From Actinomycetota bacterium (lineage in GTDB: Bacteria > Actinomycetota > CADDZG01 > JAHWKV01), in assembly GCA_030447305.1 (NCBI GenBank), contig JAUJPC010000003.1, forward strand, positions 124,001 through 188,000: DNA of 64,000 bases, in the 5' to 3' direction. A model generated the notes under the pieces. The model did no database searches. It was not told the origin of the DNA and worked only from the letters and a program-made list of their open reading frames with translations. Positions 1-64,000 of the stretch are shown in pieces. Both the position numbers and the translations under genes were made by a program. Each line of letters starts with the position of its first letter. Position 1 is the first letter of the stretch.

Positions 1-167
1 AAAAAGCTGACAGGGTGGGCCTGGGGGAGGTGGCCGATCAGGTCGAGGAGAAAGCACGAATCGGCACCGAAGCCATCGCCGATACGGTACGAAAGTCAGC
101 AACCGCAGCCGCGAAAAAGACTCTTGCTAGCGGCTCCTCCAGCGAAAGTGGCAGTAGGTCGGCATGA
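1..167 (+). CDS. C-terminal end of an Ala/Lys-rich protein (5' end outside window)
   Basis: An open frame runs in from the left edge and stops with TGA at 165-167, giving about 54 residues. They are rich in Ala, Glu, Lys and Ser, with an amphipathic stretch (VADQVEEKARIGTEAIADTV) and a low-complexity Ser/Gly tail. This composition resembles the tails of small actinobacterial envelope-stress proteins such as the YtxH or holin-like proteins, and such genes follow downstream, but no domain can be named from this tail alone. It is partial; function unknown. Confidence 0.5.
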   Translation, partial: KADRVGLGEVADQVEEKARIGTEAIADTVRKSATAAAKKTLASGSSSESGSRSA

Positions 168-371
168 ACCCCCGACCGAGGCAGGTAGGAGCCCAGGTCT
201 TGAGCCCTACCTGCACTCTGCCAAAGTCTAGAGAAGCGCTAGTCCGCCCTGCTTCTTATTCGGATTCCGCTGTGCTAGCTGAAACGTCAATTTACTCTTC
301 TTGGCACCTATGTCTGGTGTCGCAGCGTCGCCCAGGAAATCGACGTCTGCTTGAATCGAGAAAGTCGTGTA

Positions 372-1103
372 ATGGTTAACCCCGTTGTGCGGTTCGAGGT
401 GATGGGCAATGGGCGGGCTTCTTCCCTCGTTCACTTTTACACGGAGCTTTTCGGATGGACTGCCGCTCCAGTCGTCGACGACGTTTCGTACTTCGCTGTC
501 GATACCGGCACTATCCACGGGATTAGCGGCGGCATTGGTACTTGGCTGCGTCCAGGCAATGTCACCTTTTACGTACAAGTGGACGACATAGCAGCGACCC
601 TCGCTAGAGCCGAGGAGTTAGGAGGAAAAGCCCTCAGCGATCCTGGGGAGGTTGCCAACTCCACCGTCGCCGACGTAGCCGATCACGAGGGAAATGTAGC
701 CGGCCTCGTTCTAAGAAATCCTCGGCCTGAACGGAGCGAAACAGACGGGGAAAATCCCGTCGTCTACTTTGAGATCCAGGGCTCTAACTGGCAGCTCACG
801 CGGGACTTCTGGGCCGCTCTGTTCGGGTGGAAGGTTAAGGACTTCCCCCAGTACAACTACTCAATCGTGCCCGGGACTGAAGCTGGTATCACGGGTGGCA
901 TCGGTCAATCACCAAACGGGCAAAAGCTGGTCACCGTCTACGTTCAGGTCAGCGATTTGCAGGCTATTCTCGACCGAGTTGAGCATCTTGGAGGCAAGAC
1001 AGTGAACCCTGTCTTTGGTCTCCCGGATGTGCAGCAGTTCGCCCACTTCGCTGATCCGGATGGCAACATCATTGGACTTATGTCCTCCGGTCAGCAGCGG
1101 TGA
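372..1103 (+). CDS. VOC (glyoxalase/bleomycin-resistance) protein with two tandem domains
   Basis: About 243 residues carrying two repeats of the vicinal-oxygen-chelate fold. Repeat 1 starts at VVRFEVMGNG and contains FYTELFGW; repeat 2 starts at VVYFEIQGSN and contains FWAALFGW. Each ends in a D(H/P)EGN or DPDGN-I-GL signature typical of the family. Members bind a divalent metal and act as lyases, dioxygenases or binding proteins for small molecules; the substrate cannot be read from sequence. I chose ATG at 372 over an in-frame TTG at 351 because the homologous part begins just after it. No strong ribosome site is visible. It stands alone, with about 500 bases of apparently empty DNA after it. 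Confidence 0.85.
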   Translation: MVNPVVRFEVMGNGRASSLVHFYTELFGWTAAPVVDDVSYFAVDTGTIHGISGGIGTWLRPGNVTFYVQVDDIAATLARAEELGGKALSDPGEVANSTVADVADHEGNVAGLVLRNPRPERSETDGENPVVYFEIQGSNWQLTRDFWAALFGWKVKDFPQYNYSIVPGTEAGITGGIGQSPNGQKLVTVYVQVSDLQAILDRVEHLGGKTVNPVFGLPDVQQFAHFADPDGNIIGLMSSGQQR

Positions 1104-1609
1104 TTACCCATCCATCCTTAGATCAGCCCGGATTAAGAGTTCGAGGACTGGTTGGAGCATTTGTCGCCTGCGTGATAGCGAATAGCGGCGAGGGGAATCT
1201 CGCTGGCTGCGACGTAGATCTTGCAGGGCCTTCGCTCTCCCAGCGGTCCCGATGCAGGCGGACGGTCCCTACCAACCTGACGCCTTGTGCAGGGCCTCGG
1301 CCAGTGCTCGACCCAGCCTTGCCGGACCGTGATGTGGAACAAGCCGGGACCGTCCCCCGGCTATCACGCCGGCAAAGTTCGAGACTGCAGGGATGTACGA
1401 CCCAACAGATCAAACAGTGGAGTCGGTCCCCAAGTGATCGGTGTGAGCGGGACGGCCGTCTACAGGCATCTAACGGGGAACGCTCGGAGTCTGCCTGGGC
1501 GCAAAGATCAGCAAGATCGAAGCCGTCGAATACAGCAGGACGTTGTTAGCTCCGAATGCTTGTGCTGGACATATCCGCTGAGAGCGAATCGACTAAAGAG
1601 GAGGTCTTA
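1104..1609. other. Intergenic stretch without a recognisable gene
   Basis: Open frames exist on both strands here but all are Arg/Ser/Pro-rich, mutually overlapping, and resemble no family. The only clear signal is the ribosome site AAAGAGGAGG at 1595-1604, which belongs to the gene starting at 1610. The promoter for the 1610-5302 gene run probably lies in this stretch. Confidence 0.5.
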
Positions 1610-2299
1610 ATGGCTGTTGAGAGTCAAGTTGGCGACCGGGGCGATCCGAGTCTGGTCGATCAATTAAAAGAGGTCTCGCAAGAAACCACGACTCTGCTTC
1701 GCCAAGAGGTAGAGCTGGCCAAAGCCGAGATCGTTCAAAAATTGGACCTCGCGAAGGATGAGTTCGAGCAAGCATCATCCCAGGTCTCCCACGAGCTTCA
1801 GCAAACCAAAGCTGAGCTCGGGGAGGTCGGTAAGAAGGCGGGGGCGGGTGCCGGTTTATTTAGCGGCGCAGGGCTCTTTGGGTTGGCTGCATTTACAGCA
1901 CTCACTGTGGCATTGGTCGCCGGGATCTCGACCTTCCTGCCGGTGTGGGCAAGTGCGCTGATCGTTACTGCTGTCTACGGAGCCGTCGCCGCCGGCCTCG
2001 CACTGGCGGGCAAAAGCAAGCTGCAGGAGGCCAAAGCCGGCGTGCCGGCAGCCACGGACAGTATGAACAAGGTCAAGGATGTAGTCGCCTCGACTAAGGA
2101 CAGCATCCGGCAAGTACCGGTTGCGCCGGAGATGACCATCAACACGCTCAAGCAGTCAAAGGACCGGCTTGCATCTGCATGGAAGCGTGGGGGCGCGCAG
2201 ACGAAGCCGCCCTCGGAGGCGCCCCCGGAGCAAGCGCCCACACAAAGGCAGAATCCCTCGCTTACCTCCAACACCGATCTGAACTTCAGGAAAAAGTAG
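1610..2299 (+). CDS. Actinobacteria-type phage-holin-family protein (putative membrane protein)
   Basis: About 229 residues. The N-terminal part (residues 1-75) is charged and helical, with the family-typical pattern of a short helix followed by LLRQEVELAKAEI. Two hydrophobic segments follow at about 80-105 (GLFGLAAFTALTVALVAGI) and 110-135, then a soluble Lys/Pro-rich tail. This is the arrangement of the actinobacterial holin superfamily III, DUF1469-like proteins, which in chromosomes are usually envelope-stress or unknown-function proteins, not lysis genes. ATG at 1610 follows a strong GAGGAGG. It begins a same-strand run that continues with DUF3618, YihY, CmpX-like and PAP2 genes. Confidence 0.8.
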   Translation: MAVESQVGDRGDPSLVDQLKEVSQETTTLLRQEVELAKAEIVQKLDLAKDEFEQASSQVSHELQQTKAELGEVGKKAGAGAGLFSGAGLFGLAAFTALTVALVAGISTFLPVWASALIVTAVYGAVAAGLALAGKSKLQEAKAGVPAATDSMNKVKDVVASTKDSIRQVPVAPEMTINTLKQSKDRLASAWKRGGAQTKPPSEAPPEQAPTQRQNPSLTSNTDLNFRKK

Positions 2300-2353
2300 C
2301 GTCGGAAAGGGGTCAGCGGTGTTGTCGCTATATAGAAATCAAGAGGAGGACCG

Positions 2354-2749
2354 ATGACTGAGGCGCAAGAGCAAGACCCTGAGCAGATGCGCGATCAGGT
2401 CGAAGCGACGCAGGCACAGCTTGCCGAGTCCGTCGAAGCCGTCGCCTATCGCAAGGCGCACCTCAAGGAAGAGGTTAAAGACAGGGCGAAGGGCCAGATG
2501 ACCGGCACGTTGGACAGCCTGAAGGACAACGTTTCGGACAAAGCGGAGCTAGCTAAAGAGTCCGCTTCACAAAAGAAAGACGATGTTGCCGAGACAGTCT
2601 CTTCGACGAAGGATCAGCTTCCCGACGTTATCGGCAAAGGCAAGGAAAAGGTAAAGGAGGTCGTTGGTCAGGTTGGCCAGCAGGTCAAATCTAAGGCGTC
2701 CGACGTGCTGAAGGCTGAGTCTTCCTCGAACGGTGCGGGAGATGACTAA
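2354..2749 (+). CDS. DUF3618-type small helical protein
   Basis: 131 residues, almost entirely charged helix. The N-terminus (EQMRDQVEATQAQLAESVEAVAYR) fits DUF3618, in which an R-x-E-x-T-x-x-x-L pattern leads an amphipathic helix; these genes commonly sit beside holin-family DUF1469 genes in actinobacteria, as here. The remainder is a series of 11-residue-like repeats rich in Lys, Asp and Ala (KDRAKGQ, KDNVSDKAELAKES), reminiscent of LEA or CsbD-like stress proteins. It has no membrane segment. The start is supported by AAGAGGAGG ending about 5 bases before ATG. Function is unknown; envelope stress is an inference from neighbours. Confidence 0.75.
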   Translation: MTEAQEQDPEQMRDQVEATQAQLAESVEAVAYRKAHLKEEVKDRAKGQMTGTLDSLKDNVSDKAELAKESASQKKDDVAETVSSTKDQLPDVIGKGKEKVKEVVGQVGQQVKSKASDVLKAESSSNGAGDD

Positions 2750-2794
2750 GGAGGGAGGATAGCGTGATGTCCGAGCGAGTAGATTCTGAGAACG

Positions 2795-3745
2795 ATGGCT
2801 AGCCGTGAGCCGCAATCTGCGGCACCTAAGAAGCCGACGGCCCTGGACAAACGGTCGTGGTGGGATGCGATTAAGAGGACCGGTCGGGAATTCAAAGAGG
2901 ACAATCTGACGGACTGGGCGGCGGCGCTGACTTACTACGGGGTCTTGGCGATCTTCCCGGCGATTCTGGCGTTGATCTCAGTTCTCGGGTTGGTGGGGGT
3001 GAGTGCCACCCAGCCACTCATCGACAACATAGGCAAGGTGGCACCCGGGCCCGCAAAGGACATCTTCACCGGCGCCATTCAGAACCTGCAGAAGAGTCAG
3101 GGGGCAGCCGGCGTTTTCTTCCTGGTCGGTATCGTCAGCGCATTATGGTCAGCCTCCGGCTACGTCGCCGCCTTCATGCGCGCCTCGAACTCGATCTACG
3201 ACATCGAGGAAGGACGTCCCTTCTGGAAGACGGGACCCGTTCGGGTGGGAGTGACTCTCGTGCTGGTCGTGTTGATGGCGGTAAGTGTGGTTGTCGTTGT
3301 CCTTACCGGGGGGCTTGCCGATCAAATCGGCCGGCTGATTGGTGTCGGCCCGACGGCGGTGACGGTGTGGGAAATCGCAAAGTGGCCTTTGCTGCTTCTG
3401 ATGGTCAGCCTGATGTTTGCGATCCTGTATTGGGCGTCACCCAACGTCAAGCATGCCGGCTTCCGCTGGGTAAGCCCCGGTGGCGTCGTTGCGGTGCTCA
3501 TCTGGATCCTCGCGTCGGCCGCCTTCGCCTTCTACGTGGCCAACTTTGGTTCCTACAACAAGACATACGGGACCCTCGCTGGGGTGATCATCTTTCTCGT
3601 TTGGCTCTGGATATCGAACATTGCTGTGCTGCTCGGTGCCGAAATCGATGCCGAACTCGAGCGCGCTCGCCAGATTGAGGCCGGCCATCCCCCGGGCAAG
3701 GAGCCGTTCGTGGAGCCGCGCGATACCAGGAAGATGAAGAGCTAA
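2795..3745 (+). CDS. YihY/BrkB-family inner-membrane protein
   Basis: 316 residues with a soluble N-terminus that includes the family-typical block EDNLTDWAAALTYYGVLAIFPAIL (family: F..d.....AAaLaYy.llalfP). About six hydrophobic segments follow. A conserved Tyr/Gly block near the end (YNKTYGTLAGVIIFLVWLWISN) matches the YihY signature of a final glycine-rich helix. These proteins are polytopic and often misnamed ribonuclease BN; their actual role is uncertain. The ATG is 45 bases after the DUF3618 stop, with an AAGGAGGGAGG stretch at 2749-2759 that is too far away to set this start. The C-terminal tail is hydrophilic. Confidence 0.9.
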   Translation: MASREPQSAAPKKPTALDKRSWWDAIKRTGREFKEDNLTDWAAALTYYGVLAIFPAILALISVLGLVGVSATQPLIDNIGKVAPGPAKDIFTGAIQNLQKSQGAAGVFFLVGIVSALWSASGYVAAFMRASNSIYDIEEGRPFWKTGPVRVGVTLVLVVLMAVSVVVVVLTGGLADQIGRLIGVGPTAVTVWEIAKWPLLLLMVSLMFAILYWASPNVKHAGFRWVSPGGVVAVLIWILASAAFAFYVANFGSYNKTYGTLAGVIIFLVWLWISNIAVLLGAEIDAELERARQIEAGHPPGKEPFVEPRDTRKMKS

Positions 3746-3938
3746 CCGCGGGTAGTCCCAGACCAGTCCATCCTCGTACCTGGATTGGTGCGCAGGGCGT
3801 CGCCACCCCTTCTACAAGCCGCGAAAGATCTGCGTAATAAATTCGGCAGAAAAAGGTCCCCGGTTCGGTTCCATTTTTCAGGGAATCAGATCGGTGAGGC
3901 CAGCAAAACGGGGCAGGCGAACTTCCAAGGAGGCTTGT

Positions 3939-4688
3939 ATGGACCAGTTCAGAGAAGGTCTGGGTGACGCTTGGGCGTCCATCGCCGCGTTTCTTCCGAA
4001 GCTCGTCGGGTTCCTGCTGATTCTGTTTATCGGCTACCTGGTGGCCAAGGCAATTGAGAAGACGGTCGACAAGGTCCTTGAGCGCGTCGGTTTTGATAAA
4101 GCCGTGGAGCGGGGAGGCGTCAAGAAGGCACTCGGGAAGTCCCAGTACGATGCCTCATCAATCCTGGCCAAGCTGGGATTCTACGTGCTGATGCTCTTCG
4201 TCCTTCAGCTGGCCTTCGGGATCTTCGGCACCAACCCGGTGAGCGACTTGATCACAGGTATCATCGCTTACCTGCCGAACATCTTCGTAGCGATCCTCAT
4301 TCTGGTCGTTGCGTCGGCCATCGCGGCAGGAGTGAAGGAGATCGTCGAGGCGTCGCTCGGTGGATTGAGCTACGGCAGGATGCTCGCCATGGGATCAAGC
4401 GTTGCGATCATTGGTATCGGGTTCTTCGCAGCGCTCGATCAGCTTCAAATCGCTCCCACCATCGTGAACACGCTCTTCATCGGACTCGTCGTCCTCGTGG
4501 TCGGCTCAGGTGTCGTGGCGATTGGTGGAGGCGGGATCAGCACCATGAGCCAGTACTGGCAGCGTGCAGCTCAGCGGGCCTCAACCGAAGGAGAGAAGAT
4601 AAAGCAGGAAGCTAGCGGTTCGACGGATGACATCCGGCAGCGGTATGAGGAGCGCAAGCAGCAGGCCAAGAGCGTGCTCCCGGAGTGA
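3939..4688 (+). CDS. CmpX/TM-helix-repeat mechanosensitive-channel-like protein
   Basis: About 249 residues. The first hydrophobic segment (LVGFLLILFIGYLVAKAIEKTVDKVLERVGFDKAVERGGVKKALG) is the conserved TM-helix block seen in CmpX and other channel-like proteins related to small mechanosensitive channels. Three more hydrophobic segments follow, then a short charged tail with a coiled-coil look (RYEERKQQAKS). ATG at 3939 was chosen because AAGGAGG lies at 3927-3933; a longer frame from 3894 lacks support. The stop overlaps the next start by GTGA, so the phosphatase is probably translationally coupled. Confidence 0.85.
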   Translation: MDQFREGLGDAWASIAAFLPKLVGFLLILFIGYLVAKAIEKTVDKVLERVGFDKAVERGGVKKALGKSQYDASSILAKLGFYVLMLFVLQLAFGIFGTNPVSDLITGIIAYLPNIFVAILILVVASAIAAGVKEIVEASLGGLSYGRMLAMGSSVAIIGIGFFAALDQLQIAPTIVNTLFIGLVVLVVGSGVVAIGGGGISTMSQYWQRAAQRASTEGEKIKQEASGSTDDIRQRYEERKQQAKSVLPE

Positions 4689-5302
4689 TCGAACGGTACA
4701 CGCTTTCCTCCCTGGAAAGTGGCGGCGGAATGAGTCCGGAGGATTCCCCGTCCAAAATTGAGGCCGCCGATACGGCTTCCATGTTTGCCCTACCCGAGCC
4801 GGCACAGCCACAGCTTGCGCGAGGCATTGAAGTACTCGGCGACATGGCCCAGGGGTCAATGCTGTGGCTTGGTGTGAGCGCCCTAATGCTTGTTTTCGGG
4901 AAAAGGCGTCTTCGCTACGCCGCTGCTCAAGGAATTGCCTCGCTGCTCGTCAGCACCGTCGCCTCCCATGGTCTGAAGCGCCTGATTCAACGCCGTCGTC
5001 CTCCAAGCAGCCTATTTAGGAGAACCAGCTCGAATCCCAGCTCCTACTCGTTTCCCTCAAGCCATGCGGCAGTTGGTGCGGCGTTCACTAGTTCAGTCGG
5101 CTCGGCGGTTCCCGCCTTGGCGCCTCTGTTTGGCGTTGCTGCGCTGGGAGTCGGTTATTCCCGGATAGATGCCCGAGTTCATTTCCCTCTTGACGTCCTC
5201 GCAGGGTGGCTACTGGGAGGTGCCATTGGTCTTGGGGTCCATGAGCTGGCGGATAGTAGCGGCTCAAACTTGGCCCGGTTAGCTGGATTTAGAGCGCGAT
5301 GA
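4685..5302 (+). CDS. PAP2-superfamily membrane phosphatase
   Basis: 205 residues with all three phosphatidic-acid-phosphatase signatures in order: KRLIQRRRP (K-x6-RP), PSSHA, and SRIDARVHFPLD (S-R-x5-H-x3-D). These hold the catalytic His residues used to dephosphorylate lipid phosphates or isoprenoid pyrophosphates at the membrane. Hydrophobic segments lie between them. The second motif is PSSH where PSGH is commoner; this variant is known in the family. GTG at 4685 overlaps the upstream stop by four bases; ATG at 4730 is an alternative start. The substrate (undecaprenyl-PP or phospholipid) cannot be told. Confidence 0.9.
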   Translation: MIERYTLSSLESGGGMSPEDSPSKIEAADTASMFALPEPAQPQLARGIEVLGDMAQGSMLWLGVSALMLVFGKRRLRYAAAQGIASLLVSTVASHGLKRLIQRRRPPSSLFRRTSSNPSSYSFPSSHAAVGAAFTSSVGSAVPALAPLFGVAALGVGYSRIDARVHFPLDVLAGWLLGGAIGLGVHELADSSGSNLARLAGFRAR

Positions 5303-5817
5303 CCACAGTGGCCCGCCCGGTCCCATGCCGGTGATACCCCTCGTAGTCGGAGGGTGGTGTGCACTGAGCGTCGAGTCTTCCGGAGTCTGAAACCGGTCTC
5401 CGACACCCCGCCTGTGCCCCGACATCCCGACGGATGAGCAAGTTGATCTGTCCAACAGTCAACTAAAGGCAATGTAAGCACGGCTGCCCACAGGAATAAC
5501 GACGCCGATCAGTCAAGGAGCACGATCCCGATGATGACGTTCAAGACGATACCTACCGAGCAGGCGCCGCCCTGGCCTGGGTGTCATGCTTAATGTCTTG
5601 GCGATCACTGAAAACCGCGATTTATGATCACCGAAATTCGCGATTTACTCAGAGTGACGCTCCTCGCTCGATTAACCTTAGCAGCGACCTCCTTTGCGCT
5701 CTTTTGGGCCACCAGACACCTTCATAACGGTTCTGGCAGATTTTTCAGTTCCTGAGTTGGGCTGAGAGCCGCGTTTGGGAGTTGGGGAGGGGCTTGAGTA
5801 CGGCACAGAGCAGTCCC

Positions 5818-6585
5818 TCATTGCTTTACCGCCTCGGCGAGGGCCTGGTGTTCGCGCATCCTCCAGGACGGCCCCTTGATGTTGAAAACCACCGCCCGGT
5901 GCATCAGCCGGTCCAAAATTGCGGCGGCGACAACCGAGTCACCGAAGACCTCGCCCCAGGAGGGCAGCCCCCGGTTGGTGGTGACGATGGTAGATGAGCC
6001 CATCTCGTAGCGGCGGTTGACCACCTGGTAGAAGGCGTTTCCCGCCGCCCGGTCGAGCGGCACCAGCCCGACGTCATCGATCACCAGGACCGAAGGACCG
6101 GTGTAGGTGCGCATCTTGAGCTTGAAGGTGCCCTCGGCGTAGGCGGCGGCGATCGAGGCGCACATGTCGGCTCCCGAGGCGAAGTAGCCCCGGTACCCTG
6201 CCTCCACCGCCAGGGTGCAAAGGGCCACCGCAAGGTGGGTCTTGCCGCAGCCGGGCTGGCCTAAAAACAAAACTGGCCTTCCCTCTTTGACGAACCTCAA
6301 GGAGGCCAGATCCTCGACCAGCTTGCGATCGATCGAGGGCTGAAAGTCGAAGTCGAAATCCTCGAGGGTGCGCCGCCCGGGAAGGTGAGCGAAGCGCATG
6401 CGGGAAGCCAGCCGGCGGTTGCGAGTGGCGGTCACCTCCTCGTCCACCAGCCGGGCCAGAAACTGCAGGTGGTCCCACTTGTCGTCTCGTGCCTGCTCCA
6501 CCAGGGTGGCAAAGCACTCCTCGGCCTTGTTGAGCTTTAGGTAACCTAAGCCGTCTTTGATCTGCTCGTACACCGATTCGCTCAC
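5818..6585 (-). CDS. istB: IstB, AAA+ ATPase helper of IS21 transposition
   Basis: About 255 residues. Walker A is GQPGCGKTH and Walker B is VLVIDDVG, followed by a sensor-type segment IVTTNRGLPSWGEVFGD that is strongly conserved in IstB. The protein binds ATP, multimerises on DNA and delivers the IstA transposase to target DNA. The GTG start at 6585 overlaps the istA stop (TGA at 6582-6584) in a GTGA junction, the usual coupling in IS21; an upstream TTG at 6609 would extend into istA and is less likely. The frame appears intact. Confidence 0.9.
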   Translation of the reverse strand: MSESVYEQIKDGLGYLKLNKAEECFATLVEQARDDKWDHLQFLARLVDEEVTATRNRRLASRMRFAHLPGRRTLEDFDFDFQPSIDRKLVEDLASLRFVKEGRPVLFLGQPGCGKTHLAVALCTLAVEAGYRGYFASGADMCASIAAAYAEGTFKLKMRTYTGPSVLVIDDVGLVPLDRAAGNAFYQVVNRRYEMGSSTIVTTNRGLPSWGEVFGDSVVAAAILDRLMHRAVVFNIKGPSWRMREHQALAEAVKQ

Positions 6586-7903
6586 CGCACACCCCCTGCC
6601 CAGCCGCAACCGCAGCAGGCTGAGTCCGGGTCATAGCTCTCAAGCCGAACCGGCTCGACGTCGTAGTCGCCCTCACCAAGATCGAGCAGATCAACCAAGA
6701 CCTGCTCATGCGGGGAGAACCTCGGGGTTCGCCGGTGGCGGCTGAGTGCAATCTGCTCCGCTTCCCGGCGGTGGCGCGGGTCCCAGACCGGCTCGGAACC
6801 TGAGGGGGCAATCTGGTGGGTAACCTGCAGCTGGCCCCGGTGGCGTACCTCGATGATTCGCCGGTCAACCGGCAGCCTGACCTCCACGATCTGGCTGGCC
6901 AGGGCCGGTGGCACCGAGTAGAAGACCCCGTCGACCTCGATCATCGGAACCGCTTGCCCGACCTGGCGGGACTCCCGCTTTGAGGTGTCGAATCTGAGGC
7001 GGGGAAGCGGCCCCAACATCTGCAGCTCGTCTTTGATCCGCTCCGCCGGAGCCATCCCGGTCACCCGATGGGGCCGGTGGTGGACGTTGTGCTCGAGCCA
7101 TTCGTCAGCCCTTCGGTTCAGCTCGTTGATGCTGGCGGGTGGTCCGGTCACGGTCACCTCCTGCAAGAACGCCTCCTTCATCTCCCAAAAGGGACGCTCC
7201 ACCTTGCCCTTGCGCTTGGCGTCGCCGGCCTGGCACGCCTTGAAGGAAAAGCCGTGGTAGGCGGCGAACTCCAACGACTCAGCGAACCAGCGAAACACCC
7301 GGCCGTGGGAGCGACCCAGGCACCCCATCCGGTCGGTGCGTCCGACTCCGGGGACTCCGCCGGTGTCCTCGAAAAGCGCACCAGCCCCTCGAAGGTGTGG
7401 TGGCGGTCGATTGAGTCGGTGAACCACCAGTGGCGGCGCCGGCAGTAGCACAGGATCGCCCCGAAACAGTGCAGCTGCTCCCACCCCCACAGCCGGGCGA
7501 AGTCGCAACAGTCGGACCAGTCGAACTGGAACTCCTCCCCGGGGGCGGTCTCGATCGGAACCGAAACCTCGACCTGCCGGCCCCGACGTGAGCCTCGCAC
7601 CCCGCACAGGTACCGAGCGAGCGTCGGGTAGCTGCCGGTGAAGCCTTTAGCTCGGAGCAGCCGCTCGACCGAGGTGGCGAGCAGGTTGGGGTTGGCCTTG
7701 AGCAGCATGGCTATCTCTTGGGCCCAGTGCTCGTTGATCACAAGGTTGGCCGGATCGATCTGCCGCTTCTGTGGCGGTCCACCCCGGCGGATCCACTCCC
7801 GTACCGTCGCCGGGTGGTACCCGACCTCCTCGGCGATCTGCTGCAGGGTCCAGCCTTGCCTTTTCAGTCCTGGAATGTCCAAATACTCCTCCTGAGTCAT
7901 CAT
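6582..7903 (-). pseudogene. istA: IstA transposase of IS21, split by one frameshift
   Basis: The N-terminal part (from ATG at 7903 with AGGAGGG upstream) has a helix-turn-helix (WTLQQIAEEVGYHPATVREWI) and the first catalytic Asp region (FQFDWSDC). The frame is lost at a TTTT run (7371-7374 on the plus strand, read as aaaa); the rest continues in another frame as FEDTGGVPGVGRTDRMG and onward to KGKVERPFWEMKE, the catalytic Glu region, and a C-terminal DNA-binding part. Adding one T, or a -1 slip at TTTT, restores one product of about 440 residues. It is either decay, a sequencing error, or, less likely, programmed frameshifting. Confidence 0.85.
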
Positions 7904-8214
7904 CGTGTAGCCCTCCTGGCTGTTCGGCTTGGTCGCCAACAGCCTCGGAGGGCAATGACCACGCAGGGTGGATTAACCCTGCGGGAGGAGCGTCAATTTG
8001 TCAGATCACCGCGAGATTCGATGATCATGTTTCGCGAGATTCAGTGATCGCCGACATAATGCGTGCCCGAGGGCAATCCTTTCGTGACGCCCTGACGACT
8101 GACAGCCGCCCTGGCGGGTTTCGCCGACCACCTGACCACCGCACAGACGAAGTTACTGAAATTGTCGATGAGGATGCTAAGGTCTGAGGCCTAGCACCTA
8201 ACTGCAATAAGTGC

Positions 8215-8550
8215 TTATGGGCCCACTCGTCCTCGCGCACTCGCGGACGCGGGAAGCAGCCGGGAGCTGAACAAGTCAATGGCATCGCGGGCCACGGTAC
8301 TGAGTGCGGCTGCGGCCGCATCCTGAGCGGGCGGGCGCAACGTCTTAGAGCCGACCCGCAGCCGAGGCACGAGAGAGCATGCTTGGGCGGCGTCGTTGAT
8401 GACGCCCTTATCGATGGGGATCGCGCCCCGCCCCTGCGTGAGCCCCTTCAGTGTCCGGTCGATCGCTACAACAGGCAAACTGATGCAATGAGCTTGGAAG
8501 TCACGGTCGACAGCAGGGACTTCGAGTCGATTGTCGACTCTGTTACCCAT
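8215..8550 (-). pseudogene. Remnant of a CGNR/ABATE-type zinc-finger regulator
   Basis: The predicted 111 residues resemble the N-terminal ABATE region of CGNR-type regulators, in particular INDAAQACSLVPRLR and ALSTVARDAIDLFSS, where family members read roughly lN-aa...p-L then aLArdAvdLl. The following Cys-containing finger, with its CGNR motif, is missing. A short R-V-R-E-C-A stretch that would start it lies in another frame just downstream. So this looks like a truncated, frameshifted fragment. The match is by eye and weak; an unrelated hypothetical or non-coding DNA remains possible. Confidence 0.35.
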
Positions 8551-8556
8551 CTGTGC

Positions 8557-8582
8557 GTGCTCCTAAGAGGAGACTATTCAAA
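8557..8582 (+). repeat. Copy of the IS110 left-end motif, upstream of hicB
   Basis: GTGCTCCTAAGAGGAGACTA plus TTCAAA matches the first 26 bases of both IS110 copies (12189, 17008) at all but a few positions. The CTCCT-AA-GAGGAG part can form a small hairpin. Similarity to the IS110 end stops after this block. It lies 49 bases before the hicB start, so it may also hold promoter or operator sequence. Confidence 0.5.
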
Positions 8583-8630
8583 CCCTGAAAGCGATCGCTT
8601 GCTCGGGCATTTGGTCGGTACACTTGGGAG

Positions 8631-8837
8631 ATGAGCACCACATTTACCGCAGCCGTTTCCCACGAGGAGCCTTGGTTCGTGGCGCGCTGCCTGGAGATTG
8701 AGGTAGCAAGCCAGGGGAAGACGACCGACGAGGCTCTCGCGAACCTCAAGGAGGCCCTGGAACTGTACTTCGAGGACGTGCCGTTCCCAGAGGATATTGA
8801 ACCGCTGCTCATAGCAAAGGTCGAAGTTTCGGCTTGA
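8631..8837 (+). CDS. hicB: HicB-family antitoxin
   Basis: 68 residues with the HicB fold signature: FTAAVSHEEPWFVARCLEIEVASQGKTTDEALANLKEALELYFED, a partial RNase-H-like core in which the normal pattern is ..v....g..v.....G..tGdT.EEA..nl.eal. No C-terminal DNA-binding domain is present, so it belongs to the short HicB class. It should neutralise the HicA RNase encoded next and, with or without HicA, may repress its own promoter. GGGAG lies directly before ATG at 8631. The stop overlaps the hicA start by TTGA. The antitoxin-first order is one of the two known orders. Confidence 0.85.
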   Translation: MSTTFTAAVSHEEPWFVARCLEIEVASQGKTTDEALANLKEALELYFEDVPFPEDIEPLLIAKVEVSA

Positions 8838-9055
8838 CGTCGCGCCTGCCAATCGTATCCGGCGCCGAGGCGATCAAGGCACTGGGCAAGGCGGGATATA
8901 AGCAGGTCAGCCAACGAGGCAGCCACGTGAAGCTTCGCAGCGCGGACGGCCGCACAGTCATAGTTCCGATGCACCATGAACTCGCCCAAGGAACGCTCAG
9001 ATCAATCCTGCGACAGGCAGGGCTTAGCAGCGGGGAGTTTGGCGAATTGCTCTGA
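8834..9055 (+). CDS. hicA: HicA-family mRNA interferase toxin
   Basis: 73 residues with the HicA double-stranded-RNA-binding-like fold. The signature is ALGKAGYKQVSQRGSHVKLRS, in which the His of RGSH is the catalytic residue, followed by VIVPMHHELAQGTLRSILRQAGLS. HicA cleaves mRNA and arrests growth when HicB is depleted. Translation starts at a TTG that overlaps the hicB stop, which couples the toxin to its antitoxin. The frame is intact and the catalytic His is present, so the pair is likely functional. Confidence 0.88.
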   Translation: MTSRLPIVSGAEAIKALGKAGYKQVSQRGSHVKLRSADGRTVIVPMHHELAQGTLRSILRQAGLSSGEFGELL

Positions 9056-9089
9056 CCGGTTCGAATAAGCGCGGTCAGGGTCTGAAAAT

Positions 9090-9200
9090 GTGCTCCTAAC
9101 AGGACGCTATTCCAACGGATGTGAAATACCTCGGTTGAGGGCTCTGCTCTCTTCAGATTGTCCGAGAACCGCCCGAGGGCGACCCTGGTGCAACGTCGAG
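9090..9200 (+). repeat. Diverged solo copy of the IS110 left end (possible bridge-RNA region relic)
   Basis: The first 26 bases match the IS110 left ends at 12189 and 17008 almost fully. Further shared blocks then fall at the same spacing: AGATTGTCCG (about position 65 of each) and CAACGTCGAG (about position 101). No transposase follows. It is therefore a diverged left end without its element. The rest of the 9056-9410 gap contains no gene I can support; AAGGAG at 9399-9404 belongs to the protease. Confidence 0.55.
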
Positions 9201-9410
9201 TGATCGGTCGGCCGATAGATGATCACCAGTAGCCGCTTTGAAGAGTTCCTAGTAAACGGACTACCTTCCATCAGGGCACAAAAGGTTTCTTAACGTTTGC
9301 GATGTGTATGCCGATAGATAGAGGTAGGCAGCCGGCTCGAAAGCTGCAGCTTGTATTCGCAAACAAGAACCACCATGTCCGTTCGGCTACTTTATTAAAG
9401 GAGTTTCTCC

Positions 9411-10601
9411 ATGGTCGGCCCAAGGTTGACAACCAGCACCAGACGTTTAGTAGGACCGATAACGTCGTCTCGTTCAAGGACGGCTGTGATCTTCTCGACC
9501 GTCGCCGCGCTGCTGGCCGTGTGCATTCCCGCCTTTGCCGCCACTCCAGCCGAGAGCCGGTACATAGTGGTCTTGAAGGATGGTGTGGGAGCCAGAGAAG
9601 TCGCCCTCGAGCATTCCGCGCGCCATGGCGCTCAAGTGGGAAGGGTCTACGAGAGCGCTTTGAAAGGATACTCGGCGGAGCTCGATTCCCAGGAGGTCGC
9701 TCAGGTAAGGCGGGACCCTCGGGTCGCATTCGTCGAGCCCGACGCTGTTGCCACAGTTAGCCTCACCCAGAGCAACGCCACCTGGGGCCTGGATCGCATA
9801 GATCAGGCGTCCCTCCCGCTAAGCGGCAGCTTTAACTACGTCAGGACCGGTGCGGGCGTAACCGTCTACGTTATGGACACCGGCATCCGTATGAGCCACA
9901 GCCAGTTTGGCGGTAGAGCGATCAGCGGATACGACTTCATCGACAACGACTCAGATGCCTCCGACTGCCACGGTCATGGCACCCACGTCGCCGGCAGTGC
10001 CGGCGGAAGCACCTATGGAGTCGCCAAGGGCGCGACATTGAGGTCGATCAGGGTCCTGGACTGCAATGGATCGGGGTACAACTCGGGCATCATCGCCGGA
10101 GTGGACTGGGCCACAGCTCACCACCAGCCCGGTGCTCCGGCCGTGGCCAACATGAGCCTGGGCGGGTCTGCTTCATCGGCGCTGGACCAGGCGGTCCAGA
10201 ACTCTATTGCCGACGGAGTTTCCTACACCGTTGCGGCAGGCAACTCCAATGCCAACGCCTGTAACTACTCGCCGGCCCGGGTTTCAACGGCGCTGACCAC
10301 GGCGGCCTCCACCTCCACGGACACCAAGGCGTCATTCTCGAACTACGGAAGCTGCGTCGACTGGTACGCGCCAGGACAGGCGATAACCTCAGCCGTCATG
10401 CAGAGCGACACGGCAACCGGGACCTGGAGCGGCACCTCCATGGCGGCGCCCCATACCGCAGGAGTGGCGGCGCAGTACCTGCAGGGCAACCCGACGGCCA
10501 GTCCAGCCACCGTGACCAGCGCTCTCAACTCCATCGTCAGCAAGAAGAAGATCAAGGAGGGCTCCGGGTCCAGCAAGTCCCTGCTGCGAACGGCGTACTG
10601 A
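9411..10601 (+). CDS. Secreted subtilisin-like serine protease (S8, proteinase K/aqualysin type)
   Basis: 396 residues. A Sec signal with a basic n-region and hydrophobic core lies at about 21-43 (ends AFAATPAES), an I9-type propeptide follows at about 50-113 (YIVVLKDGV to FVEPD), and the catalytic domain starts near TWGLDRIDQ. The triad is D156 (VMDTGI), H189 (GHGTHVAG) and S343 (GTSMAAPH), with the oxyanion Asn at 278 (AAGNSN). Cysteines at 186, 218, 284 and 315 suggest disulfides as in proteinase K. ATG at 9411 follows AAGGAG at 9399. It should be exported, self-processed and degrade proteins outside the cell. No C-terminal domain. Confidence 0.95.
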   Translation: MVGPRLTTSTRRLVGPITSSRSRTAVIFSTVAALLAVCIPAFAATPAESRYIVVLKDGVGAREVALEHSARHGAQVGRVYESALKGYSAELDSQEVAQVRRDPRVAFVEPDAVATVSLTQSNATWGLDRIDQASLPLSGSFNYVRTGAGVTVYVMDTGIRMSHSQFGGRAISGYDFIDNDSDASDCHGHGTHVAGSAGGSTYGVAKGATLRSIRVLDCNGSGYNSGIIAGVDWATAHHQPGAPAVANMSLGGSASSALDQAVQNSIADGVSYTVAAGNSNANACNYSPARVSTALTTAASTSTDTKASFSNYGSCVDWYAPGQAITSAVMQSDTATGTWSGTSMAAPHTAGVAAQYLQGNPTASPATVTSALNSIVSKKKIKEGSGSSKSLLRTAY

Positions 10602-10900
10602 CTTAAACGGGTAACGGTGCCAGGACCGGATTTACTCAACCGGTCGGGCATGGTTCCCTGAGATTGGAAAGATCAGTGGCCAGAATCTGAACCGGCTTTT
10701 TTCCGGCAAGGCGCCGGCGGAAGACACGGCACTGACTTCACTTAACCGGTATCGAGCCGGATGTGGAAGCAGCTCATCTGGCCGGACTGATGCAAAGAGT
10801 CAACCTCACCGATAAAGGCGACCTGGCCGCGAGGCCAGCAAGCAAAGTCACCGGGCCTCACGTACAGGCGTCCGGACTACCGAAGCGAAGGAGAAGGTTC

Positions 10901-11501
10901 ATGCTGGAGTCACTATTTGCAGCCCTTGCATCGAAGATGGCAGTTGGAGGTATCGCGGTTGCGATGGCCGCCACCGCAGGACTTGCCGGAACCGGCAACT
11001 TGCCTGACCGGGCGCAGACCGCCGTATCGAACGCGCTGGACAATGTTGGTTGAAGTTCCGCCTGGCGATTCCGCAGAAGACGCCCTCGAGGCGGCTGAGG
11101 AGGCTGCCGCAGAAGCCCTGGAGAAGGCGGAAGCCGCCGCCGAGCTTGCAGAGGAGAACGGCGAAAAAGATGCCGGGACCGGCGAGCCGAACCAGAACGC
11201 TGCCTTCGGTCAGAGCGTTGCCGAGGACGCGAAGGATGGAGGCGTCGACGGCCAGACCATCAGCGATAGGGCACGTGCCCAGGCTGAGCAGCGCAGGGCA
11301 GCCGGACAGGCACACCGTCCGGAGACCGCCGGACCTCCCGCCGAAGCTGGTCCCCCGGCCGACGCAGGTTCCCAGAGCCAGACCGGTCTCGACACGGCAA
11401 GCGACACCCGGGCCGGCGGTCACATTCCTGCCACTGTCCCCGGCGGACCGGACACTGCTGACCAGTACAAGCCCGCAGACACTCCCGGCGCACGCCGCTG
11501 A
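10901..11501 (+). pseudogene. Membrane-anchored Ala/Glu-rich protein, paralog A, frameshifted
   Basis: The first 50 residues (ATG at 10901) hold one membrane segment and the motif GNLPDRAQTAVSNALDNVG, then a stop. The next frame continues at VEVPPGDSAEDALEAAEEA and runs about 145 residues with Ala/Glu helix, FGQSVAEDAKDGGVDG and a Pro-rich tail to 11501. Paralog C at 39033 reads AGVLPDPIQSAVWHAANTVGIEVP over the same join, so the two frames form one gene, broken at about 11046-11052. The pattern fits loss of one GT or gain of one base. Function unknown; the C-terminal part should face outward. Confidence 0.7.
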
Positions 11502-11565
11502 GGAGATCAGCGATAAGCAGCGTATCCAAGGTACTGAACCGTGAAGGTCAAACACCGACCGGCGC

Positions 11566-11599
11566 AACAGCGGCCCCGCCTATGGCGGGGGCCGCTGTT
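11566..11599 (+). terminator. Strong GC hairpin after paralog A
   Basis: AACAGCGGCCCCGCC, a three-base loop (TAT) and GGCGGGGGCCGCTGTT form a stem of about 15 pairs. No T-run follows, so it may act as an L-shaped or attenuating terminator. Confidence 0.6.
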
Positions 11600-12188
11600 C
11601 GCGGTTGTCGCTTCATGAACCGCTGATCGGCGAACAGTTCGAAACCACTCTTCCGCCGGGCGCATAGGGAGTGCTTGGGTGTGACCAACCTTTACCGGCA
11701 GATGGCTCCGGTGGTCCTAGGAGGTCACAGTAGGGGATTCCGCGATTCCGTGGCCCGAACGCCCTAGTCCTCAAAGGGCCCGCTGAACACACGTGGCTTC
11801 CCATAGGGGCTTCCCCGCCATGAGCATGAACCGAGTACCGGGCACGGTATCCTGACCGTGAGCTCCCGGACCCAACAGCACCAGCTGGAGAGGTTCCGCG
11901 TTGTGGCCGTTCGCTCATAGGTTAACTATGGATCAAGGGACTCAGGGCCTCGCGTGCCCACCAACGAGTTCAGGGCGGCCGGCGTGGAGAATGCGCCGCA
12001 CGAGCGGCAGCTTCTTCAATCGCCTGGTGGCGTCGGTGGAAGACCTTAATCTTCTTTCCGATCATGTGTACTTTAGGTTCAGTTCCGCCGGCTTGTCCTA
12101 ATTCGGGGACAATCATCGGCCCGCATCACCTTGAGCGCAGAATGGGGCACTATGGCGGTCTTCCCGTTAAGAACAACGGTGTAATTAC
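11600..12188. other. Intergenic stretch without a recognisable gene
   Basis: No frame on either strand shows a protein-like composition or family resemblance. It ends at the left boundary of the first IS110 copy. Confidence 0.5.
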
Positions 12189-12447
12189 GTGCTCCTAACA
12201 GGACACTATTCAAAAGCGTATGAATTCCGGCTGTGGAAACTCCTCTTAGAGGAGATTGTCCGGGACACCGGCCGGAGATGACTCTTCTATTCAACGTCGA
12301 GGCCTGAGCCTCTGACTTTCAGGGACGGTCTCCCCCGGTCGGTACCCGGACCGGCGAAAGTGACTTCATAGAAGCTCGGCAGCCTCAACGCTTGTATGTC
12401 CTTACGCCAGTCCACAAATCGTAGTCTGGGCTGGGAAGGAGGCCAGG
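12189..12447 (+). ncRNA. Candidate bridge RNA region in the IS110 left end, copy 1
   Basis: This 259-base left end has no coding frame but can fold: hairpin CTCCTC-TTA-GAGGAG, hairpin GAGGC-CTGA-GCCTC, and CCGGTC-N8-GACCGG. IS110-group elements encode a structured bridge RNA in this position that pairs with target and donor DNA. The region is repeated in copy 2 and a relative is at 9090. The exact RNA ends and guide loops cannot be assigned by eye. Confidence 0.5.
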
Positions 12448-13483
12448 ATGCAGGTGGTGGTAGGTGTCGAATCGCACAAGGCGACATTCGCCGGTGCAGT
12501 GGTGGACGGGCTTGCTCGACCGGTTGAGGCGAGGGAATTCTCAAATGATCCCAAGGGCTACCGCGCTTTTGTTTCATGGGCACGATCGAAGGGCACCGTG
12601 GTGTGGATCGGGGTGGAGTGCTCTGAGACCTGGGGTGCCCCGCTCACCCGGCATCTTCTTGGTGCCGGCGTCGATGTCCGAGAAGTACCGACTCGGCTTG
12701 CGTACCGGGAGGCCAAGCGCAAGGCGGCTCAGGGCAAGAGTGATCTAGGTGACGCCCTGGCGATTGCCCGAGTGGTGGTCAGGGAAGAAGGGTTGCCCTC
12801 CCCCGCCGCCCCGGAGGTAGCCGAGGAGCTAAAGCTGCTGTCAGACTACCGTGACCAGCTGCGACGCTCGAGGAACCAGTTCACCAACCGAATCCACAAG
12901 GATCTCGCGATCATGCGTCCGGGCTACCAGAACCAAGTCCCGGATCTAACGGGGAGTCAGGGTGATGAAGAGGGTTCTGGTCCTGATCGGCAGTGAGTCG
13001 TCGATCAGGGCTAACCTCATGCGCCGCCGGGTAGCAGAGGTGCAACGGATCGACAAAGAGATCCTAAGGATCTCAAAGGTCATCCAGAGCAAGGTGAGCG
13101 AGTCGGCAACAACCCTGCCCGAGCTGCCGGGAGTCGGAGCTCTTACAGCCGCCAGAATCATCGGCGAGGTGGGGGACATTCGCAAGTTCAAGTCAAAGGC
13201 TGCGTTTGGTCACATCACGGGCACGGCTCCCATTCCCGCCTCGTCTGGAACCGTGGTCAGGTACCGATTGAACCGGGCAGGCAACCGGCGGCTCAACCAT
13301 GCACTTCATTACATGGCGCTCACCCAAGCCAGAATTCATCCCCCGGCCAAAGAGTACGTCGAGCGAAAGGTCTCAGAGGGAAAGTCGAAGCGAGAGGCGA
13401 TCAGGTGCCTAAAAAGGCAGCTCGCGAACGTCGTCTACAGGCAGATGATGGCGGATGCGCAGAGAGCTCAATTGGCCACTTGA
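12448..13483 (+). pseudogene. IS110-family transposase, copy 1, one frameshift
   Basis: The N-terminal RuvC-like part has VGVESHKATF, IGVECSETWG and KSDLGDALAIAR. The Tnp20 part has LPGVGALTAARIIGEVGD and PIPASSGTVVRYRLNRAGNRRLN, with the conserved catalytic Ser. The first acidic residue is Glu (VES) where IS110 enzymes usually have Asp. The frame breaks at GGGG (12951-12954); copy 2 has GGG there and reads through (L-T-G-V-R-V). With that correction a single protein of about 344 residues results. AAGGAGG lies 6 bases before ATG. Confidence 0.88.
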
Positions 13484-13672
13484 CAACATAGAAGGTCAAG
13501 CGTACGAGCTTGACATCCGGGAGTGAGCCACGCACCTTGAGAGCGACCTTGCCAATCGAATGAGGCGACATCGGAAAAGACGGTTTCCAAGGTGGCAGGA
13601 CTAGTGAGCTCACACTCATCCAGAGCCTTGAGGCTAGGGATAACGCGATAAAGATCTGCTTCTAACGCCTTG

Positions 13673-13801
13673 TCAGCGGCCCTTCCTGGCCTGATGACCG
13701 AGGATATGTCCAGCGAAGCTCTTCATCTTCTTGCTGGATCCTTTAGAAGCGAGGGCCTTAGCTGCTTGGCGGACTATGGGTTGAACTCTTTTCTTGCTCA
13801 T
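13673..13801 (-). CDS. Small basic protein, 42 residues, unknown
   Basis: ATG at 13801 opens a 42-residue, strongly basic frame: MSKKRVQPIVRQAAKALASK, then GSSKKMKSFAGHILGHQARKGR. This composition, with an SKKxKSxAGxxLg pattern, is seen in short hypothetical proteins of several bacteria. No good ribosome site is visible, and nothing nearby suggests a role. It sits between the first IS110 copy and the GC-rich block, so it could be a chance frame. Confidence 0.35.
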   Translation of the reverse strand: MSKKRVQPIVRQAAKALASKGSSKKMKSFAGHILGHQARKGR

Positions 13802-14181
13802 AGCTAAAGAATAACAAGGGAGTAATTCTGTGCCCCCGGCGGGAGCCAGACCGGACCTGCGAAAGGTGGGTCGGCTCAAAGTCGGGTCGTGATGCGGCAC
13901 TAGACCACTGGGACGCCAAAACGGCCCGATCCTTGCTCTTCTGAGAAGCAGAGACCATCGTGAATTCCTCCTCCACTCTGGCCAGCTACTCCTCCGCAGG
14001 GGACGGAGGATCGCTCTCGCCTATCGGAGATGAGGCTATGGACGTATGCTCATAGGCGGCAACGATGTCCATCCGCTCCCTCGGTGACCTCAATCGTCAC
14101 GCCCCCTGGGCGTCTGGTCGAGAGCGTCTCCTCCACCTTGGTGGGGACGGGGACGGCCACCGCCGACCTCCAGACCGAGCG

Positions 14182-14352
14182 GGCGTCAAAGTAGGGATCT
14201 GCGGTGAGGCCGCGAGCAACCACCCGGACTTCACCGAGATGCTGGTCGAGAACCGGATCGACTACATTTCCGTGCACCCCGACCGGCTGCTTGAGGTGAA
14301 GGCGCAGGTGGCGGAGATCGAAGCCCGCCGACGCATGACGCCGGACTCATGA
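14182..14352 (+). pseudogene. C-terminal remnant of a PEP synthase-type enzyme
   Basis: The fragment reads GVKVGICGEAASNHPDFTEM then NRIDYISVHPDRLLEVKA. This is the end of the PEP-utilising TIM barrel of PEP synthase and pyruvate phosphate dikinase, with the catalytic Cys in ICGE and the final IDsISvnPD block. The preceding 700 or so residues are absent; the upstream DNA does not continue the similarity. Its stop overlaps the next ATG by ATGA. It was truncated on the side facing the first IS110 copy. Confidence 0.7.
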
Positions 14353-15464
14353 CGACCGTTGGCGTCTCCGGCTCCTTCGGCGGACTGAATCTCGGGGACG
14401 AGGCCATTCTCACCTGCATCGTCAACGAGCTCGGCCGGTCTGTGCCCGAGGTCGACGTCGTCGTGTTCTCCCGGAATCCGGAACATACCGAAACCCACCA
14501 CGACGTCGAGAAGGGCATTGCGGTGCGAGACGCGACCCGAGAAGAGGTCGTGCCCGCGGTCGAGCGGCTGGACCTGCTGCTCCTCGGCGGAGGCGGGATC
14601 CTCTATGACGAGGAGGTTCACAACTATCTGCGGGAAGTGCGCCTCGCCCAAGAGCGCGGCATCCCGACCATGGCCTACGCTATTGGCGCCGGTCCTCTGC
14701 GAGGCCGGGAAGAGCGCGTGGCCGTCCGTGACGCCTTGAGCGGGATGGACTCCGTCACCGTTCGGGACACGCACGTCAAGCGTCTCCTCGAAGAGGTGGG
14801 CGTCACCACGCCCATCGAGGTCACCGCCGACCCCGCCCTGCTTCTCACCCCCACGCCGTTCTCGGAAGAGATGCTGGCGCGAGAGGGGGTCGTCAAGGAA
14901 CGGCCGCTGGTGGGGATGTCGGTACGGGAACCGGGTGGAGCAGCTCCCGGCCTCGAACAGTCTCCGTACCACGTGACCCTGGCCCACGCCGCCGACTTCG
15001 TCGTGAGCCGCTTCAACGCCGATGTGGTCTTCGTGCCCATGGAGCGGTCCGACGTCGGTCACGCCCATCGCGTCATGGCCGAGATGGCCGAGCCCGCTCG
15101 AGCGGCGGTGCTCAAAGCCCGCTACAGCCCTCGCCAGGTGCTCGGGCTCATGGACCACTTCGAGTTGGCGGTGGGCATGAGGCTGCATTTTCTGCTGTTC
15201 GCCGCGCTCGCCTCGGTACCGCTGCTGGCCCTTCCGTACGCGTCCAAGGTGAGGGGTCTGCTGGAGGCGCTGGGGCTGGCCGCGCCATCCAAGCTCCAGG
15301 AGCACGCCGGGCCACTGCTGGCCGCCCTCGACCGCTTGTGGGACACGCGCGACGCCATGCGGACGGAGCTGCGCCAACGCGTGCCGGCCCTGCAGGAGCA
15401 GGCCCGCCAGGCGTCCTCGATTGCGGTGCGCCTGTTGGCCGAGCACGAGAAGGTGACCTTCTGA
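14349..15464 (+). CDS. Polysaccharide pyruvyl transferase-family protein
   Basis: 371 residues. Family features are SGSFGGLNLGDEAILTCIV at the N-terminus, LLLLGGGGILYDEE at about 76-90, YAIGAGPL, SVTVRDTHVKRLLEEVG, TADPALLL, and the late block VGMRLHFLLFAALASVPLLALPY. Members transfer pyruvate from PEP to sugars of cell-wall or capsular polymers (CsaB-like). The gene is coupled to a PEP-synthase-like tail upstream and overlaps the FAD oxidoreductase downstream by TGATG, so the three probably formed one operon. GC content looks higher than in the flanking DNA, and the block lies between two IS110 copies, which suggests transfer. Confidence 0.88.
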   Translation: MTTVGVSGSFGGLNLGDEAILTCIVNELGRSVPEVDVVVFSRNPEHTETHHDVEKGIAVRDATREEVVPAVERLDLLLLGGGGILYDEEVHNYLREVRLAQERGIPTMAYAIGAGPLRGREERVAVRDALSGMDSVTVRDTHVKRLLEEVGVTTPIEVTADPALLLTPTPFSEEMLAREGVVKERPLVGMSVREPGGAAPGLEQSPYHVTLAHAADFVVSRFNADVVFVPMERSDVGHAHRVMAEMAEPARAAVLKARYSPRQVLGLMDHFELAVGMRLHFLLFAALASVPLLALPYASKVRGLLEALGLAAPSKLQEHAGPLLAALDRLWDTRDAMRTELRQRVPALQEQARQASSIAVRLLAEHEKVTF

Positions 15465-16902
15465 TGCCGCCGCTGTCCCGGCCTGCCCGGCCCCTCTCCG
15501 TCCCGTTGCCACCTCGCGTCGGAGCGGTCGCGGCTGAGACCGATGTTCTCGTGGTCGGCGGTGGGCCGGCAGGGCTGGGGGCCGCCCTCGGGGCCGCGGA
15601 GGCAGGTGCGGACGTCGTTCTGGTGGAGAGGTACGGCTTCCTCGGCGGGAACGCGACCGTATCCCTCGTCATGCCCCTGATGTCCTTCCACACGCAGCGA
15701 GAGGCGGCAAAGGCGGGGGCGACGGCGAGGTGACCATCATGCCCACCGACCACGGCCCGGGTGATCCGGCGGTGGGCGGCGTCCTGCAACGGCTGTTGGA
15801 ACGGCTGATCGCCATCGGCGGCGCGCTGGAGCCATCTCCAAGGACGGGATACACGGTGCCGTTCGACCCCGAGGACTACAAGCTCATGTTCCTTGACCTG
15901 CTCGACGAAGCCGGCGTGCGGTTCCTGTTCCACGCCTTCGCGTCAGGCGTGATCGGCGAGCGTGAGCTGGAGGGCGTCGTCTTCGAAACCAAGTCAGGCC
16001 CTGTGGTGGTTCGCGCCGCCGTGGTCGTGGACTGCACCGGCGACGGTGACGTGGCCGCCGCCGCGGGAGCGCCCTTCGACGTGGGGCGCGACGACGGACT
16101 GGTACAGCCGATGACCCTCATGTTCCGCATGGTCCAGTTCGAGCAGCCCCGCTTCGCGGCCTACGTCCGGGACCACCCCGACCAGTGGCGTGGGGTACAC
16201 GGTTTGTGGGACCTGGTGAGGAAGGCCACGGAGGAAGGCAAACTCGAGCTACCCCGAGAGGACATGCTGTTCTTCGCCACGCCCCACGAGAGCGAGGTCA
16301 GCGTCAATAGCACCAGGGTCGGTGACGTCCTCGGCGTCGACGTCTGGGACCTGACCCGAGCGGAGTGGCAATCCCGGCGTCAGATGCGCCAGATCGCCGC
16401 CTTCCTGCGCGAGTACGTCCCCGGGTTCGAGAAGGCGTATGTCGCCCAGAGCGGGGTGAACGTCGGCGTCCGGGAGACGAGGCGGGTGCGGGCGAGTACC
16501 AGCTGACCGCGGACGACGTCCTGACCGCCCGCAAGTTCCCCGACGTCATCGCCCGAGGTTCCTACCCGGTGGATATCCACAATCCGAAGGGCAAGGGAAC
16601 CGTCCTCCGCAACGTGCCGTTTGGCGAGGCGTATGACATCCCGCTGCGCTGTCTCCTGCCGCAACGTTCGGAACGATTGCTGGTGGCCGGGCGCTGCATC
16701 TCCGGCACCCACGAGGCGCACTCGTCCTACCGAGTGACGCCCATTGCTATGGCCACGGGCCACGCGGCCGGGGTCTGCGCCGCTGGCCGCCAGATCGGGA
16801 AGGCAACCCAGGCAGGTCGACGTCCAACGAGTCCAGGAGGAGTTGCTCGCCCAGGGTGCCAACCTGGGCGACACCGTCCCCCCGTCACCGATCCGCTCCT
16901 AA
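15464..16902 (+). pseudogene. FAD-dependent oxidoreductase, interrupted by three frameshifts
   Basis: Joined across frames it makes about 480 residues of the FAD_oxidored type. It begins with a Rossmann motif (DVLVVGGGPAGLGAALGAAEAGADVVLVER), continues with VVVDCTGDGDVAAAAGAP, and ends with the FAD-binding LLVAGRCISGTHEAHSSYR. Breaks lie at GGGGG (15715-15719), at GGG (16490-16492) and near 16781-16786; one extra G at each of the first two restores the frame (AGGDGEVTIMP; RVRGEYQLT). The true end is then QEELLAQGANLGD to TAA at 16902. Substrate unknown. The regularity of the breaks suggests base-calling errors. Confidence 0.8.
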
Positions 16903-17007
16903 CCTGTCCTAACGTCGAACGGTTTCCGAGGCAACTGTCATGGCGCGTACTTGAAGGCCGGGCCAAAGGTGAGACGAAGGTTCAACGAGGCTGCTCAGGT
17001 CTGTCCC

Positions 17008-17265
17008 GTGCTCCTAACAGGACACTATTCAAAAGCGTATGAATTCCGGCTGTGGAAACTCCTCTTAGAGGAGATTGTCCGGGACACCGGCCGGAGATGA
17101 CTCTTCTATTCAACGTCGAGGCCTGAGCCTCTGACTTTCAGGACGGTCTCCCCGGTCGGTACCCGGACCGGCGAAAGTGACTTCATAGAAGCTCGGCAGC
17201 CTCAACGCTTGCATGTCCTTACGCCAGTCCACAAATCGTAGTCTGGGCTGGGAAGGGAGGCCAGG
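17008..17265 (+). ncRNA. Candidate bridge RNA region in the IS110 left end, copy 2
   Basis: Same sequence and hairpins as in copy 1. Differences are a shorter G-run and C-run near 17142-17154, one T-to-C change near 17212, and an added G before the ribosome site. The predicted stems are unchanged. Confidence 0.5.
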
Positions 17266-18297
17266 ATGCAGGTGGTGGTAGGTGTCGAATCGCACAAGGC
17301 GACATTCGCCGGTGCAGTGGTGGACGGGCTTGCTCGACCGGTTGAGGCGAGGGAATTCTCAAATGATCCCAAGGGCTACCGCGCTTTTGTTTCATGGGCA
17401 CGATCGAAGGGCACCGTGGTGTGGATCGGGGTGGAGTGCTCTGAGACCTGGGGTGCCCCGCTCACCCGGCATCTTCTTGGTGCCGGCGTCGATGTCCGAG
17501 AAGTACCGACTCGGCTTGCGTACCGGGAGGCCAAGCGCAAGGCGGCTCAGGGCAAGAGTGATCTAGGTGACGCCCTGGCGATTGCCCGAGTGGTGGTCAG
17601 GGAAGAAGGGTTGCCCCTCCCCGCCGCCCGGAGGTAGCCGAGGAGCTAAAGCTGCTGTCAGACTACCGTGACCAGCTGCGACGCTCGAGGAACCAGTTCA
17701 CCAACCGAATCCACAAGGATCTCGCGATCATGCGTCGGGCTACCAGAACCAAGTCCCGGATCTAACGGGAGTCAGGGTGATGAAGAGGGTTCTGGTCCTG
17801 ATCGGCAGTGAGTCGTCGATCAGGGCTAACCTCATGCGCCGCCGGGTAGCAGAGGTGCAACGGATCGACAAAGAGATCCCAAGGATCTCAAAGGTCATCC
17901 AGAGCAAGGTGAGCGAGTCGGCAACAACCCTGCCCGAGCTGCCGGGAGTCGGAGCTCTTACAGCCGCCAGAATCATCGGCGAGGTGGGGGACATTCGCAA
18001 GTTCAAGTCAAAGGCTGCGTTTGGTCACATCACGGGCACGGCTCCCATTCCCGCCTCGTCTGGAACCGTGGTCAGGTACCGATTGAACCGGGCAGGCAAC
18101 CGGCGGCTCAACCATGCACTTCATTACATGGCGCTCACCCAAGCCAGAATTCATCCCCCGGCCAAAGAGTACGTCGAGCGAAAGGTCTCAGAGGGAAAGT
18201 CGAAGCGAGAGGCGATCAGGTGCCTAAAAGGCAGCTCGCGAACGTCGTCTACAGGCAGATGATGGCGGATGCGCAGAGAGCTCAATTGGCCACTTGA
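17266..18297 (+). pseudogene. IS110-family transposase, copy 2, several frameshifts
   Basis: Starts like copy 1 but breaks within C-runs at 17614-17630, lacks one C at about 17734, and has AAAA instead of AAAAA at 18226-18229, which changes the C-terminus. Where copy 1 is broken (GGGG) this copy is intact. A consensus of the two copies gives a full-length enzyme. The early break leaves only 123 residues in the first frame. Confidence 0.85.
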
Positions 18298-18312
18298 CAA
18301 CATAGAAGGTCA

Positions 18313-19267
18313 CTTGAAGTCTTTAAACCCGGCCGCCGAATGAGGACACGCAGGGTAGCCATTACCGGGGCCAGCCTAGGCTTTGTCACTGATCTTGCGC
18401 TTCAGAGTCCCGCCAAGGTACTTGCCAATCGGACCCGGATGTTCGACTGCCAATGGCTCGGTCATTTAGCAACGCGACGACGTGTCGTGGCTGGGCGCGG
18501 CTTTGCCAACATAGCCCCATCGATTCTGGGAAATTGTCGTAGATCCACCGAGCCCACGACCGCGTCCATTTCCTATGCGGAGAAGTCCCAATGGAGCCGT
18601 CGAGTTTGAGGTCCGAAAGGTTTGGTCCGTCCTGATCGGCGGTGCCAGCGCCCCAAGGACACACGAGGTCGACGGTGCCAGCACTTCGCGTGAAGTCAGT
18701 ATGGGTGCAGGACCCGAAGGTGGTCGATATCACGTTTAACAACCCTCTGGCATCAACGATGACCGATCCCAGGCTTCGGGTGTTCCACGCCCCGCATTGG
18801 GACCACGACACTCCGCATTCGCGTGAGGCATCGAGTGTGGCGTTAATCGACGAAGGCACGACAGCGCGAGTGACCCGACCGAGCGTTGCACTCCGCGAAT
18901 CCGCCCTGTGACTACGACATCGAACCGCGCTGTTCGGATGTCGAACTTGACTTCGTCATCACTGACGCCACTGACATCTATGGCCAGCGCATCTCCAATG
19001 ACGACTGGGTGGTTTGGGCCGTGGGATCAGAACGCTAACTCGGTCCGAGGTGGGCGGACTTGGTCGCCGCCAAGCCGGCCAACGCACAATTGAAGTCGAC
19101 GGGTAGAAGAGGACTATTGAGACCCCACTGGTGCAGAGATGCCCGGTGCTCAAGTAATGGGCCCGGGACGGGATCAACACCGGCGAACGTGCCGGCGTGT
19201 TCGTGGTGTAGCATTCTCGGATGATGCATGTTACCCGGCTGCTCGCACGCCGATTCGGGATATCCGA
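18313..19267. other. Stretch of about 950 bases with no supported gene
   Basis: No family resemblance on either strand. The most protein-like piece is about 46 residues on the plus strand from 18874 to 19038 (PPCDYDIEPRCSDVELDFVI then TDATDIYGQRISNDDWVVW), which lacks a start codon and may be the relic of a gene. Confidence 0.45.
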
Positions 19268-19816
19268 ATGAAGACTGGGCCTTCGCAATCAAAACCACCA
19301 GCCGAAATAGCTGGCGCTGTCGCAGGACGCATCCGGCTCCGCGTCCTAGGCAACAAGTCCTCGGCTGAGCTAGCCGTCCTCGCTGAGAGTCTCGAAGCGT
19401 TGCCCGAGGTCGCGCGGATAGAAGTCCGACCGCTCAGCGGCAGCGTCATCATCGAGTTCGATCCTGGTGCGACGGCAACGCTCGAGGGGCAACTGCATGG
19501 GATGGGCATCCAGCCCAAAAAAGCTGGGAAGACGCCGGCTGTCCGAGATCCCGCGACCACGATCCGCGCCGCCGCGACCGCGATCGATCGCGCTGTTGCG
19601 AAGTGGGTGCCGGGGGCGAACCTTCGGTTGCTCGTTCCCCTAACGCTCGGATTGCTGTCCGTCCGGCAGTTTGTTCGGGGCGACGACCGTTTGAGCGAGG
19701 CTCCGTGGTACCTGTTGGCCGCCTATGCTGCAGACTCGTTCGCGCGGTTGCAGGGTGGATCACGATCCCCGACCCCGACCGCGACTGTCGGTGGGCTCCA
19801 TGCCTTGGACGACTGA
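19268..19816 (+). CDS. HMA_2-type heavy-metal-associated domain protein
   Basis: 182 residues. The N-terminal half reads IAGAVAGRIRLRVLGNKSSA and continues LEALPEVARIEVRPLSGSVIIEFDP, the ferredoxin-like fold of HMA_2, which lacks the CxxC of classical HMA domains. A C-terminal hydrophobic stretch (ANLRLLVPLTLGLLSVRQFV) and a low-complexity tail follow. Such proteins accompany P-type ATPases of the kind encoded next. ATG at 19268 is where the similarity begins; a longer frame from 19139 is not supported. Likely a membrane-associated accessory to the ATPase. Confidence 0.75.
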   Translation: MKTGPSQSKPPAEIAGAVAGRIRLRVLGNKSSAELAVLAESLEALPEVARIEVRPLSGSVIIEFDPGATATLEGQLHGMGIQPKKAGKTPAVRDPATTIRAAATAIDRAVAKWVPGANLRLLVPLTLGLLSVRQFVRGDDRLSEAPWYLLAAYAADSFARLQGGSRSPTPTATVGGLHALDD

Positions 19817-19900
19817 GGGGTACGAGCAGCCAAACAGCGACGGGCATCTCGATCCGGCTGTTCTAATGCCCGCGCCGTTACCATCGGGTACATCTGTTTA

Positions 19901-22066
19901 ATGAGCGGCCTCGCCGTCGCTCCCCAGCACACGGTCGTGCACGAGCTTCCCGGACGTGTCCGCTGTCACGCTGTTCGGATACGAAGTGACGAGACTTACG
20001 CGCGGCGTCTGGTTGCCCTAGCTGAAAGCGATGAGCAGGTGACGAGAGTGCGCGTCGTCCGATCAGCCGCGTCGGTGGCTATCGAGTGGGCAGCCTTCTT
20101 GCCACCTGCGGACGCACGTGAACGGCTGGTGCAGTTGCTGCGGAAAGCCGACTCACCTTTGGAAGCTGCCGACAAGCCCGTTCGACCATCACGCCCGGGG
20201 CGAGGGCCGCGACTCGCAGTCGTTGGCTTAGCCGGGATCGCCGCGTTCGTCGCCCGCTTGCTCGGCTTTGCTATTCCTACTCCGGTCGGGGCACTGGTGA
20301 TCTTGACTGCCTCTGTCCCGATCGCACGACGCGCCTACCATAGTCTCATCGTTGATCACCGGCTGAGCCTCGATGTCCTCGACCTCACTGCCATCACTCT
20401 CACCACTCTGCAAGGGTCACTGCTGGCACCCGCATCGATCATCGGACTCGTCGAGATAGGTGAGGCCATACGCGAACGAACTGCCCGGGCTTCCGGTCGG
20501 GAGTTGCTCGATCTTCTCGATTCGATCTCCGAGATCGCGTGGGTTGTGCGCGAGGGCGAGCGTTATCAGATTCCCATCGAACAAATTAGACGTGGCGATG
20601 TGCTCGTCGTCTACCCGGGCGACCGCATCCCCGTTGATGGTCGTGTGCTCGAGGGCAGGGCGCTTATCGACGAGCATGAGCTGACGGGCGAATCCATACC
20701 GGTGCTACACGAAGAGGGAGAGCTCGTCTATGCCTCGACCTTGATGCGCGACGGCCACCTACATATCGCCGTCGAGCAGGTGGGCGGTGAAACCCAAGCC
20801 GGACGGATCGTCCAGCTCATGCGCAAGGCTCCCGTTCACGACACGCAGATCGAGAACTACGCCGGCAGGATCGCCGATCGGATAGTGCTGCCGTCTTTCC
20901 TCCTGGCGGGAGCAATCCTGGTATTGACTCGCAATCCGACACGAGCCGCGTCGATTCTTATAGCTGACTTCGCTACTGGCATCCGCGTCTCGGTGCCGAC
21001 CACTGTGCTTGCAGCGATCACACAGGCCGCACACGCGGGCGTCCTCATCCGCAGCGGGCGCGCCCTAGAGGAACTGGCCGCTGTCGACACGGTCGTGTTC
21101 GACAAGACAGGCACTGTCACCGAAGGCCTTCCCGCGATCGTCGACGTTCACGCCGTCACGTCCGACGTCAGCGTGAAGGAGGTGCTCCAGATCGCCGCCA
21201 GTGTAGAGCAGCGGCTCACGCACCCGGTTGCCGAGGCCATTGTCCGCTATGCGGCTGAGCGCGGGATAACACCCGGACGTCGCAGTCGTTGGCATTACGA
21301 CATCGGCCTGGGCGTCAGCGCACGCATCGATGAGGCAGATGTGCTGATCGGCAGTGACCGGCTGTTGGAGCGACACGGCGTGGACATCTCGAGCATCGAC
21401 GGTGCAGACGGCGCTGGCGGGTCGCGGATCTACGTCGCCGTGGATGGCCGAGTGCGAGGTGTGTTGTCTTACGCCGACCTGGTCAGGACTGAGGCTAAGC
21501 ACGTGATCGCTGAGCTGCGCGACCGACATGGGATGGAGATCCATCTCTTAACCGGCGATAAAGCGGAGACCGCTCGGGCCGTCGGACACGCTCTCCGTAT
21601 CCCTCTGGTGAACGTGCATGGAGACCTCTTTCCTCAGCAGAAGGCGACCGTCGTGCAGGAGCTCCACCGCCGCGGACGCCGGGTCGCATTCGTTGGTGAT
21701 GGGATCAACGACCTGCCGGCACTCGCCTATTCCGACGTCTCGGTTTCGTTCGGTGATGCAACTGCCGTTGCGCGCGAAACGGCGGACGTCGTCCTGATTG
21801 AGAACAATCTGGCTGCTCTTCCCACAGCCGTTTCAGTGGCTCGCGACGGGCTTCGCCTTGTCCGACAGAACATCGGCATCGTCGTCGGCGTCAATCTCCT
21901 CACGGGCGCAGTCGCAACCGTGCGAGGTCTCGCACCGACGATGGCGGCGGTCCTTCATAACGGAACCACTGTCGTCACGGCGGTCAACGGCCTGCGGCCA
22001 CTTCTGAGAAATGAACGGCACACAAGAAGTGTGGATGATCGATCGAAGGAGAAGAGCCTTGAGTGA
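19901..22066 (+). CDS. P1B-like metal-transporting P-type ATPase lacking the CPx cysteine
   Basis: 721 residues. Order: degenerate HMA_2-like segment (residues 12-65), membrane helices, actuator motif TGES (262-265), transmembrane ion motif, phosphorylation motif DKTGT (401-405), HP of the nucleotide domain (441-442), TGDK (551-554) and GDGIND (599-604). All catalytic motifs are intact. The segment that normally reads CPC, or xFxC-G-I-R-L in CtpC-type pumps, is DFATGIRVSVP (356-366), with Thr where Cys is expected. Ion specificity is thus open; Mn or Zn has been reported for CtpC relatives. An operon with an HMA_2 protein before and DUF5132 after is consistent with this subclass. Confidence 0.9.
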   Translation: MSGLAVAPQHTVVHELPGRVRCHAVRIRSDETYARRLVALAESDEQVTRVRVVRSAASVAIEWAAFLPPADARERLVQLLRKADSPLEAADKPVRPSRPGRGPRLAVVGLAGIAAFVARLLGFAIPTPVGALVILTASVPIARRAYHSLIVDHRLSLDVLDLTAITLTTLQGSLLAPASIIGLVEIGEAIRERTARASGRELLDLLDSISEIAWVVREGERYQIPIEQIRRGDVLVVYPGDRIPVDGRVLEGRALIDEHELTGESIPVLHEEGELVYASTLMRDGHLHIAVEQVGGETQAGRIVQLMRKAPVHDTQIENYAGRIADRIVLPSFLLAGAILVLTRNPTRAASILIADFATGIRVSVPTTVLAAITQAAHAGVLIRSGRALEELAAVDTVVFDKTGTVTEGLPAIVDVHAVTSDVSVKEVLQIAASVEQRLTHPVAEAIVRYAAERGITPGRRSRWHYDIGLGVSARIDEADVLIGSDRLLERHGVDISSIDGADGAGGSRIYVAVDGRVRGVLSYADLVRTEAKHVIAELRDRHGMEIHLLTGDKAETARAVGHALRIPLVNVHGDLFPQQKATVVQELHRRGRRVAFVGDGINDLPALAYSDVSVSFGDATAVARETADVVLIENNLAALPTAVSVARDGLRLVRQNIGIVVGVNLLTGAVATVRGLAPTMAAVLHNGTTVVTAVNGLRPLLRNERHTRSVDDRSKEKSLE

Positions 22067-22313
22067 CATGAAAGAGAGAACGTCTGAGGTATGGAAGGGC
22101 ATGCGCAAGGGGGCGGGATGGGCGATGGGTGTGGGTATCGTCGTTTCGGCCGCGGGGGCCCTTCGCCAGGGACCGCGCGCGGTTGTGAAGACGGCGATCA
22201 ACGCCGGCCTTCGAGGGGGTGAGGCGGCAGCGGAATTGGGTGAGCAGATCCGTGACCTTTATGCCGAGGCTCAGATCGAGCGGAGCGAACGGTCTTCCTC
22301 ACTCGACGGTTGA
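22059..22313 (+). CDS. DUF5132-type small protein, ATPase-associated
   Basis: About 84 residues: a Lys-rich start, a glycine-rich hydrophobic segment (GWAMGVGIVVSAAGALRQGP), and AVVKTAINAGLRGGEAAAEL with a tail LGEQIRDLYAEAQIE. This matches the DUF5132 pattern, commonly found after HMA_2/P-type ATPase genes. TTG at 22059 was chosen because AAGGAG at 22046 has normal spacing and the start overlaps the ATPase stop; ATG at 22068 is the alternative. It likely works with the ATPase in the membrane; role unknown. Confidence 0.7.
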   Translation: MSDMKERTSEVWKGMRKGAGWAMGVGIVVSAAGALRQGPRAVVKTAINAGLRGGEAAAELGEQIRDLYAEAQIERSERSSSLDG

Positions 22314-23739
22314 GGTTTGCCACAAGAGCCAGCTACGGGAGGTAACTCGGGACGTCAGAAGCGCCCACGAACTCAATTAGCTTCCAGCCCACCCCGCTGG
22401 TCGCCCCCTACGCTTCTGACATGACCGGAACGCAGGGGCCGGAGCGCCATGCCCTCATCGCGGTGGGCATCACGGCACTGCTCGCCGTGGCCAAGCGAGG
22501 TTAACGACCTTCGAGCGCTCGCTGGTGGCACTGCGCGACGATGAATGGACCAGCCGGAGCGTGACCCTTGTGCGGTTGAGTGTCGAACTCCAGCTACCTG
22601 AGGCGGCGCTAGATGACCAGCCTGCGCGGCATACGATCGACGAGGTAACCGCCGCTCTTGCGGTTGGCGGCGACGTTGCGCGGGAGTGCCTGCGGGACTA
22701 CGGTCAATGGAAGCCCAGGGTACTCCATTAGGTTGTCCCCCCCAAAGCATGCCCTACTGGATGAGGACTGCCTGTTGACCAGCTTGGTTGTGTGCGGCCG
22801 CATTGTGAACGCAGCGCTCTGCCACGAGATTCTGAGAGGCGGTCAGTGAGATAACCCACGCTTCCACCAAGGTCTCCTGCACCCTTCGACGGGGTACGCG
22901 AGGAGGGCAACCAAGGCCATCAGTGAGGTAGCTCGAGCGACGTTTCAGCGACGATTCCGCCGGCAGAACCCCCATGGGGATGTCCGGCATCCGGCGAGTG
23001 CGTCGCGTCGCTCAGATACCGCGCGAGAAATTTGACCCCTGAGCGTTTCAAACAGGGCCCTTTTTCGGCTTTTGGTATGGGAAGTAATTCCCGCCGACCC
23101 AGCGCCAGGGAGCGAGATGGAGAGTGGCTCATTTGAAGCTGTCCGTTTTCGGCTCCTCGGATGCTGTGCAGCGGGAGCCCTTCCCATCGAGCTAAGCGCA
23201 GGTGAGGCTCAAAAAGAGCAAGTCGGCAAGGCAAGGCAAAGCTTTTCTGACCGCAGGATTGATTCTTCGGTCAGCCGGTCGACCACAGGTTCGCAGGTGT
23301 CGTCGAGGGCCGCAGCGGCCCAAAGAGGGGACACGTTGATGGCGACACGATGCCATCTGATGGACCGATAGGTTGACCGGCCGGACCCAGGTGATCCAGC
23401 GATTGCGAAAGGTGTGGCTGCCCGGCCGATAGCCGGATGCTCGTTTCTTGAGTCGCAAGGCGCCGAAGTCAGCTCGGAGGGGTGGCTCCTGGTTGCGAAG
23501 GTTCTTACGGAAGGCAGTTTGCCTTTCACAGGGACCGAAAGAGCGATCGGTTCTGCGGTTTGATTGCGCTTTCGCTGCGCTGGGTCGGGTGCCGAAAACG
23601 CCCGGACAGGCGTGAAACGGCACAAAGCCGAAGCCTCCAGTTGGCGAAGGAGGGGGGAGGGCTATGCCCAATTGCATCGAAACAGGAACTGAACTCGAAC
23701 AACTCGATCGATGGAAAGGAGTGAACGACCAACCAACTA
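22314..23739. other. 1.4 kb without a supported gene
   Basis: Short frames are present on both strands but none has convincing family resemblance. One at 22525-22731 (+) has a fairly protein-like ending (RHTIDEVTAALAVGGDVARE) and could be a gene fragment. AAAGGAG at 23715-23721 precedes a GTG at 23721 that is out of frame with the replication-relaxation gene; one base shift would join it to that gene. The left end of the tRNA-Glu-associated element may lie here, but I found no copy of the tRNA end. Confidence 0.45.
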
Positions 23740-24768
23740 TTGACTGCCAGACAAGAGCAAGCCGCACTCAGTACCGCCCGCCGGCTCGACGAGCGGCAGC
23801 GGGCGATCCTGCGGGCGATCTACGACTACAAGGTGCTGGTGACCGCCCAGCTGAGGATCTTGTTCTTCAACACCGAGCGCACCTGCCAGGACGAGCTGAA
23901 AAAGCTCGCCGACCTAGGACTGGTCGAGCGGGAGGAGCTGACCGCCCAGATCGGCACCGGGCGGGCTCAGCCGCTGTGGAGCCTCACCGAGTCGGGGGTC
24001 CGGGTGGTGGCGGTGATGGCCCGCAAGCCCCGCTCGCAGCTAAAGTGGATGCCCCGCCACGCCTGGCACGACTCCAACGCCCTGCTGGCCCATCAACTGG
24101 GGATCAACCGGTTCTTCGTCTCGCTGGTCGAGGCATCCCTGGCCCATCCCGGACACGGTCTGCACCGCTGGAGCCCCGAGTCCTACCTCCGGCTGCGCGA
24201 CGCCTGGATCAAACACGACGGGTTCGGCCGATATCTTCATCCCGGGGGAGCGGTCGAGCTGTACCTGGAGTTCGACCGGGCGACCGAGCACCGCAGCCAG
24301 CTGCGCAAAAAGCTCTACGGCTACATCGTGGTCGCCGGGCGCTGGACCGAACAGGGACACGAGTACTTCCCCAACCTGGCGGTGGTGGTGCCGACCGAGC
24401 GGCGGGAGCGCCACTTCGATCTCGCCTTGTGCGACGAGCTGGCGACGCTGGAGATCCCGGAAACCAAAGCGGTCGACCTGCCGTTTTTCATCACCTCCGA
24501 TGAGCGGCTGGAGGATCAGGGAGTCCTCGGCCGGGTATGGCGCAGGTTCGTCCCGGCGCCCGAGCACAGGCCGCTGGCTCCGCTTCTGCTGCAAGAAAGA
24601 GTTTCGCTGGTCGAGCTTCCGGCCCGGGACGGCTCACCCTACAACCTCTCCGAGTGCCTGGGCAGGTACTGGACCGACGAGCTGGCCAAAGCCCGGCGAC
24701 GGAAACGACTGATCGGCCCACCCACCTACCCGGCGGGCACTCCTCCCCAGGGCGGCGATGCGGCATGA
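23740..24768 (+). CDS. Replication-relaxation family protein
   Basis: 342 residues. A winged-helix-like N-terminus (LDERQRAILRAIYDYKVLVTAQL, then CQDELKKLADLGLVER) is followed by WSLTESGVRVVAVM, and a nuclease-like middle with ELYLEFDRATEHRSQLRKKLYGY. This is the pattern of the Replic_Relax family, named from plasmid proteins and common in actinobacterial integrative elements. The visible start is a TTG without a ribosome site; a GTG at 23721 with AAAGGAG is one base out of frame, so the true start may be upstream through another frameshift. The stop overlaps the next ATG. Confidence 0.82.
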   Translation: MTARQEQAALSTARRLDERQRAILRAIYDYKVLVTAQLRILFFNTERTCQDELKKLADLGLVEREELTAQIGTGRAQPLWSLTESGVRVVAVMARKPRSQLKWMPRHAWHDSNALLAHQLGINRFFVSLVEASLAHPGHGLHRWSPESYLRLRDAWIKHDGFGRYLHPGGAVELYLEFDRATEHRSQLRKKLYGYIVVAGRWTEQGHEYFPNLAVVVPTERRERHFDLALCDELATLEIPETKAVDLPFFITSDERLEDQGVLGRVWRRFVPAPEHRPLAPLLLQERVSLVELPARDGSPYNLSECLGRYWTDELAKARRRKRLIGPPTYPAGTPPQGGDAA

Positions 24769-24938
24769 GCCCTACCGACGAGCCGACTCTGTCAGCTGCG
24801 GGTCATAGGGTTGACCGACAGCAAGCACTGGACGCTGATGGGCTGAGGCTGCTGGCCAAAGCCTTGATCGACCTGGCGATCCAGCTGAGGGCAGAACAAG
24901 GGCTCAGCCAACAGCTTAAGGAGGACAAGATCGCATGA
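24765..24938 (+). CDS. Small protein in the serine-recombinase operon
   Basis: 57 residues starting at ATG 24765, which overlaps the upstream stop, and ending in an ATGA overlap with the recombinase. The last half is one helix (DGLRLLAKALIDLAIQLRAE). I do not recognise it. The tight overlaps on both sides show it belongs to the element's operon; a small accessory such as a recombination directionality factor is possible but unsupported. Confidence 0.6.
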   Translation: MSPTDEPTLSAAGHRVDRQQALDADGLRLLAKALIDLAIQLRAEQGLSQQLKEDKIA

Positions 24939-26483
24939 GCGCGGCGCTGATCTATCTGCGGGTCTCCACCAAAGAGCAGGCCGAGAAGGGCGACTCCTTA
25001 GAGGGCTACTCGATCCCGGCACAGAGGGAGGCCTGCCTGCGCTACCTCGCCGAGCGGGGGTGGGATGTCGCCGACGAGTTCATTGACGCCGGCGAGTCGG
25101 CCCGCTCCGCCGACCGGCCCAACCTCAAGGCGATGCTGCGGCGGATCGCCGAGGGTGACATCGCGGCGGTGGTGGTCCACAAGATCGACCGGCTGGCCCG
25201 CAACATCGAGGACCACGTGGCGATCAGAGCCGCGCTTAGAAAGTACGGGGTCCAGCTGGTGTCGGTGAACGAGAACATCGAGGAGACCGCCTCGGGCAAG
25301 CTGGTCGAGGGAATCCACGCCTTGATGGCCGAGTTCTACTCCGCCAACCTGGCGCTGGAGGTCAAAAAGGGGATGACGCAGAAGGCCAAGCAGGGCCAGT
25401 GGCCGGGCAAGGCCCCGCTCGGTTATCTCAACGAGTCGAGGCGGATCCAGGGCAAGGAGATCAAACGGGTGGTGCTGGATCCGGAGCGGGCCCTTTGGTC
25501 AAGGAGGGCTTTCGGCTCTACGCCACCGGGGAGTACTCGCTGGCCGAGCTGCAGATCGAGCTGACCTCCAAGGGGCTGACCTCCCCCAACGGCCGAGGTC
25601 CCAGTGCGCCGGTGCCGGTCAGCGGCCTGGCTCGGATGCTGGCCAACCCGTTCTACGTCGGGATCGTCGAGTGGGCGGGGTCCGCTACCCGGGCCAGCAC
25701 AAGCCGCTCATCTCTCCGGTGTTGTTCGAGCGGGTCCAGGAGGTGCTGCACGACCGCAACCGGGCCGGGGTCCGCGAGCGCACCCACGACCACTACTTGA
25801 AGGGCCTGCTCTACTGCGGTGAGTGCGGCCGGAGATTGTCTTTGACCCTGGCCAAGGGCAAGTACCTGTACCTGTACTGCCTGGGCCAGAAGAACTCGCT
25901 TCGGCATCTAACCGGGTGCACCCAGCCCTACCTGATGGCCGACCAGGCCGAGAAGCTGGTCGAGTCGCTCTACCGGCGGGTTCAGCTTCCCTCGGAGGTG
26001 GTCGCACGGTTGGAACAGGAACTGGAGGCCGAGATCGTCGAGCGGCAATCGACCGCCGCCGACCTCAGGGTCGGCCTGACCAAAAGGCTTGCCGCCCTGG
26101 CCGACGAGCGGCAAAAGCTGCTGCGGGCCTACTACGCCGCCGCGGTGCCTTTGGAGCTGCTTAAGCGAGAGCAGGATCGGATCGGCCAGGCCGAGGAGCA
26201 GGCAAGGCGGCAGCTATCGGCGGCCGAGGCGGACCTGGAGGGATGGCAACAGATCCTGGGTTTGGCGATCAAGCTGGCCGGCAGCTGCCATGACGCCTAC
26301 CTAAAAGGGGGACCCAAGGTCCGCCGCAGATTCAACGAGGCTGTCTTGAAAGCGGTTTACATCCGGGACGGGCAAGCCAACGCTGAGTTTACGGACCTGT
26401 TCGAGGCTCTTTTTTCAGGCCAAGGTTTGAATAAGGCGGCGATGGTGCCCCCAACGGGATTCGAACCCGTGTTACCACCTTGA
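24935..26483 (+). pseudogene. Large serine recombinase (site-specific integrase), two frameshifts
   Basis: Joined, about 515 residues. The resolvase domain has ALIYLRVSTKEQ (catalytic Ser in RVS), AAVVVHKIDRLARN and MAEFYSANL. The recombinase domain has YLNESRRIQGKE to SGLARMLANPFYVG, then a zinc ribbon with CGECGRRL and YLYLYC. A long coiled coil follows (VARLEQELEAEIVERQ). The frame breaks at CCC (25491-25493) and GGGG (25677-25680); one added C and one added G restore it (ERAPLVKEGF; EWAGVRYPGQ). The C-terminus runs across the tRNA-Glu gene in antisense (VPPTGFEPVLPP). Confidence 0.85.
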
Positions 26484-26518
26484 AAGGGTGGTGACCTAGG
26501 CCGCTGGTCGATGGGGGC
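26446..26518 (-). tRNA. tRNA-Glu (anticodon TTC)
   Basis: Read on the minus strand from 26518. The acceptor GCCCCCA pairs with TGGGGGC, the anticodon arm is CCACC-CTTTCAA-GGTGG with anticodon TTC, and the T arm is CGGG-TTCGAAT-CCCG. CCA is encoded (26443-26445). Its 3' end points to the serine-recombinase gene, as expected for an attachment site. Confidence 0.95.
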
Positions 26519-26577
26519 CTATTCGGTCACTAGCAGTGCCGCCCTCAAAGGGTATCAGGGGCCAACCGCGTGGCCGG

Positions 26578-27357
26578 CTACTCCGACAGGCGCGCCACCA
26601 ACTCGTCGTGGAGCCAGCCGTTAGTGCAAAGAAAGCTGGCGTTGTCCTGCTTGGAGGTGATCCGAGACTCCGGGTAGGGCTGGCCGGAGAAACCGCTCGT
26701 CCGGCCCCCTGCCTCCCGCACGATGACCTCGAGCGCCGCGATGTCCCAGATGTTCAGGTTCGGCTCCAGCATCACCTCAGCGGCGCCCCGAGCCACCAGC
26801 ATGTAGCCCCAGAAGTCGCCGAAACCGCGATCGCGCCGGCATACCTTCAGGATCTCCGCAAGATGGTCGCCGAAACCGTACCGGACCATCCTGCGGTACG
26901 ACCCGATGCAGACGACCGCGTCTGACAGCGAGTCGACCGAGCTAACCGAGATCGACTTGCCGTTCATGCGGGCTCCATCTCCGGTGGCCCCGTCGTAACG
27001 CTCGCCGAGCGCTGGAGCGCTGGCCACCCCGACCTCGGTCCGACCGCCGACCCGAAGGCCGATCAATGTCCCGAACACCGGTATGCCGGCGGCGTAGTTG
27101 TTGGTGCCGTCGATGGGGTCGACGATCCAGATGGGGGAGTCGGGGCTGCCCTCCAGGCCGCTCTCCTCGCCCAGGATCGCGTGGTCGGGGAACTCCATGC
27201 GGATCCGGGTTCGGATTACCTCTTCTATCTCGCGGTCGGCCACCGTGACCAGGCTGCCGTCTTTCTTGATGCTGGTTTCGGGGTTGCGAGAGAAGTACTT
27301 CATGGAGATCTCGTCGGCGGCATCGGCGAGGTCCAGAGCGAGCGTCAGTTCGTCCAC
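26578..27357 (-). CDS. hisN: Inositol-monophosphatase-family phosphatase, probably histidinol-phosphatase HisN
   Basis: 259 residues with GEESG (metal-binding Glu), IVDPIDGTNNY (metal and catalytic motif) and the late NIWDIAALEVIVREAGGR. The block RGFGDFWGYMLVARGAAEVMLEP is closer to actinobacterial HisN (FGDFW-YMLVAeGa) than to SuhB. The enzyme would dephosphorylate L-histidinol phosphate with Mg2+. The GTG start at 27357 begins the family similarity; the ribosome site is modest. No his genes are nearby, as is common for hisN in this phylum. General inositol phosphatase is the alternative. Confidence 0.8.
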   Translation of the reverse strand: MDELTLALDLADAADEISMKYFSRNPETSIKKDGSLVTVADREIEEVIRTRIRMEFPDHAILGEESGLEGSPDSPIWIVDPIDGTNNYAAGIPVFGTLIGLRVGGRTEVGVASAPALGERYDGATGDGARMNGKSISVSSVDSLSDAVVCIGSYRRMVRYGFGDHLAEILKVCRRDRGFGDFWGYMLVARGAAEVMLEPNLNIWDIAALEVIVREAGGRTSGFSGQPYPESRITSKQDNASFLCTNGWLHDELVARLSE

Positions 27358-27397
27358 GTTTGTGCTCCCAACCTTGCAACCGATGGCTGACGGAGCA

Positions 27398-30349
27398 CTA
27401 GATCGCCGACACCTCGTACAGGCCGCCCAGCTCGGTGTTGGCCTCCTCGATCTTGACCGGGTTCGTGATGGTGGCCAGGGCGTACTCTCCCTCCCTCAGG
27501 TACTTCTCCGTCACCCTCCTCAGATCGTCGACCGTCACCTTCAACAGCCCCTGCTTGAACGACGCTTTCCGCTCCAGGGTGTAGCCGGAGAGGTCATCGA
27601 AGAACCGGCTTCGTCCTTTTGTGTCGGGGGACTGCAGCGGGTCCACCGCCGCGCAGGACGCGAGAATCGCCTCTTTGAGGTCGTCGGCCGTTATCTCGCT
27701 GTCGAAAACGGCCGGAACGGCCTCCTCCCAGACCTTCAGGGTTCGGGCGATGTGCGGGTCCCGGTAGGACAGGAATGAGAAGTAACCGGTTTCCCGGCCG
27801 AAAATAGCGGAGGCCCCGTACGCGCCGCCCTTCTCGCGAATCTCTCGCAGCAGGTATTTATCGTCCAGGTAGTTGGCCAGAACCATGAGGGCTGGGGCAT
27901 CTGGATCCGTGAAGCCAACCACCCTGCGGACCTTGGCGTTGTAGGCGACGGGCACCGAGGTGGTCTTGGCCTGATGGCCCCGCCGCTGGAAGGGCTCCGT
28001 TGCCGCCCGGGGAACGGTTTTCGGGGGTGGCAGAGCCCCAAGGAGCTCCTTAAGCCGGTCCCGCAACTCCGGGATGGCGGACTCTTCGGCCGTAACGCAA
28101 ACGCTGAGGCGAGTTTGAGAGTTGAACAGAGCATCCCGGATCCGCTCAAATCCGGAGATGACATCCCCGAGCTCGTCCTCCGACAGGTTGGCCAGACCCT
28201 TGAGCCTTCCAACAACGCTCAATCCGTTAACCCGTTCCTCGAGCCGGCCGAACTCGCTCAAGGCCGACAGAGCCAGCTTCTGCGCGAACATGTGCCCCGC
28301 CTGCAGGATCTGAGGCTCCAGCCGGCCCTTTTGCTGGGCAATGAGGTCCTTGATGCGGGGCGGCTCGAAGTAGAGCCCCGTGAGCAGGTCCCCGACGATG
28401 TCAATAAAGGGCTGGTGGTTCCGTCTGAGAGACTTGCCGGAGAGAGCGAACATCCGGCGCAGCTCGGCGTGCGGAGCAATGGGGACCCGGATCATCGGAG
28501 CGGCGCCGACCCCGCCGGTGTATTTTTCAATGCGCGCCGCCATCTGCAGATAATCGTCCGAACCAGCGCCGGACCGGGTCGCAGCGAAGGCGAAGGGCGA
28601 CAGCAGCTCAATTAGGTCATCGTCCAGCTTGGAAAAGTCGAAGCGCAGGTCCACATAGCTGATCCCGTTGGTCGGCTGCGGGAAGAAGCCGACCGTGGCA
28701 CCGCCGATCTCCTCCACTGAGTGGGCGACGTCCTCGAAGGTCATCGGGATGTCCCCGAGCTCCAGTGTCGGCAGAACCGATAGGTCCTGTTTGGCGTCCT
28801 GCAGCTCGGTCAGCCGGATGGACTCCTCGACGATTGACGTCTTCTGCTCAGCCGTAAGGCTCTCCTCGATGGTCGCCAGCTTCTCCAGCTCCTGCTCTTC
28901 GGCCTGCCTGACCATCTCCTGGTCGGGCGCCAGCAGGATGCGGCTGCGGTGGGGGTTGTCGATCAGCCATCGGCGAATGAGGTTCTCCAGGTAGGGCCCA
29001 TTGTCCCGCTCCTGCTGGAGCCGGGTGAGGTCCTCGTCGAACATCAGCGAACGATAGGGGTCTCCGCCGTGTACGTAGGCGGCCTCAAACCGGTCGAACA
29101 GCCGGAGGCCGTAGGGCGAGCCGGAGTTGCTAACCTCGCGGCGCTCCAGCTCCAGGCGGTGGATTGCCGCATCCACCTGCTCCGGATCAAGCCCCTCGTC
29201 TGCCAGCCGGACAAGGGTGTCGAGGATCAGCTGCTCGACTTTACCGGCGTCTTCCTGCTTCACGTCCTTCAGGCCGGCGCCAAAGACGCCCTGCTTGGCG
29301 TAGGCGAGGAAGCCGCTGAGGTCATTCAGGGCACTGCCGAGTCCCGAGTCGATGAGCGCCTTGCGCAGGGGAGAAGCGGCGTTGGCCAGCAGCACCCGCT
29401 CCAGCACCTCGAACGAGAGCACCTCGAAGGAATTGCTGCTGGGCACAGTGGCCCAGGCCACCAGCACCTGGAACCGTTCGTTCGGCTCCTCCTGGTCGCC
29501 GAGCGGGTAGCGCTCCACCAGCTCCTCGGGAGCGTTGAACGGCTGCTGATCCGGGATGCCGACGCCCGGGTCGATCGCCTTGAACCGGCTGAGCACCTGG
29601 GCGTTGATCTGGCGAAGCGTCTGTTCGAGGGGCAGGTTGCCGTAGGTGTAGAAGTAGGCATTGCTCGGGTGGTAGTGGCGAGCGTGGAAAGCCCGCAGGT
29701 CCTGCCAGGTGAGGTCCGGTATCTCCTTCGGGTCCCCTCCCGAGTTGAAGGCGTAGGTGAGATCCGGGAACAGTGCCCGCCCGGCGGCCCGGAACAGTAT
29801 CGCCACCGGGTTGGCCATCGCTCCCTTCATCTCGTTGAACACCACGCCCTTGAAGCGCAGTCCCGAGTCTGGGTCGTCGCTTTGCTCGAACTCCAGACGG
29901 TGTCCCTCCTGCTTGAACGACAGCTCGTCCAGACGAGGGAAGAACACTGCGTCCAGATAGACGGTGAGCAGGTTGCGAAAGTCCTTGGCATTGCGTGAGG
30001 AGAAGTAGTAGGAGGTTGCGTCCGCGCTTGTAGAGGCGTTCATGTAGGTCCGAAGCGACCTTGGGTTCATCGAGAAGAAGACATCCTTGACCGGAAAGCT
30101 CTCGGAGCCGGATAGAGCGAGGTGCTCAAGGATGTGAGGGACCCCGGTGGAGTCGTGTGGAGGGGTGGGCAGCATGACCACGAAGGCGTTGTTGTCGTCG
30201 GGAACCGCGATGTGGATGTGGCGGGCTCCCGTGCCCCGGTGGGTCAGCTCGTAGTAGGTGCCCCTCAGGTAGGGAAGCGGCTCGACCCGATCTACCCGAT
30301 AGCCCTCGATTTCGGTCCCTGCGGCGATAGCGATTTCGACTAAGCTCAC
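27398..30349 (-). CDS. M16C-type metallopeptidase (presequence-protease-like)
   Basis: About 983 residues. The inverted zinc motif HILEH lies at about 72-76, and GVVFNEMKGAMANP supplies the third zinc ligand Glu. The M16C-associated middle region and a second, inactive M16 half (ending ATITNPVKIEEANTEL) complete the two-half clam-shell seen in PreP/Cym1. Such enzymes degrade short unstructured peptides. No signal peptide is evident, so it is probably cytoplasmic. GTG at 30349 has GGGG upstream at good distance; TTG at 30361 would add four residues. It shares a 73-base divergent promoter region with the DUF2807 gene. Confidence 0.92.
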   Translation of the reverse strand: MSLVEIAIAAGTEIEGYRVDRVEPLPYLRGTYYELTHRGTGARHIHIAVPDDNNAFVVMLPTPPHDSTGVPHILEHLALSGSESFPVKDVFFSMNPRSLRTYMNASTSADATSYYFSSRNAKDFRNLLTVYLDAVFFPRLDELSFKQEGHRLEFEQSDDPDSGLRFKGVVFNEMKGAMANPVAILFRAAGRALFPDLTYAFNSGGDPKEIPDLTWQDLRAFHARHYHPSNAYFYTYGNLPLEQTLRQINAQVLSRFKAIDPGVGIPDQQPFNAPEELVERYPLGDQEEPNERFQVLVAWATVPSSNSFEVLSFEVLERVLLANAASPLRKALIDSGLGSALNDLSGFLAYAKQGVFGAGLKDVKQEDAGKVEQLILDTLVRLADEGLDPEQVDAAIHRLELERREVSNSGSPYGLRLFDRFEAAYVHGGDPYRSLMFDEDLTRLQQERDNGPYLENLIRRWLIDNPHRSRILLAPDQEMVRQAEEQELEKLATIEESLTAEQKTSIVEESIRLTELQDAKQDLSVLPTLELGDIPMTFEDVAHSVEEIGGATVGFFPQPTNGISYVDLRFDFSKLDDDLIELLSPFAFAATRSGAGSDDYLQMAARIEKYTGGVGAAPMIRVPIAPHAELRRMFALSGKSLRRNHQPFIDIVGDLLTGLYFEPPRIKDLIAQQKGRLEPQILQAGHMFAQKLALSALSEFGRLEERVNGLSVVGRLKGLANLSEDELGDVISGFERIRDALFNSQTRLSVCVTAEESAIPELRDRLKELLGALPPPKTVPRAATEPFQRRGHQAKTTSVPVAYNAKVRRVVGFTDPDAPALMVLANYLDDKYLLREIREKGGAYGASAIFGRETGYFSFLSYRDPHIARTLKVWEEAVPAVFDSEITADDLKEAILASCAAVDPLQSPDTKGRSRFFDDLSGYTLERKASFKQGLLKVTVDDLRRVTEKYLREGEYALATITNPVKIEEANTELGGLYEVSAI

Positions 30350-30422
30350 TTTGGTCCCCAATGCGCGACTGCGGACAAGAGGCCAAGTTTAAGTCACCCC
30401 GGCCAGGTCGTAGAGTTAAGGA

Positions 30423-31166
30423 ATGGTCCTCCGGTTACGACCGCTGACTTCTGCCGTGTTGGCCGGCTTGCTGTTGCCTGCCTGTATCGTCTTCAGGGTC
30501 GGAGGAGGGGATGAGCCCACCGACGCCACTCCCCAGTCCCGGCCTGCCGCCAGCCCGTCGTACGGAGGGGGATCCTTCGACGCTAGGGGATCGGGCCGGG
30601 TCAAGGTCGAGCAGCGGGCGGTTGCCGGCTTTGACCGGGTCAGAGTTAGCGGAGCTGCCGATCTGTTCATTGAGCAAGCCGGTGAGGAGTCCCTTAGCAT
30701 CGAAGCGGAGGACAACCTTCTGCCCTTGCTGACCTCCGATGTTGCGGGAGGCCGCCTGTCTCTGGGAGTACGTCCCAACTCCACCATCTCAGCCACCCGT
30801 CCGATCATCTACCGGCTCAAGGTGAAGTCCCTGAAGGAGGTGGAAGCTTCAGGCACCGGCCGGATTGAGGCAACTGAATTCGACCTGCCGGAGCTGAAGG
30901 TAACCATCTCGGGATCGGTGGGCAGCACTTTCGCCGGCCGGGCGGGAGTGCAAGGGGTGACAATCTCAGGCACGGGCAGCTTCGATGGCCGGGCCCTCGA
31001 GGGCGTTCGGGCCTCGGTGGAGGTGTCGGGAACCGGCGAAGCCGTCCTGAACGTCACCGATGAGTTGAACGCCAAGGTGAGCGGCACGGGGGCCGTGAGG
31101 TACCTGGGTGAGCCGAGGATTGATCAGCGGGTGAGCGGACTGGGACGGGTGGAGCGCCTGCAATAA
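30423..31166 (+). CDS. Head-GIN-domain (DUF2807) putative lipoprotein
   Basis: 247 residues. The N-terminus MVLRLRPLTSAVLAGLLLPA followed by Cys fits a lipobox, so the protein is likely anchored outside the membrane. After a Pro/Ser linker comes the DUF2807 beta-helix region: repeated short strands such as VKVEQRAVAGFDRVRVSG, VEASGTGRIEATE, VTISGSVGS, VTISGTGSFDG and VEVSGTGEAVLN. The repeating SGTG turns are characteristic. Function of the family is unknown; adhesion or stress roles are speculation. It ends in a strong terminator. Confidence 0.85.
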   Translation: MVLRLRPLTSAVLAGLLLPACIVFRVGGGDEPTDATPQSRPAASPSYGGGSFDARGSGRVKVEQRAVAGFDRVRVSGAADLFIEQAGEESLSIEAEDNLLPLLTSDVAGGRLSLGVRPNSTISATRPIIYRLKVKSLKEVEASGTGRIEATEFDLPELKVTISGSVGSTFAGRAGVQGVTISGTGSFDGRALEGVRASVEVSGTGEAVLNVTDELNAKVSGTGAVRYLGEPRIDQRVSGLGRVERLQ

Positions 31167-31196
31167 AAAGAGACTGCCCGGAGGCAGTCTCTTTTT
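31165..31196. terminator. Bidirectional intrinsic terminator
   Basis: AAAAAGAGACTGCC, a four-base loop (CGGA) and GGCAGTCTCTTTTT: a 14-pair stem with T-runs for both directions. It ends the DUF2807 gene and also the minus-strand gene at 31211-31366. Confidence 0.95.
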
Positions 31197-31210
31197 GTGG
31201 ACCTGATGCG

Positions 31211-31366
31211 TTAAATGGTTCGCCTGTTGAAGATGCTCCAACCGCCGGGGCCAACCGCCGCAGCGAGGATCAACAGGATGATCCCCCAGAGCAGAGCTCC
31301 ATTGAGGATCTGAATCACGCCAAAAATGGCCAAAATAACTGCGAGGATCCAAAGTACAGTTCCCAT
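31211..31366 (-). CDS. Small GPGG-motif membrane protein, 51 residues
   Basis: ATG at 31366 with AAGGAGAAG just upstream opens a frame of 51 residues: MGTVLWILAVILAIFGVIQI, then a second hydrophobic segment LLWGIILLILAAAVGPGGW and a short tail SIFNRRTI. Two membrane helices ending in GPGGxS are a feature of many tiny actinobacterial hydrophobic proteins (DUF6131-like). It lies between a shared terminator and a csbD-like gene on the same strand. Function unknown. Confidence 0.75.
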   Translation of the reverse strand: MGTVLWILAVILAIFGVIQILNGALLWGIILLILAAAVGPGGWSIFNRRTI

Positions 31367-31430
31367 TCGCTTCTCCTTGCTCGGGTGATGATGCTTAGAG
31401 GGAAGTGGCCGCTACTACTACGGAGGGGCC

Positions 31431-31637
31431 TTAGCTGAGGGCGTCTTTGACGCCTTCCTTGGCGTTGCTTGCGGCGTTCTTCACGTCGCCTGCGGCGTCT
31501 TTCAATCCGCCCTTGCCCTGATCTACTTTTCCTTCGGCTGCCAGGTCCGGGTCGTTGAAGGTCTCGCCGGCCATTTCTTTGATCTTGCCGCCGGCCTTGT
31601 CGGTCTTGCCCTCCACCTTGTCGTCGAATGCATCCAC
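31431..31637 (-). CDS. CsbD-family stress protein
   Basis: 68 residues with the family signature: an N-terminal KVEGKTDKAGGKIKEMAGE and repeated DPDLAAEGKVDQGKGGLKDA, then an Ala/Lys helix. CsbD proteins are small, very soluble and often induced by sigma-B type general stress; biochemical role unknown. AAGGAGGAG lies upstream of ATG at 31637. It may form a stress unit with the small membrane protein 65 bases downstream. Confidence 0.9.
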   Translation of the reverse strand: MDAFDDKVEGKTDKAGGKIKEMAGETFNDPDLAAEGKVDQGKGGLKDAAGDVKNAASNAKEGVKDALS

Positions 31638-31769
31638 AGGGCTCCTCCTTAGCTGTGTAGCTGTCTGTGACCAGAACGTTCTTCCTGTATGTTCCCTCGT
31701 CGACTCAGTTTCAAACGCGGTTTGGCCACTGTCAGCGTTCAGAAGGTGCTCAGTGTGTTGGGTGACCGG

Positions 31770-31918
31770 CTAGTCGGAGATGCATCCGGGCGTGTCGGCC
31801 TTCGGATAGAAGTACAGGAGAAGCTTTCGACCGGCGAAATTCGACAGACGCACCACATTCGACCCTGATCCAGCAGCTCAAAAGAGGGCGCCGGATCGCC
31901 GGGGGACAGGGTCGTCAT
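31770..31918 (-). pseudogene. Truncated peroxiredoxin (Bcp/AhpC-TSA) remnant
   Basis: Starts MTTLSPGDPAPSFELLDQ, shifts frame at about 31860, and continues VVRLSNFAGRKLLLYFYPKA then DTPGCISD before a TAG. This is the first 60 residues of a Bcp-type peroxiredoxin up to its peroxidatic Cys (TPGC); the remaining two thirds are missing. The start overlaps the upstream lipoprotein stop by four bases, so it was once its operon partner. A thiol peroxidase could not function from this piece. Confidence 0.75.
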
Positions 31919-32691
31919 GGGCTCGATCGTAGACCATGGGATATGCCTATGCCGTTGGTGGGGGCCCGTCCCATGCGAGGGTCCCCGCTGCCCCCCGGCT
32001 GAGCCGGCAGATCTGCATACTCGGTGGCCGGCGGCAGGGTGCTGCCGGCGATCACCCGCTCCAGCAGCCCTTCGAAAGCCCTGAGGTTTTGAACCGTGAA
32101 GGTCGGATGCTCCGGAGTCAGGCATCCGCCCGGCTCCACAGCGGTGGCCTCCACAAGCGTCTCGATGCCGTCGCGGAATACCCGGAAGCCGATCGTGCGC
32201 TCCACCACCCGTCCCTCCTGGCGTCCGGCCGCCTCGTACCTTAGACCGGTGCCTCCCGCGACCGGTACAGGCTTGGGCACCGCAGTGTCCACTCGATAGC
32301 CCTCCCCGCACCGATCGGTTCGGTGTTGCCGCCACAGCTGATAGATGGTTTGGGTTCGAGCTGCCAGAGTCGCCTGGATCTGGTCCTGGCTCGTTGTCTT
32401 CTCCTCCCCGATCGAAGGAAGGTCCTCCATGAGAACGTGCCCCGCAGGTTTCCCGTTGCGGTCGACGCACAGTGCCACCGTCGGGCTTTCACAACGAGAA
32501 ATGGTCCATCCTCCGCCGAGGTTCATGGAGAGCTCAGGGTCAGCCCAGTTCACACGAATCGGGGCCGGCCCGGGGCTGCGCCTGGAGGTTGGCGCGACGC
32601 TGCAGGCGGTGGCCAGCAGGCACAACGTGGCGAGGCCGGTGGAGACGACGGACCGGCGGAGCTGCGGCCGGGAGGAGGAAAATCGAAGCAC
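31915..32691 (-). CDS. Putative lipoprotein, unknown function
   Basis: 258 residues. The N-terminus has Arg-rich then hydrophobic sequence ending LCLLATAC, a good lipobox. The mature part has Cys at several places (SRCES, ALCVD, DRCGEG, GGCLTP), suggesting disulfides, and mixed alpha/beta composition (GTGLRYEAAGRQEGRVVERT). I recognise no domain; the arrangement is reminiscent of secreted sensor or substrate-binding lipoproteins. It reads away from the homocysteine methyltransferase gene, sharing a 107-base promoter region. Confidence 0.65.
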   Translation of the reverse strand: MLRFSSSRPQLRRSVVSTGLATLCLLATACSVAPTSRRSPGPAPIRVNWADPELSMNLGGGWTISRCESPTVALCVDRNGKPAGHVLMEDLPSIGEEKTTSQDQIQATLAARTQTIYQLWRQHRTDRCGEGYRVDTAVPKPVPVAGGTGLRYEAAGRQEGRVVERTIGFRVFRDGIETLVEATAVEPGGCLTPEHPTFTVQNLRAFEGLLERVIAGSTLPPATEYADLPAQPGGSGDPRMGRAPTNGIGISHGLRSSP

Positions 32692-32798
32692 GGAGGCAAC
32701 TTTATCGTCCCTGTGAGCGGGAAATGTGCCGTGCTCACGTCCTTATACTTAGTCGATCCGGGGAATTGAGCCCCTGGCCCCTTTTGACAAGGACTCCC

Positions 32799-34700
32799 AT
32801 GGAGCGAGAAAGCTTTACCCAGCTCATCAAGGCGGGACCCATTCTTGGGGATGGAGGGACGGGCACCAGTTTGGTTGCGGCAGGGGTCGAAGTCACCTCC
32901 ACATTCGACTCTCTCAACCTGACCGCTCCCCAGGCCGTCCTCCAGCTCCATCGCAGCTTCGTTGAAGCGGGCGCACGTTTCGTCGAGACCAATACCTTCG
33001 GGGCTAACCGCTACAAACTCTCCGATTACGGGTCGGCCGGTCAGGTGGCGGAGATCAATGAGGCTGGGGTAAGACTGGCCCGGGAGTCCGGAGCCGAGAT
33101 TGTGGTGGGTTCCGTGGGTCCCCTGGGGGTCAGGCTTGTGCCCTATGGCCGGGTCAGGACCGAACAGGCCGCGCAAGCATTTCGGGAGCAGATGTCAGCG
33201 CTGGCCGAAGCGGGAGTCGATTTGCTGTTCATCGAGACCCAGACCGACGTGGACGAGGCGGAGCAGGCCGTTTTGGCGGCCAGAGCTGTGTGCGATCTAC
33301 CGGTTATCGTCTCCTTTGCCTTTACCCGCGACGATCACACGCTTTTGGGAGAGACCGCCGAGGCGGTGGCCCGCCGAGTCAGCCAGCTGGATGTGGGTGC
33401 CCTGGGGGTCAACTGCTCCGAGGGGCCGGCACAGGTCCTGCGGCTCGTAGAGACGATTCGACGAGAGCAGCCGAACCTGACGCTGGTGGCCATGCCCAAC
33501 GCAGGGCAGCCGCACCGACTCGGTGGCCGGATCATCTACCAGGCATCCCCCGAGTACCTGGCCGCCTATGCGGTGAGGTTCTTCGAAGCGGGCGCATCGA
33601 TCATCGGTGGGTGCTGCGGCACCGGGCCGGAGCATATTCAGGCCATGGGAAAAGCACTGGCCTGCGTACGGGCCCATCCGGTAGTCGAGGAGATCATCGA
33701 GCCGGTGCCTGCAGGCAATACTTCGGGCGGCTTGCCAGCAGAGTCTGCCGCCGCTCTCACCGGCAACTCGTTTACCCAAGCCCTGACCGAACAGCGACAG
33801 GTGTATGTCGTCGAGATGGCGCCTCCCCGCTCGGCTTCGGCGGCAAAACTCGTGGCTGCGGCGGATACGCTGGCCAAAGCGGGAGCTCACGCCGTGAGCG
33901 TGGCAGACAGCCCCATGGCCCGGATGCGAATGAGCCCATGGGCCGCGTGCCACCTGATCGAATTGCAAGCTTCCATCTCGACGGTCCTGCACTTCCCGAC
34001 CCGAGGCCGCAATCTGCTTAGGATCCAGGGTGACCTGCTCGCCTCTCATGCGCTCGGCATCCGTAACGTCTTCGTCTGTATGGGAGACCCGACCTCGATT
34101 GGGGACTATCCCCAGGCTGCCGACCACGCCGATGTCAGCCCATCGGGCCTGATCGCCTTGATCAAGAACAAGCTCAACATGGGGCTTGATCGATCAGGCG
34201 CATCCATCGGCGAGGCCACCGAGTTCGTGGTCGGGTGCTCGGTGAACCTTGGGGCACACGATCTTGATCGGGAGACCAAGGTACTGCACCGCAAGATCAC
34301 GGCCGGAGCGGACTTCGCGTACTCGCAGCCGCTGTTTACAGCAAAGCCGCTGCAGACGTTCCGGCGGCGGTACGAGGATCGATACGGTGCTCTCACTCTC
34401 CCCATACTGGTCGGGCTCATGCCGGTCGTCTCTTTGCGCCACGCGGAGTTTGTCCACAACGAAGTGCCCGGCATCACGGTGCCCGACCACGTCCTGCACC
34501 GCATGGCCTCAGCGGGGCCTCGGTCCGAGGAGGATGGGCTGTGGCTGGCGCTGCAGAGCGGCAAGGAGCTGCGAGATCTCGCCGCCGGCTTGTATCTGAT
34601 CCCTCCCTTCGGCCGCTACCATCTCGCCGCCGAGCTCATCGAGAACTTCAGGTCGCTGGAGCCGGCGGCGGGTATCGCTGGCAACTTGCCGGTCAGCTAA
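32799..34700 (+). CDS. Bifunctional homocysteine S-methyltransferase / methylenetetrahydrofolate reductase
   Basis: 633 residues. N-terminal half: homocysteine methyltransferase with DGGTGTSL, ETNTFGAN, and the zinc ligands C206 (VNCSEG) and C272-C273 (GGCCGT). C-terminal half (from about 330): MTHFR barrel with VYVVEMAPPRSASA, GDLLASHALGIRNVFVCMGD and AGADFAYSQPLF. This fusion is known as YitJ in Bacillus. It reduces 5,10-methylene-THF and methylates homocysteine to methionine without B12. ATG at 32799 follows AAGGA. Its last three bases overlap the end of a gene relic on the other strand. No SAM riboswitch could be recognised in the 107-base leader. Confidence 0.93.
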   Translation: MERESFTQLIKAGPILGDGGTGTSLVAAGVEVTSTFDSLNLTAPQAVLQLHRSFVEAGARFVETNTFGANRYKLSDYGSAGQVAEINEAGVRLARESGAEIVVGSVGPLGVRLVPYGRVRTEQAAQAFREQMSALAEAGVDLLFIETQTDVDEAEQAVLAARAVCDLPVIVSFAFTRDDHTLLGETAEAVARRVSQLDVGALGVNCSEGPAQVLRLVETIRREQPNLTLVAMPNAGQPHRLGGRIIYQASPEYLAAYAVRFFEAGASIIGGCCGTGPEHIQAMGKALACVRAHPVVEEIIEPVPAGNTSGGLPAESAAALTGNSFTQALTEQRQVYVVEMAPPRSASAAKLVAAADTLAKAGAHAVSVADSPMARMRMSPWAACHLIELQASISTVLHFPTRGRNLLRIQGDLLASHALGIRNVFVCMGDPTSIGDYPQAADHADVSPSGLIALIKNKLNMGLDRSGASIGEATEFVVGCSVNLGAHDLDRETKVLHRKITAGADFAYSQPLFTAKPLQTFRRRYEDRYGALTLPILVGLMPVVSLRHAEFVHNEVPGITVPDHVLHRMASAGPRSEEDGLWLALQSGKELRDLAAGLYLIPPFGRYHLAAELIENFRSLEPAAGIAGNLPVS

Positions 34701-34880
34701 GCCTTTGCCGGCGGACTGAGCCCGATCACCAGGTCCATGACGTTGGTCCCGGTCAGGCCCGTCTTGAGCAGTGCTCCCACAGAGGCCAGGGCTGGATATG
34801 TGGGCGGCGGTCTTGATTCGCACCACCCTCTCACCGCCGGCAATCAGGCACGTCTCCGGAGGCGGGCCGGCCAATGTCCT
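34697..34880 (-). pseudogene. C-terminal remnant of a MOFRL-type glycerate 2-kinase
   Basis: Minus-strand pieces GPPPETCLIAGGERVV and, in another frame, GALLKTGLTGTNVMDLVIGL then a stop at 34697. Both are conserved blocks of the MOFRL C-terminal domain of glycerate kinases (PpaCLvaGGETTV and LLkTGpTGTNVmDL). The roughly 90 residues normally between them and the whole N-terminal domain are missing. The stop overlaps the MTHFR stop tail-to-tail. Gene decay by deletion. Confidence 0.75.
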
Positions 34881-35040
34881 GTCCAGAACCCTTCCAGGTC
34901 GACGGCTTCACCGCTCAGCGGGTCCGGCCGTAGGTGGTTACCCGCGAATCACCGGCGGGAGCGCTATATTGACCCCCACGCCGTCGTGACCACCGCACTA
35001 AGGCCGGGATTATCCGGCCTGGAGGATTCGTTTAAGCGAC

Positions 35041-36462
35041 ATGGCGAAGCTAGCCCCGCCTCCGGCGTCCTTCACCGGTCCTGCGCGCAAGACGGCCAGG
35101 ACCTTCTATTTGATAAACGGTTGCTACACGGTTTCCGCCTCATTGATCTGGGGCGTAAACACCCTGTTTCTGCTCGGCGCAGGTCTGGACATATTCGGTG
35201 CATTCCTGGCGAACAGCTTCTTCACCGCGGCGATGGTTCTCTTCGAGGTTCCAACCGGCGTGCTGGCCGACACGAAAGGGAGAAGGGTCTCGTTCCTGCT
35301 GAGCGTGGCGGTCCTGCTCGGTTCGACTCTGTGGTACGTCACTATCGCGGCAACCGGAGGAGGCTTGGTGGCCTTCTGCCTGGCCTCGGTGATCATGGGT
35401 ATCGGCTTCACCCTGTACTCGGGAGCGGTGGAGGCATGGGTGGTCGATGCTCTCAGAGCAGTCGGCTACGAAGGATCTCTGGATGGGTTGTTCGCCCGAT
35501 CGGCCATGGTTTCCGGCGTGGCGATGCTGGTCGGAAGCCTCGGGGGAGGATTGCTGGGGAGTGCCAACCTGTCGCTGCCCTACGTAATCCGATGCCTGCT
35601 GCTGGGTGTGACCTTTGTCGTTGCCTTCTTCGCAATGCACGACAGAGGGTTCGCCCCTCGTCCGGTCACGCTTGGCCATCTCGCCGAGGAGATGCGCAGG
35701 GTCGGCCGGGCCGGCGTTACATGGAGCTGGGGGGAGCCGCGGATCAAGCTCCTGGTATGGGCATCCTTTGTCCAGACCGGATTCCTCATGTGGGGCTGGT
35801 ATGCCTGGCAGCCCTACTTCCTGGACCTTCTCGACAGCGATGTGGTTTGGGTAGCGGGAGCAATCGCTGCCCTCAGTGCTCTGGCGATGACTGCCGGAAA
35901 CAGCCTGGTACCGACCTTCAGCCGGATGTGCGCCCGGCGCAGCACCCTGCTGATCTGGGCGAGCGCCACCTCAAGCGTTGCGTTGATCTCGGTTGGACTG
36001 GTGCACTCCTTCTGGCCTGCCCTGGCGAGTCTGCTGATCGCGATGGTGGGAGTTGGGGCGGTGGAGCCGGTCAAGCAGGCTTACCTGCACCAGATCGTGC
36101 CGACAGAGCACCGGGCGACGGTCGTCTCGTTCAACTCGATGTTCGGCAACGCCGGAGGAATTGGCGGGCAAACCGGCCTGGGGGTCCTCGCCCGGAATGC
36201 CGGCATTTCGGAGGGTTACGTCGTGGGAGGGGCCGCCACCTTGGTTGCCGTCCCGATCTTCGTTCGGCTGCGCAAGGTTGGAGGGGTGTACGACCTGGGC
36301 GGCGAACCGGCCGCTCCTCCGCAAACAACGGCTGCCCACGGTCTGCCCGAGATCTGCAACGTGGACACGAATGCCGGCATCCCGGCAGCCGTCGGCGCTC
36401 AAAGCACCGGACCTTGGGTCGACAAAACGCCTTGGCCGGGCACCGACGAGAGGACGTCTTAG
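35041..36462 (+). CDS. Major facilitator superfamily transporter
   Basis: 473 residues with about 12 hydrophobic segments. Motif A after helix 2 is FEVPTGVLADTKGRRVSF. The pattern EVPTGVLAD is typical of the drug/unknown MFS group that includes putative antibiotic efflux proteins. The second half has the related HRATVVSFNSMFGNAGGIGG. The C-terminal 60 residues are a soluble, Pro/Thr-rich tail. ATG at 35041 follows weak GGAGG at about 35020. Substrate unknown. Confidence 0.88.
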   Translation: MAKLAPPPASFTGPARKTARTFYLINGCYTVSASLIWGVNTLFLLGAGLDIFGAFLANSFFTAAMVLFEVPTGVLADTKGRRVSFLLSVAVLLGSTLWYVTIAATGGGLVAFCLASVIMGIGFTLYSGAVEAWVVDALRAVGYEGSLDGLFARSAMVSGVAMLVGSLGGGLLGSANLSLPYVIRCLLLGVTFVVAFFAMHDRGFAPRPVTLGHLAEEMRRVGRAGVTWSWGEPRIKLLVWASFVQTGFLMWGWYAWQPYFLDLLDSDVVWVAGAIAALSALAMTAGNSLVPTFSRMCARRSTLLIWASATSSVALISVGLVHSFWPALASLLIAMVGVGAVEPVKQAYLHQIVPTEHRATVVSFNSMFGNAGGIGGQTGLGVLARNAGISEGYVVGGAATLVAVPIFVRLRKVGGVYDLGGEPAAPPQTTAAHGLPEICNVDTNAGIPAAVGAQSTGPWVDKTPWPGTDERTS

Positions 36463-36601
36463 CGCCGGGTCGCAAGATGCGGCTCGGCGGCCCCGGGGGC
36501 TCGAACCCGCCCGTCGAGAGGAAAGCCACGTTCCGTGGTTTCCCATTCACCGAGAGCGACGTTAACCGACCATAAGCCGCTGATTCCTGGGAGGAAAGTC
36601 A

Positions 36602-37500
36602 ATGTTCGGAGGATTGTTCGGATCGTTAATAGGAAAGATCGCTGCTCTAGTCATCTCAATCACAGGCCTTACCGGCGGTCTCGTCGCCACGGGTAGTCTC
36701 CCGATGCTTGACCAGAGCGACGGGACTCTTGGCGCCTCCGGCGTTCAAACCCCTAACACCGCAGGGGCCGGTGTCCCGTTGAGCTTCCCGATATCCCCAC
36801 CGCCCAGGAGCTGGTCGAAGCCGGAGGGTCCCAGGACATGGCGATTGCCTCAGCCGGCCAGGCGATCCAGGCTGCCGGCACAGCCGAGGCTACGGCTCGC
36901 CAGGCCGCCGAAGCAGCACGCAAGTGCATTGAGCAGGTAACAGCATCGGTTTCTGCCCTGGTCGCCAAGGTTTCGGCCGTCACCACCCCTGAGGAGGCCC
37001 AGGCCCTCGTCACGCAAGCCAAAGGCATCGCCGAGTCAGCACATAACTGTGGTAAGCACGCGACAGCACTCGGCATGTCTGGAGTTGACCAGGCAAACCA
37101 GGCAAGAGCCCAGGCCGAAGCAGCAGCCAGGCAGCTTGATGGAGTCAACCTGACCGGCGCCACTCAGGGAGTTGTCAGCGCAGCTGAGTCTGCGGCCGGC
37201 ACTGCCACCGGCACAGCCGGTGAAGCCAACGACACGGCGCTCGGAGCCTTCCAGAAAGTTGCAGACCTTTCCATGGACCTGATGAGAATGGCTACAGAGA
37301 TGCAGAACAGCTTTGAGGCTCCTCTGGGCAACCCGGGCACTGTCCCTCCCCCCGTCCCGGCACCCACGACACCGCAGGTGCCCAACCCAGCCCAGTTCAG
37401 CGGCCAGTGGGAACAGTTCGGCATGGACATGGCTACTCGGGCCATGAGTGACTGGAGCAAGGAGGGGTTTTCCCGAAGCGGGTACACCGGCAAGAGGTAA
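36602..37500 (+). pseudogene. Membrane-anchored Ala-rich protein, paralog B, frameshifted
   Basis: ATG at 36602 (GGGAGGAAAG upstream) starts a short N-terminus with one membrane segment and ATGSLPMLDQ; the frame is lost at about 36778, where one extra G (CCCGG) restores VPVELPDIPTAQELVEAGG and the long second part. That part holds helical repeats, a Cys pair 40 residues apart (KCIEQ and HNCGK), a Pro-rich linker, and the ending FSGQWEQFGMDMATRAMSDW. Paralog C shares the Cys pair with the same spacing and a related ending. It lacks the cytoplasmic domain of paralog C. Exported helical domain of unknown role. Confidence 0.75.
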
Positions 37501-37525
37501 GCCCGCCGTACAACTACCCCTCGAA

Positions 37526-37551
37526 CGGTCGGTCCGCTGTGGGGCCGACCG
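37526..37551 (+). terminator. Hairpin after paralog B
   Basis: CGGTCGG, a 12-base loop, CCGACCG. No T-run; weak terminator candidate between paralog B and the secreted-protein gene. Confidence 0.35.
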
Positions 37552-37582
37552 CCAACATCGACGCGACAGATAGGAGAAGGAC

Positions 37583-38248
37583 GTGCCCGGCAAGCTCTTG
37601 ATACCAGCGAACACCCGGAGGTTGCTGGGGCTCTGTGTCCTGCTCACCTTGGGCGCCGGAAGCGGCGCACTCGTCGGCGCAGCCAGCGCAGCCCAGCCCA
37701 TCGCTGGCACCCGCCAGGCCGTGAGATCTCAGTCGGCGGCGGCGATCGACGATCCGTACGTGATCGGCACGCTGACTGTCGAGGAGCCCCCGGCTCCGAC
37801 TCGTTCCGCTCCGGTAGGAGCGAAGGCAGGGCCAAGCATCAACAGGCCTGCCAGGACCTCGACCAAGTCTGGGGCCTCTTACACCACTCCCTTGGTAGCT
37901 TCAGTTCCCGGCGCAACGGCGGTTGCGGCGCCGGCGGCGGCCATTCAGTGCGACAGGCTTGACGACGCGAAGATCCACTGGCTGCTCAACCTGGTGGCAA
38001 AAACCAGGGCGGCCAACCCGGACATGGATCAAGCCGGTGCCCGGGTAGACCGGGAGCTTAGAGGAGCCCTGGGCAAGAACATGTGCGCAGCGGAAGCTCA
38101 GAGATATGTGGGAGCAATGTGCGCCGAGCCCGCTGTTTACGCCTTCATGCAGAAGATGGTGGAGGAACTGCCATTCTTCGTGCGTCCCATCGTCGGCGAC
38201 CCATGCACTCACGACCTGGTGGCGGTGGCCAACAAGTACATGCGATGA
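37583..38248 (+). CDS. Secreted protein with four conserved-looking cysteines, unknown
   Basis: 221 residues. A signal peptide covers about 10-37 (LLGLCVLLTLGAGSGALVGA, cut near ASAAQP). A Ser/Thr/Pro/Ala linker runs to about 120. The C-terminal domain of about 100 residues has Cys at QCDRLD, NMCAAE, AMCAEP and DPCTHD, probably two disulfides, and a helical composition. I do not recognise it. GTG at 37583 follows AGGAGAAGG. It lies between paralog B and the ECF sigma gene, so it may belong to the same exported-protein regulon; that is inference. Confidence 0.65.
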   Translation: MPGKLLIPANTRRLLGLCVLLTLGAGSGALVGAASAAQPIAGTRQAVRSQSAAAIDDPYVIGTLTVEEPPAPTRSAPVGAKAGPSINRPARTSTKSGASYTTPLVASVPGATAVAAPAAAIQCDRLDDAKIHWLLNLVAKTRAANPDMDQAGARVDRELRGALGKNMCAAEAQRYVGAMCAEPAVYAFMQKMVEELPFFVRPIVGDPCTHDLVAVANKYMR

Positions 38249-38290
38249 CCAAGCGCCCTGCAGTGGCTTCGCCAATACGGGGGGCTCGTG

Positions 38291-38346
38291 GCCGGCAGTT
38301 CCAGCTGAAGCGCTGCCGGCTCGGCCCGGAGAGACCCGGGCCGAGC
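38291..38346 (+). terminator. Two adjacent GC hairpins
   Basis: GCCGGCAG with CTGCCGGC (38291-38320), partly exclusive with an 11-pair stem GCTCGGCCCGG-AGAGAC-CCGGGCCGAGC (38319-38346). No T-run. Placement between two same-strand genes fits a terminator or attenuator. Confidence 0.55.
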
Positions 38347-38451
38347 CCGTCCAAGAAACGGGCTATTCGTCCTTAACTTAAGCCCTTCGCTGCCGATAAC
38401 TACAAGACGACCAGGTTCTTGGCGGTTTCGCATGGGGGAGGACACTTCGTT

Positions 38452-39036
38452 TTGATAGACGGGCGGGGGCTGGATGGTGCCGTCAAGGCGGCCAAAGGCG
38501 GAGCCGACTGGGGCTGGACTGCTCTGTATCGCGCCCTCGCCCCCACCATCACCGGCTATCTCAAGGCTCAGGGTGCCCCGGAGCCGGAGGATGTCACCGC
38601 CGAGGTCTTCATCCAGGCGGTCAAGGGGATCGACCGCTTCAACGGTGACGGCACCGCCTTTCGTTCCTGGGTCTTCTGCATCGCCCACAACAAGTTGGTC
38701 GACGATATCCGCCGCCGCCGGCGCCGGCCGGTGGATCTGGTCCCGGATGCCAGCCGCAAGCTGGTGCATCCGTCGAACGTCGAAGACCAGGCCATGCGAA
38801 ACCTTGCGGACGGCAAGCTCCGCGAGATGTTTTCTCGGCTGACGGTCGACCAGCGCAATGTCCTCTACCTGCGGATGATCGGCGGTCTGACGCTCGAGGA
38901 GGCGGCGAAGGTCCTGGGCAAGCCGTCCTCCGCGGTGAAAGCCCTCCAAAGGCGGGGCCTAGGGACGATCAAGCGGGAGCTTCCCGCGCAGGGGTATCAA
39001 ATCGAGCAGCCCAGCCGTTTACCGGCAATAGGGTGA
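38452..39036 (+). CDS. ECF-type RNA polymerase sigma factor
   Basis: About 194 residues. Region 2 has WTALYRALAPTITGYLKAQG, EPEDVTAEVFIQAVKGIDRF and AFRSWVFCIAHNKLVDDIRRRRRRP, the last being the -10-recognition helix. Region 4 has MFSRLTVDQRNVLYLRMIGGLTLEEAAKVLGKPSSAVKALQRRGL, a typical helix-turn-helix for -35 binding. TTG at 38452 is preferred (GGGGGAGG 11 bases upstream); TTG at 38419 is possible. Its stop overlaps the next GTG by GTGA, so the product of that membrane-anchored gene is a likely anti-sigma partner. Confidence 0.88.
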   Translation: MIDGRGLDGAVKAAKGGADWGWTALYRALAPTITGYLKAQGAPEPEDVTAEVFIQAVKGIDRFNGDGTAFRSWVFCIAHNKLVDDIRRRRRRPVDLVPDASRKLVHPSNVEDQAMRNLADGKLREMFSRLTVDQRNVLYLRMIGGLTLEEAAKVLGKPSSAVKALQRRGLGTIKRELPAQGYQIEQPSRLPAIG

Positions 39037-40180
39037 ATGACTTGAATATCGCCGACGGCGACTTCGACAAACTGATAGAGGGAAAACCCGGCGTCTCCGG
39101 ATGGGAGGCCAACGAGCTGGCGCGGATTATGCGGTACCTCACCTCCACCTATGTGAGGCCAATTCCGCCGGCAACCGAGACGAGTCATCTGCAGGCCATC
39201 AAGCAGGCGAACTGGGATCGAGCCGCCGCGGGATCCAAAACCGCGACGGCCGGTGCATTCCTCTCGGTAATGGAGCCATTGAGGGCCGTCGGAGCAGGGC
39301 TTCGACGGTTCGGCTTTGTTCACCTTTCGGGCTCAACCGCGGTTTGGGCCCTGGTCGCGGCGCTCTTTTTGGTCTCCGCCACAGGTGGACTGGCAGCGGC
39401 AGGGGTTCTCCCCGACCCCATCCAGTCGGCCGTCTGGCACGCCGCCAACACGGTGGGGATAGAAGTCCCGGTGCCGGCCGGCGCCAATCCGGGCGTTCAC
39501 GTCTCGGATCCGATGGCTCCCGACACGATCAACTCCAGCGAGGGCCACGTGGCCGACCAGGAGGCGGCGCTCGCGTCGGCTCAACAGGCGATCACCGTGG
39601 CCGAGCAGGCGCAGAAAGCAGCTCAGGAGGCCGCTATCACCTCGGCGAGATGCATCGAGGAGTCGATGGCGCAGATCTCCACACTGGTGGACGGAATCCT
39701 TGGCATCACCGGCCAGGCCCAGGCGCAAGCAATGGTCACCGAGGCCCGGAATATCGGCAGCCGCGTAAAGGTGTGCTCGGACCAGGCGGCGGCCATCGGG
39801 CAAAGCGGAGTGGCTTACGCATCCCGAGCCGCCCAGCTTGCTGATGGGGCGTTGGAGGGGAATTCGTCGCCGAGCGCCCAGGTGCTGGCGTCGGTGCAGA
39901 ATGCCCAGAAGGCGGCCCGCATGGCCGAAACCTCGGCCCACAGGGCGCTGGCCGTCAGTCAGTCGATCGTGGACAACGTCAGCGGCCTGACGGCGAGCCT
40001 GGTCAACAGCACGGTCAGTCTCCAACAAAACCTCCGCCTGCTGCCCCGCCGGCTGTCGGAACGCCGGCTGCGCCGCCCGCCGGAAATACCACCCACCCGC
40101 AGGCCTGGGCCAACTGGGGAATGGACTACTCCAATGAGATCATGAAGTCCTACATGAGAGGAGCGAGAAGAAGCCGGTAA
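39033..40180 (+). pseudogene. Putative membrane-bound anti-sigma-like protein, paralog C, frameshift near 3' end
   Basis: Starts GTG overlapping the sigma stop. Residues 1-70 are a cytoplasmic domain (ELARIMRYLTSTYVRPIPP, then SHLQAIKQANW) fit to bind a sigma factor. A membrane helix (ALVAALFLVSATGGLAAAG) and GVLPDPIQSAVWHAANTVGIEVP follow, then an exported helical domain with Cys pair RCIEES/VKVCSD spaced as in paralog B. The visible frame ends at 40145 in an unlikely Arg-rich tail; one extra A in AAAA (40027-40030) gives KPPPAAPP and WANWGMDYSNEIMKSYM, like paralog B, to TAA at 40180. Anti-sigma role is inferred from position. Confidence 0.75.
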
Positions 40181-40244
40181 CAGTTGCGAGTTGCGTCTTT
40201 GGGAGCTGCCTTAATGCGGCTTCATCCAGCACGCAGCAGTGCGG

Positions 40245-40874
40245 CTATGCCTTAGGGCCGACAGGAGCAATGTCCAGATCGCGGTAGGTGATTACCGGCT
40301 CATATAGGATTCCGAGTTCCTCGATCTTTGGGCGTGTAAGGTCGCCACGATCGACCAGCGGAATGACCATCACGACGTTAACGTCGAGTGCCTTAAGAGC
40401 ATCGAGTGCTTTGAGAATCGACTTGCCGGTGGTGGCCACATCATCAACGACGAGAGCGGAGATACCAGGCGCCAACTCTGCTCCCTCGATGAGCTTCTGC
40501 TTGCCGTGTGCCTTTGGTTCTTTCCGAACAAAGAACCAATCTTTCGACAGATCCATGGCAACTGCAACGGCTATAGCATCGGCCCCTAAAGTCGGGCCTC
40601 CAACCGCTTCAAAGCTGGCGCCGGCGCCCTTGGTGATTTCGTCCACGGCTTGAACCACCAGCCGAAGGCGCTCGCCGGACGAAGTTGCCGTCTTTGCATC
40701 GACATAGTCATAGCTGAGTCCGGCCGACGACAGTTGAAAAGGCTCCTCTCGATGTTGGTGCCCATGGTCCAATACCAACCTTGTGATAAGCCTCCGTAGG
40801 TCAGTCAGCGGATCAGATGGTGCAACCAAGGTGTCCATAGATATGATCGCGCCTACCTCCTCGTGATCTGTCAC
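40245..40874 (-). CDS. pyrE: Orotate phosphoribosyltransferase
   Basis: 209 residues with the PRPP-binding signature ISALVVDDVATTGKSILKA and the OPRTase loop FFVRKEPKAHGKQKLIEG, which carries the catalytic Lys/His residues. GGPTLGADAIAVAVA also matches. It makes orotidine monophosphate from orotate and PRPP in pyrimidine synthesis. GTG at 40874 opens the frame; ATG at 40838 is possible, but the GAGGAGG upstream of it is about 16 bases away. It lies just outside the tRNA-Lys element. Nearby pyr genes are not seen. Confidence 0.9.
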   Translation of the reverse strand: MTDHEEVGAIISMDTLVAPSDPLTDLRRLITRLVLDHGHQHREEPFQLSSAGLSYDYVDAKTATSSGERLRLVVQAVDEITKGAGASFEAVGGPTLGADAIAVAVAMDLSKDWFFVRKEPKAHGKQKLIEGAELAPGISALVVDDVATTGKSILKALDALKALDVNVVMVIPLVDRGDLTRPKIEELGILYEPVITYRDLDIAPVGPKA

Positions 40875-41109
40875 TGGGCAGATCCGAAATGGGAGCAGCC
40901 ACCAGACCGCGCGTGGTCAAGAAGCGATCTTCCATACGGGGTGGTCGGATCGATCTTAGGCTTGCGTGCTTCCATCACGCCGTCCCTTCTGCACAGCCGG
41001 CATGTGCAATTGTGTCATGCCTCCATGGTGCGGCGGGAATTCGAGGGCCTTTGTTGAGGAGCCGGCCGACCTACAAACTCCGGCGCTGGTTCGCGCACGG
41101 GCCGGGGTG

Positions 41110-41152
41110 GTGGGCCCCCAGGGACTCGAACCCTGCCCGTCGGATTAAAAGT
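41110..41152. repeat. Left attachment site (attL-like), copy of tRNA-Lys 3' half
   Basis: GTGGGCCCCCAGGGACTCGA through to TTAAAAGT, identical over 43 bases to 54223-54265. After this the sequence departs from tRNA, so no second tRNA can be made here. Confidence 0.9.
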
Positions 41153-42097
41153 TTGATTTCGTTCGTCCGACCTCGTCCTGTCGTGTCTAATGAATTGGGT
41201 TTTACGCACAAAAAGGCCTCTTACATGATCCCGTCGTCCTAGCAGATTCGACCCCATCCGGCTAGGTTCGGCAGACATCCGGCAGACTCAGACATCTGCA
41301 GCCCTCAATCAGGTAGACAGGAATCTGGATTCGATGCCCAGTTGGCACGATGTTCAGGTCGGCTCCACTTTGGGCAGACCCGTGTCGCCCGTCACTCGAA
41401 CCTCAACCTGTGGAGCTGTGGCTCACCGCACTGGCGGAGCCATGCGCAACCTGATCCAAGGAATCGAATGGCAGAAGGTCGTTCACGAGGGCCAGTGGTC
41501 GGCGAGTATCTCGACCGCGTGCAGCAGGTCGAGGGACTCGTCGGTGACACGGTCACCGCCTTCGCCACCGTACTGCCGCCCAGGTTAAGGGACTCACCGA
41601 CACTATCCTGCGCCGTGGCCGTTCTCATCGCAACGAGCGAAACCCTCGGAGTGGGCTCCCTTCCCCCTTCCGCGAAATACAGTACCGGCGGAAAAACCAA
41701 TCCCGACTTGTATCCGGCTGGGTGGAGGACGTTCAAAACCTACGGAAAAGCGACCAGTTCGGCCAGGACCATTGCGCCAATGCCTGGAGCCAAGAGCGTG
41801 CTGATGAAATAACGGAAGTCTCCTGCAAGGAGGAAAACAAGATTCGAGCGGCTCTAGACATCGCGGCGATCCTCGGAATTGGGTTGGAGAGACAGATGTA
41901 TCGAATGGATTCCGGTTCACTGCTTGGGGCAACTATCCCTTGACTGTCTAAAGAGGAGGCAAAATTGCTCCGACAGCAGAGAGAACCGAAATATGCCTGA
42001 GCCTACGACCCCGATCACCGCAGCACCGTAGAGCCAAGCTCCCCTCGAGCTCATTGAGGCTCACCTTGGATTTAGGCCGAAAGGAAGGATCCTAAAG
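41153..42097. other. Left part of the element without a supported gene
   Basis: Several overlapping frames, none with family resemblance. GAAAGGAAGGATCC at 42079-42092 precedes the gene at 42098. Confidence 0.45.
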
Positions 42098-43042
42098 ATG
42101 GCGGGCAGAGCACTGCTTCTCAAGCTCACCTTGATCGTTGCTGTGTCGACAGCCGTACTGGGCCCTACCGACGCCTCAGCGCAGCAGGCGGTTAACCTGG
42201 GAATCAAGCCGGTCGGTCAGCAGGGCAATTACTTCGACACTTCCCTAGCAGCGGGTGAAAGCCGGAATCTAACCGCGGAGCTCTGAAACTTTGGCACCGT
42301 ACCCATTGCCGCACGGACCTTTCCGGCCGACGCTACACGATAATCAACGGCGGCTTCGCTGCGGGTGAGGTCCGAGCCAAGGACCGGGACGACTCTTTGG
42401 ATGGACTACAGGGAGGAGGTGAGTGTCCCCCCCAACACGCCACCCGGCGAGTACTTCACGAGCTTGGTCGTAGAAAATGATCAACCCATAAAGGGCAGAG
42501 GCGCAGTGGCGGTCAACCAGGTGGAGCGGCAGTGATTGCCGTTGCGATCACTGTGCCGGGGCCTCATCAACCCGGGTTGGAGTTTGGGAATCAGGCCCGG
42601 CACACTGTGCTCGGAGACAGGTCCGTAGTAGCGGTCGACCTCAAGAACACCGGGAATGTGCGTTTGCCCCCCGCCGGTGAGATCTCATCACGACTCGTCC
42701 GATATGGTCGTCTTTCAAGCGCCCATAGCCATGGACTCCTTTTACGCATTCACCAGCACCTCGGTTGAGAGCCCTTTAGAGAACCGTCTGGAACCGGGTC
42801 GATACAAAGCAGCTTTGAAGTTGGCGGACACAAAACGTGGAATTAAGGCGGAGTCAGGCGCACTCCCCTTCGAGGTGGCGCCTGGGCCCGATACCGTTCA
42901 GGACCCTGCCGGACTCAACCGAGTCGGGGACGCCGTTGAGAATGCCGATTTGCCCCCCTGGATTCCGTTCGCAGGAGCAGCTGCCCTGGTTCTTGTGCTC
43001 GCGGTGGGCTTCTTATTGGGGCGCCGTCAGCCCAAGGGATGA
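42098..43042 (+). pseudogene. DUF916-like surface protein, several frame breaks
   Basis: The pieces form one protein of about 310 residues: a signal peptide (LLLKLTLIVAVSTAVLGPTD), VNLGIKPVGQQGNYFDTSLA, an N-F-G-T-V-P-I-A-A-R-T block, YTIINGGFAAGE, a TPPGEYFTSLVVEND strand, AITVPGPHQPGLE, LKNTGNVRLPPAGE, LEPGRYKAALKLADT, and a C-terminal membrane helix (WIPFAGAAALVLVLAVGFLL) with RRQPKG. This order resembles DUF916/WxL-interacting cell-surface proteins. There is an in-frame TGA at about 42284 and shifts near 42341, 42405, 42530 and 42690. Real decay or poor sequence. Confidence 0.6.
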
Positions 43043-43377
43043 ACCTGATGCTCCCCGCCACGGGATCCGGGCAGTGAGGTCCCTAGCTTCCGTTTCGCGC
43101 GGCTGGAAGTAGGGACTCACCGCCTATCCGTTATTGCGGTAGGGCGACGTGTTGGAGCATTCCTCTACCGTTGCAAGACATCTGGGACATTTCTCTTTGA
43201 GTGGTTTGACGTCTCAGATATATTGAGTAACCTGTATAGGGTGTGTACACGCATCATGATTGTAACCAGCCCTTTAGGGTTGGCCTTTAAGGAGTCATGG
43301 GTCCCCACGTCTCAACCGAATAACGCAGGGCTATCAGCCGAAAGGCCCTCAATTAGTTCAGTAGAGAAAGGAAGTCA
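43043..43377. promoter_or_regulatory. Leader region of the TasA/SipW operon
   Basis: 335 bases with no gene, AT-richer than its surroundings. It holds TTGACG (43206-43211) with TGTATA 21 bases on, a spacing longer than the optimum; an 8-bp palindrome GTGTACAC (43243-43250); and an inverted repeat CCCTTTAGGG near 43271. GAAAGGAAG lies just before the ATG at 43378. A regulated promoter is likely; assignment of boxes is tentative. Confidence 0.4.
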
Positions 43378-43971
43378 ATGAATCTGAAAGATCGTAAGAG
43401 CAAGCTGCTACTCACCGCAGTCATGTTGACAGGAGTGGTGGCTCTGGCGACCTTCGGCACGTTCGCCCTCTTCACCAATCAGGAAGCCGTCGGCTCCAAC
43501 GCTTTCACCGCTGGGACCGTCGACATAAGTACGTCTCCGGTATCAACGGTGATTAACTTTTCTGGAATGGTGCCGGGCGACACGGTGACCAACCCAATCA
43601 CCGCCTCCAACAACGGCAACCAATCGCTTCGCTACGCGGTGACTTCGTCGGCCACAAACGCGGACGCAAAGGCCCTGAAGGACCAGCTCGTCATGACGGT
43701 CAAGACGGTCGACGTCACCACTCCGACCACACCGTGTGACAACTTTGACGGCACGCAGCTATACACCGGCGACGTCGACTCAACCGCCGGCCTTATCATC
43801 GGCGACCCGGCGGCGGGAGCCCAGACTGGCGACCGGACGCTGGCCGCCGCGGCCTCCGAGACGTTGTGCTTCCGCGTGAACCTTCCCTCGGCGACGGGCA
43901 ACGCCTACCAGGGTGCTACCACGACGGTGACGTTCACCTTCAACGCCGAGCAGACCACCAACAACGCATAG
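43378..43971 (+). CDS. TasA/camelysin-like secreted fibre protein 1
   Basis: 197 residues. The N-terminus has a signal segment (KLLLTAVMLTGVVALATFGT) and FALFTNQEAVGSNAFTAGTVDIS, matching the SipW-cognate signal class (gTfAyFtd.e...n.FtaGtvdl). The mature part has VPGDTVTNPITASNNGNQSLRY, as in TasA and camelysin (CalY) proteins, and two Cys (TPCDNF and TLCFRV). TasA-type proteins form biofilm fibres after cleavage by SipW. It is followed 36 bases later by a signal peptidase gene. Likely the major subunit of the six-gene unit. Confidence 0.88.
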   Translation: MNLKDRKSKLLLTAVMLTGVVALATFGTFALFTNQEAVGSNAFTAGTVDISTSPVSTVINFSGMVPGDTVTNPITASNNGNQSLRYAVTSSATNADAKALKDQLVMTVKTVDVTTPTTPCDNFDGTQLYTGDVDSTAGLIIGDPAAGAQTGDRTLAAAASETLCFRVNLPSATGNAYQGATTTVTFTFNAEQTTNNA

Positions 43972-44006
43972 CGCTGGATTAGCCGGAGCTTTTGCGGGAC
44001 TGGGAC

Positions 44007-44624
44007 ATGGTAGGAAACCGGATCGGGCTGTCCAGTTGGCGAGCGCCACTGCTTTTGGCGTGGCGCATCGCCAGCGGCGGCGCTCTCGTCGTCATCGTGG
44101 GCGGTCTGGCCTTGCTGGCAGTGTCTACTAGGATGGGTTACCAGAACCTGTTCGTCCGCAGCGGCAGCATGACCGGCTTTGCGTCAATCGGAAGTCTGGT
44201 CGTAGCCCGACCCCTCAAAGCCGCCGACGTCAAGGTGGGGGATGTGATTCTCCTTCGGCGGCAACACGAGGGGCGGGCCATGACCCCGGTGCTTCACCGT
44301 GTCATCGAGCGCAAGGTGGACAACGACGGTCAGATCGTGGTTCGCACTAAGGGGGACGCGAACCGCGACCCCGACCCCGAACCGTACCTGGTGGGACAAG
44401 AGACCCTCACCCCCGTTTTCGTGGTTCCCCGTATAGGGTTTCTGCTGGCCACCCTCCGCTCGCCCGCCGGCTGGCTGGGGCTGGTCGTGTTGCCTGCCGT
44501 GCTCCTGCTGTCGGTGGTGTTGGTCCGCCTCTGGTCGCCGCCTGACGAGCCAACTCTGGGCACTTCTTCCGACCCACCCTACTCACAGGAGGGCGGTGAT
44601 GGGGGTTTCCGCGCCGGAATGTAG
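44007..44624 (+). CDS. SipW-type signal peptidase I (S26B)
   Basis: About 205 residues. N-terminal membrane helix (ALVVIVGGLALLAV), catalytic Ser in VRSGSMTGF, and His instead of Lys as the second catalytic residue in VLHRVIERKV, which defines the archaeal/ER-type S26B group to which SipW belongs. TKGDANRDPDPE supplies the third conserved block. A C-terminal membrane helix (LGLVVLPAVLLLSVVLVRLW) follows. ATG at 44007 is preferred to TTG at 43992. It likely processes the TasA-like proteins coded on either side. Its end overlaps the next gene by 26 bases. Confidence 0.85.
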   Translation: MVGNRIGLSSWRAPLLLAWRIASGGALVVIVGGLALLAVSTRMGYQNLFVRSGSMTGFASIGSLVVARPLKAADVKVGDVILLRRQHEGRAMTPVLHRVIERKVDNDGQIVVRTKGDANRDPDPEPYLVGQETLTPVFVVPRIGFLLATLRSPAGWLGLVVLPAVLLLSVVLVRLWSPPDEPTLGTSSDPPYSQEGGDGGFRAGM

Positions 44625-45285
44625 CTGCCCCGGCTGCAGTCTAAGGTCTCGTATTGGGCTTGTACGAGTGAAGGCGGTGAAATTTGGGATTCCCCCGGGA
44701 TCCTTGACGGCAAAGCTTGGCCTGACTGCCCTGGCGCTTGCTCTCTTCGGAGCCGGATTTGCCGGAACGTTAGCGATTTTCACCGCGACAGCGAGCAACG
44801 GCAGCAACACCTTCACTACCGGCACGGTCATCTTGGGGGACAACGACTCCGGTGCGGCCATGCTGGCGCTTTCCAACGCCAAGCCGGGCGACTCGGATAC
44901 CTCGTGCATCCGGGTGTCCTACACGGGGTCGCTGGCGTCCACGGTGCGCCTCTACGGGACGACAACCGGAACCGGCTTGGATCCCTACCTAACCCTAACC
45001 GTCACCCGTGGCGCGCTTTCCACGGCGTTCGACAACTGCACCGGCTTCGTGGCCGACGTCACTAACTACATCGGTGCAGGCAGCGGCGTGGTCTACAGCG
45101 GCACGCTTCAGGGGTTCGCCGATGATTACGCGACCGCACTGGTAGACCCGACCTCGGGTGCACCCGAGACGTGGACGAACGGCGAGACGCACGACTACAG
45201 GTTCGTGGTGACCGTGGGTACCAGCGACAGCGGTCAGGGCAAGACGGCCTCCCAAACCTTTACCTGGGAGGCTAGGAACACTTGA
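44599..45285 (+). CDS. TasA-like secreted protein 2
   Basis: About 228 residues. A Cys-containing leader (CSCPGC) precedes a signal segment LTAKLGLTALALALFGAGFA, then GTLAIFTATASNGSNTFTTGTVILG, again the SipW-cognate pattern. The mature part has Cys at TSCIRV and DNCTGF and is rich in Thr, Gly and Asp, with SNAKPGDSDTSC resembling the N-P-G-D turn of TasA. ATG at 44599 follows AGGAGG. The long N-terminus is odd; translation could begin nearer the signal segment. Its stop overlaps the next TTG. Confidence 0.8.
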   Translation: MGVSAPECSCPGCSLRSRIGLVRVKAVKFGIPPGSLTAKLGLTALALALFGAGFAGTLAIFTATASNGSNTFTTGTVILGDNDSGAAMLALSNAKPGDSDTSCIRVSYTGSLASTVRLYGTTTGTGLDPYLTLTVTRGALSTAFDNCTGFVADVTNYIGAGSGVVYSGTLQGFADDYATALVDPTSGAPETWTNGETHDYRFVVTVGTSDSGQGKTASQTFTWEARNT

Positions 45286-45938
45286 TCCGGACGGTCCCTT
45301 GGGGCGTGAAGCTGCTGGTGAGCGCTAGCGTGGCGGCCGTGGTGGTGCCGGCTGTGATTATCATGGGCCGTTCACCGGAGGCTAATCCTAATCTGCCGAA
45401 CCAAGACTCGCCGACGATGCATCTTGGCTTGTCCGGAGCGCCCAACAAGACCTTCAGCAAGGGAACAATCAAGCTAACCAACCACCCGAAACGGACCCTG
45501 GTTAGCTTTGTCAACATGCTGCCGGGGGATACCGTGACGAATCCGCTGGCGCTATCCAACGAGGGCACGCAGCCGCTCCGGTACTCTTTGAGTTCGACGG
45601 CCACCAATCCGGACCGATTGCGCCTTAAGGATCAGTTGGTCCTCACCGTCAGGACCATCGACGTCACCAGTCCCCGCATCCCCTGCAACAACTTTGACGG
45701 CGCCAGACTTTATACCGGCGATCTTGATTCGGTGACGGGACGAATCATCGGCAATCCGGCGCCGGGTCAACATGGCCGATCGGAAGGCGGTGGTGATCGG
45801 CTCATCGCTGCCCGCTCGTCCGAGACGTTGTGCTTTCGTGTGAGCCTGCCGCGGGAGACGGGGAACGCCTTCCAGGCCGCTGCGACGGTCGCCACCTTTA
45901 CCGTCGACGCCGAACAGATCCCCAGCCGAAGCCGCTGA
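45282..45938 (+). CDS. TasA/camelysin-like secreted protein 3
   Basis: 218 residues, clearly paralogous to protein 1: LPGDTVTNPLALSNEGTQPLRYSLSSTATN, LKDQLVLTVRTIDVTSPRIPCNNFDGARLYTGDLDSVTG and SSETLCFRVSLP parallel the corresponding blocks at 43378-43971. The signal segment (LLVSASVAAVVVPAVIIMG) lacks the gTfA.Ft cleavage context, so it may remain anchored or be handled by the second peptidase. TTG at 45282 overlaps the upstream stop (TTGA). Duplication within the cluster is evident. Confidence 0.83.
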   Translation: MIRTVPWGVKLLVSASVAAVVVPAVIIMGRSPEANPNLPNQDSPTMHLGLSGAPNKTFSKGTIKLTNHPKRTLVSFVNMLPGDTVTNPLALSNEGTQPLRYSLSSTATNPDRLRLKDQLVLTVRTIDVTSPRIPCNNFDGARLYTGDLDSVTGRIIGNPAPGQHGRSEGGGDRLIAARSSETLCFRVSLPRETGNAFQAAATVATFTVDAEQIPSRSR

Positions 45939-46498
45939 TGGCTCCCGACTCCCATTACCGGTTGGACTGGCCCGGCCTGGTGTACGGGCGAGGCCAGGAA
46001 CACGTGAGCGGGATTGCCAAGCCAGCGGCTCGCCGGGCGCTTCAGGTGCTTCTGGGAACGATCGTCGCCGCGGCCGTGGTACAGGCCCTCCTTGCATTAA
46101 TCGGATACCGATCGCTGATAGTTCGCAGCGGGAGCATGTCGCCAGCCCTGCTGACGGGGGACGTGATCGTCACTCATCTGGTACGACCCTCGTCACTACG
46201 CGTCGGAGACGTCGTCACCTTCTCGGACCAGAGCCGGGACGGCGTGCTAGTCACCCACCGGGTGATCGAAGTGAGCCGGCAGGGGCGGACTTACTCCTTC
46301 GTGACCAAGGGGGACAGCAATACCGGGGTGGACGAGTGGACCATCAGTGAGGGAGGCGAGGTGGGGCGCCTCACTCTTCGGGTCCCGAAGCTCGGATTCG
46401 TGGTCGCAGCAATCTCGAGTACAGCTACTCGTGTGGCGCTCATCGGCTTGTCGCTGGCGTTGTTTACGATGGCGATCGTGAGAAGGATCTGGTCGTGA
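45938..46498 (+). CDS. Second signal peptidase I (S26B type)
   Basis: About 186 residues. ATG at 45938 overlaps the upstream TGA (TGATG). A membrane helix (LLGTIVAAAVVQALLALIGY) is followed by the catalytic Ser in VRSGSMSPALLTGD and His in VTHRVIEVS, again the Ser/His type, then TKGDSNTGVDEW. A C-terminal helix completes it. It differs from the first peptidase in the GSMSP box, which is the commoner form. Two peptidases in one operon suggest separate substrates. Confidence 0.85.
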   Translation: MAPDSHYRLDWPGLVYGRGQEHVSGIAKPAARRALQVLLGTIVAAAVVQALLALIGYRSLIVRSGSMSPALLTGDVIVTHLVRPSSLRVGDVVTFSDQSRDGVLVTHRVIEVSRQGRTYSFVTKGDSNTGVDEWTISEGGEVGRLTLRVPKLGFVVAAISSTATRVALIGLSLALFTMAIVRRIWS

Positions 46499-47295
46499 AG
46501 GGGGGGCGCGTCGGCGGGCTCCGTATGGTGACGGCAGCGACCGTCGTGAGCGCCGTGATGCTGAGCTCTTTGGTGGCCCCAACGTGGAGCCACTACGATT
46601 ACACGACCAACAACTTGGCAAACGCCTTTTCTGCAGCGCAGTCCTATTACCGTGCGGAAGTTCTGGCGGACTCGCCGGTCTCGTACTGGAGGCTTGGGGA
46701 GCTGTCGGGAACCATTGCGACGGACGAACGGGCGACGAGCAATGGAACCTACGCCGGCGGGTATACCCTGGGAATTGCCGACGCCCTCGCAAATGACGCA
46801 AATACCGCCGTGGACTTCGACGGCGCGAGCGGGCGGGTGAGCGTCCCCGACACCGCACCCCTCCAGTTCTCCACCAGGGTCTCGATCGAAGCCTGGGTGA
46901 GGCCCGATACACTCACCGGTGCCCGCTGGATCGTTAACAAGGGCAACCAGTACCGCCTGTACATCCAGGACGCGACCACTTACTTCGGCATCCGCACGCC
47001 GGCGGGGACCGACCTCAACGTCACCACCACGCTGGTCGCTACTGCCTCCTGGCAACATGTCGTAGGAACCTTCGACGGCACCACGATGGTCCTGTACCGC
47101 AATGGTGAGAACGTGTCACAGGCGTCTTTTACGGACACAATCCAAACCGGAACTGCGCCGCTCTTCATCGGTGCCCTGGACGACACCACTTCCTTCTTCG
47201 ACGGCGGCATCGATGAGGTGGCCGTCTACGGCCAGGCCCTGAGTGCAGGGCGAGTGCTCACTCACTATGAACGGGGTGCGTTGACCCGGTCGTAA
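46495..47295 (+). CDS. Secreted LamG/concanavalin-like domain protein
   Basis: 266 residues. A signal segment (LRMVTAATVVSAVMLSSLVA) ends in a TW-SHYDYTTNNLANAFSAA region that again recalls the SipW-cognate class. The LamG fold starts at YWRLGELSGT and contains AVDFDGASGRVSVPD, VSIEAWVRPD, WQHVVGTFDGTTMVLYRNGE and GGIDEVAVYGQALS. Such domains bind sugars or proteins; an adhesin at the tip or base of the fibre is possible. GTG at 46495 overlaps the peptidase stop. It is the last gene of the unit. Confidence 0.87.
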   Translation: MKGGRVGGLRMVTAATVVSAVMLSSLVAPTWSHYDYTTNNLANAFSAAQSYYRAEVLADSPVSYWRLGELSGTIATDERATSNGTYAGGYTLGIADALANDANTAVDFDGASGRVSVPDTAPLQFSTRVSIEAWVRPDTLTGARWIVNKGNQYRLYIQDATTYFGIRTPAGTDLNVTTTLVATASWQHVVGTFDGTTMVLYRNGENVSQASFTDTIQTGTAPLFIGALDDTTSFFDGGIDEVAVYGQALSAGRVLTHYERGALTRS

Positions 47296-47347
47296 GCCGA
47301 CATGACATCCACAATGTTGGAGCCGGGGTCGTAGTACCTCAAATGCT

Positions 47348-47405
47348 GGTTACCTGTTCTCACGAGAGAACCTGTCTCGGATGGCGGAAGAACAGCTCGG
47401 TAACC
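47348..47405 (+). terminator. Nested inverted repeat after the fibre operon
   Basis: Outer arms GGTTACC-TGTTCT and AGAACA-gctc-GGTAACC enclose a second small hairpin GTTCTC-ACGA-GAGAAC that uses part of the left arm. No T-run. It lies between two convergent genes and may end transcription or act as another structured site. Confidence 0.45.
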
Positions 47406-47563
47406 CGCCATTCCTCAGCAACGTACGAGGCATGCCTACGGATAATGGTCCGTCTCAGTAGCTGGTGGTTTTAGGGCATTGACAAGGGGCCTCGGGCTAG
47501 CCAGGCGCGGGTGGTTGCCGCCCCCTTCGACGTTAGGCACCCCACCCGAGTGAACCAGGAAGG

Positions 47564-48431
47564 TTAGGCACCAGGGCGGCCGCCCGGAACCCCGGCAGGC
47601 GGGCCACCGGGGGCGGCGCCAGCGGGGGGACCACCGGGAGCACCGGCAGGCGGGCCACCGGGAGCACCGGCAGGCGGGCCACCGGGAGCACCGGCAGGCG
47701 GGCCACCGGGAGCACCGGCAGGCGGGCCAGCGCCGGGTGGAGGTCCTTGAGCCGGAGCAGGTCGGTTGGCCGCCTCGAGCCGCCGCTCGGCCGCTGTTTG
47801 GGGCACAGGCACTCCCCTCTCCCTTACTCGTTGAACCCTTTCGATCTGGTCCTTGCCTTCTTGGACTACGTCTTCGACGACCTGGCTCTCCTCGGCCCTT
47901 TCATCGGGCGCCTTCACGGCGGTGTTGTGACCTTTGCTGCTTGCGTTCATTGCTCTTTGAATGGCCTGCTTGGCCGCAGCCGGGACTTGCTCATAAACCC
48001 GGGCGAGAACCTCGAGGTGCTTGAGAGTCGCTTCGGCTATCTCGGTTGCCAGGCCTTCAACCTGTTCACCGTCCGCTTCCATCTCGTCGACCGCGGAAAC
48101 GGCGTCCCCAGCTTTTCCTCATAGCTGGCGAGGGCTTGCTCAATTTGATTCCCGTCTCATCTTCCTCGGACTGCGCTTCCGCATCGTCCGTCGCGGCGAG
48201 CTCACTGAGCTCGGCAAGACGTTCTTCGGCAAGTTCCAGGTAGCGCCTTACTTTCGACTCCTGCCCAAAGGTGAAGAAGGTCCCGATGCCCTCAAACATG
48301 GTGTCGAAGATGTAAAAGAAGTTGCCCGGTGCCAGTCCAGGGCTGGGCAACGGAGCGGTGGCTTGGGCCGCGGCGGGCAATGGACTGAGCAAGACGATCA
48401 GAACAGACGCAGCAAGGATTCTCTTGGACAT
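47564..48431 (-). pseudogene. DUF5667-type secreted protein with Pro-rich repeat tail, two frame breaks
   Basis: ATG at 48431 gives a signal peptide (ILAASVLIVLLSPLPAAAQA), then LPSPGLAPGNFFYIFDTMFEG and LELAEERLAELSELA, the DUF5667 pattern. Breaks at TTT (48144-48146) and TTTT (48113-48116) each need one more base to read IEQALASYEEK and AGDAVSAVDEMEAD. The rest is coiled coil (EIAEATLKHLEVLARVYEQV) and a tail of GGPPAGAP repeats. Family function unknown; seen in secreted or sigma-linked actinobacterial proteins. It lies inside the tRNA-Lys element, convergent with the fibre operon. Confidence 0.75.
47636..47731. repeat. 24-bp tandem repeat, four units
   Basis: Unit GGGAGCACCGGCAGGCGGGC plus CACC, repeated in phase with the codons of the overlapping minus-strand gene, coding for GGPPAGAP. 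Unit number may vary by slippage. Confidence 0.85.
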
Positions 48432-49767
48432 GGGGTTCGACTCCGTTCGGGTTCTTGTACTATCTTGTGGGTTACTCGTCCAATTTGAGTTCACGCATTT
48501 TCACATGATCCCCCGGGCCGAGAGCGGCCGTCCTTAGGTTTTGTCAAGTTGGCACTATCTTGCTGAGTATTCACTCTATTGGAGTGTACCACCAGGGATC
48601 AAGCCCGATTGCTTGGACGTGGAAGACTGCGTGACCAATATAGAAAAGCCCTTGGTACTATTCAACGCGGCGCTAGTGCTTCCTTCGTTCTTATACCTCG
48701 CAGGACGGCCCTACCACCTAGCGTCGAAATATTCGAAGCCGTTAAGTGAACGGTGATCCCTCCAAGGTTCTGGCGGAAGCATTGTCGGAAGATGAGCCGC
48801 GGTAGGTCCATGTCAGGCGTAGCTAGCGAGAAGACAAGGGTTTTCAATGCTATCCACCTGCTAAGGGTTCGCTGCATCCGCTTCGTGAGCAGAACATCCT
48901 TGCCGAGCATCAGATCAAGAGCGGTTTGGCGACATTCTCAGCTTCGGACATCCAGCCCGTATTACACGTCTCGCAAAACCCCAGAACTTCGAACTTTCCT
49001 TTGAACCGGCGCAGCCCCTTGCGGTTCGGGTCTTCCAAGAGATGCTCAAAAACGCCTGCTTATCTTGGGTCCGCGAACTCGGTCAGTAGGTCACGAACCA
49101 GTCGGGCCACGTGTGTTCTGCGAGGTTCCGGGATTGCCTTCGCAGAAAAGACAAAGCGCCATATCGATGCTCCGTGTTGCTAAAGTTCCGTTACGACGGA
49201 CAATCGAAGAGAGTCCGACCCGTTCGCCTGAGGCGACGACCGAGCAAACGCCTAGTCATACGGGGCGGCGATAGCTGGGAGTGACCTCCGCGTCCACCCT
49301 GGGATTTGAAAGATACAAAGAAGCCTGATACCGGCAGTTCAGGCGTCCCGCGGCTGCCGCTAGTGCCCGGGCTTGGTCGCTCGAATATCGCCGAGCTTGG
49401 CGTAATGAGGACCCTGACTTTCCGGGCACAGCGACGCCCTAGCGACGTTCCGGCGACGCGCCTACTTCAGACTGCTGCCATGGTGAAGGAGTCAATGAAG
49501 GGATCGCTGACCACGCCGGTCCCGTGCACTAGGGACATTGGTAGCGACGTCACAGCCCCGCCTCGGGCACTTGTCCTGAAATCGTGCCCTGATCAGGTCC
49601 ACCACAAAGCTGCATCGCCCTGTCCTAGTTGCCGAAAAACCTGGCGCTCGGCCCATCCAAGAACAGTGCGACGCCGGAGCGACGCCTGAGCCGGTCTGAT
49701 CACTGTCTCGCGCAACCTGGCGCGATCTGGAGGTGCCTATGGCGCGTCCGCGACGCGCGGGGCCAAA
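48432..49767. other. 1.3 kb without a supported gene
   Basis: Frames on both strands are Arg/Ser-rich and overlap; none resembles a family. The stretch is less GC-rich than its neighbours. It separates cargo from the integration module. Confidence 0.45.
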
Positions 49768-50632
49768 GTGGCCAGCTCCGTGCTGAGGAGGCCTGATGCG
49801 GCGCGCAGTCAAGACCTCCACTCTCAATCTGTATTGCCTAACCGGTACAGATTCGATTCTGTATCCGTGCTCTCCAACCTTACTCAAAGAGACCTGGACA
49901 TCTGTCTCGACATCTTCGATCACCGGTTCCTCACCACCACTCAGGTCTATCAGCTTCACTTCTCCACCCATGCCCGAGCTCGGGTCAGACTCCATGAGCT
50001 TTACCTGCTGGGATTGGTTAACCGCTTCCGGCCCCAAAAGGCCCGGGTCCTGGCCCTGGCACTACGTGCTGGACAAGCTCGGCGCCGACATCGTCTCCCA
50101 TGCCCGGGGCATCGACGCCAACAAGCTGCACCTTCGCAAGAGCCGGCACCTCGCCCTGGTTAACAGCCCTCGGCTCCATCACATGAGGCAGGTAAACGAC
50201 TTTTTCTGCCGACTGAGCCAGGTCGGCCGCCAAACCGACGGCTTTGCGGTTACCGGCTGGCTCGGGGAGGCATCCAGCGCCTCGTTGTGTCAAAGGGTGG
50301 TCAGGCCGGACGGGACCGCAACCCTGCGAACACCATCGGGAAAGATTGCCTTCTTCCTGGAGCTCGACCGAGGGACCGAAGAGTCCGCCAGGCTGCTGCA
50401 CAAGATGATCGACTACGACGAAGCCTCGATCTCAAGGCATTTGCCGAAGCTGGTGCTGTTCTGCTTTCCAAGCACAAGGCGAGAGCGGTTCGCCAGGCCG
50501 GCTCTTCGAGCTAGTCGCTTAACCGTGGCGACCTCGGTCTTCGACTGGCATCTTGACAGGCCGCTGGAGCCGATCTGGCTCGCGCTGGGCGGGCACAAGC
50601 GACTGTCGCTGGAAGACCTCAGCCATGAATAG
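49768..50632 (+). pseudogene. Replication-relaxation family protein of the tRNA-Lys element, frameshifted
   Basis: First frame: LTQRDLDICLDIFDHRFLTT, TQVYQLHFSTHARARVRLHE, LYLLGLVNRFRP. Second frame from about 50040: PGSWPWHYVLDKLGADI, then IAFFLELDRGTEESARLLHK and LVLFCFPSTRRER. These are consecutive blocks of the Replic_Relax family; the break lies at CCCCAAAA (50032-50039) and one base less restores RPGSWPWHYVL. The start is uncertain: GTG at 49768 is in the first frame, while ATG at 49796 with GAGGAGG is in the second. Related in family, though not closely, to the gene at 23740. Confidence 0.75.
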
Positions 50633-50882
50633 CCCGAGGCCTTCGCCACCGAGCTCGGGCAGTAGGCCCCTCGACGCTGAGCTGAGCGCTGCGGTCAGCG
50701 TCTACACGGTCGAGGAAACGGCCCGCCTGTTACGAATCGGCCGCTCGGCCGCCTACGAGGCGGTACGTCGGGGCGAAATCCCAGCATTGAGGCTTGGCCG
50801 GCGCCTGCGGGTACCGCGCAGAGCCCTTGAGGAACTCCTGGACGGCTCCAGCTCCGGTGGGTCCACAGTAGACGATAGGTGA
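50625..50882 (+). CDS. Excisionase-like helix-turn-helix protein
   Basis: 85 residues. After a Pro/Ser-rich start comes a MerR-like excisionase helix-turn-helix: VYTVEETARLLRIGRSAAYE then AVRRGEIPALRLGRRLRVP, ending in ALEELL. Such proteins bind near attachment sites and steer the integrase to excision. ATG at 50625 overlaps the upstream stop. The position between replication-relaxation and integrase genes fits. Confidence 0.85.
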   Translation: MNSPRPSPPSSGSRPLDAELSAAVSVYTVEETARLLRIGRSAAYEAVRRGEIPALRLGRRLRVPRRALEELLDGSSSGGSTVDDR

Positions 50883-51046
50883 CAAATGGCAGGCTCCCGG
50901 CTGCTCCCTATCCGTGTCACCCGGATCCGTATCTTCGTTGTTAGAAGGGTCAGGGTGCTTGGCGGCAAAGGCAATGCTTTCCGACCTGGTTGAGAGGAGC
51001 GACGGACAGAAACCCCTGCTACAGGCGTGAAACTTAAGCTGCCTCA

Positions 51047-52234
51047 ATGGGCGAGAACCGGACGGAAAGGATATCGGGAGTGAGTACCGGCCATGTCATC
51101 AGGAAAGAACGCAAAGGTAAGGTCCGCTATTACGCCGTAGTAGAGCAGGATCCGGAGCCAAACGGCCGCCGCGTTCGCAAATCGCATGGCGGGTTCGACA
51201 GAAGGAAGGACGCCCGCGAAGCCCTCAACACGGTTCTGCAGCGACAACGCGAGGGCACCTACATTGCGCCGACCAGTCAATCATTTGGTCAGTTCCTCAC
51301 GGACGAGTGGTTGCCGGGGATTCGGTCAACCGTGAAACCATCAACCTGGGACAGCTACAGCCGTAACATTCAGCTCCACCTCATTCCGAGGCTCGGAACC
51401 CGGTCCCTCTCCAAGCTCGGCCCGGCGGAGCTGAATGACCTTTATGCCTCATTGAGTGAAGGGCCGAGGCCGCTGAGCACAAGAACGATCAGGTACGTCC
51501 ATACGATCGTTCATCGGGCCCTTAAGGACGCAACGCGGTGGGGCAAGGTTCCCCGTAACGTCGCCGCACTGGCAGATCCCCCCCGACCCAAGGCGCCGGC
51601 GGACTTCCGGTTCTGGACTCCCACTCAAGTACAGATCTTCCTCGGCGACACCAGAGGGGATCTTCTGCATTCGCTCTACTTCGTGGCGTTGACTACCGGC
51701 ATGCGCAGGGGTGAACTCTTGGGTCTTCGTTGGGCGGATGTGGATCTGGCGGTCGGGCGCCTCGTCGTCAAACAAACTGTTGTCAGCGTCGGTTATCAGG
51801 TTCAGTTTTCAGAGCCCAAGACAGCTCGCTCCCGGCGAACAATTTCGCTCGATCCTTCGACCGTCGCCACACTGAAGGCTCACCGGTCACACCAGCTCGA
51901 ACAGCGATTGGCATGGGGACCAGCTTGGCGCGAGTCCGAATTTGTTTTCACCCGAGAGGACGGAAGTCTGATTCACCCTCAGTCCGTATCGGACGCTTTT
52001 GAGCGGGCTGTTAAGCAGGTCAGCCTTCCGCTGATCCGTTTCCACGACCTAAGGCACACCTATGCGACGTTGGCATTGGACGCCGGCATGAAGCCTTGGG
52101 ACTTGAGTGATCGCCTCGGTCATTCATCGGTTGCCTTCACCCTTCAGGCCTACAGACACGCCGTACAGGCGACGCAGGAATCAGCTGCCTCAGTGGCGGC
52201 CTCCTTCATTTTGGGCGCTTCATCAAGGTCTTAG
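51047..52234 (+). CDS. Tyrosine recombinase/integrase
   Basis: 395 residues: an AP2-like arm-binding N-terminus (RKGKVRYYAVVEQD), a SAM-like core-binding domain (SFGQFLTDEWLPGI to RALKDATRWGKVPRN) and a catalytic domain with R in TTGMRRGELLGLRW, HDLRHTYATL (H-x-x-R), GHSS and the nucleophile Tyr in LQAYRH. All catalytic residues are intact. It should cut and join DNA at the 43-bp core shared with tRNA-Lys. GTG at 51080 with AAGGA upstream may be the real start. Its last 12 bases overlap the convergent gene at 52223. Confidence 0.93.
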   Translation: MGENRTERISGVSTGHVIRKERKGKVRYYAVVEQDPEPNGRRVRKSHGGFDRRKDAREALNTVLQRQREGTYIAPTSQSFGQFLTDEWLPGIRSTVKPSTWDSYSRNIQLHLIPRLGTRSLSKLGPAELNDLYASLSEGPRPLSTRTIRYVHTIVHRALKDATRWGKVPRNVAALADPPRPKAPADFRFWTPTQVQIFLGDTRGDLLHSLYFVALTTGMRRGELLGLRWADVDLAVGRLVVKQTVVSVGYQVQFSEPKTARSRRTISLDPSTVATLKAHRSHQLEQRLAWGPAWRESEFVFTREDGSLIHPQSVSDAFERAVKQVSLPLIRFHDLRHTYATLALDAGMKPWDLSDRLGHSSVAFTLQAYRHAVQATQESAASVAASFILGASSRS

Positions 52235-52699
52235 ACTGTTGTCTGCTATCTCGGAGGCGTCAGCGTCAGCTTCGAGACCCACCACGGCGCCATTGGGACA
52301 AAGACCGCGGACCCACAAGGAAGCTTTCGCTAGGCGCCGTCGACGGTTAGTCCCTTTCGGTCCCTTGACCGATGCATGCGCGGGGTCACAGGGATGAACC
52401 GTCGGCATGATCGGATCCCTATAGACCTCCTGTTGTTCTGCGATAAGAACCTGCACGAACAACCCTGCCAAAAAGTATCCGTCGTGGTCTATGAGTACAT
52501 CTGCACGGGTAAGGTGGTTGGGCTTTAGGTCGGCGTCGAGGTAACAGGACATCGGCTCTTTGTCCCCATCGTTGTTGAAGGCTTGGCCAGAAGGGCGTGG
52601 GGTGCCGTCGTCGCCGTCGACTATCCAAAAAGGCGGAACTCGCCGAAGAATAAGGTCGTTCGGTCGGATAGCCCCAGGTCCTGATTCGGCTGGTGCCAC
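52223..52699 (-). CDS. Unknown protein, third gene of the TIGR04255 operon
   Basis: 158 residues with a consistent protein composition: LILRRVPPFWIVDGDDGTPR, PSGQAFNN, CYLDADL, VLIDHDGYFLAGLFVQVLIA and DPAHASVKGPKGTNRRRRLA. I do not recognise a named domain. GTG at 52699 lies 6 bases after the previous stop, so it is in one operon with two upstream genes at the right end of the element. Its 3' end overlaps the integrase tail-to-tail. Confidence 0.65.
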   Translation of the reverse strand: MAPAESGPGAIRPNDLILRRVPPFWIVDGDDGTPRPSGQAFNNDGDKEPMSCYLDADLKPNHLTRADVLIDHDGYFLAGLFVQVLIAEQQEVYRDPIMPTVHPCDPAHASVKGPKGTNRRRRLAKASLWVRGLCPNGAVVGLEADADASEIADNSLRP

Positions 52700-52705
52700 T
52701 TAAAC

Positions 52706-53224
52706 CTATTGCAGACTTACAAGTGCTCGGGCTACGGCTTCGACGTGAGCCTCTAGCGGACCTTCGAACTCGTTGCCTTGTGCATCCTCGTAACCCACAT
52801 AATGTGCTCCGCCCGGGGAAAGCTCGATCTCAAGATCCATTGCCGGTCGGTGCCATTCGAAAGCTATGCCACCAGCGTTCGTAGGAACAACAGACGGAGG
52901 CACTCTGACAACCTGAGCAATAGCTTGCAGCCAACGCCAACCTGAGGCAAGGATTTCTTCGTCAATTGGTGGCGCATTGTGGCCATCCCACCTAGGCTCT
53001 AACCTCCGAAGTAAGGAAAATCGGTCAGCAAGCCGCTCCGCCCAGGACACCTCCTGACGACCTGGCCAATAAGCTCTTGTTGCCTGGGCCCTATGGAGGT
53101 AGACCTTCGGCGAATACCAGGCCACAGCCCCCGACTGCGAGGGCAGTTCCGACAGCCGAGAAGGAACGAGGTTATCAAGTCCGAATGCAATTGCTCCACC
53201 GTCGTGTTCAAGAAGTGCGTTCAT
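52706..53224 (-). CDS. Unknown protein, second gene of the TIGR04255 operon
   Basis: About 172 residues. Middle: FSLLRRLEPRWDGHNAPPID, EEILASGWRWLQAIAQVVR; end: IEIELSP-like strand (MDLEIELSPGGAHYVGYEDA) and a short helix. The LxxLxxxWDGxxAPPI stretch recurs in hypothetical proteins found beside TIGR04255 genes. No catalytic motif can be named. ATG at 53224 overlaps the TIGR04255 stop by 17 bases, so translation is likely coupled. Confidence 0.68.
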   Translation of the reverse strand: MNALLEHDGGAIAFGLDNLVPSRLSELPSQSGAVAWYSPKVYLHRAQATRAYWPGRQEVSWAERLADRFSLLRRLEPRWDGHNAPPIDEEILASGWRWLQAIAQVVRVPPSVVPTNAGGIAFEWHRPAMDLEIELSPGGAHYVGYEDAQGNEFEGPLEAHVEAVARALVSLQ

Positions 53225-54038
53225 CAATTCCCCATTCCCGATGCATCGCTTCGGTGGTTACGGATGTAAACCCCTTGACTATCCACTCGTGAGCTAGCTG
53301 CAGGAAGGAAAGAACGCCGTCCTCGCTCTCATCAAAAGCGTTCCCCCGCCCAGTTATGGTTAGTACTAAGGCGGGTTGGTTGTCCGACCGTTGAAATGCC
53401 GGCTGAGCAGAAACATGAAGCCGCCCGCGCGCGCGTTGATCCTCGTCGACCATAAGGAACGAAGTGGTTAATGCCGTCGTTTCAGGTTCCTGAAGGAACC
53501 CAGTGGGCCGGGACAGCAGGGTAAGAACGTTGTGAAGATCCCCGTGATTCTTCCAAACTGGCCCGGAGGGGATGTTGTTTATGTACGTGACTTCACACTG
53601 TCGAGCCAGGGGAAGGCCTATTTCCTCTCGTGAAAGAAAAGCATTGAGCATCCTGTAGTACTTGAGGAACAGTTCTTCGACCCTGTTCCACCTTGGGTAG
53701 GGTTCTAGGCTGCCGGGTGCATCACGCCAATTAAACGCAATCCAACCCCTCTGTAACTGCAAGAGCTTTGTCCCATCCGCACTCCGAGCCCACAGTCGAG
53801 GGGAGGGCGGGCGGCTCAACAGCTGGAGTGTCATTGAGAGGGGCGAAGGATCCGCGAAGGTCTCTATAGGAGGATCGTAGGGTGACTGTTCCTCGAGAAG
53901 GGGCAATTCCTGACGGAGTTCCGTAAACCAAAAGTGCCCCAAGTGGGCCACACTGAGGGTATCAGCTCCAGAGTAGGCCGCAGCGAGAACAACCTCGGTT
54001 ACAGGTGGTCGTTCGTACGAAGGGAAACCGTCTGTCAT
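53208..54038 (-). CDS. TIGR04255-family protein
   Basis: 276 residues. The N-terminus YERPPVTEVVLAAAYSGADT, then LLQLQRGWIAFNWR and YPRWNRVEELFLKYYRMLNA, followed by CEVTYINNIPSG, match the pattern of the sporadically distributed TIGR04255 family (PPv-Ev-l; lvQlq-drf-fNWr; cel-YvN-I). Biochemical function is unknown. It leads a three-gene minus-strand operon next to the integrase, a common place for defence or stability cargo. Codon use and spacing look normal. Confidence 0.75.
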   Translation of the reverse strand: MTDGFPSYERPPVTEVVLAAAYSGADTLSVAHLGHFWFTELRQELPLLEEQSPYDPPIETFADPSPLSMTLQLLSRPPSPRLWARSADGTKLLQLQRGWIAFNWRDAPGSLEPYPRWNRVEELFLKYYRMLNAFLSREEIGLPLARQCEVTYINNIPSGPVWKNHGDLHNVLTLLSRPTGFLQEPETTALTTSFLMVDEDQRARGRLHVSAQPAFQRSDNQPALVLTITGRGNAFDESEDGVLSFLQLAHEWIVKGFTSVTTEAMHREWGIDERTS

Positions 54039-54222
54039 TCTCGGTGGGCGCCAGACACTTATTCAGGATACTTCACGGAACCTAAGTGGGCGGGGATACG
54101 TTACTCCGTCAGCATTCGGGCAGACAAATGGCAGACAAGGCTTTACTACCAGGGCCCCGAAGACATCCTTGAGCAATTTGTCAGGTTCTCATTTACGCCT
54201 AGAAATGGCCGGTTTCGCTGTT

Positions 54223-54265
54223 GTGGGCCCCCAGGGACTCGAACCCTGCCCGTCGGATTAAAAGT
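54223..54265. repeat. Right attachment site (attR-like) inside tRNA-Lys
   Basis: Perfect 43-bp match to 41110-41152. It covers the tRNA 3' half from the anticodon loop to the discriminator base. Confidence 0.9.
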
Positions 54266-54295
54266 CCGATGCTCTACCTGATGAGCTAGAGGCCC
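54224..54295 (-). tRNA. tRNA-Lys (anticodon TTT)
   Basis: Minus strand from 54295. Acceptor GGGCCTC pairs with GGGGCCC, D arm GCTC..GAGC, anticodon arm TCGGA-CTTTTAA-TCCGA with anticodon TTT, T arm CAGGG-TTCGAGT-CCCTG. The CCA is not fully encoded. Insertion of the element has kept the gene whole. Confidence 0.95.
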
Positions 54296-54498
54296 TCGAA
54301 CCGGCTTGCGGCCGGGCGGTTGGGTCTGGAGCGGAAGCTGCGCTGCGGTGCGCTCATCTAGTTTATTCGCAACGGACAGGGCACGGGCGCCCAGTGGCGT
54401 GAGAATGGCCCATCAGGTGGGATCTGGTTATGAGGAACTACAAGCCGGGGCCGGCAGCTCCCGGAGGGACTTATCTTGCCCGGTCTGACGACCTTCGG

Positions 54499-54699
54499 TT
54501 AGCTGGTCTCCCAGCTGAAGGACCCGATCGGCAAGGGGCCGAGCCGGTCCTCGTGCCAGGAAAACTCGCTCTGTGGTGAAAGGTCGCGGCCGCAGGAGCC
54601 GCAGTACAAAGAGGTGGTGGTCGCCGGCATCTCGCACGACGGGCAGCGCTTAAGTGAGCTTTTTGCGGAAGGGTGGTCGACGCGTGATGTCAGGTTCAA
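54499..54699 (-). CDS. Small zinc-ribbon protein
   Basis: 66 residues with two CxxC knuckles, RCPSCEMPA and LYCGSCGRDLS, forming a zinc ribbon, then a short acidic/aromatic tail (FSWHEDRLGPLPIGSFSWET). The start is a TTG at 54699; there is only a weak ribosome site (GGTGAA). Such proteins are unclassified; a structural or nucleic-acid-binding role is possible. Located just outside the element. Confidence 0.6.
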   Translation of the reverse strand: MNLTSRVDHPSAKSSLKRCPSCEMPATTTSLYCGSCGRDLSPQSEFSWHEDRLGPLPIGSFSWETS

Positions 54700-54794
54700 A
54701 TGTTCACCTCACAGCCCCGAGGAACGTTGCATATGGGGTCGAACACCATAACTGCGGTGCGCGGGGGACATCGGAGAGGTCAATTTCTTTGAGT

Positions 54795-55514
54795 CTAAGG
54801 AATGTCCTTCGGAGGCCACACGGGCTTCCCGGGCTGGATGTCGACTGCCGGCTGACCCCTGCGGAACAAACGGGCTGGTGCGCCGCGCAGGCTGTATTGG
54901 CCGCCCTCGACCCGCAGGATCCCGCCTTCCCACAGACCGATCACCGGCGTGCCGTTCACTTCGTGGAACTCGGCGATCCGGTCGTCTCGTGTCTCACCGA
55001 AATGCTCCTGAAACGTACCTCCGGCCTCAACGTACGTCCTGCCCGAGAAGTAGTGGACGTTTATCTGGAAAGGGATCAGTCCAAGGGCCTCAAAGCTCGG
55101 CGGCCGGACGATTGGCATGTCGTTCGTCGTCATCATGGTGGGACAGGCGACGTTCGTCCCCGCGCTGATGCCGAGGTAAGGCAGACCGCTTCTGACCCCG
55201 TCCCGGATGGCGTCCAGCAGGTTGAGCTCGTAAAGGGCGTCCAGCAGCCGGAAGGTGTTTCCTCCTCCGATGTAGATGCCCTCCGCTTCCTCCACTGCCT
55301 TGACCGGGTCGGCCCTTCGGTGAATGCCGTCCAGGCAAAGACCGCCGTGCAGGCCTCGGGCGGTAAGCCCTTCGACGTACGCATCGTGGTCTTTCAGGGC
55401 ATATGGAACGAACAGCAACTTATCGATCGGCCCGAAGAAGGACTGCATCTGTTCGGATAGCAGCGAAGCGCGGTCCGGCGTTCCGAAGCCGCCGCTTCCC
55501 AAAAGAAGTCGCAT
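54795..55514 (-). CDS. pepE: Peptidase E-like (S51) dipeptidase
   Basis: About 239 residues. IYIGGGNTFRLLDALYE and LPYLGISAGTNVACPTMMTT contain the S51 signature with nucleophile Ser in G-I-S-A-G; later blocks FQINVHYF and VIGLWEGGILRVEGG match. PepE cleaves dipeptides with N-terminal Asp. ATG at 55514 begins the family similarity (MRLLLGSGGFG); a GTG/ATG further upstream would add an unlikely leader. No operon partner. Confidence 0.88.
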   Translation of the reverse strand: MRLLLGSGGFGTPDRASLLSEQMQSFFGPIDKLLFVPYALKDHDAYVEGLTARGLHGGLCLDGIHRRADPVKAVEEAEGIYIGGGNTFRLLDALYELNLLDAIRDGVRSGLPYLGISAGTNVACPTMMTTNDMPIVRPPSFEALGLIPFQINVHYFSGRTYVEAGGTFQEHFGETRDDRIAEFHEVNGTPVIGLWEGGILRVEGGQYSLRGAPARLFRRGQPAVDIQPGKPVWPPKDIP

Positions 55515-55655
55515 CGCCGCCCAGTCTAAGGCGGCCCGCCGACGCTCCACACTCAGGATTCTCAGCGTACGCTAAGACGGATCCTAGGCGCCGCTCAGTC
55601 TGCGCTTCTAATTTGGGTAAAGGTATCTCCTCATCTCGACCGGAGGCATCCATCG

Positions 55656-56561
55656 ATGAAGTCGTATGATCTTGGTCGGCCTGCTTTCCGGGGGCACACC
55701 GCACCGAATAGCTCGGGGCATCGGGAGTCGTGGCCTCACACGGTGCTGCCCCCCAACAAGTGGCCGCCTCCATCCGTTCAACCCGAGCCACCCGTTCACA
55801 CCAAGCCCCGAAGGGGCCTGTTCCACCTGGTGGTTGTTCCTCTCCTGTCGGCGCTATTGGGAGCGGCATTGGGGATCGGGGCAACTCTCACCTTCGTCGA
55901 CCGTACGCCGGGGCCAGAAGTTGCGGCGTCCGCTGCCTCCACCGGCGGCAAACCAATGCTCGCAGGAGTCGCCGCGGTGGCGGAGAAGGTCATCCCGAGT
56001 GTTGTTCAAATCGACACCACGGTGCGGTCACGCCTCGGGACTCGTCGGGGCACCGGATCTGGAGTCATCTACAGCTCCGACGGCTTCATACTCACGAACA
56101 AGCACGTGGTCGAGGGCGGCCAGACCTTCCGGGTGACTCTGTCCAACGGTGACCAGCTGCAGGGCACGGTCGTGGGAGCGGGTCAGGGAGACATCGCGGT
56201 GTTGAAAGTTGACCGGACGGGTCTGCCGGCGGCCACCTTCGGGTCCTCCTCCAGCGTCCGGGTCGGTGACGTGGCCGTCGCGGTCGGAAGTCCCTACGGG
56301 CTGGGAGGCACGGTTACCGCCGGCGTGGTCAGCGCCCTCAACCGCCAGATAGGTGTGGGCCGGGGTGCAACCCTCGGCGACCTTCTTCAGACCGACGCTC
56401 CCATCAACCCGGGCAACTCCGGCGGAGCGTTGGTCAACGCCTCCGGTGAGGTCATTGGAATCAACACCGCCATCGTGGAGGGTGCGGGGAGCCTCGGTTT
56501 CGCCATCTCGGTCGACGCCGTTCTGCGCGATGTAAAAGAGGTCATCGGCGCGGCGGCGTAA
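55656..56561 (+). CDS. Membrane-anchored trypsin-like protease (HtrA-like, no PDZ)
   Basis: 301 residues. A Pro-rich cytoplasmic start, one membrane helix (VVPLLSALLGAALGIGATLT), then an S1C protease: His in LTNKHVVEGG, Asp in GDIAVLKVD, Ser in NPGNSGGALVN. HtrA/DegP proteases normally carry one or two PDZ domains after this; here the protein ends directly (AISVDAVLRDVKEVIG). It probably degrades or trims proteins on the outer face of the membrane. It stops 20 bases from the convergent oxidoreductase. Confidence 0.92.
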   Translation: MKSYDLGRPAFRGHTAPNSSGHRESWPHTVLPPNKWPPPSVQPEPPVHTKPRRGLFHLVVVPLLSALLGAALGIGATLTFVDRTPGPEVAASAASTGGKPMLAGVAAVAEKVIPSVVQIDTTVRSRLGTRRGTGSGVIYSSDGFILTNKHVVEGGQTFRVTLSNGDQLQGTVVGAGQGDIAVLKVDRTGLPAATFGSSSSVRVGDVAVAVGSPYGLGGTVTAGVVSALNRQIGVGRGATLGDLLQTDAPINPGNSGGALVNASGEVIGINTAIVEGAGSLGFAISVDAVLRDVKEVIGAAA

Positions 56562-56581
56562 GGCTTATGGTCCGGCTGAGA

Positions 56582-57973
56582 CTAGAGGCCGTACTCCTCC
56601 AGTAGATGCAGCCACACTTCGCTGACGGTCGGAAACGACGGAACCGCGTGCGCCAACCGCTCCAGGGGAACCTCGCCGGCAATGGCGACGGTCGCCGAGT
56701 GGAGAAGCTCCTGGACTGCGGGACCGGTAAACGTGGCGCCGACGATGGTGCCCAGAGTGTCGTCGACAACCAGCAGGCCGGTCCCCTTGATCCCGTTGCC
56801 CTGCGTGTAGGCTCCCGGGACGTCGCCCAAGGCAGAGGTCAGGACGCTCACTTGCAGGCCCCTCTCGCGGGCCTGGCTCTCGGTCAGTCCCACCGCAGCC
56901 ACCTGCGGGTCCGTGAAGGTTACCCGCGTGACGATCCCGTGGTCGGCCAGGTCGGCGATGGACTTGCCGAGGATCGTATCGGCCGCCACCCGGGCCTGGT
57001 ACTTGCCCATGTGGGTGAGCAGCGCAAGGCCGTTGCAGTCGCCCACGGCGTACAGCCATCCGCCGTCGACTCCCTGCACCCGCAGGGACCGGTCCACCGG
57101 CAAATACCGCCCGGGCTTAACCCCGACCTTCTCAAGTCCGATGCCGGCGGTGTTGGGCGTTCGCCCGAGCGCGACCAGGAGCTCATCACCGGTAACCTGC
57201 TCCGAGTTGTCGAGGGTTGCGGTTACCGCGCCTCCACCGGATTCCCGGCGGACCGCCCGGCATCGGGTGGCCGTAAGGACCCGGATGCCCTCCGACTCGA
57301 AAGCCACCCGCAGCTCGTCACCGGCGAAGGGCTCCTCTTTCGAGAGCAGGCGCGGGCTGCCCTCTATTACGGTGACCTCGTCGCTGCCCAGACGCCTGAA
57401 GGCCTGCGCCAGCTCGGCACCGGTCGCGCCCCCGCCCAGAACCAGCAGGCGCCGGGGCACCTCCGAGGTGGAGGTGGCATCCCGGTTGTCCCAGTGCGGC
57501 ATCCCGTCCAGCCCCTCGATCGGCGGGCGGCTGGGAACCGTGCCGACCGCAAGGATCACGGCTTTGCGGGCTTCAACTCTCGTGCGCCCTCCGTCGGCCA
57601 GACTGACCTCCAGCGACCGGACACCGGTGATTCTGCCACTGCCTCGAAGGAGTGCAATTCCTCTGTCCTGAAGCCACGGAACCTGGGCCGAGTCGTCCCA
57701 GTTGCCGGTCATGTAATCCCGTCGACGAAAGGCGGCAACGGCGTCGACCGGCCCGGTCACGGCCTCGGCGGCGCCGGGTGCTCGGCGGGCGGATGCCACT
57801 ACGTCGCCTGGACGAATCATCGTCTTGCTCGGGATGCAGCCGTAGTAGGAGCACTCTCCGCCTACCAGGCGCTCTTCCACTATCGCAACGGACAGGCCGC
57901 CCTCGGCGCACCGTCCGGCGGCTACTTCACCCGGGGGCCCGGCACCCAGAACAACCACGTCGTACGAATCCAC
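56582..57973 (-). CDS. FAD-dependent pyridine nucleotide-disulfide oxidoreductase (class I)
   Basis: 463 residues: FAD-binding VVVLGAGPPGEVAAGRCAEG, redox-active GGECSYYGCIPSKT (CxxxxC), NAD(P)-binding LLVLGGGATGAELAQAFRRL, second FAD motif LYAVGDCNGLALLTHMGKYQ, and a dimerisation domain ending HAVPSFPTVSEVW. It resembles dihydrolipoamide dehydrogenases and mercuric reductases, but the usual HPT..E box is HAVPSFPTVSE; no merA N-terminal domain is present. Substrate unknown; NADPH-linked disulfide reduction is likely. It diverges from the HxlR regulator. Confidence 0.9.
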   Translation of the reverse strand: MDSYDVVVLGAGPPGEVAAGRCAEGGLSVAIVEERLVGGECSYYGCIPSKTMIRPGDVVASARRAPGAAEAVTGPVDAVAAFRRRDYMTGNWDDSAQVPWLQDRGIALLRGSGRITGVRSLEVSLADGGRTRVEARKAVILAVGTVPSRPPIEGLDGMPHWDNRDATSTSEVPRRLLVLGGGATGAELAQAFRRLGSDEVTVIEGSPRLLSKEEPFAGDELRVAFESEGIRVLTATRCRAVRRESGGGAVTATLDNSEQVTGDELLVALGRTPNTAGIGLEKVGVKPGRYLPVDRSLRVQGVDGGWLYAVGDCNGLALLTHMGKYQARVAADTILGKSIADLADHGIVTRVTFTDPQVAAVGLTESQARERGLQVSVLTSALGDVPGAYTQGNGIKGTGLLVVDDTLGTIVGATFTGPAVQELLHSATVAIAGEVPLERLAHAVPSFPTVSEVWLHLLEEYGL

Positions 57974-58068
57974 GTCGCCCTTTCTATGTAGCGGCCTACA
58001 CCAGCCTAATCCGGCCCCGCCGCTGTTCGTAGGTCAGGTCAGAGCTATCCTTTCAATAGGGACTAACG

Positions 58069-58458
58069 GTGGCAGGACCACGGAGGCAGGCAGTGGCGGA
58101 TTCGACAGGTGAGCCCTCCCGCTGCCCGGGGTACAACCGGGCGGCTGAGATCATCGGCAGCCGTTGGGCCGGGGCGGTCGTTCGGGCGATGCTGGGCGGT
58201 GCCAGCCGGTTCAGTGAGATTCGAGCGGCGATCGAGGGAATCACCGACCGGGTACTCTCCAAACGGCTGAAAGATCTCGAGAGCCAGGGAATTTTGACTC
58301 GGGAGGTCTTCAACGACACCCCGGTTCGTATCGAGTATCACCTAACGGACAGGGGACGGGCGCTCAGCCGCGTGGTCGACGCCATGACCGAGTGGGCCGA
58401 CGACTGGCTCATCGGAGCGCCCGCGGGCACTACCGAAACAAGAACAAGGACCGGCTAA
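58069..58458 (+). CDS. HxlR-family winged-helix transcriptional regulator
   Basis: 129 residues with the HxlR signature: CPGYNRAAEIIGSRWAGAVV, GGASRFSEIRAAIEGITDRV, LSKRLKDLESQGILTREV and YHLTDRGRALSRVVDAM. These proteins often sense redox or aldehyde stress through the N-terminal Cys. It reads away from the disulfide oxidoreductase 95 bases upstream, which is a likely target. GTG start at 58069. Confidence 0.88.
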   Translation: MAGPRRQAVADSTGEPSRCPGYNRAAEIIGSRWAGAVVRAMLGGASRFSEIRAAIEGITDRVLSKRLKDLESQGILTREVFNDTPVRIEYHLTDRGRALSRVVDAMTEWADDWLIGAPAGTTETRTRTG

Positions 58459-58468
58459 GCCGGTCCTT
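58446..58468. terminator. Bidirectional hairpin terminator
   Basis: AAGGACCGGC-TAA-GCCGGTCCTT, a 10-pair stem whose loop is the HxlR stop codon; followed by AGTTTCTT. It serves HxlR and, read the other way, the yceI-like gene. Confidence 0.85.
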
Positions 58469-58485
58469 AGTTTCTTGTCGGGGTG

Positions 58486-58914
58486 TTAGGCGTTCTTGGT
58501 TGCAGCGATGTCGAACTCAAGCTTGACCTTGTCGCTGACCAGGACGCCGCCGGAGTCCAGGGCGGCGTTCCAGTTGATGCCCCAGTCCTTGCGATTGACC
58601 TCGGACGAGCCCTCGAATCCGATGCGGGTGTTGCCCCACGGGTCTAGCTCGACGCCATTGAACTCGAAATCGATGCTGACCGTCCGCGCCACGCCCTTGA
58701 TGGTCAGCTCGCCGTTGAGCTTGAAGCTGTGGTCGCCGACCTTCTCGGCGGAGGTGGAGACAAACTTGATCTCGGGGTACTCGTCCATGGCGAAGAAGTC
58801 GTTGGAACGCAAGTGGGCGTCGTGACGAGCCTGAAAGGCGATACGGGTGTGGGCCGGGTCGATTGTGTAGTCGCCCGTGAGCCGGTCCAGCTCGGTCTGG
58901 GTTGCTGTAGACAT
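58486..58914 (-). CDS. YceI-family protein with an internal deletion
   Basis: 142 residues, where family members have about 180. The start (YTIDPAHTRIAFQARH) runs directly into DAHLRSNDFFAMDEYPEI; the segment usually between them (roughly 42-45 residues that include the MVTKVRG and D-x-S-S strands) is missing in frame. The rest is normal: LNGELTIKGVARTVSIDFEF, DPWGNTRIGFEGSSEVNR, WNAALDSGGVLVSDKVKLEF. YceI proteins are lipocalin-like and bind polyisoprenoids; loss of strands would open the barrel. AAGGAAC precedes the ATG. No signal peptide. Confidence 0.88.
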   Translation of the reverse strand: MSTATQTELDRLTGDYTIDPAHTRIAFQARHDAHLRSNDFFAMDEYPEIKFVSTSAEKVGDHSFKLNGELTIKGVARTVSIDFEFNGVELDPWGNTRIGFEGSSEVNRKDWGINWNAALDSGGVLVSDKVKLEFDIAATKNA

Positions 58915-59069
58915 TTTTTGTTCCTTTCCGCCGGCGCTCGGCCAGATCGCTAGAATCTCTATAGTTACTATCTAGTGGATATCACGGTATTCGCTTGAAC
59001 TCCTTTGTTCGTTGAGTTATTCCCGAGGGCGGGGCCCGGCTCGTGGAGAGCAGGAGGAGGTGTGGGACC

Positions 59070-60086
59070 ATGGTGGGCATGTCTGTCAATGCTGTCGAGG
59101 AGCCTCCCGATCTCTTAGCGTCGCACTCCGCCATCCAGATTCGAGGTCTCAAGAAGCGCTACGGGGAGATTCAAGCGGTGCGGGGCATCGATCTGGATGT
59201 GCCCTCGGGTGAGCTGTTTGGATTCCTCGGGCCCAACGGCGCGGGCAAGTCCACGACGATCAAGATCCTATGCACTCTTGTTCAGCCAACCGGGGGCAGC
59301 GCAAAGGTGGCAGGCTTCGACGTGGTAACGGAGCGCACGAACGTGCGCCGGCATATCGGGCTGGTCTTCCAGGAGCCGACCCTGGACGAGTATCTGACTG
59401 CCGAGCAGAACCTGCGCTTTCATGCCGAGATCTACGGCATGCCGCGCTCCGCCATTCCCGGCCGCCTGGACGCAGTCCTGGACATCGTCGGACTGACCGA
59501 CCGCCGCAACGACCGGGTCTCCACCTTCTCGGGAGGGATGAAGCGGCGGCTTGAGATAGGCCGCGGCCTGCTGCACTCGCCCCGAGTTCTTTTCCTGGAC
59601 GAGCCGACCATCGGATTGGACCCCCAATCCCGGGTCACGCTCTGGAAATACGTCGATCAGCTGAGGGTGCAGGAGCGTATCACCGTCTTTTTGACCACCC
59701 ACTACATGGACGAGGCGGAGAGGTGCGACCGGATCGCCATCATCGACCAGGGCGAGATAGTCGTGCTGGGTACTCCTGCCGGACTCAAGGCCGGCGTCGG
59801 CCAGGACCGGGTTCGGATTCGCACCGCCGACGATGCCGGCGCTGCCGCCACCATCGTCGCCCGGCTGGCCGCCAAGGCGATAGTCACCAAGGACGGAGTT
59901 GACGTGTTCACCGATGACGGCGAAGGCTTCGTTCCCCGACTGTTCGAGCTCGGGCTCAGCGTGCAGTCGGTGACCGTGACCAAGCCGACATTGGACGATG
60001 TCTTCCTTGCCTACACCGGCAACCGGATCGACGACGCGCCGGCGCACTCCCTGCCGCCCGGCCCGTGGTCGAGGAGGCGGGGATGA
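59070..60086 (+). CDS. ABC transporter ATP-binding protein (DrrA-type)
   Basis: About 338 residues. Walker A GPNGAGKST, Q-loop VFQEPTLDEY, ABC signature STFSGGMKRR, Walker B RVLFLDEPTIGLD, and the switch His in TTHYMDEAE. The C-terminal extension with VTVTKPTLDDVFLAYTG is typical of DrrA-like exporters of drugs or lipids. ATG at 59070 follows AGGAGGAGG. It overlaps the permease start by ATGA. Substrate unknown. Confidence 0.93.
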   Translation: MVGMSVNAVEEPPDLLASHSAIQIRGLKKRYGEIQAVRGIDLDVPSGELFGFLGPNGAGKSTTIKILCTLVQPTGGSAKVAGFDVVTERTNVRRHIGLVFQEPTLDEYLTAEQNLRFHAEIYGMPRSAIPGRLDAVLDIVGLTDRRNDRVSTFSGGMKRRLEIGRGLLHSPRVLFLDEPTIGLDPQSRVTLWKYVDQLRVQERITVFLTTHYMDEAERCDRIAIIDQGEIVVLGTPAGLKAGVGQDRVRIRTADDAGAAATIVARLAAKAIVTKDGVDVFTDDGEGFVPRLFELGLSVQSVTVTKPTLDDVFLAYTGNRIDDAPAHSLPPGPWSRRRG

Positions 60087-60955
60087 GCACCACCTCCACC
60101 GCCCCCGAGATGCAGGTCGCGCCGGTCCTGGCCCCGCCTCAGGGCACCTGGCAGGAGCTGAGAGCGATAAAGGTGGTCTGGAAGCGTGATCTGATTCGAT
60201 TCCGGAACGAGCGGGCTCGGATCTTCTCCAGCCTGATGCAGCCACTGCTGTTTTTGTTCGTGTTGGGCAAGGGTCTGGCCGCCGTGGTTCCAACCCGCAG
60301 CGGGACGGACTACTCTACCTTCCTGTTTCCCGGGGTCCTCATCACGGGGGTCATGTTCACGGCGGTCTTCTCCGCCGTCTCCATCGTTTGGGATCGGGAG
60401 TTCGGTTTTTTGAGAGAGATGCTGGTTGCTCCGGTGCGACGCAGCAGCATCGTCGTCGGCAAGTGCCTCGGCAGCGCCACCATCGCGACCTTCCAGGGCA
60501 TCATGATTCTCGCCCTTGCGGGTCTGGCCCACATCCCATACCACCCCGTGCTGCTTGCCGGGGGCGTGGTTCTCACCTTCCTGGTGGCGTTCACCGTCAC
60601 CGCCTTCGGGCTGGTGCTTGCGGTGCGGGTTCAGTCCTTGCAGACCGTCATGCCGGTCATGCAGCTGCTTCTCACGCCGCTGATGTTCCTTTCTGGGTCC
60701 CTGTTTCCTATCGGCGGCAACATCCCGGGATGGCTGGCGTTCATCACCAAGGTGAACCCACTCAGCTACGGAGTCGACGCCACCCGAACGCTGTTCTTTC
60801 ATTTCCTTCCGCCCGGGGCTACCGGGGGAGCGCTGGTAGGCGGCATCACCTGGTTTGGCTGGCTGGTGCCTGTCTGGCTCGACATCGTGATCGTCCTCAT
60901 CACGGGCTTCGCGCTGCTCAGCGTCGCCTGCGTCCTGTTCTCCAAAACGGAGTAG
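60083..60955 (+). CDS. ABC-2 type permease (DrrB-type)
   Basis: 290 residues with six hydrophobic segments and the ABC-2 signature: IFSSLMQPLLFLFVLGKGLA, DREFGFLREMLVAPVRRSSI, VMPVMQLLLTPLMFLSGSLF and KVNPLSYGVDATRTLFF. It is the membrane half of the exporter with the preceding ATPase. The short loop GTDYSTFLFPGVLITGVMF matches the family. Coupled start ATGA at 60083. Confidence 0.92.
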   Translation: MSTTSTAPEMQVAPVLAPPQGTWQELRAIKVVWKRDLIRFRNERARIFSSLMQPLLFLFVLGKGLAAVVPTRSGTDYSTFLFPGVLITGVMFTAVFSAVSIVWDREFGFLREMLVAPVRRSSIVVGKCLGSATIATFQGIMILALAGLAHIPYHPVLLAGGVVLTFLVAFTVTAFGLVLAVRVQSLQTVMPVMQLLLTPLMFLSGSLFPIGGNIPGWLAFITKVNPLSYGVDATRTLFFHFLPPGATGGALVGGITWFGWLVPVWLDIVIVLITGFALLSVACVLFSKTE

Positions 60956-60965
60956 CGGAGCCACC

Positions 60966-62561
60966 TTGGACCTCGTAGCGGGTTTCGGGCTCATCGGACT
61001 GACCGTCATTGTGTCCGGTCTGGTGGCCGGACTCGTCGACCGGGGGCCGATCTCATTCCCGATGATCTTCCTCGGCCTGGGTCTTGCGCTGGGGGCTACG
61101 GGCAGTCTCCAGGTGGACGCCCACAATCCTTCGCTCGAGGTGGTGGCAGCGCTCACCCTGGCCCTGGTCCTGTTCATGGATGCCTTCAGCCTGGAAGGGG
61201 GCGGTAGCCGTAAGGACTGGCTCGTCCCCGCTCTGGTGCTGGGGCCCGGCACCGGCTTGGTGATTCTTGTGGTGGCCGGCGCGGCCATCCTGCTGTTCGA
61301 TCTACCGCCGATCCAGGCCTTCCTGCTGGGAGCGGTGCTGTCCTCCACCGACGCGGTCGTGCTTCGGGATGTCGTGCGGGACGAGCGGGTTCCGCGGCCG
61401 GTACGCCGGGTGCTGTCTGTCGAGGCGGGGACCAACGACATCATCGTGCTGCCTCTGCTTCTGGTTTTGATAGCCGTCGCCGGAGGAAGAAACGCCGGAT
61501 CGAATCCCGCCGACTGGGCTCTGTTTGGAGTCCGGGTCTTTGTCATCGGCCCGGTTGTAGGCGCCGGAGTGGGGGCCGTGGGTGCGTGGCTCATGGCCCG
61601 GGCGGACGCCCGGTACTCGGTCCGGCGCGAGTACCAGGCGTTGTACGGCGTGGGGCTGGTTCTAGCCTCGTACGCCGCGGCGGTGGCTCTGGGAGGCGAC
61701 GGCTTCCTGGCGGCATTCTTCGCAGGCCTGGCCATCACGGCGCTCGACCAGACTCTGTGCGATTGTTTTCTGGAGTTCGGCGACGCCGCGGCCGAGATGT
61801 CGATGCTCCTTGCATTTGTGCTGTTCGGCGCCCTGCTCTCGCAAGAGCTGGGCTCGGTGCCTCCGCTCGCAGGGTTGGGCTTGGCAGCCATTGTGATATT
61901 CGCCGCCCGGCCGCTCGCCATAGGGACGGTGCTCAGCATTCGTCCGGCCGCCCTCAGTCGTGTCGCTCGGGCCTTCATCGCCTGGTTCGGTCCTCGCGGC
62001 CTGAACTCTTTGTTGTTCGCGTTGCTGGTGGTAGCCGGGGGCGTTCCCGGAGGGGAGTTCCTGCTCGCGGTAACCGGCATGGTGGTAATGGTGTCGGTGC
62101 TCCTGCACGGCGCAAGCGCGACACCGCTGTCGGGGTGGTACGGCCGGCGGGTGGCGACCGAGGTTCTCGCCGAGGAGCGTATCGGCACCGCAACCGGACT
62201 GTTCGAGCGCAATGACGAGTCCTCCGACCGCATCGGCGTCGCCGAGCTGGCTGAGATGATCCGCAGTGACGACCCTCCCGTCGTCGTCGACGTTCGCGCC
62301 CGGTCGCAGCAGGACCGGGACGGGGTCCAGATACCGGGCAGTGTGCGGGTGCTTCCGGGATCCGTTCCGGAGTGGGCCTCCACCCAGCTGAAGGACCGGC
62401 CCTATGTCCTGTACTGCACCTGACCGAACGAAGGCACCAGCGCCCGGGCGGCGCGGCACCTGAAATCTGCAGGGTTCCCCCGGGCTTGGGCGCTCAAGGG
62501 GGGACTGGAGGCCTGGCGCAACGAGTATCCGGTCGAGGAGCTGGCTCGGCCAGCCGTCTGA
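60966..62561 (+). CDS. Cation/proton antiporter fused to a rhodanese domain, with in-frame TGA at the Cys position
   Basis: NhaP/CPA1-type antiporter of about 12 helices: AVLSSTDAVVLRDVV, EAGTNDIIVLPLLL, and late AWFGPRGLNSLLFALLV. Residues 420-485 begin a rhodanese domain (VVVDVRARSQQDRDGVQIPG to YVLYCT). A TGA at 62421-62423 follows, but the same frame continues PNEGTSARAARHLKSAGF then WALKGGLEAWRNEYP to a stop at 62561. Relatives read YC-x-CPNE-x-TSAR, so TGA replaces the second Cys. Total 531 residues if read through. Selenocysteine, a nonsense mutation, or an error are possible. Confidence 0.85.
62440..62454 (+). promoter_or_regulatory. Possible bacterial SECIS-like hairpin after the in-frame TGA
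   Basis: GCGCC-CGGGC-GGCGC, 16 bases after the TGA; a G-rich loop lies about 25 bases from it, in the range of known bacterial SECIS elements. GC-rich coding DNA makes such hairpins by chance too. Confidence 0.35.
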
Positions 62562-64000
62562 CTATCCCGTCTGGCTGTGAAACGTGACCAGCTGGTCAAC
62601 GGGGGCGTAGTCGTCGGTGAGAATCCGGGCGTCGCCGGCGAAAGCTTCGTACTCCGCCCCCTCGATCAACGAGTACTCCGGAACCCTCTCCCTCAGTTGT
62701 GCCTCTATCTGTTCAATCCGCAGTGGCCGGTCCGACCCCACCAGCACCAGGTTGTCTCCTCCCCGACCCGCTAGGACTTCGGGCCTTGAGATGAGGGCGA
62801 CGTGGGGAAAGACCTCCGCTATGGTGGCCGCTTCCGCCCGGGCAAACAGCAGGGGAGCGTAGTCGATAACGTTGACGAGGTAGATGCCGCCCGGGCGAAG
62901 TATTCGGCGGATCTGTTTGGCGGTTTCCACAGTCGTCAGGTGCCATGGGACGGCGAGGCCGCCGAACGCGTCCTCAACCACGAGGTCCCGGCTGTCGTCA
63001 GGCTGATCCGCCAGCCCAACTCGGCCGTCACCTATTTGCGCCTTGATTCCGTCCCCCAGCTTCAGGCCAAGGCGGCGAACGTCCAGCTCGACGACTCCCT
63101 TGTCGATCTCGAGCACCAGGTTGTCGGACCCCGGGCGCGTAAAGTCCAGATACAACGGGATGCTGAAGCCGCCACCTCCGATGTGTAAAGCGTCCAGGGG
63201 CTCGCCCGGTCTGGCTCCGTCGACAACCGAGGCAAACGTTCGAGTGTAGGAAAACTCGAGGTAGGACGGATCCTCAATGTCGACATACGAATGGAAGAGA
63301 GTGTCCATGCGCAGCGTGCGTCCCGACGGCCGCTCGGGGTCCGGTACCACCCGGGCACAGTGGTAGGCTGTCTCAACGTCGCACGGGGGAGGGTAAAACG
63401 AGGAGGCGATCGCCCCTAGAACGGCGAAAGCCAGCAGGCCGTAAGCGCCGGGATGGCCCCGAAGATAGAGGGTGAGAACAACACCCAGAACAATGAGAAG
63501 GCCGCCCAGCACCAACAGGATCCTACTCGTGGGCATCTGAGCAACCAGAATGAAACCTGTGGCAAAGGTGGCGACCAGGGCACCGAGCGTTCCGACCCCG
63601 GAAAGCCGTCCAACCACGCGGCCCGTCTCATCCAGTGCCTGAAGGCGGAGTTTCACGACCAGGGGAGTCACGGCTGCCAGGAGGGCGGCAGGAGCCAGGA
63701 TTGCCACCGCTGCCATGGCCAGGACAGCCCCGGCATCCCCACCTCGCACCTGTTCGCCGGTCCAGCGAACGGCCGGCCCGACGAACAGCACCAAGATGCC
63801 GGCCAAGAGCACCATGGGACCAAGGATTTTGCGCGGTGGATAGGCGTCGGCCGCGCGTCCGCCCAGCCAGGCGCCCATTGCAATAGCTGCCAGAGCAAAG
63901 CCGATTACTGCGGTGCTGGTCTCGAGTGTCAGCCCAAGGTAAGGCGCAACCAGGCGCAGGCTGAGTATCTCCAGTACCAGTACCGCACCGGACGCGACAA
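62562..64000 (-). CDS. Spermidine synthase-like protein with membrane domain (5' end outside window)
   Basis: At least 478 residues; the frame is open to the right edge. The N-terminal half is membrane-embedded: VLVLEILSLRLVAPYLGLTL, IAMGAWLGGRAAD, and several helices. The C-terminal half is a methyltransferase-like fold of the spermidine-synthase type: DALHIGGGGFSIPLYLDF, LVLEIDKGVVELDVRRLGLK, DSRDLVVEDAFGG and LTDDYAPVDQLV. Such fusions are common in actinobacteria; the substrate is unknown and polyamine synthesis is not proven. Its stop lies one base from the end of the antiporter-rhodanese gene. Confidence 0.88.
   Translation of the reverse strand, partial: VASGAVLVLEILSLRLVAPYLGLTLETSTAVIGFALAAIAMGAWLGGRAADAYPPRKILGPMVLLAGILVLFVGPAVRWTGEQVRGGDAGAVLAMAAVAILAPAALLAAVTPLVVKLRLQALDETGRVVGRLSGVGTLGALVATFATGFILVAQMPTSRILLVLGGLLIVLGVVLTLYLRGHPGAYGLLAFAVLGAIASSFYPPPCDVETAYHCARVVPDPERPSGRTLRMDTLFHSYVDIEDPSYLEFSYTRTFASVVDGARPGEPLDALHIGGGGFSIPLYLDFTRPGSDNLVLEIDKGVVELDVRRLGLKLGDGIKAQIGDGRVGLADQPDDSRDLVVEDAFGGLAVPWHLTTVETAKQIRRILRPGGIYLVNVIDYAPLLFARAEAATIAEVFPHVALISRPEVLAGRGGDNLVLVGSDRPLRIEQIEAQLRERVPEYSLIEGAEYEAFAGDARILTDDYAPVDQLVTFHSQTG

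Follow-up and report, generated by a model that had tools for sequence, protein, structure and literature searches.

A predicted selenocysteine-containing rhodanese tail fused to a CPA1-type cation/proton antiporter

Analysis of a 64,000-nucleotide stretch of an Actinomycetota genome (contig JAUJPC010000003.1; hereafter "the window") reveals a gene for a CPA1-type antiporter with a C-terminal rhodanese domain, in which the codon at the rhodanese active-site motif is an in-frame TGA that very probably encodes selenocysteine (Sec). Our high confidence that this is a genuine selenoprotein applies to the Sec reading and to the antiporter-rhodanese architecture, and does not extend to any gating of transport by the tail. 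Sec insertion, the SECIS hairpin and the domain fusion are all strongly supported by the sequence comparisons described below.

An earlier note, prepared from the nucleotide sequence of the window, had drawn attention to the TGA immediately following YVLYCT and to 45 further codons that appeared to continue the rhodanese domain. Both observations are borne out: the TGA lies in an open reading frame that starts with the TTG at 60966, and translation across it (...RPYVLYCT-U-PNEGTSARAARHLKSAGFPRAWALKGGLEAWRNEYPVEELARPAV) adds 45 residues before the true stop, with the PF00581 match extending over both sides of the codon (Table 1). We found full-length orthologues of the fused protein, and its predicted structure has a mean pLDDT of 89.4.

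Table 1. Features of the antiporter-rhodanese gene and their positions in the window
Feature	Position	Strand	Details
Antiporter-rhodanese selenoprotein CDS	60966..62561	+	TTG start; Sec = codon 486; stop TGA 62559-62561; 531 aa
CPA1/NhaP-type Na+(K+)/H+ antiporter domain, residues 24-388	61035..62129	+	PF00999, 1.9e-32
Cys265-Asp-Cys267 motif (LCDCFLEFG)	61758..61766	+	start of long antiporter-domain helix
Rhodanese domain, residues 426-519	62241..62522	+	PF00581, 6.4e-11
C-x-U motif: Cys484 (TGC), Thr485, Sec486 (TGA)	62415..62423	+	conservation counts
Predicted Sec-encoding UGA codon	62421..62423	+	in-frame read-through, conserved among relatives
Predicted bacterial SECIS core hairpin	62440..62454	+	synonymous-codon test, folding, SECIS model constraints

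Relatives were collected by searching the fused protein in the genomes of its class and phylum, and by scanning an alignment of the fusion against 84,980 species genomes, which yielded 80 loci; after removal of duplicates, 82 distinct fused relatives covered the TGA site. They come mostly from metagenome-assembled genomes and are distributed among Actinomycetota, Chloroflexota (including the marine SAR202 group), Thermomicrobiota, Acidobacteriota and a few other phyla. At the Sec codon TGA was found in 67 relatives, TGC in 11, TGT in three and TGG in one; the earlier note had asked whether close homologs carry TGA or TGC/TGT here, and the alignment thus contains both, with Cys in 14 sequences. 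The other three species of the genus (four in total; 80-82% identity) have TGA at the same codon, as does a relative from another family of the class (61% identity). Pairs of Sec and Cys in one alignment column are the classical mark of a selenoprotein family, and mapping of the Sec, Cys and other states on a tree requires five changes. Within the genus, codons 11-40 after the TGA exhibit pN of 0.09-0.23 versus pS of 0.41-0.67; judged by these rates, the stretch downstream of the TGA evolves as a conserved protein.

The earlier note had also described a GC hairpin with a G-rich loop 16 bases after the TGA and had likened it to a bacterial SECIS. The hairpin is present as described (GCGCC-CGGGC-GGCGC, with the stem 62440-62444 paired to 62450-62454 and the loop CGGGC at 62445-62449), and the likeness holds, both in the fit to the published model and in the conservation of synonymous codons in the TGA genes. 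The bSECIS model prescribes 3-9 nt for the loop, 4-16 bp for the stem, 16-37 nt for the spacing and an MFE of at most -7.5 kcal/mol, and loop position 1 or 2 has to be a G, often with G or U after it (PMC13188914); here the stem has 5 bp, G occupies loop position 2, the spacing is 21 nt, and the fold energy of -10.9 to -14.8 kcal/mol is within the limit. As the sequence is GC-rich, the energy of the single hairpin is not beyond chance when compared with 200 shuffles (z = -0.42; 64/200 fold as well or better), therefore we used conservation as the evidence.

Codons +6 to +10 are frozen in the 67 TGA genes (mostly AGC GCC CGK GYG GCG), with a codon entropy of 0.0-0.57 bits versus 1.7-2.3 bits expected from the genes' own codon usage, and the codons on both sides vary normally; these flanking codons and the Cys genes served as internal controls. 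The 5-bp stem is kept in 65 of the 67 TGA genes versus 3.6 expected (maximum 12 in 1000 synonymous resamplings) and the loop CGKG in all 67 versus 26.4 expected, counts that are inflated by relatedness, as the 67 genes are not independent. Although these genes use CGC most often for Arg, the loop Arg codon in the TGA genes is always CGT or CGG (67/67, versus 5/15 among the non-TGA genes, P = 1.4e-9), and the exact GCGCC/GGCGC stem is present in 53/67 TGA genes versus 0/15 non-TGA genes. In one relative (L153) a double change from C-G to U-A preserves the stem pair. In the organism's own genome, the antiporter-rhodanese gene is the only perfect match to the SECIS pattern; with up to three mismatches allowed, matches occur at a frequency near chance (191 versus 152 in the reversed control). 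A loop motif common to this SECIS and that of selD was considered; the loop of the genome's own selD hairpin is CCAGU rather than CGKG, and we therefore claim no common SECIS motif.

Two sequences from uncultured Dehalococcoidia illustrate other states of the codon. In a Cys-type gene (OY282458.1, L167:5001-6554) the hairpin can still almost be read from the codons (AGCGCCCGCGCAGCGC), the loop containing CGC, which looks like a recent change from Sec to Cys with a decaying SECIS. The only sequence with TGG at the Sec codon (OX638324.1, L152:5001-6569; AYCS-W-HRESS) has a degraded hairpin, and its active-site residue appears to have been lost unless the TGG is an error.

The machinery for Sec insertion, proposed in the earlier note as a check on the prediction, was recovered in full from the same genome (2.88 Mb, 98% complete): selA (517 bits), selB (327 bits) and selD (376 bits), all exceeding the curated cut-offs, and a tRNA-Sec with the anticodon UCA (RF01852, 77.1 bits versus the gathering score of 47; ARAGORN agrees). 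Among 13 genomes with a TGA-type gene, selA scores above the cut-off in nine, is fragmentary in two and has no match in the remaining two, which are incomplete; in the same selA-checked set it is present in 2/3 genomes with a Cys-type gene. The tRNA-Sec gene is located at G000:C7:60310-60400 (L017), and selA and selB adjoin each other at G000:C3:89477-92666. We had expected selA and selB beside the tRNA-Sec gene, and this was ruled out, the neighbors there being TadA/CpaE-type genes. The genome's own selD (G000:C4:131572-132504, L181) has an in-frame TGA at SHGAG-U-ACK, therefore SelD is itself a predicted selenoprotein. SelD with an in-frame TGA (SHG[GA]G-U-ACK where read out) was found in 18 of 24 genomes of the class, including this one (relatives L061 and L063-L066).

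From the window by itself, a Sec codon is indistinguishable from a genuine stop codon or from a TGC/TGT called in error, i.e. from a nonsense mutation, a pseudogene or an assembly error, and a product that ended at the active-site loop would still have its antiporter domain complete. The earlier note had accordingly named a nonsense mutation as the main alternative. We consider it excluded, because over 60 other relatives share the TGA with the four species of the genus and the sequence downstream evolves as protein. The codon recurs in genomes of the genus that were assembled independently as well as in dozens of other lineages, the protein constraint persists past it (see the pN and pS values above), and the freezing of synonymous sites in the hairpin is confined to the TGA genes, leaving mutation, decay or error with a negligible probability. 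A genome-wide reassignment of TGA (e.g. to Trp or Cys) would account for nothing beyond the read-through itself and is equally improbable: the same gene terminates with TGA, the orthologues have Cys or TGA at the codon in question with TGG in only one, and a dedicated tRNA-Sec(UCA) exists together with selA and selB.

Programmed termination or regulated read-through, in which the TGA mostly acts as a stop and the Sec-containing form is a minor, selenium-dependent product, has more to recommend it. Bacteria generally insert Sec with low efficiency, the antiporter domain is whole in the truncated product, and selenium status could set the ratio of the two forms. However, the 14 Cys relatives make only the full-length form, which argues that the full-length protein is the conserved product, and our search for a sequence feature that would serve a second role found none; we therefore regard this explanation as unlikely.

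In the predicted selenoprotein, the rhodanese tail can be assigned to a documented type. The C-x-U rhodanese (rhodanese-like form 3) is catalogued as a selenoprotein type (PMC13188914), which agrees with the statement of the earlier note that rhodanese-like proteins are among the families with Sec forms. Like the rhodanese-related (seleno)protein NF041203, the tail is a rhodanese domain in which Sec takes the place of the second Cys in C-x-C; however, the NF041203 model spans a 126-residue protein, whereas in the window protein the domain forms an antiporter's tail. Each of the 38 fused members scanned matches NF041203 (best 1.9e-30), and the window protein matches it at 2.6e-26 with 91.7 bits, i.e. 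without reaching the curated cut-off of 115. We have filed the tail as a fused relative of NF041203 and not as a member of that equivalog. The rhodanese/DsbD fusion-like selenoprotein TsoB (NF045694) is another Sec rhodanese named as a fusion (PMC13188914), but it has a different fusion partner and a U-x4-U motif instead of C-x-U.

C484 is invariant in 38/38 fused relatives. The assignment of the rhodanese active-site Cys varies with the alignment: an ungapped alignment (6mxv) places Sec486 at this position, while a gapped one (2hhg) places Cys484 there. In the predicted structure the helix after C-x-U begins at residue 487, therefore the active-site loop is atypical. In the same class we also found a second rhodanese with an in-frame TGA, with the pattern YCxDxL-U-DxSPRAA (L030, G015:C18:370676-371005, and L042, G007:C187:3814-4074), which is probably another Sec rhodanese.

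The best Foldseek matches of the membrane part are the CPA1/NhaP antiporters PaNhaP (4cz8) and MjNhaP1 (4czb) (E 5.5e-12), from which it differs in sequence (20-22% identity over the structural match) and in the addition of the rhodanese tail and a family-specific Cys-x-Cys. The nearest NCBIfam antiporter models are those of the potassium/proton antiporters PRK05326 (NhaP2/CvrA type, E 3.5e-40); however, the curated cut-offs are more than twice as high as the scores obtained, and the rhodanese occupies the place of the models' C-terminal part, which is unmatched. Residues D72, D129, E153, N157 and D158 are invariant in 38/38 fused relatives and R344 is found in 37/38; in a profile alignment they correspond to PaNhaP E73, D130, E154, N158, D159 and R337, with D72 replacing Glu73. 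These positions cover the PaNhaP ion site with its conserved neighbours, and the ND ion-binding motif is present together with the acidic ligands. An intact ion-binding site is strongly supported by the alignment, and the invariance of its residues makes the predicted cation/proton exchange activity likely.

Among the fused members examined, C265 is present in 38/38 and C267 in 37/38, and the Cys-x-Cys occurs in 0/21 unfused homologues; in the predicted structure the helix 262-297 begins near these two residues. C265/C267 could accompany the rhodanese through shared descent, should the fused members all derive from a single origin. Directly upstream of the antiporter gene (window 59043-60955) there are genes for an ABC transporter ATPase and permease, the latter ending about 10 bp before the antiporter start. 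A conserved operon was considered as a clue to function and rejected, as this ABC pair and a downstream spermidine-synthase-like gene are kept only within the genus.

In the mechanism that we propose, the UGA at 62421 would be decoded as selenocysteine via Sec-tRNA(UCA) brought by SelB, which would recognise the stem-loop beginning 16 nt 3' of the UGA. The product would be a CPA1 cation/proton antiporter with a C-terminal rhodanese tail carrying a Cys-Thr-Sec active-site motif, and the tail is expected to be cytoplasmic. Other CPA exchangers bear C-terminal regulatory domains, and by analogy we think that the rhodanese tail may regulate the exchanger. The C-x-U pair would act as a sensor or carrier of sulfane sulfur or of an oxidant, in the form of a selenenylsulfide or of a perselenide/persulfide. 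It would either exchange with the membrane-domain Cys-x-Cys or sense it, switching the antiporter on or off; cation/proton exchange would thereby respond to the redox or sulfur state. We infer this switching through the Cys-x-Cys as a serious possibility, slightly more doubtful than not. Somewhat more tentatively, the multi-phylum family as a whole may consist of selenium-dependent exchangers in which the Cys-Thr-Sec tail passes the sulfane-sulfur or oxidant state via the Cys-x-Cys to the transport domain.

Nearly as likely as gating is a reading that keeps the Sec assignment but makes the rhodanese a tethered enzyme on an otherwise ordinary exchanger, acting e.g. in sulfur transfer or detoxification at the membrane and exerting no control over transport. 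Known rhodaneses are mostly sulfurtransferases, and the domain and its Sec/Cys motif are intact. On the other hand, the retention of the fusion across phyla and the Cys-x-Cys found only in fused proteins point to a coupling of the two halves.

Transporters predicted to contain Sec include a cation-transporting ATPase E1-E2, the YeeE/YedE thiosulfate transporter, SaoP/SaoX/SaoB and Cu/Zn efflux proteins (PMC13188914). The antiporter-rhodanese protein resembles them as a membrane transport protein with Sec, but there is no cation/proton antiporter among them and for none of them is a fused rhodanese named as the site of Sec. In the 2026 catalogue of prokaryotic selenoproteins, C-x-U rhodaneses are entered along with some Sec-containing transporters, and there is no mention of an antiporter (PMC13188914), and our text searches of open-licence literature for selenoprotein, rhodanese and antiporter returned no report of the fusion, an earlier mention elsewhere being possible. 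None of the catalogues searched contains a cation/proton antiporter with Sec in its tail; the C-x-U rhodanese itself is known.

The family adds a selenoprotein architecture in largely uncultured Actinomycetota, Chloroflexota (SAR202), Thermomicrobiota and Acidobacteriota. When annotation reads the TGA as a stop, such genes are cut short and the rhodanese is hidden. If the proposed gating is true, it would constitute a direct selenium-based redox control of cation/proton antiport. The architecture provides a testable link between selenium/sulfur redox chemistry and ion homeostasis, with the natural Cys variants as controls.
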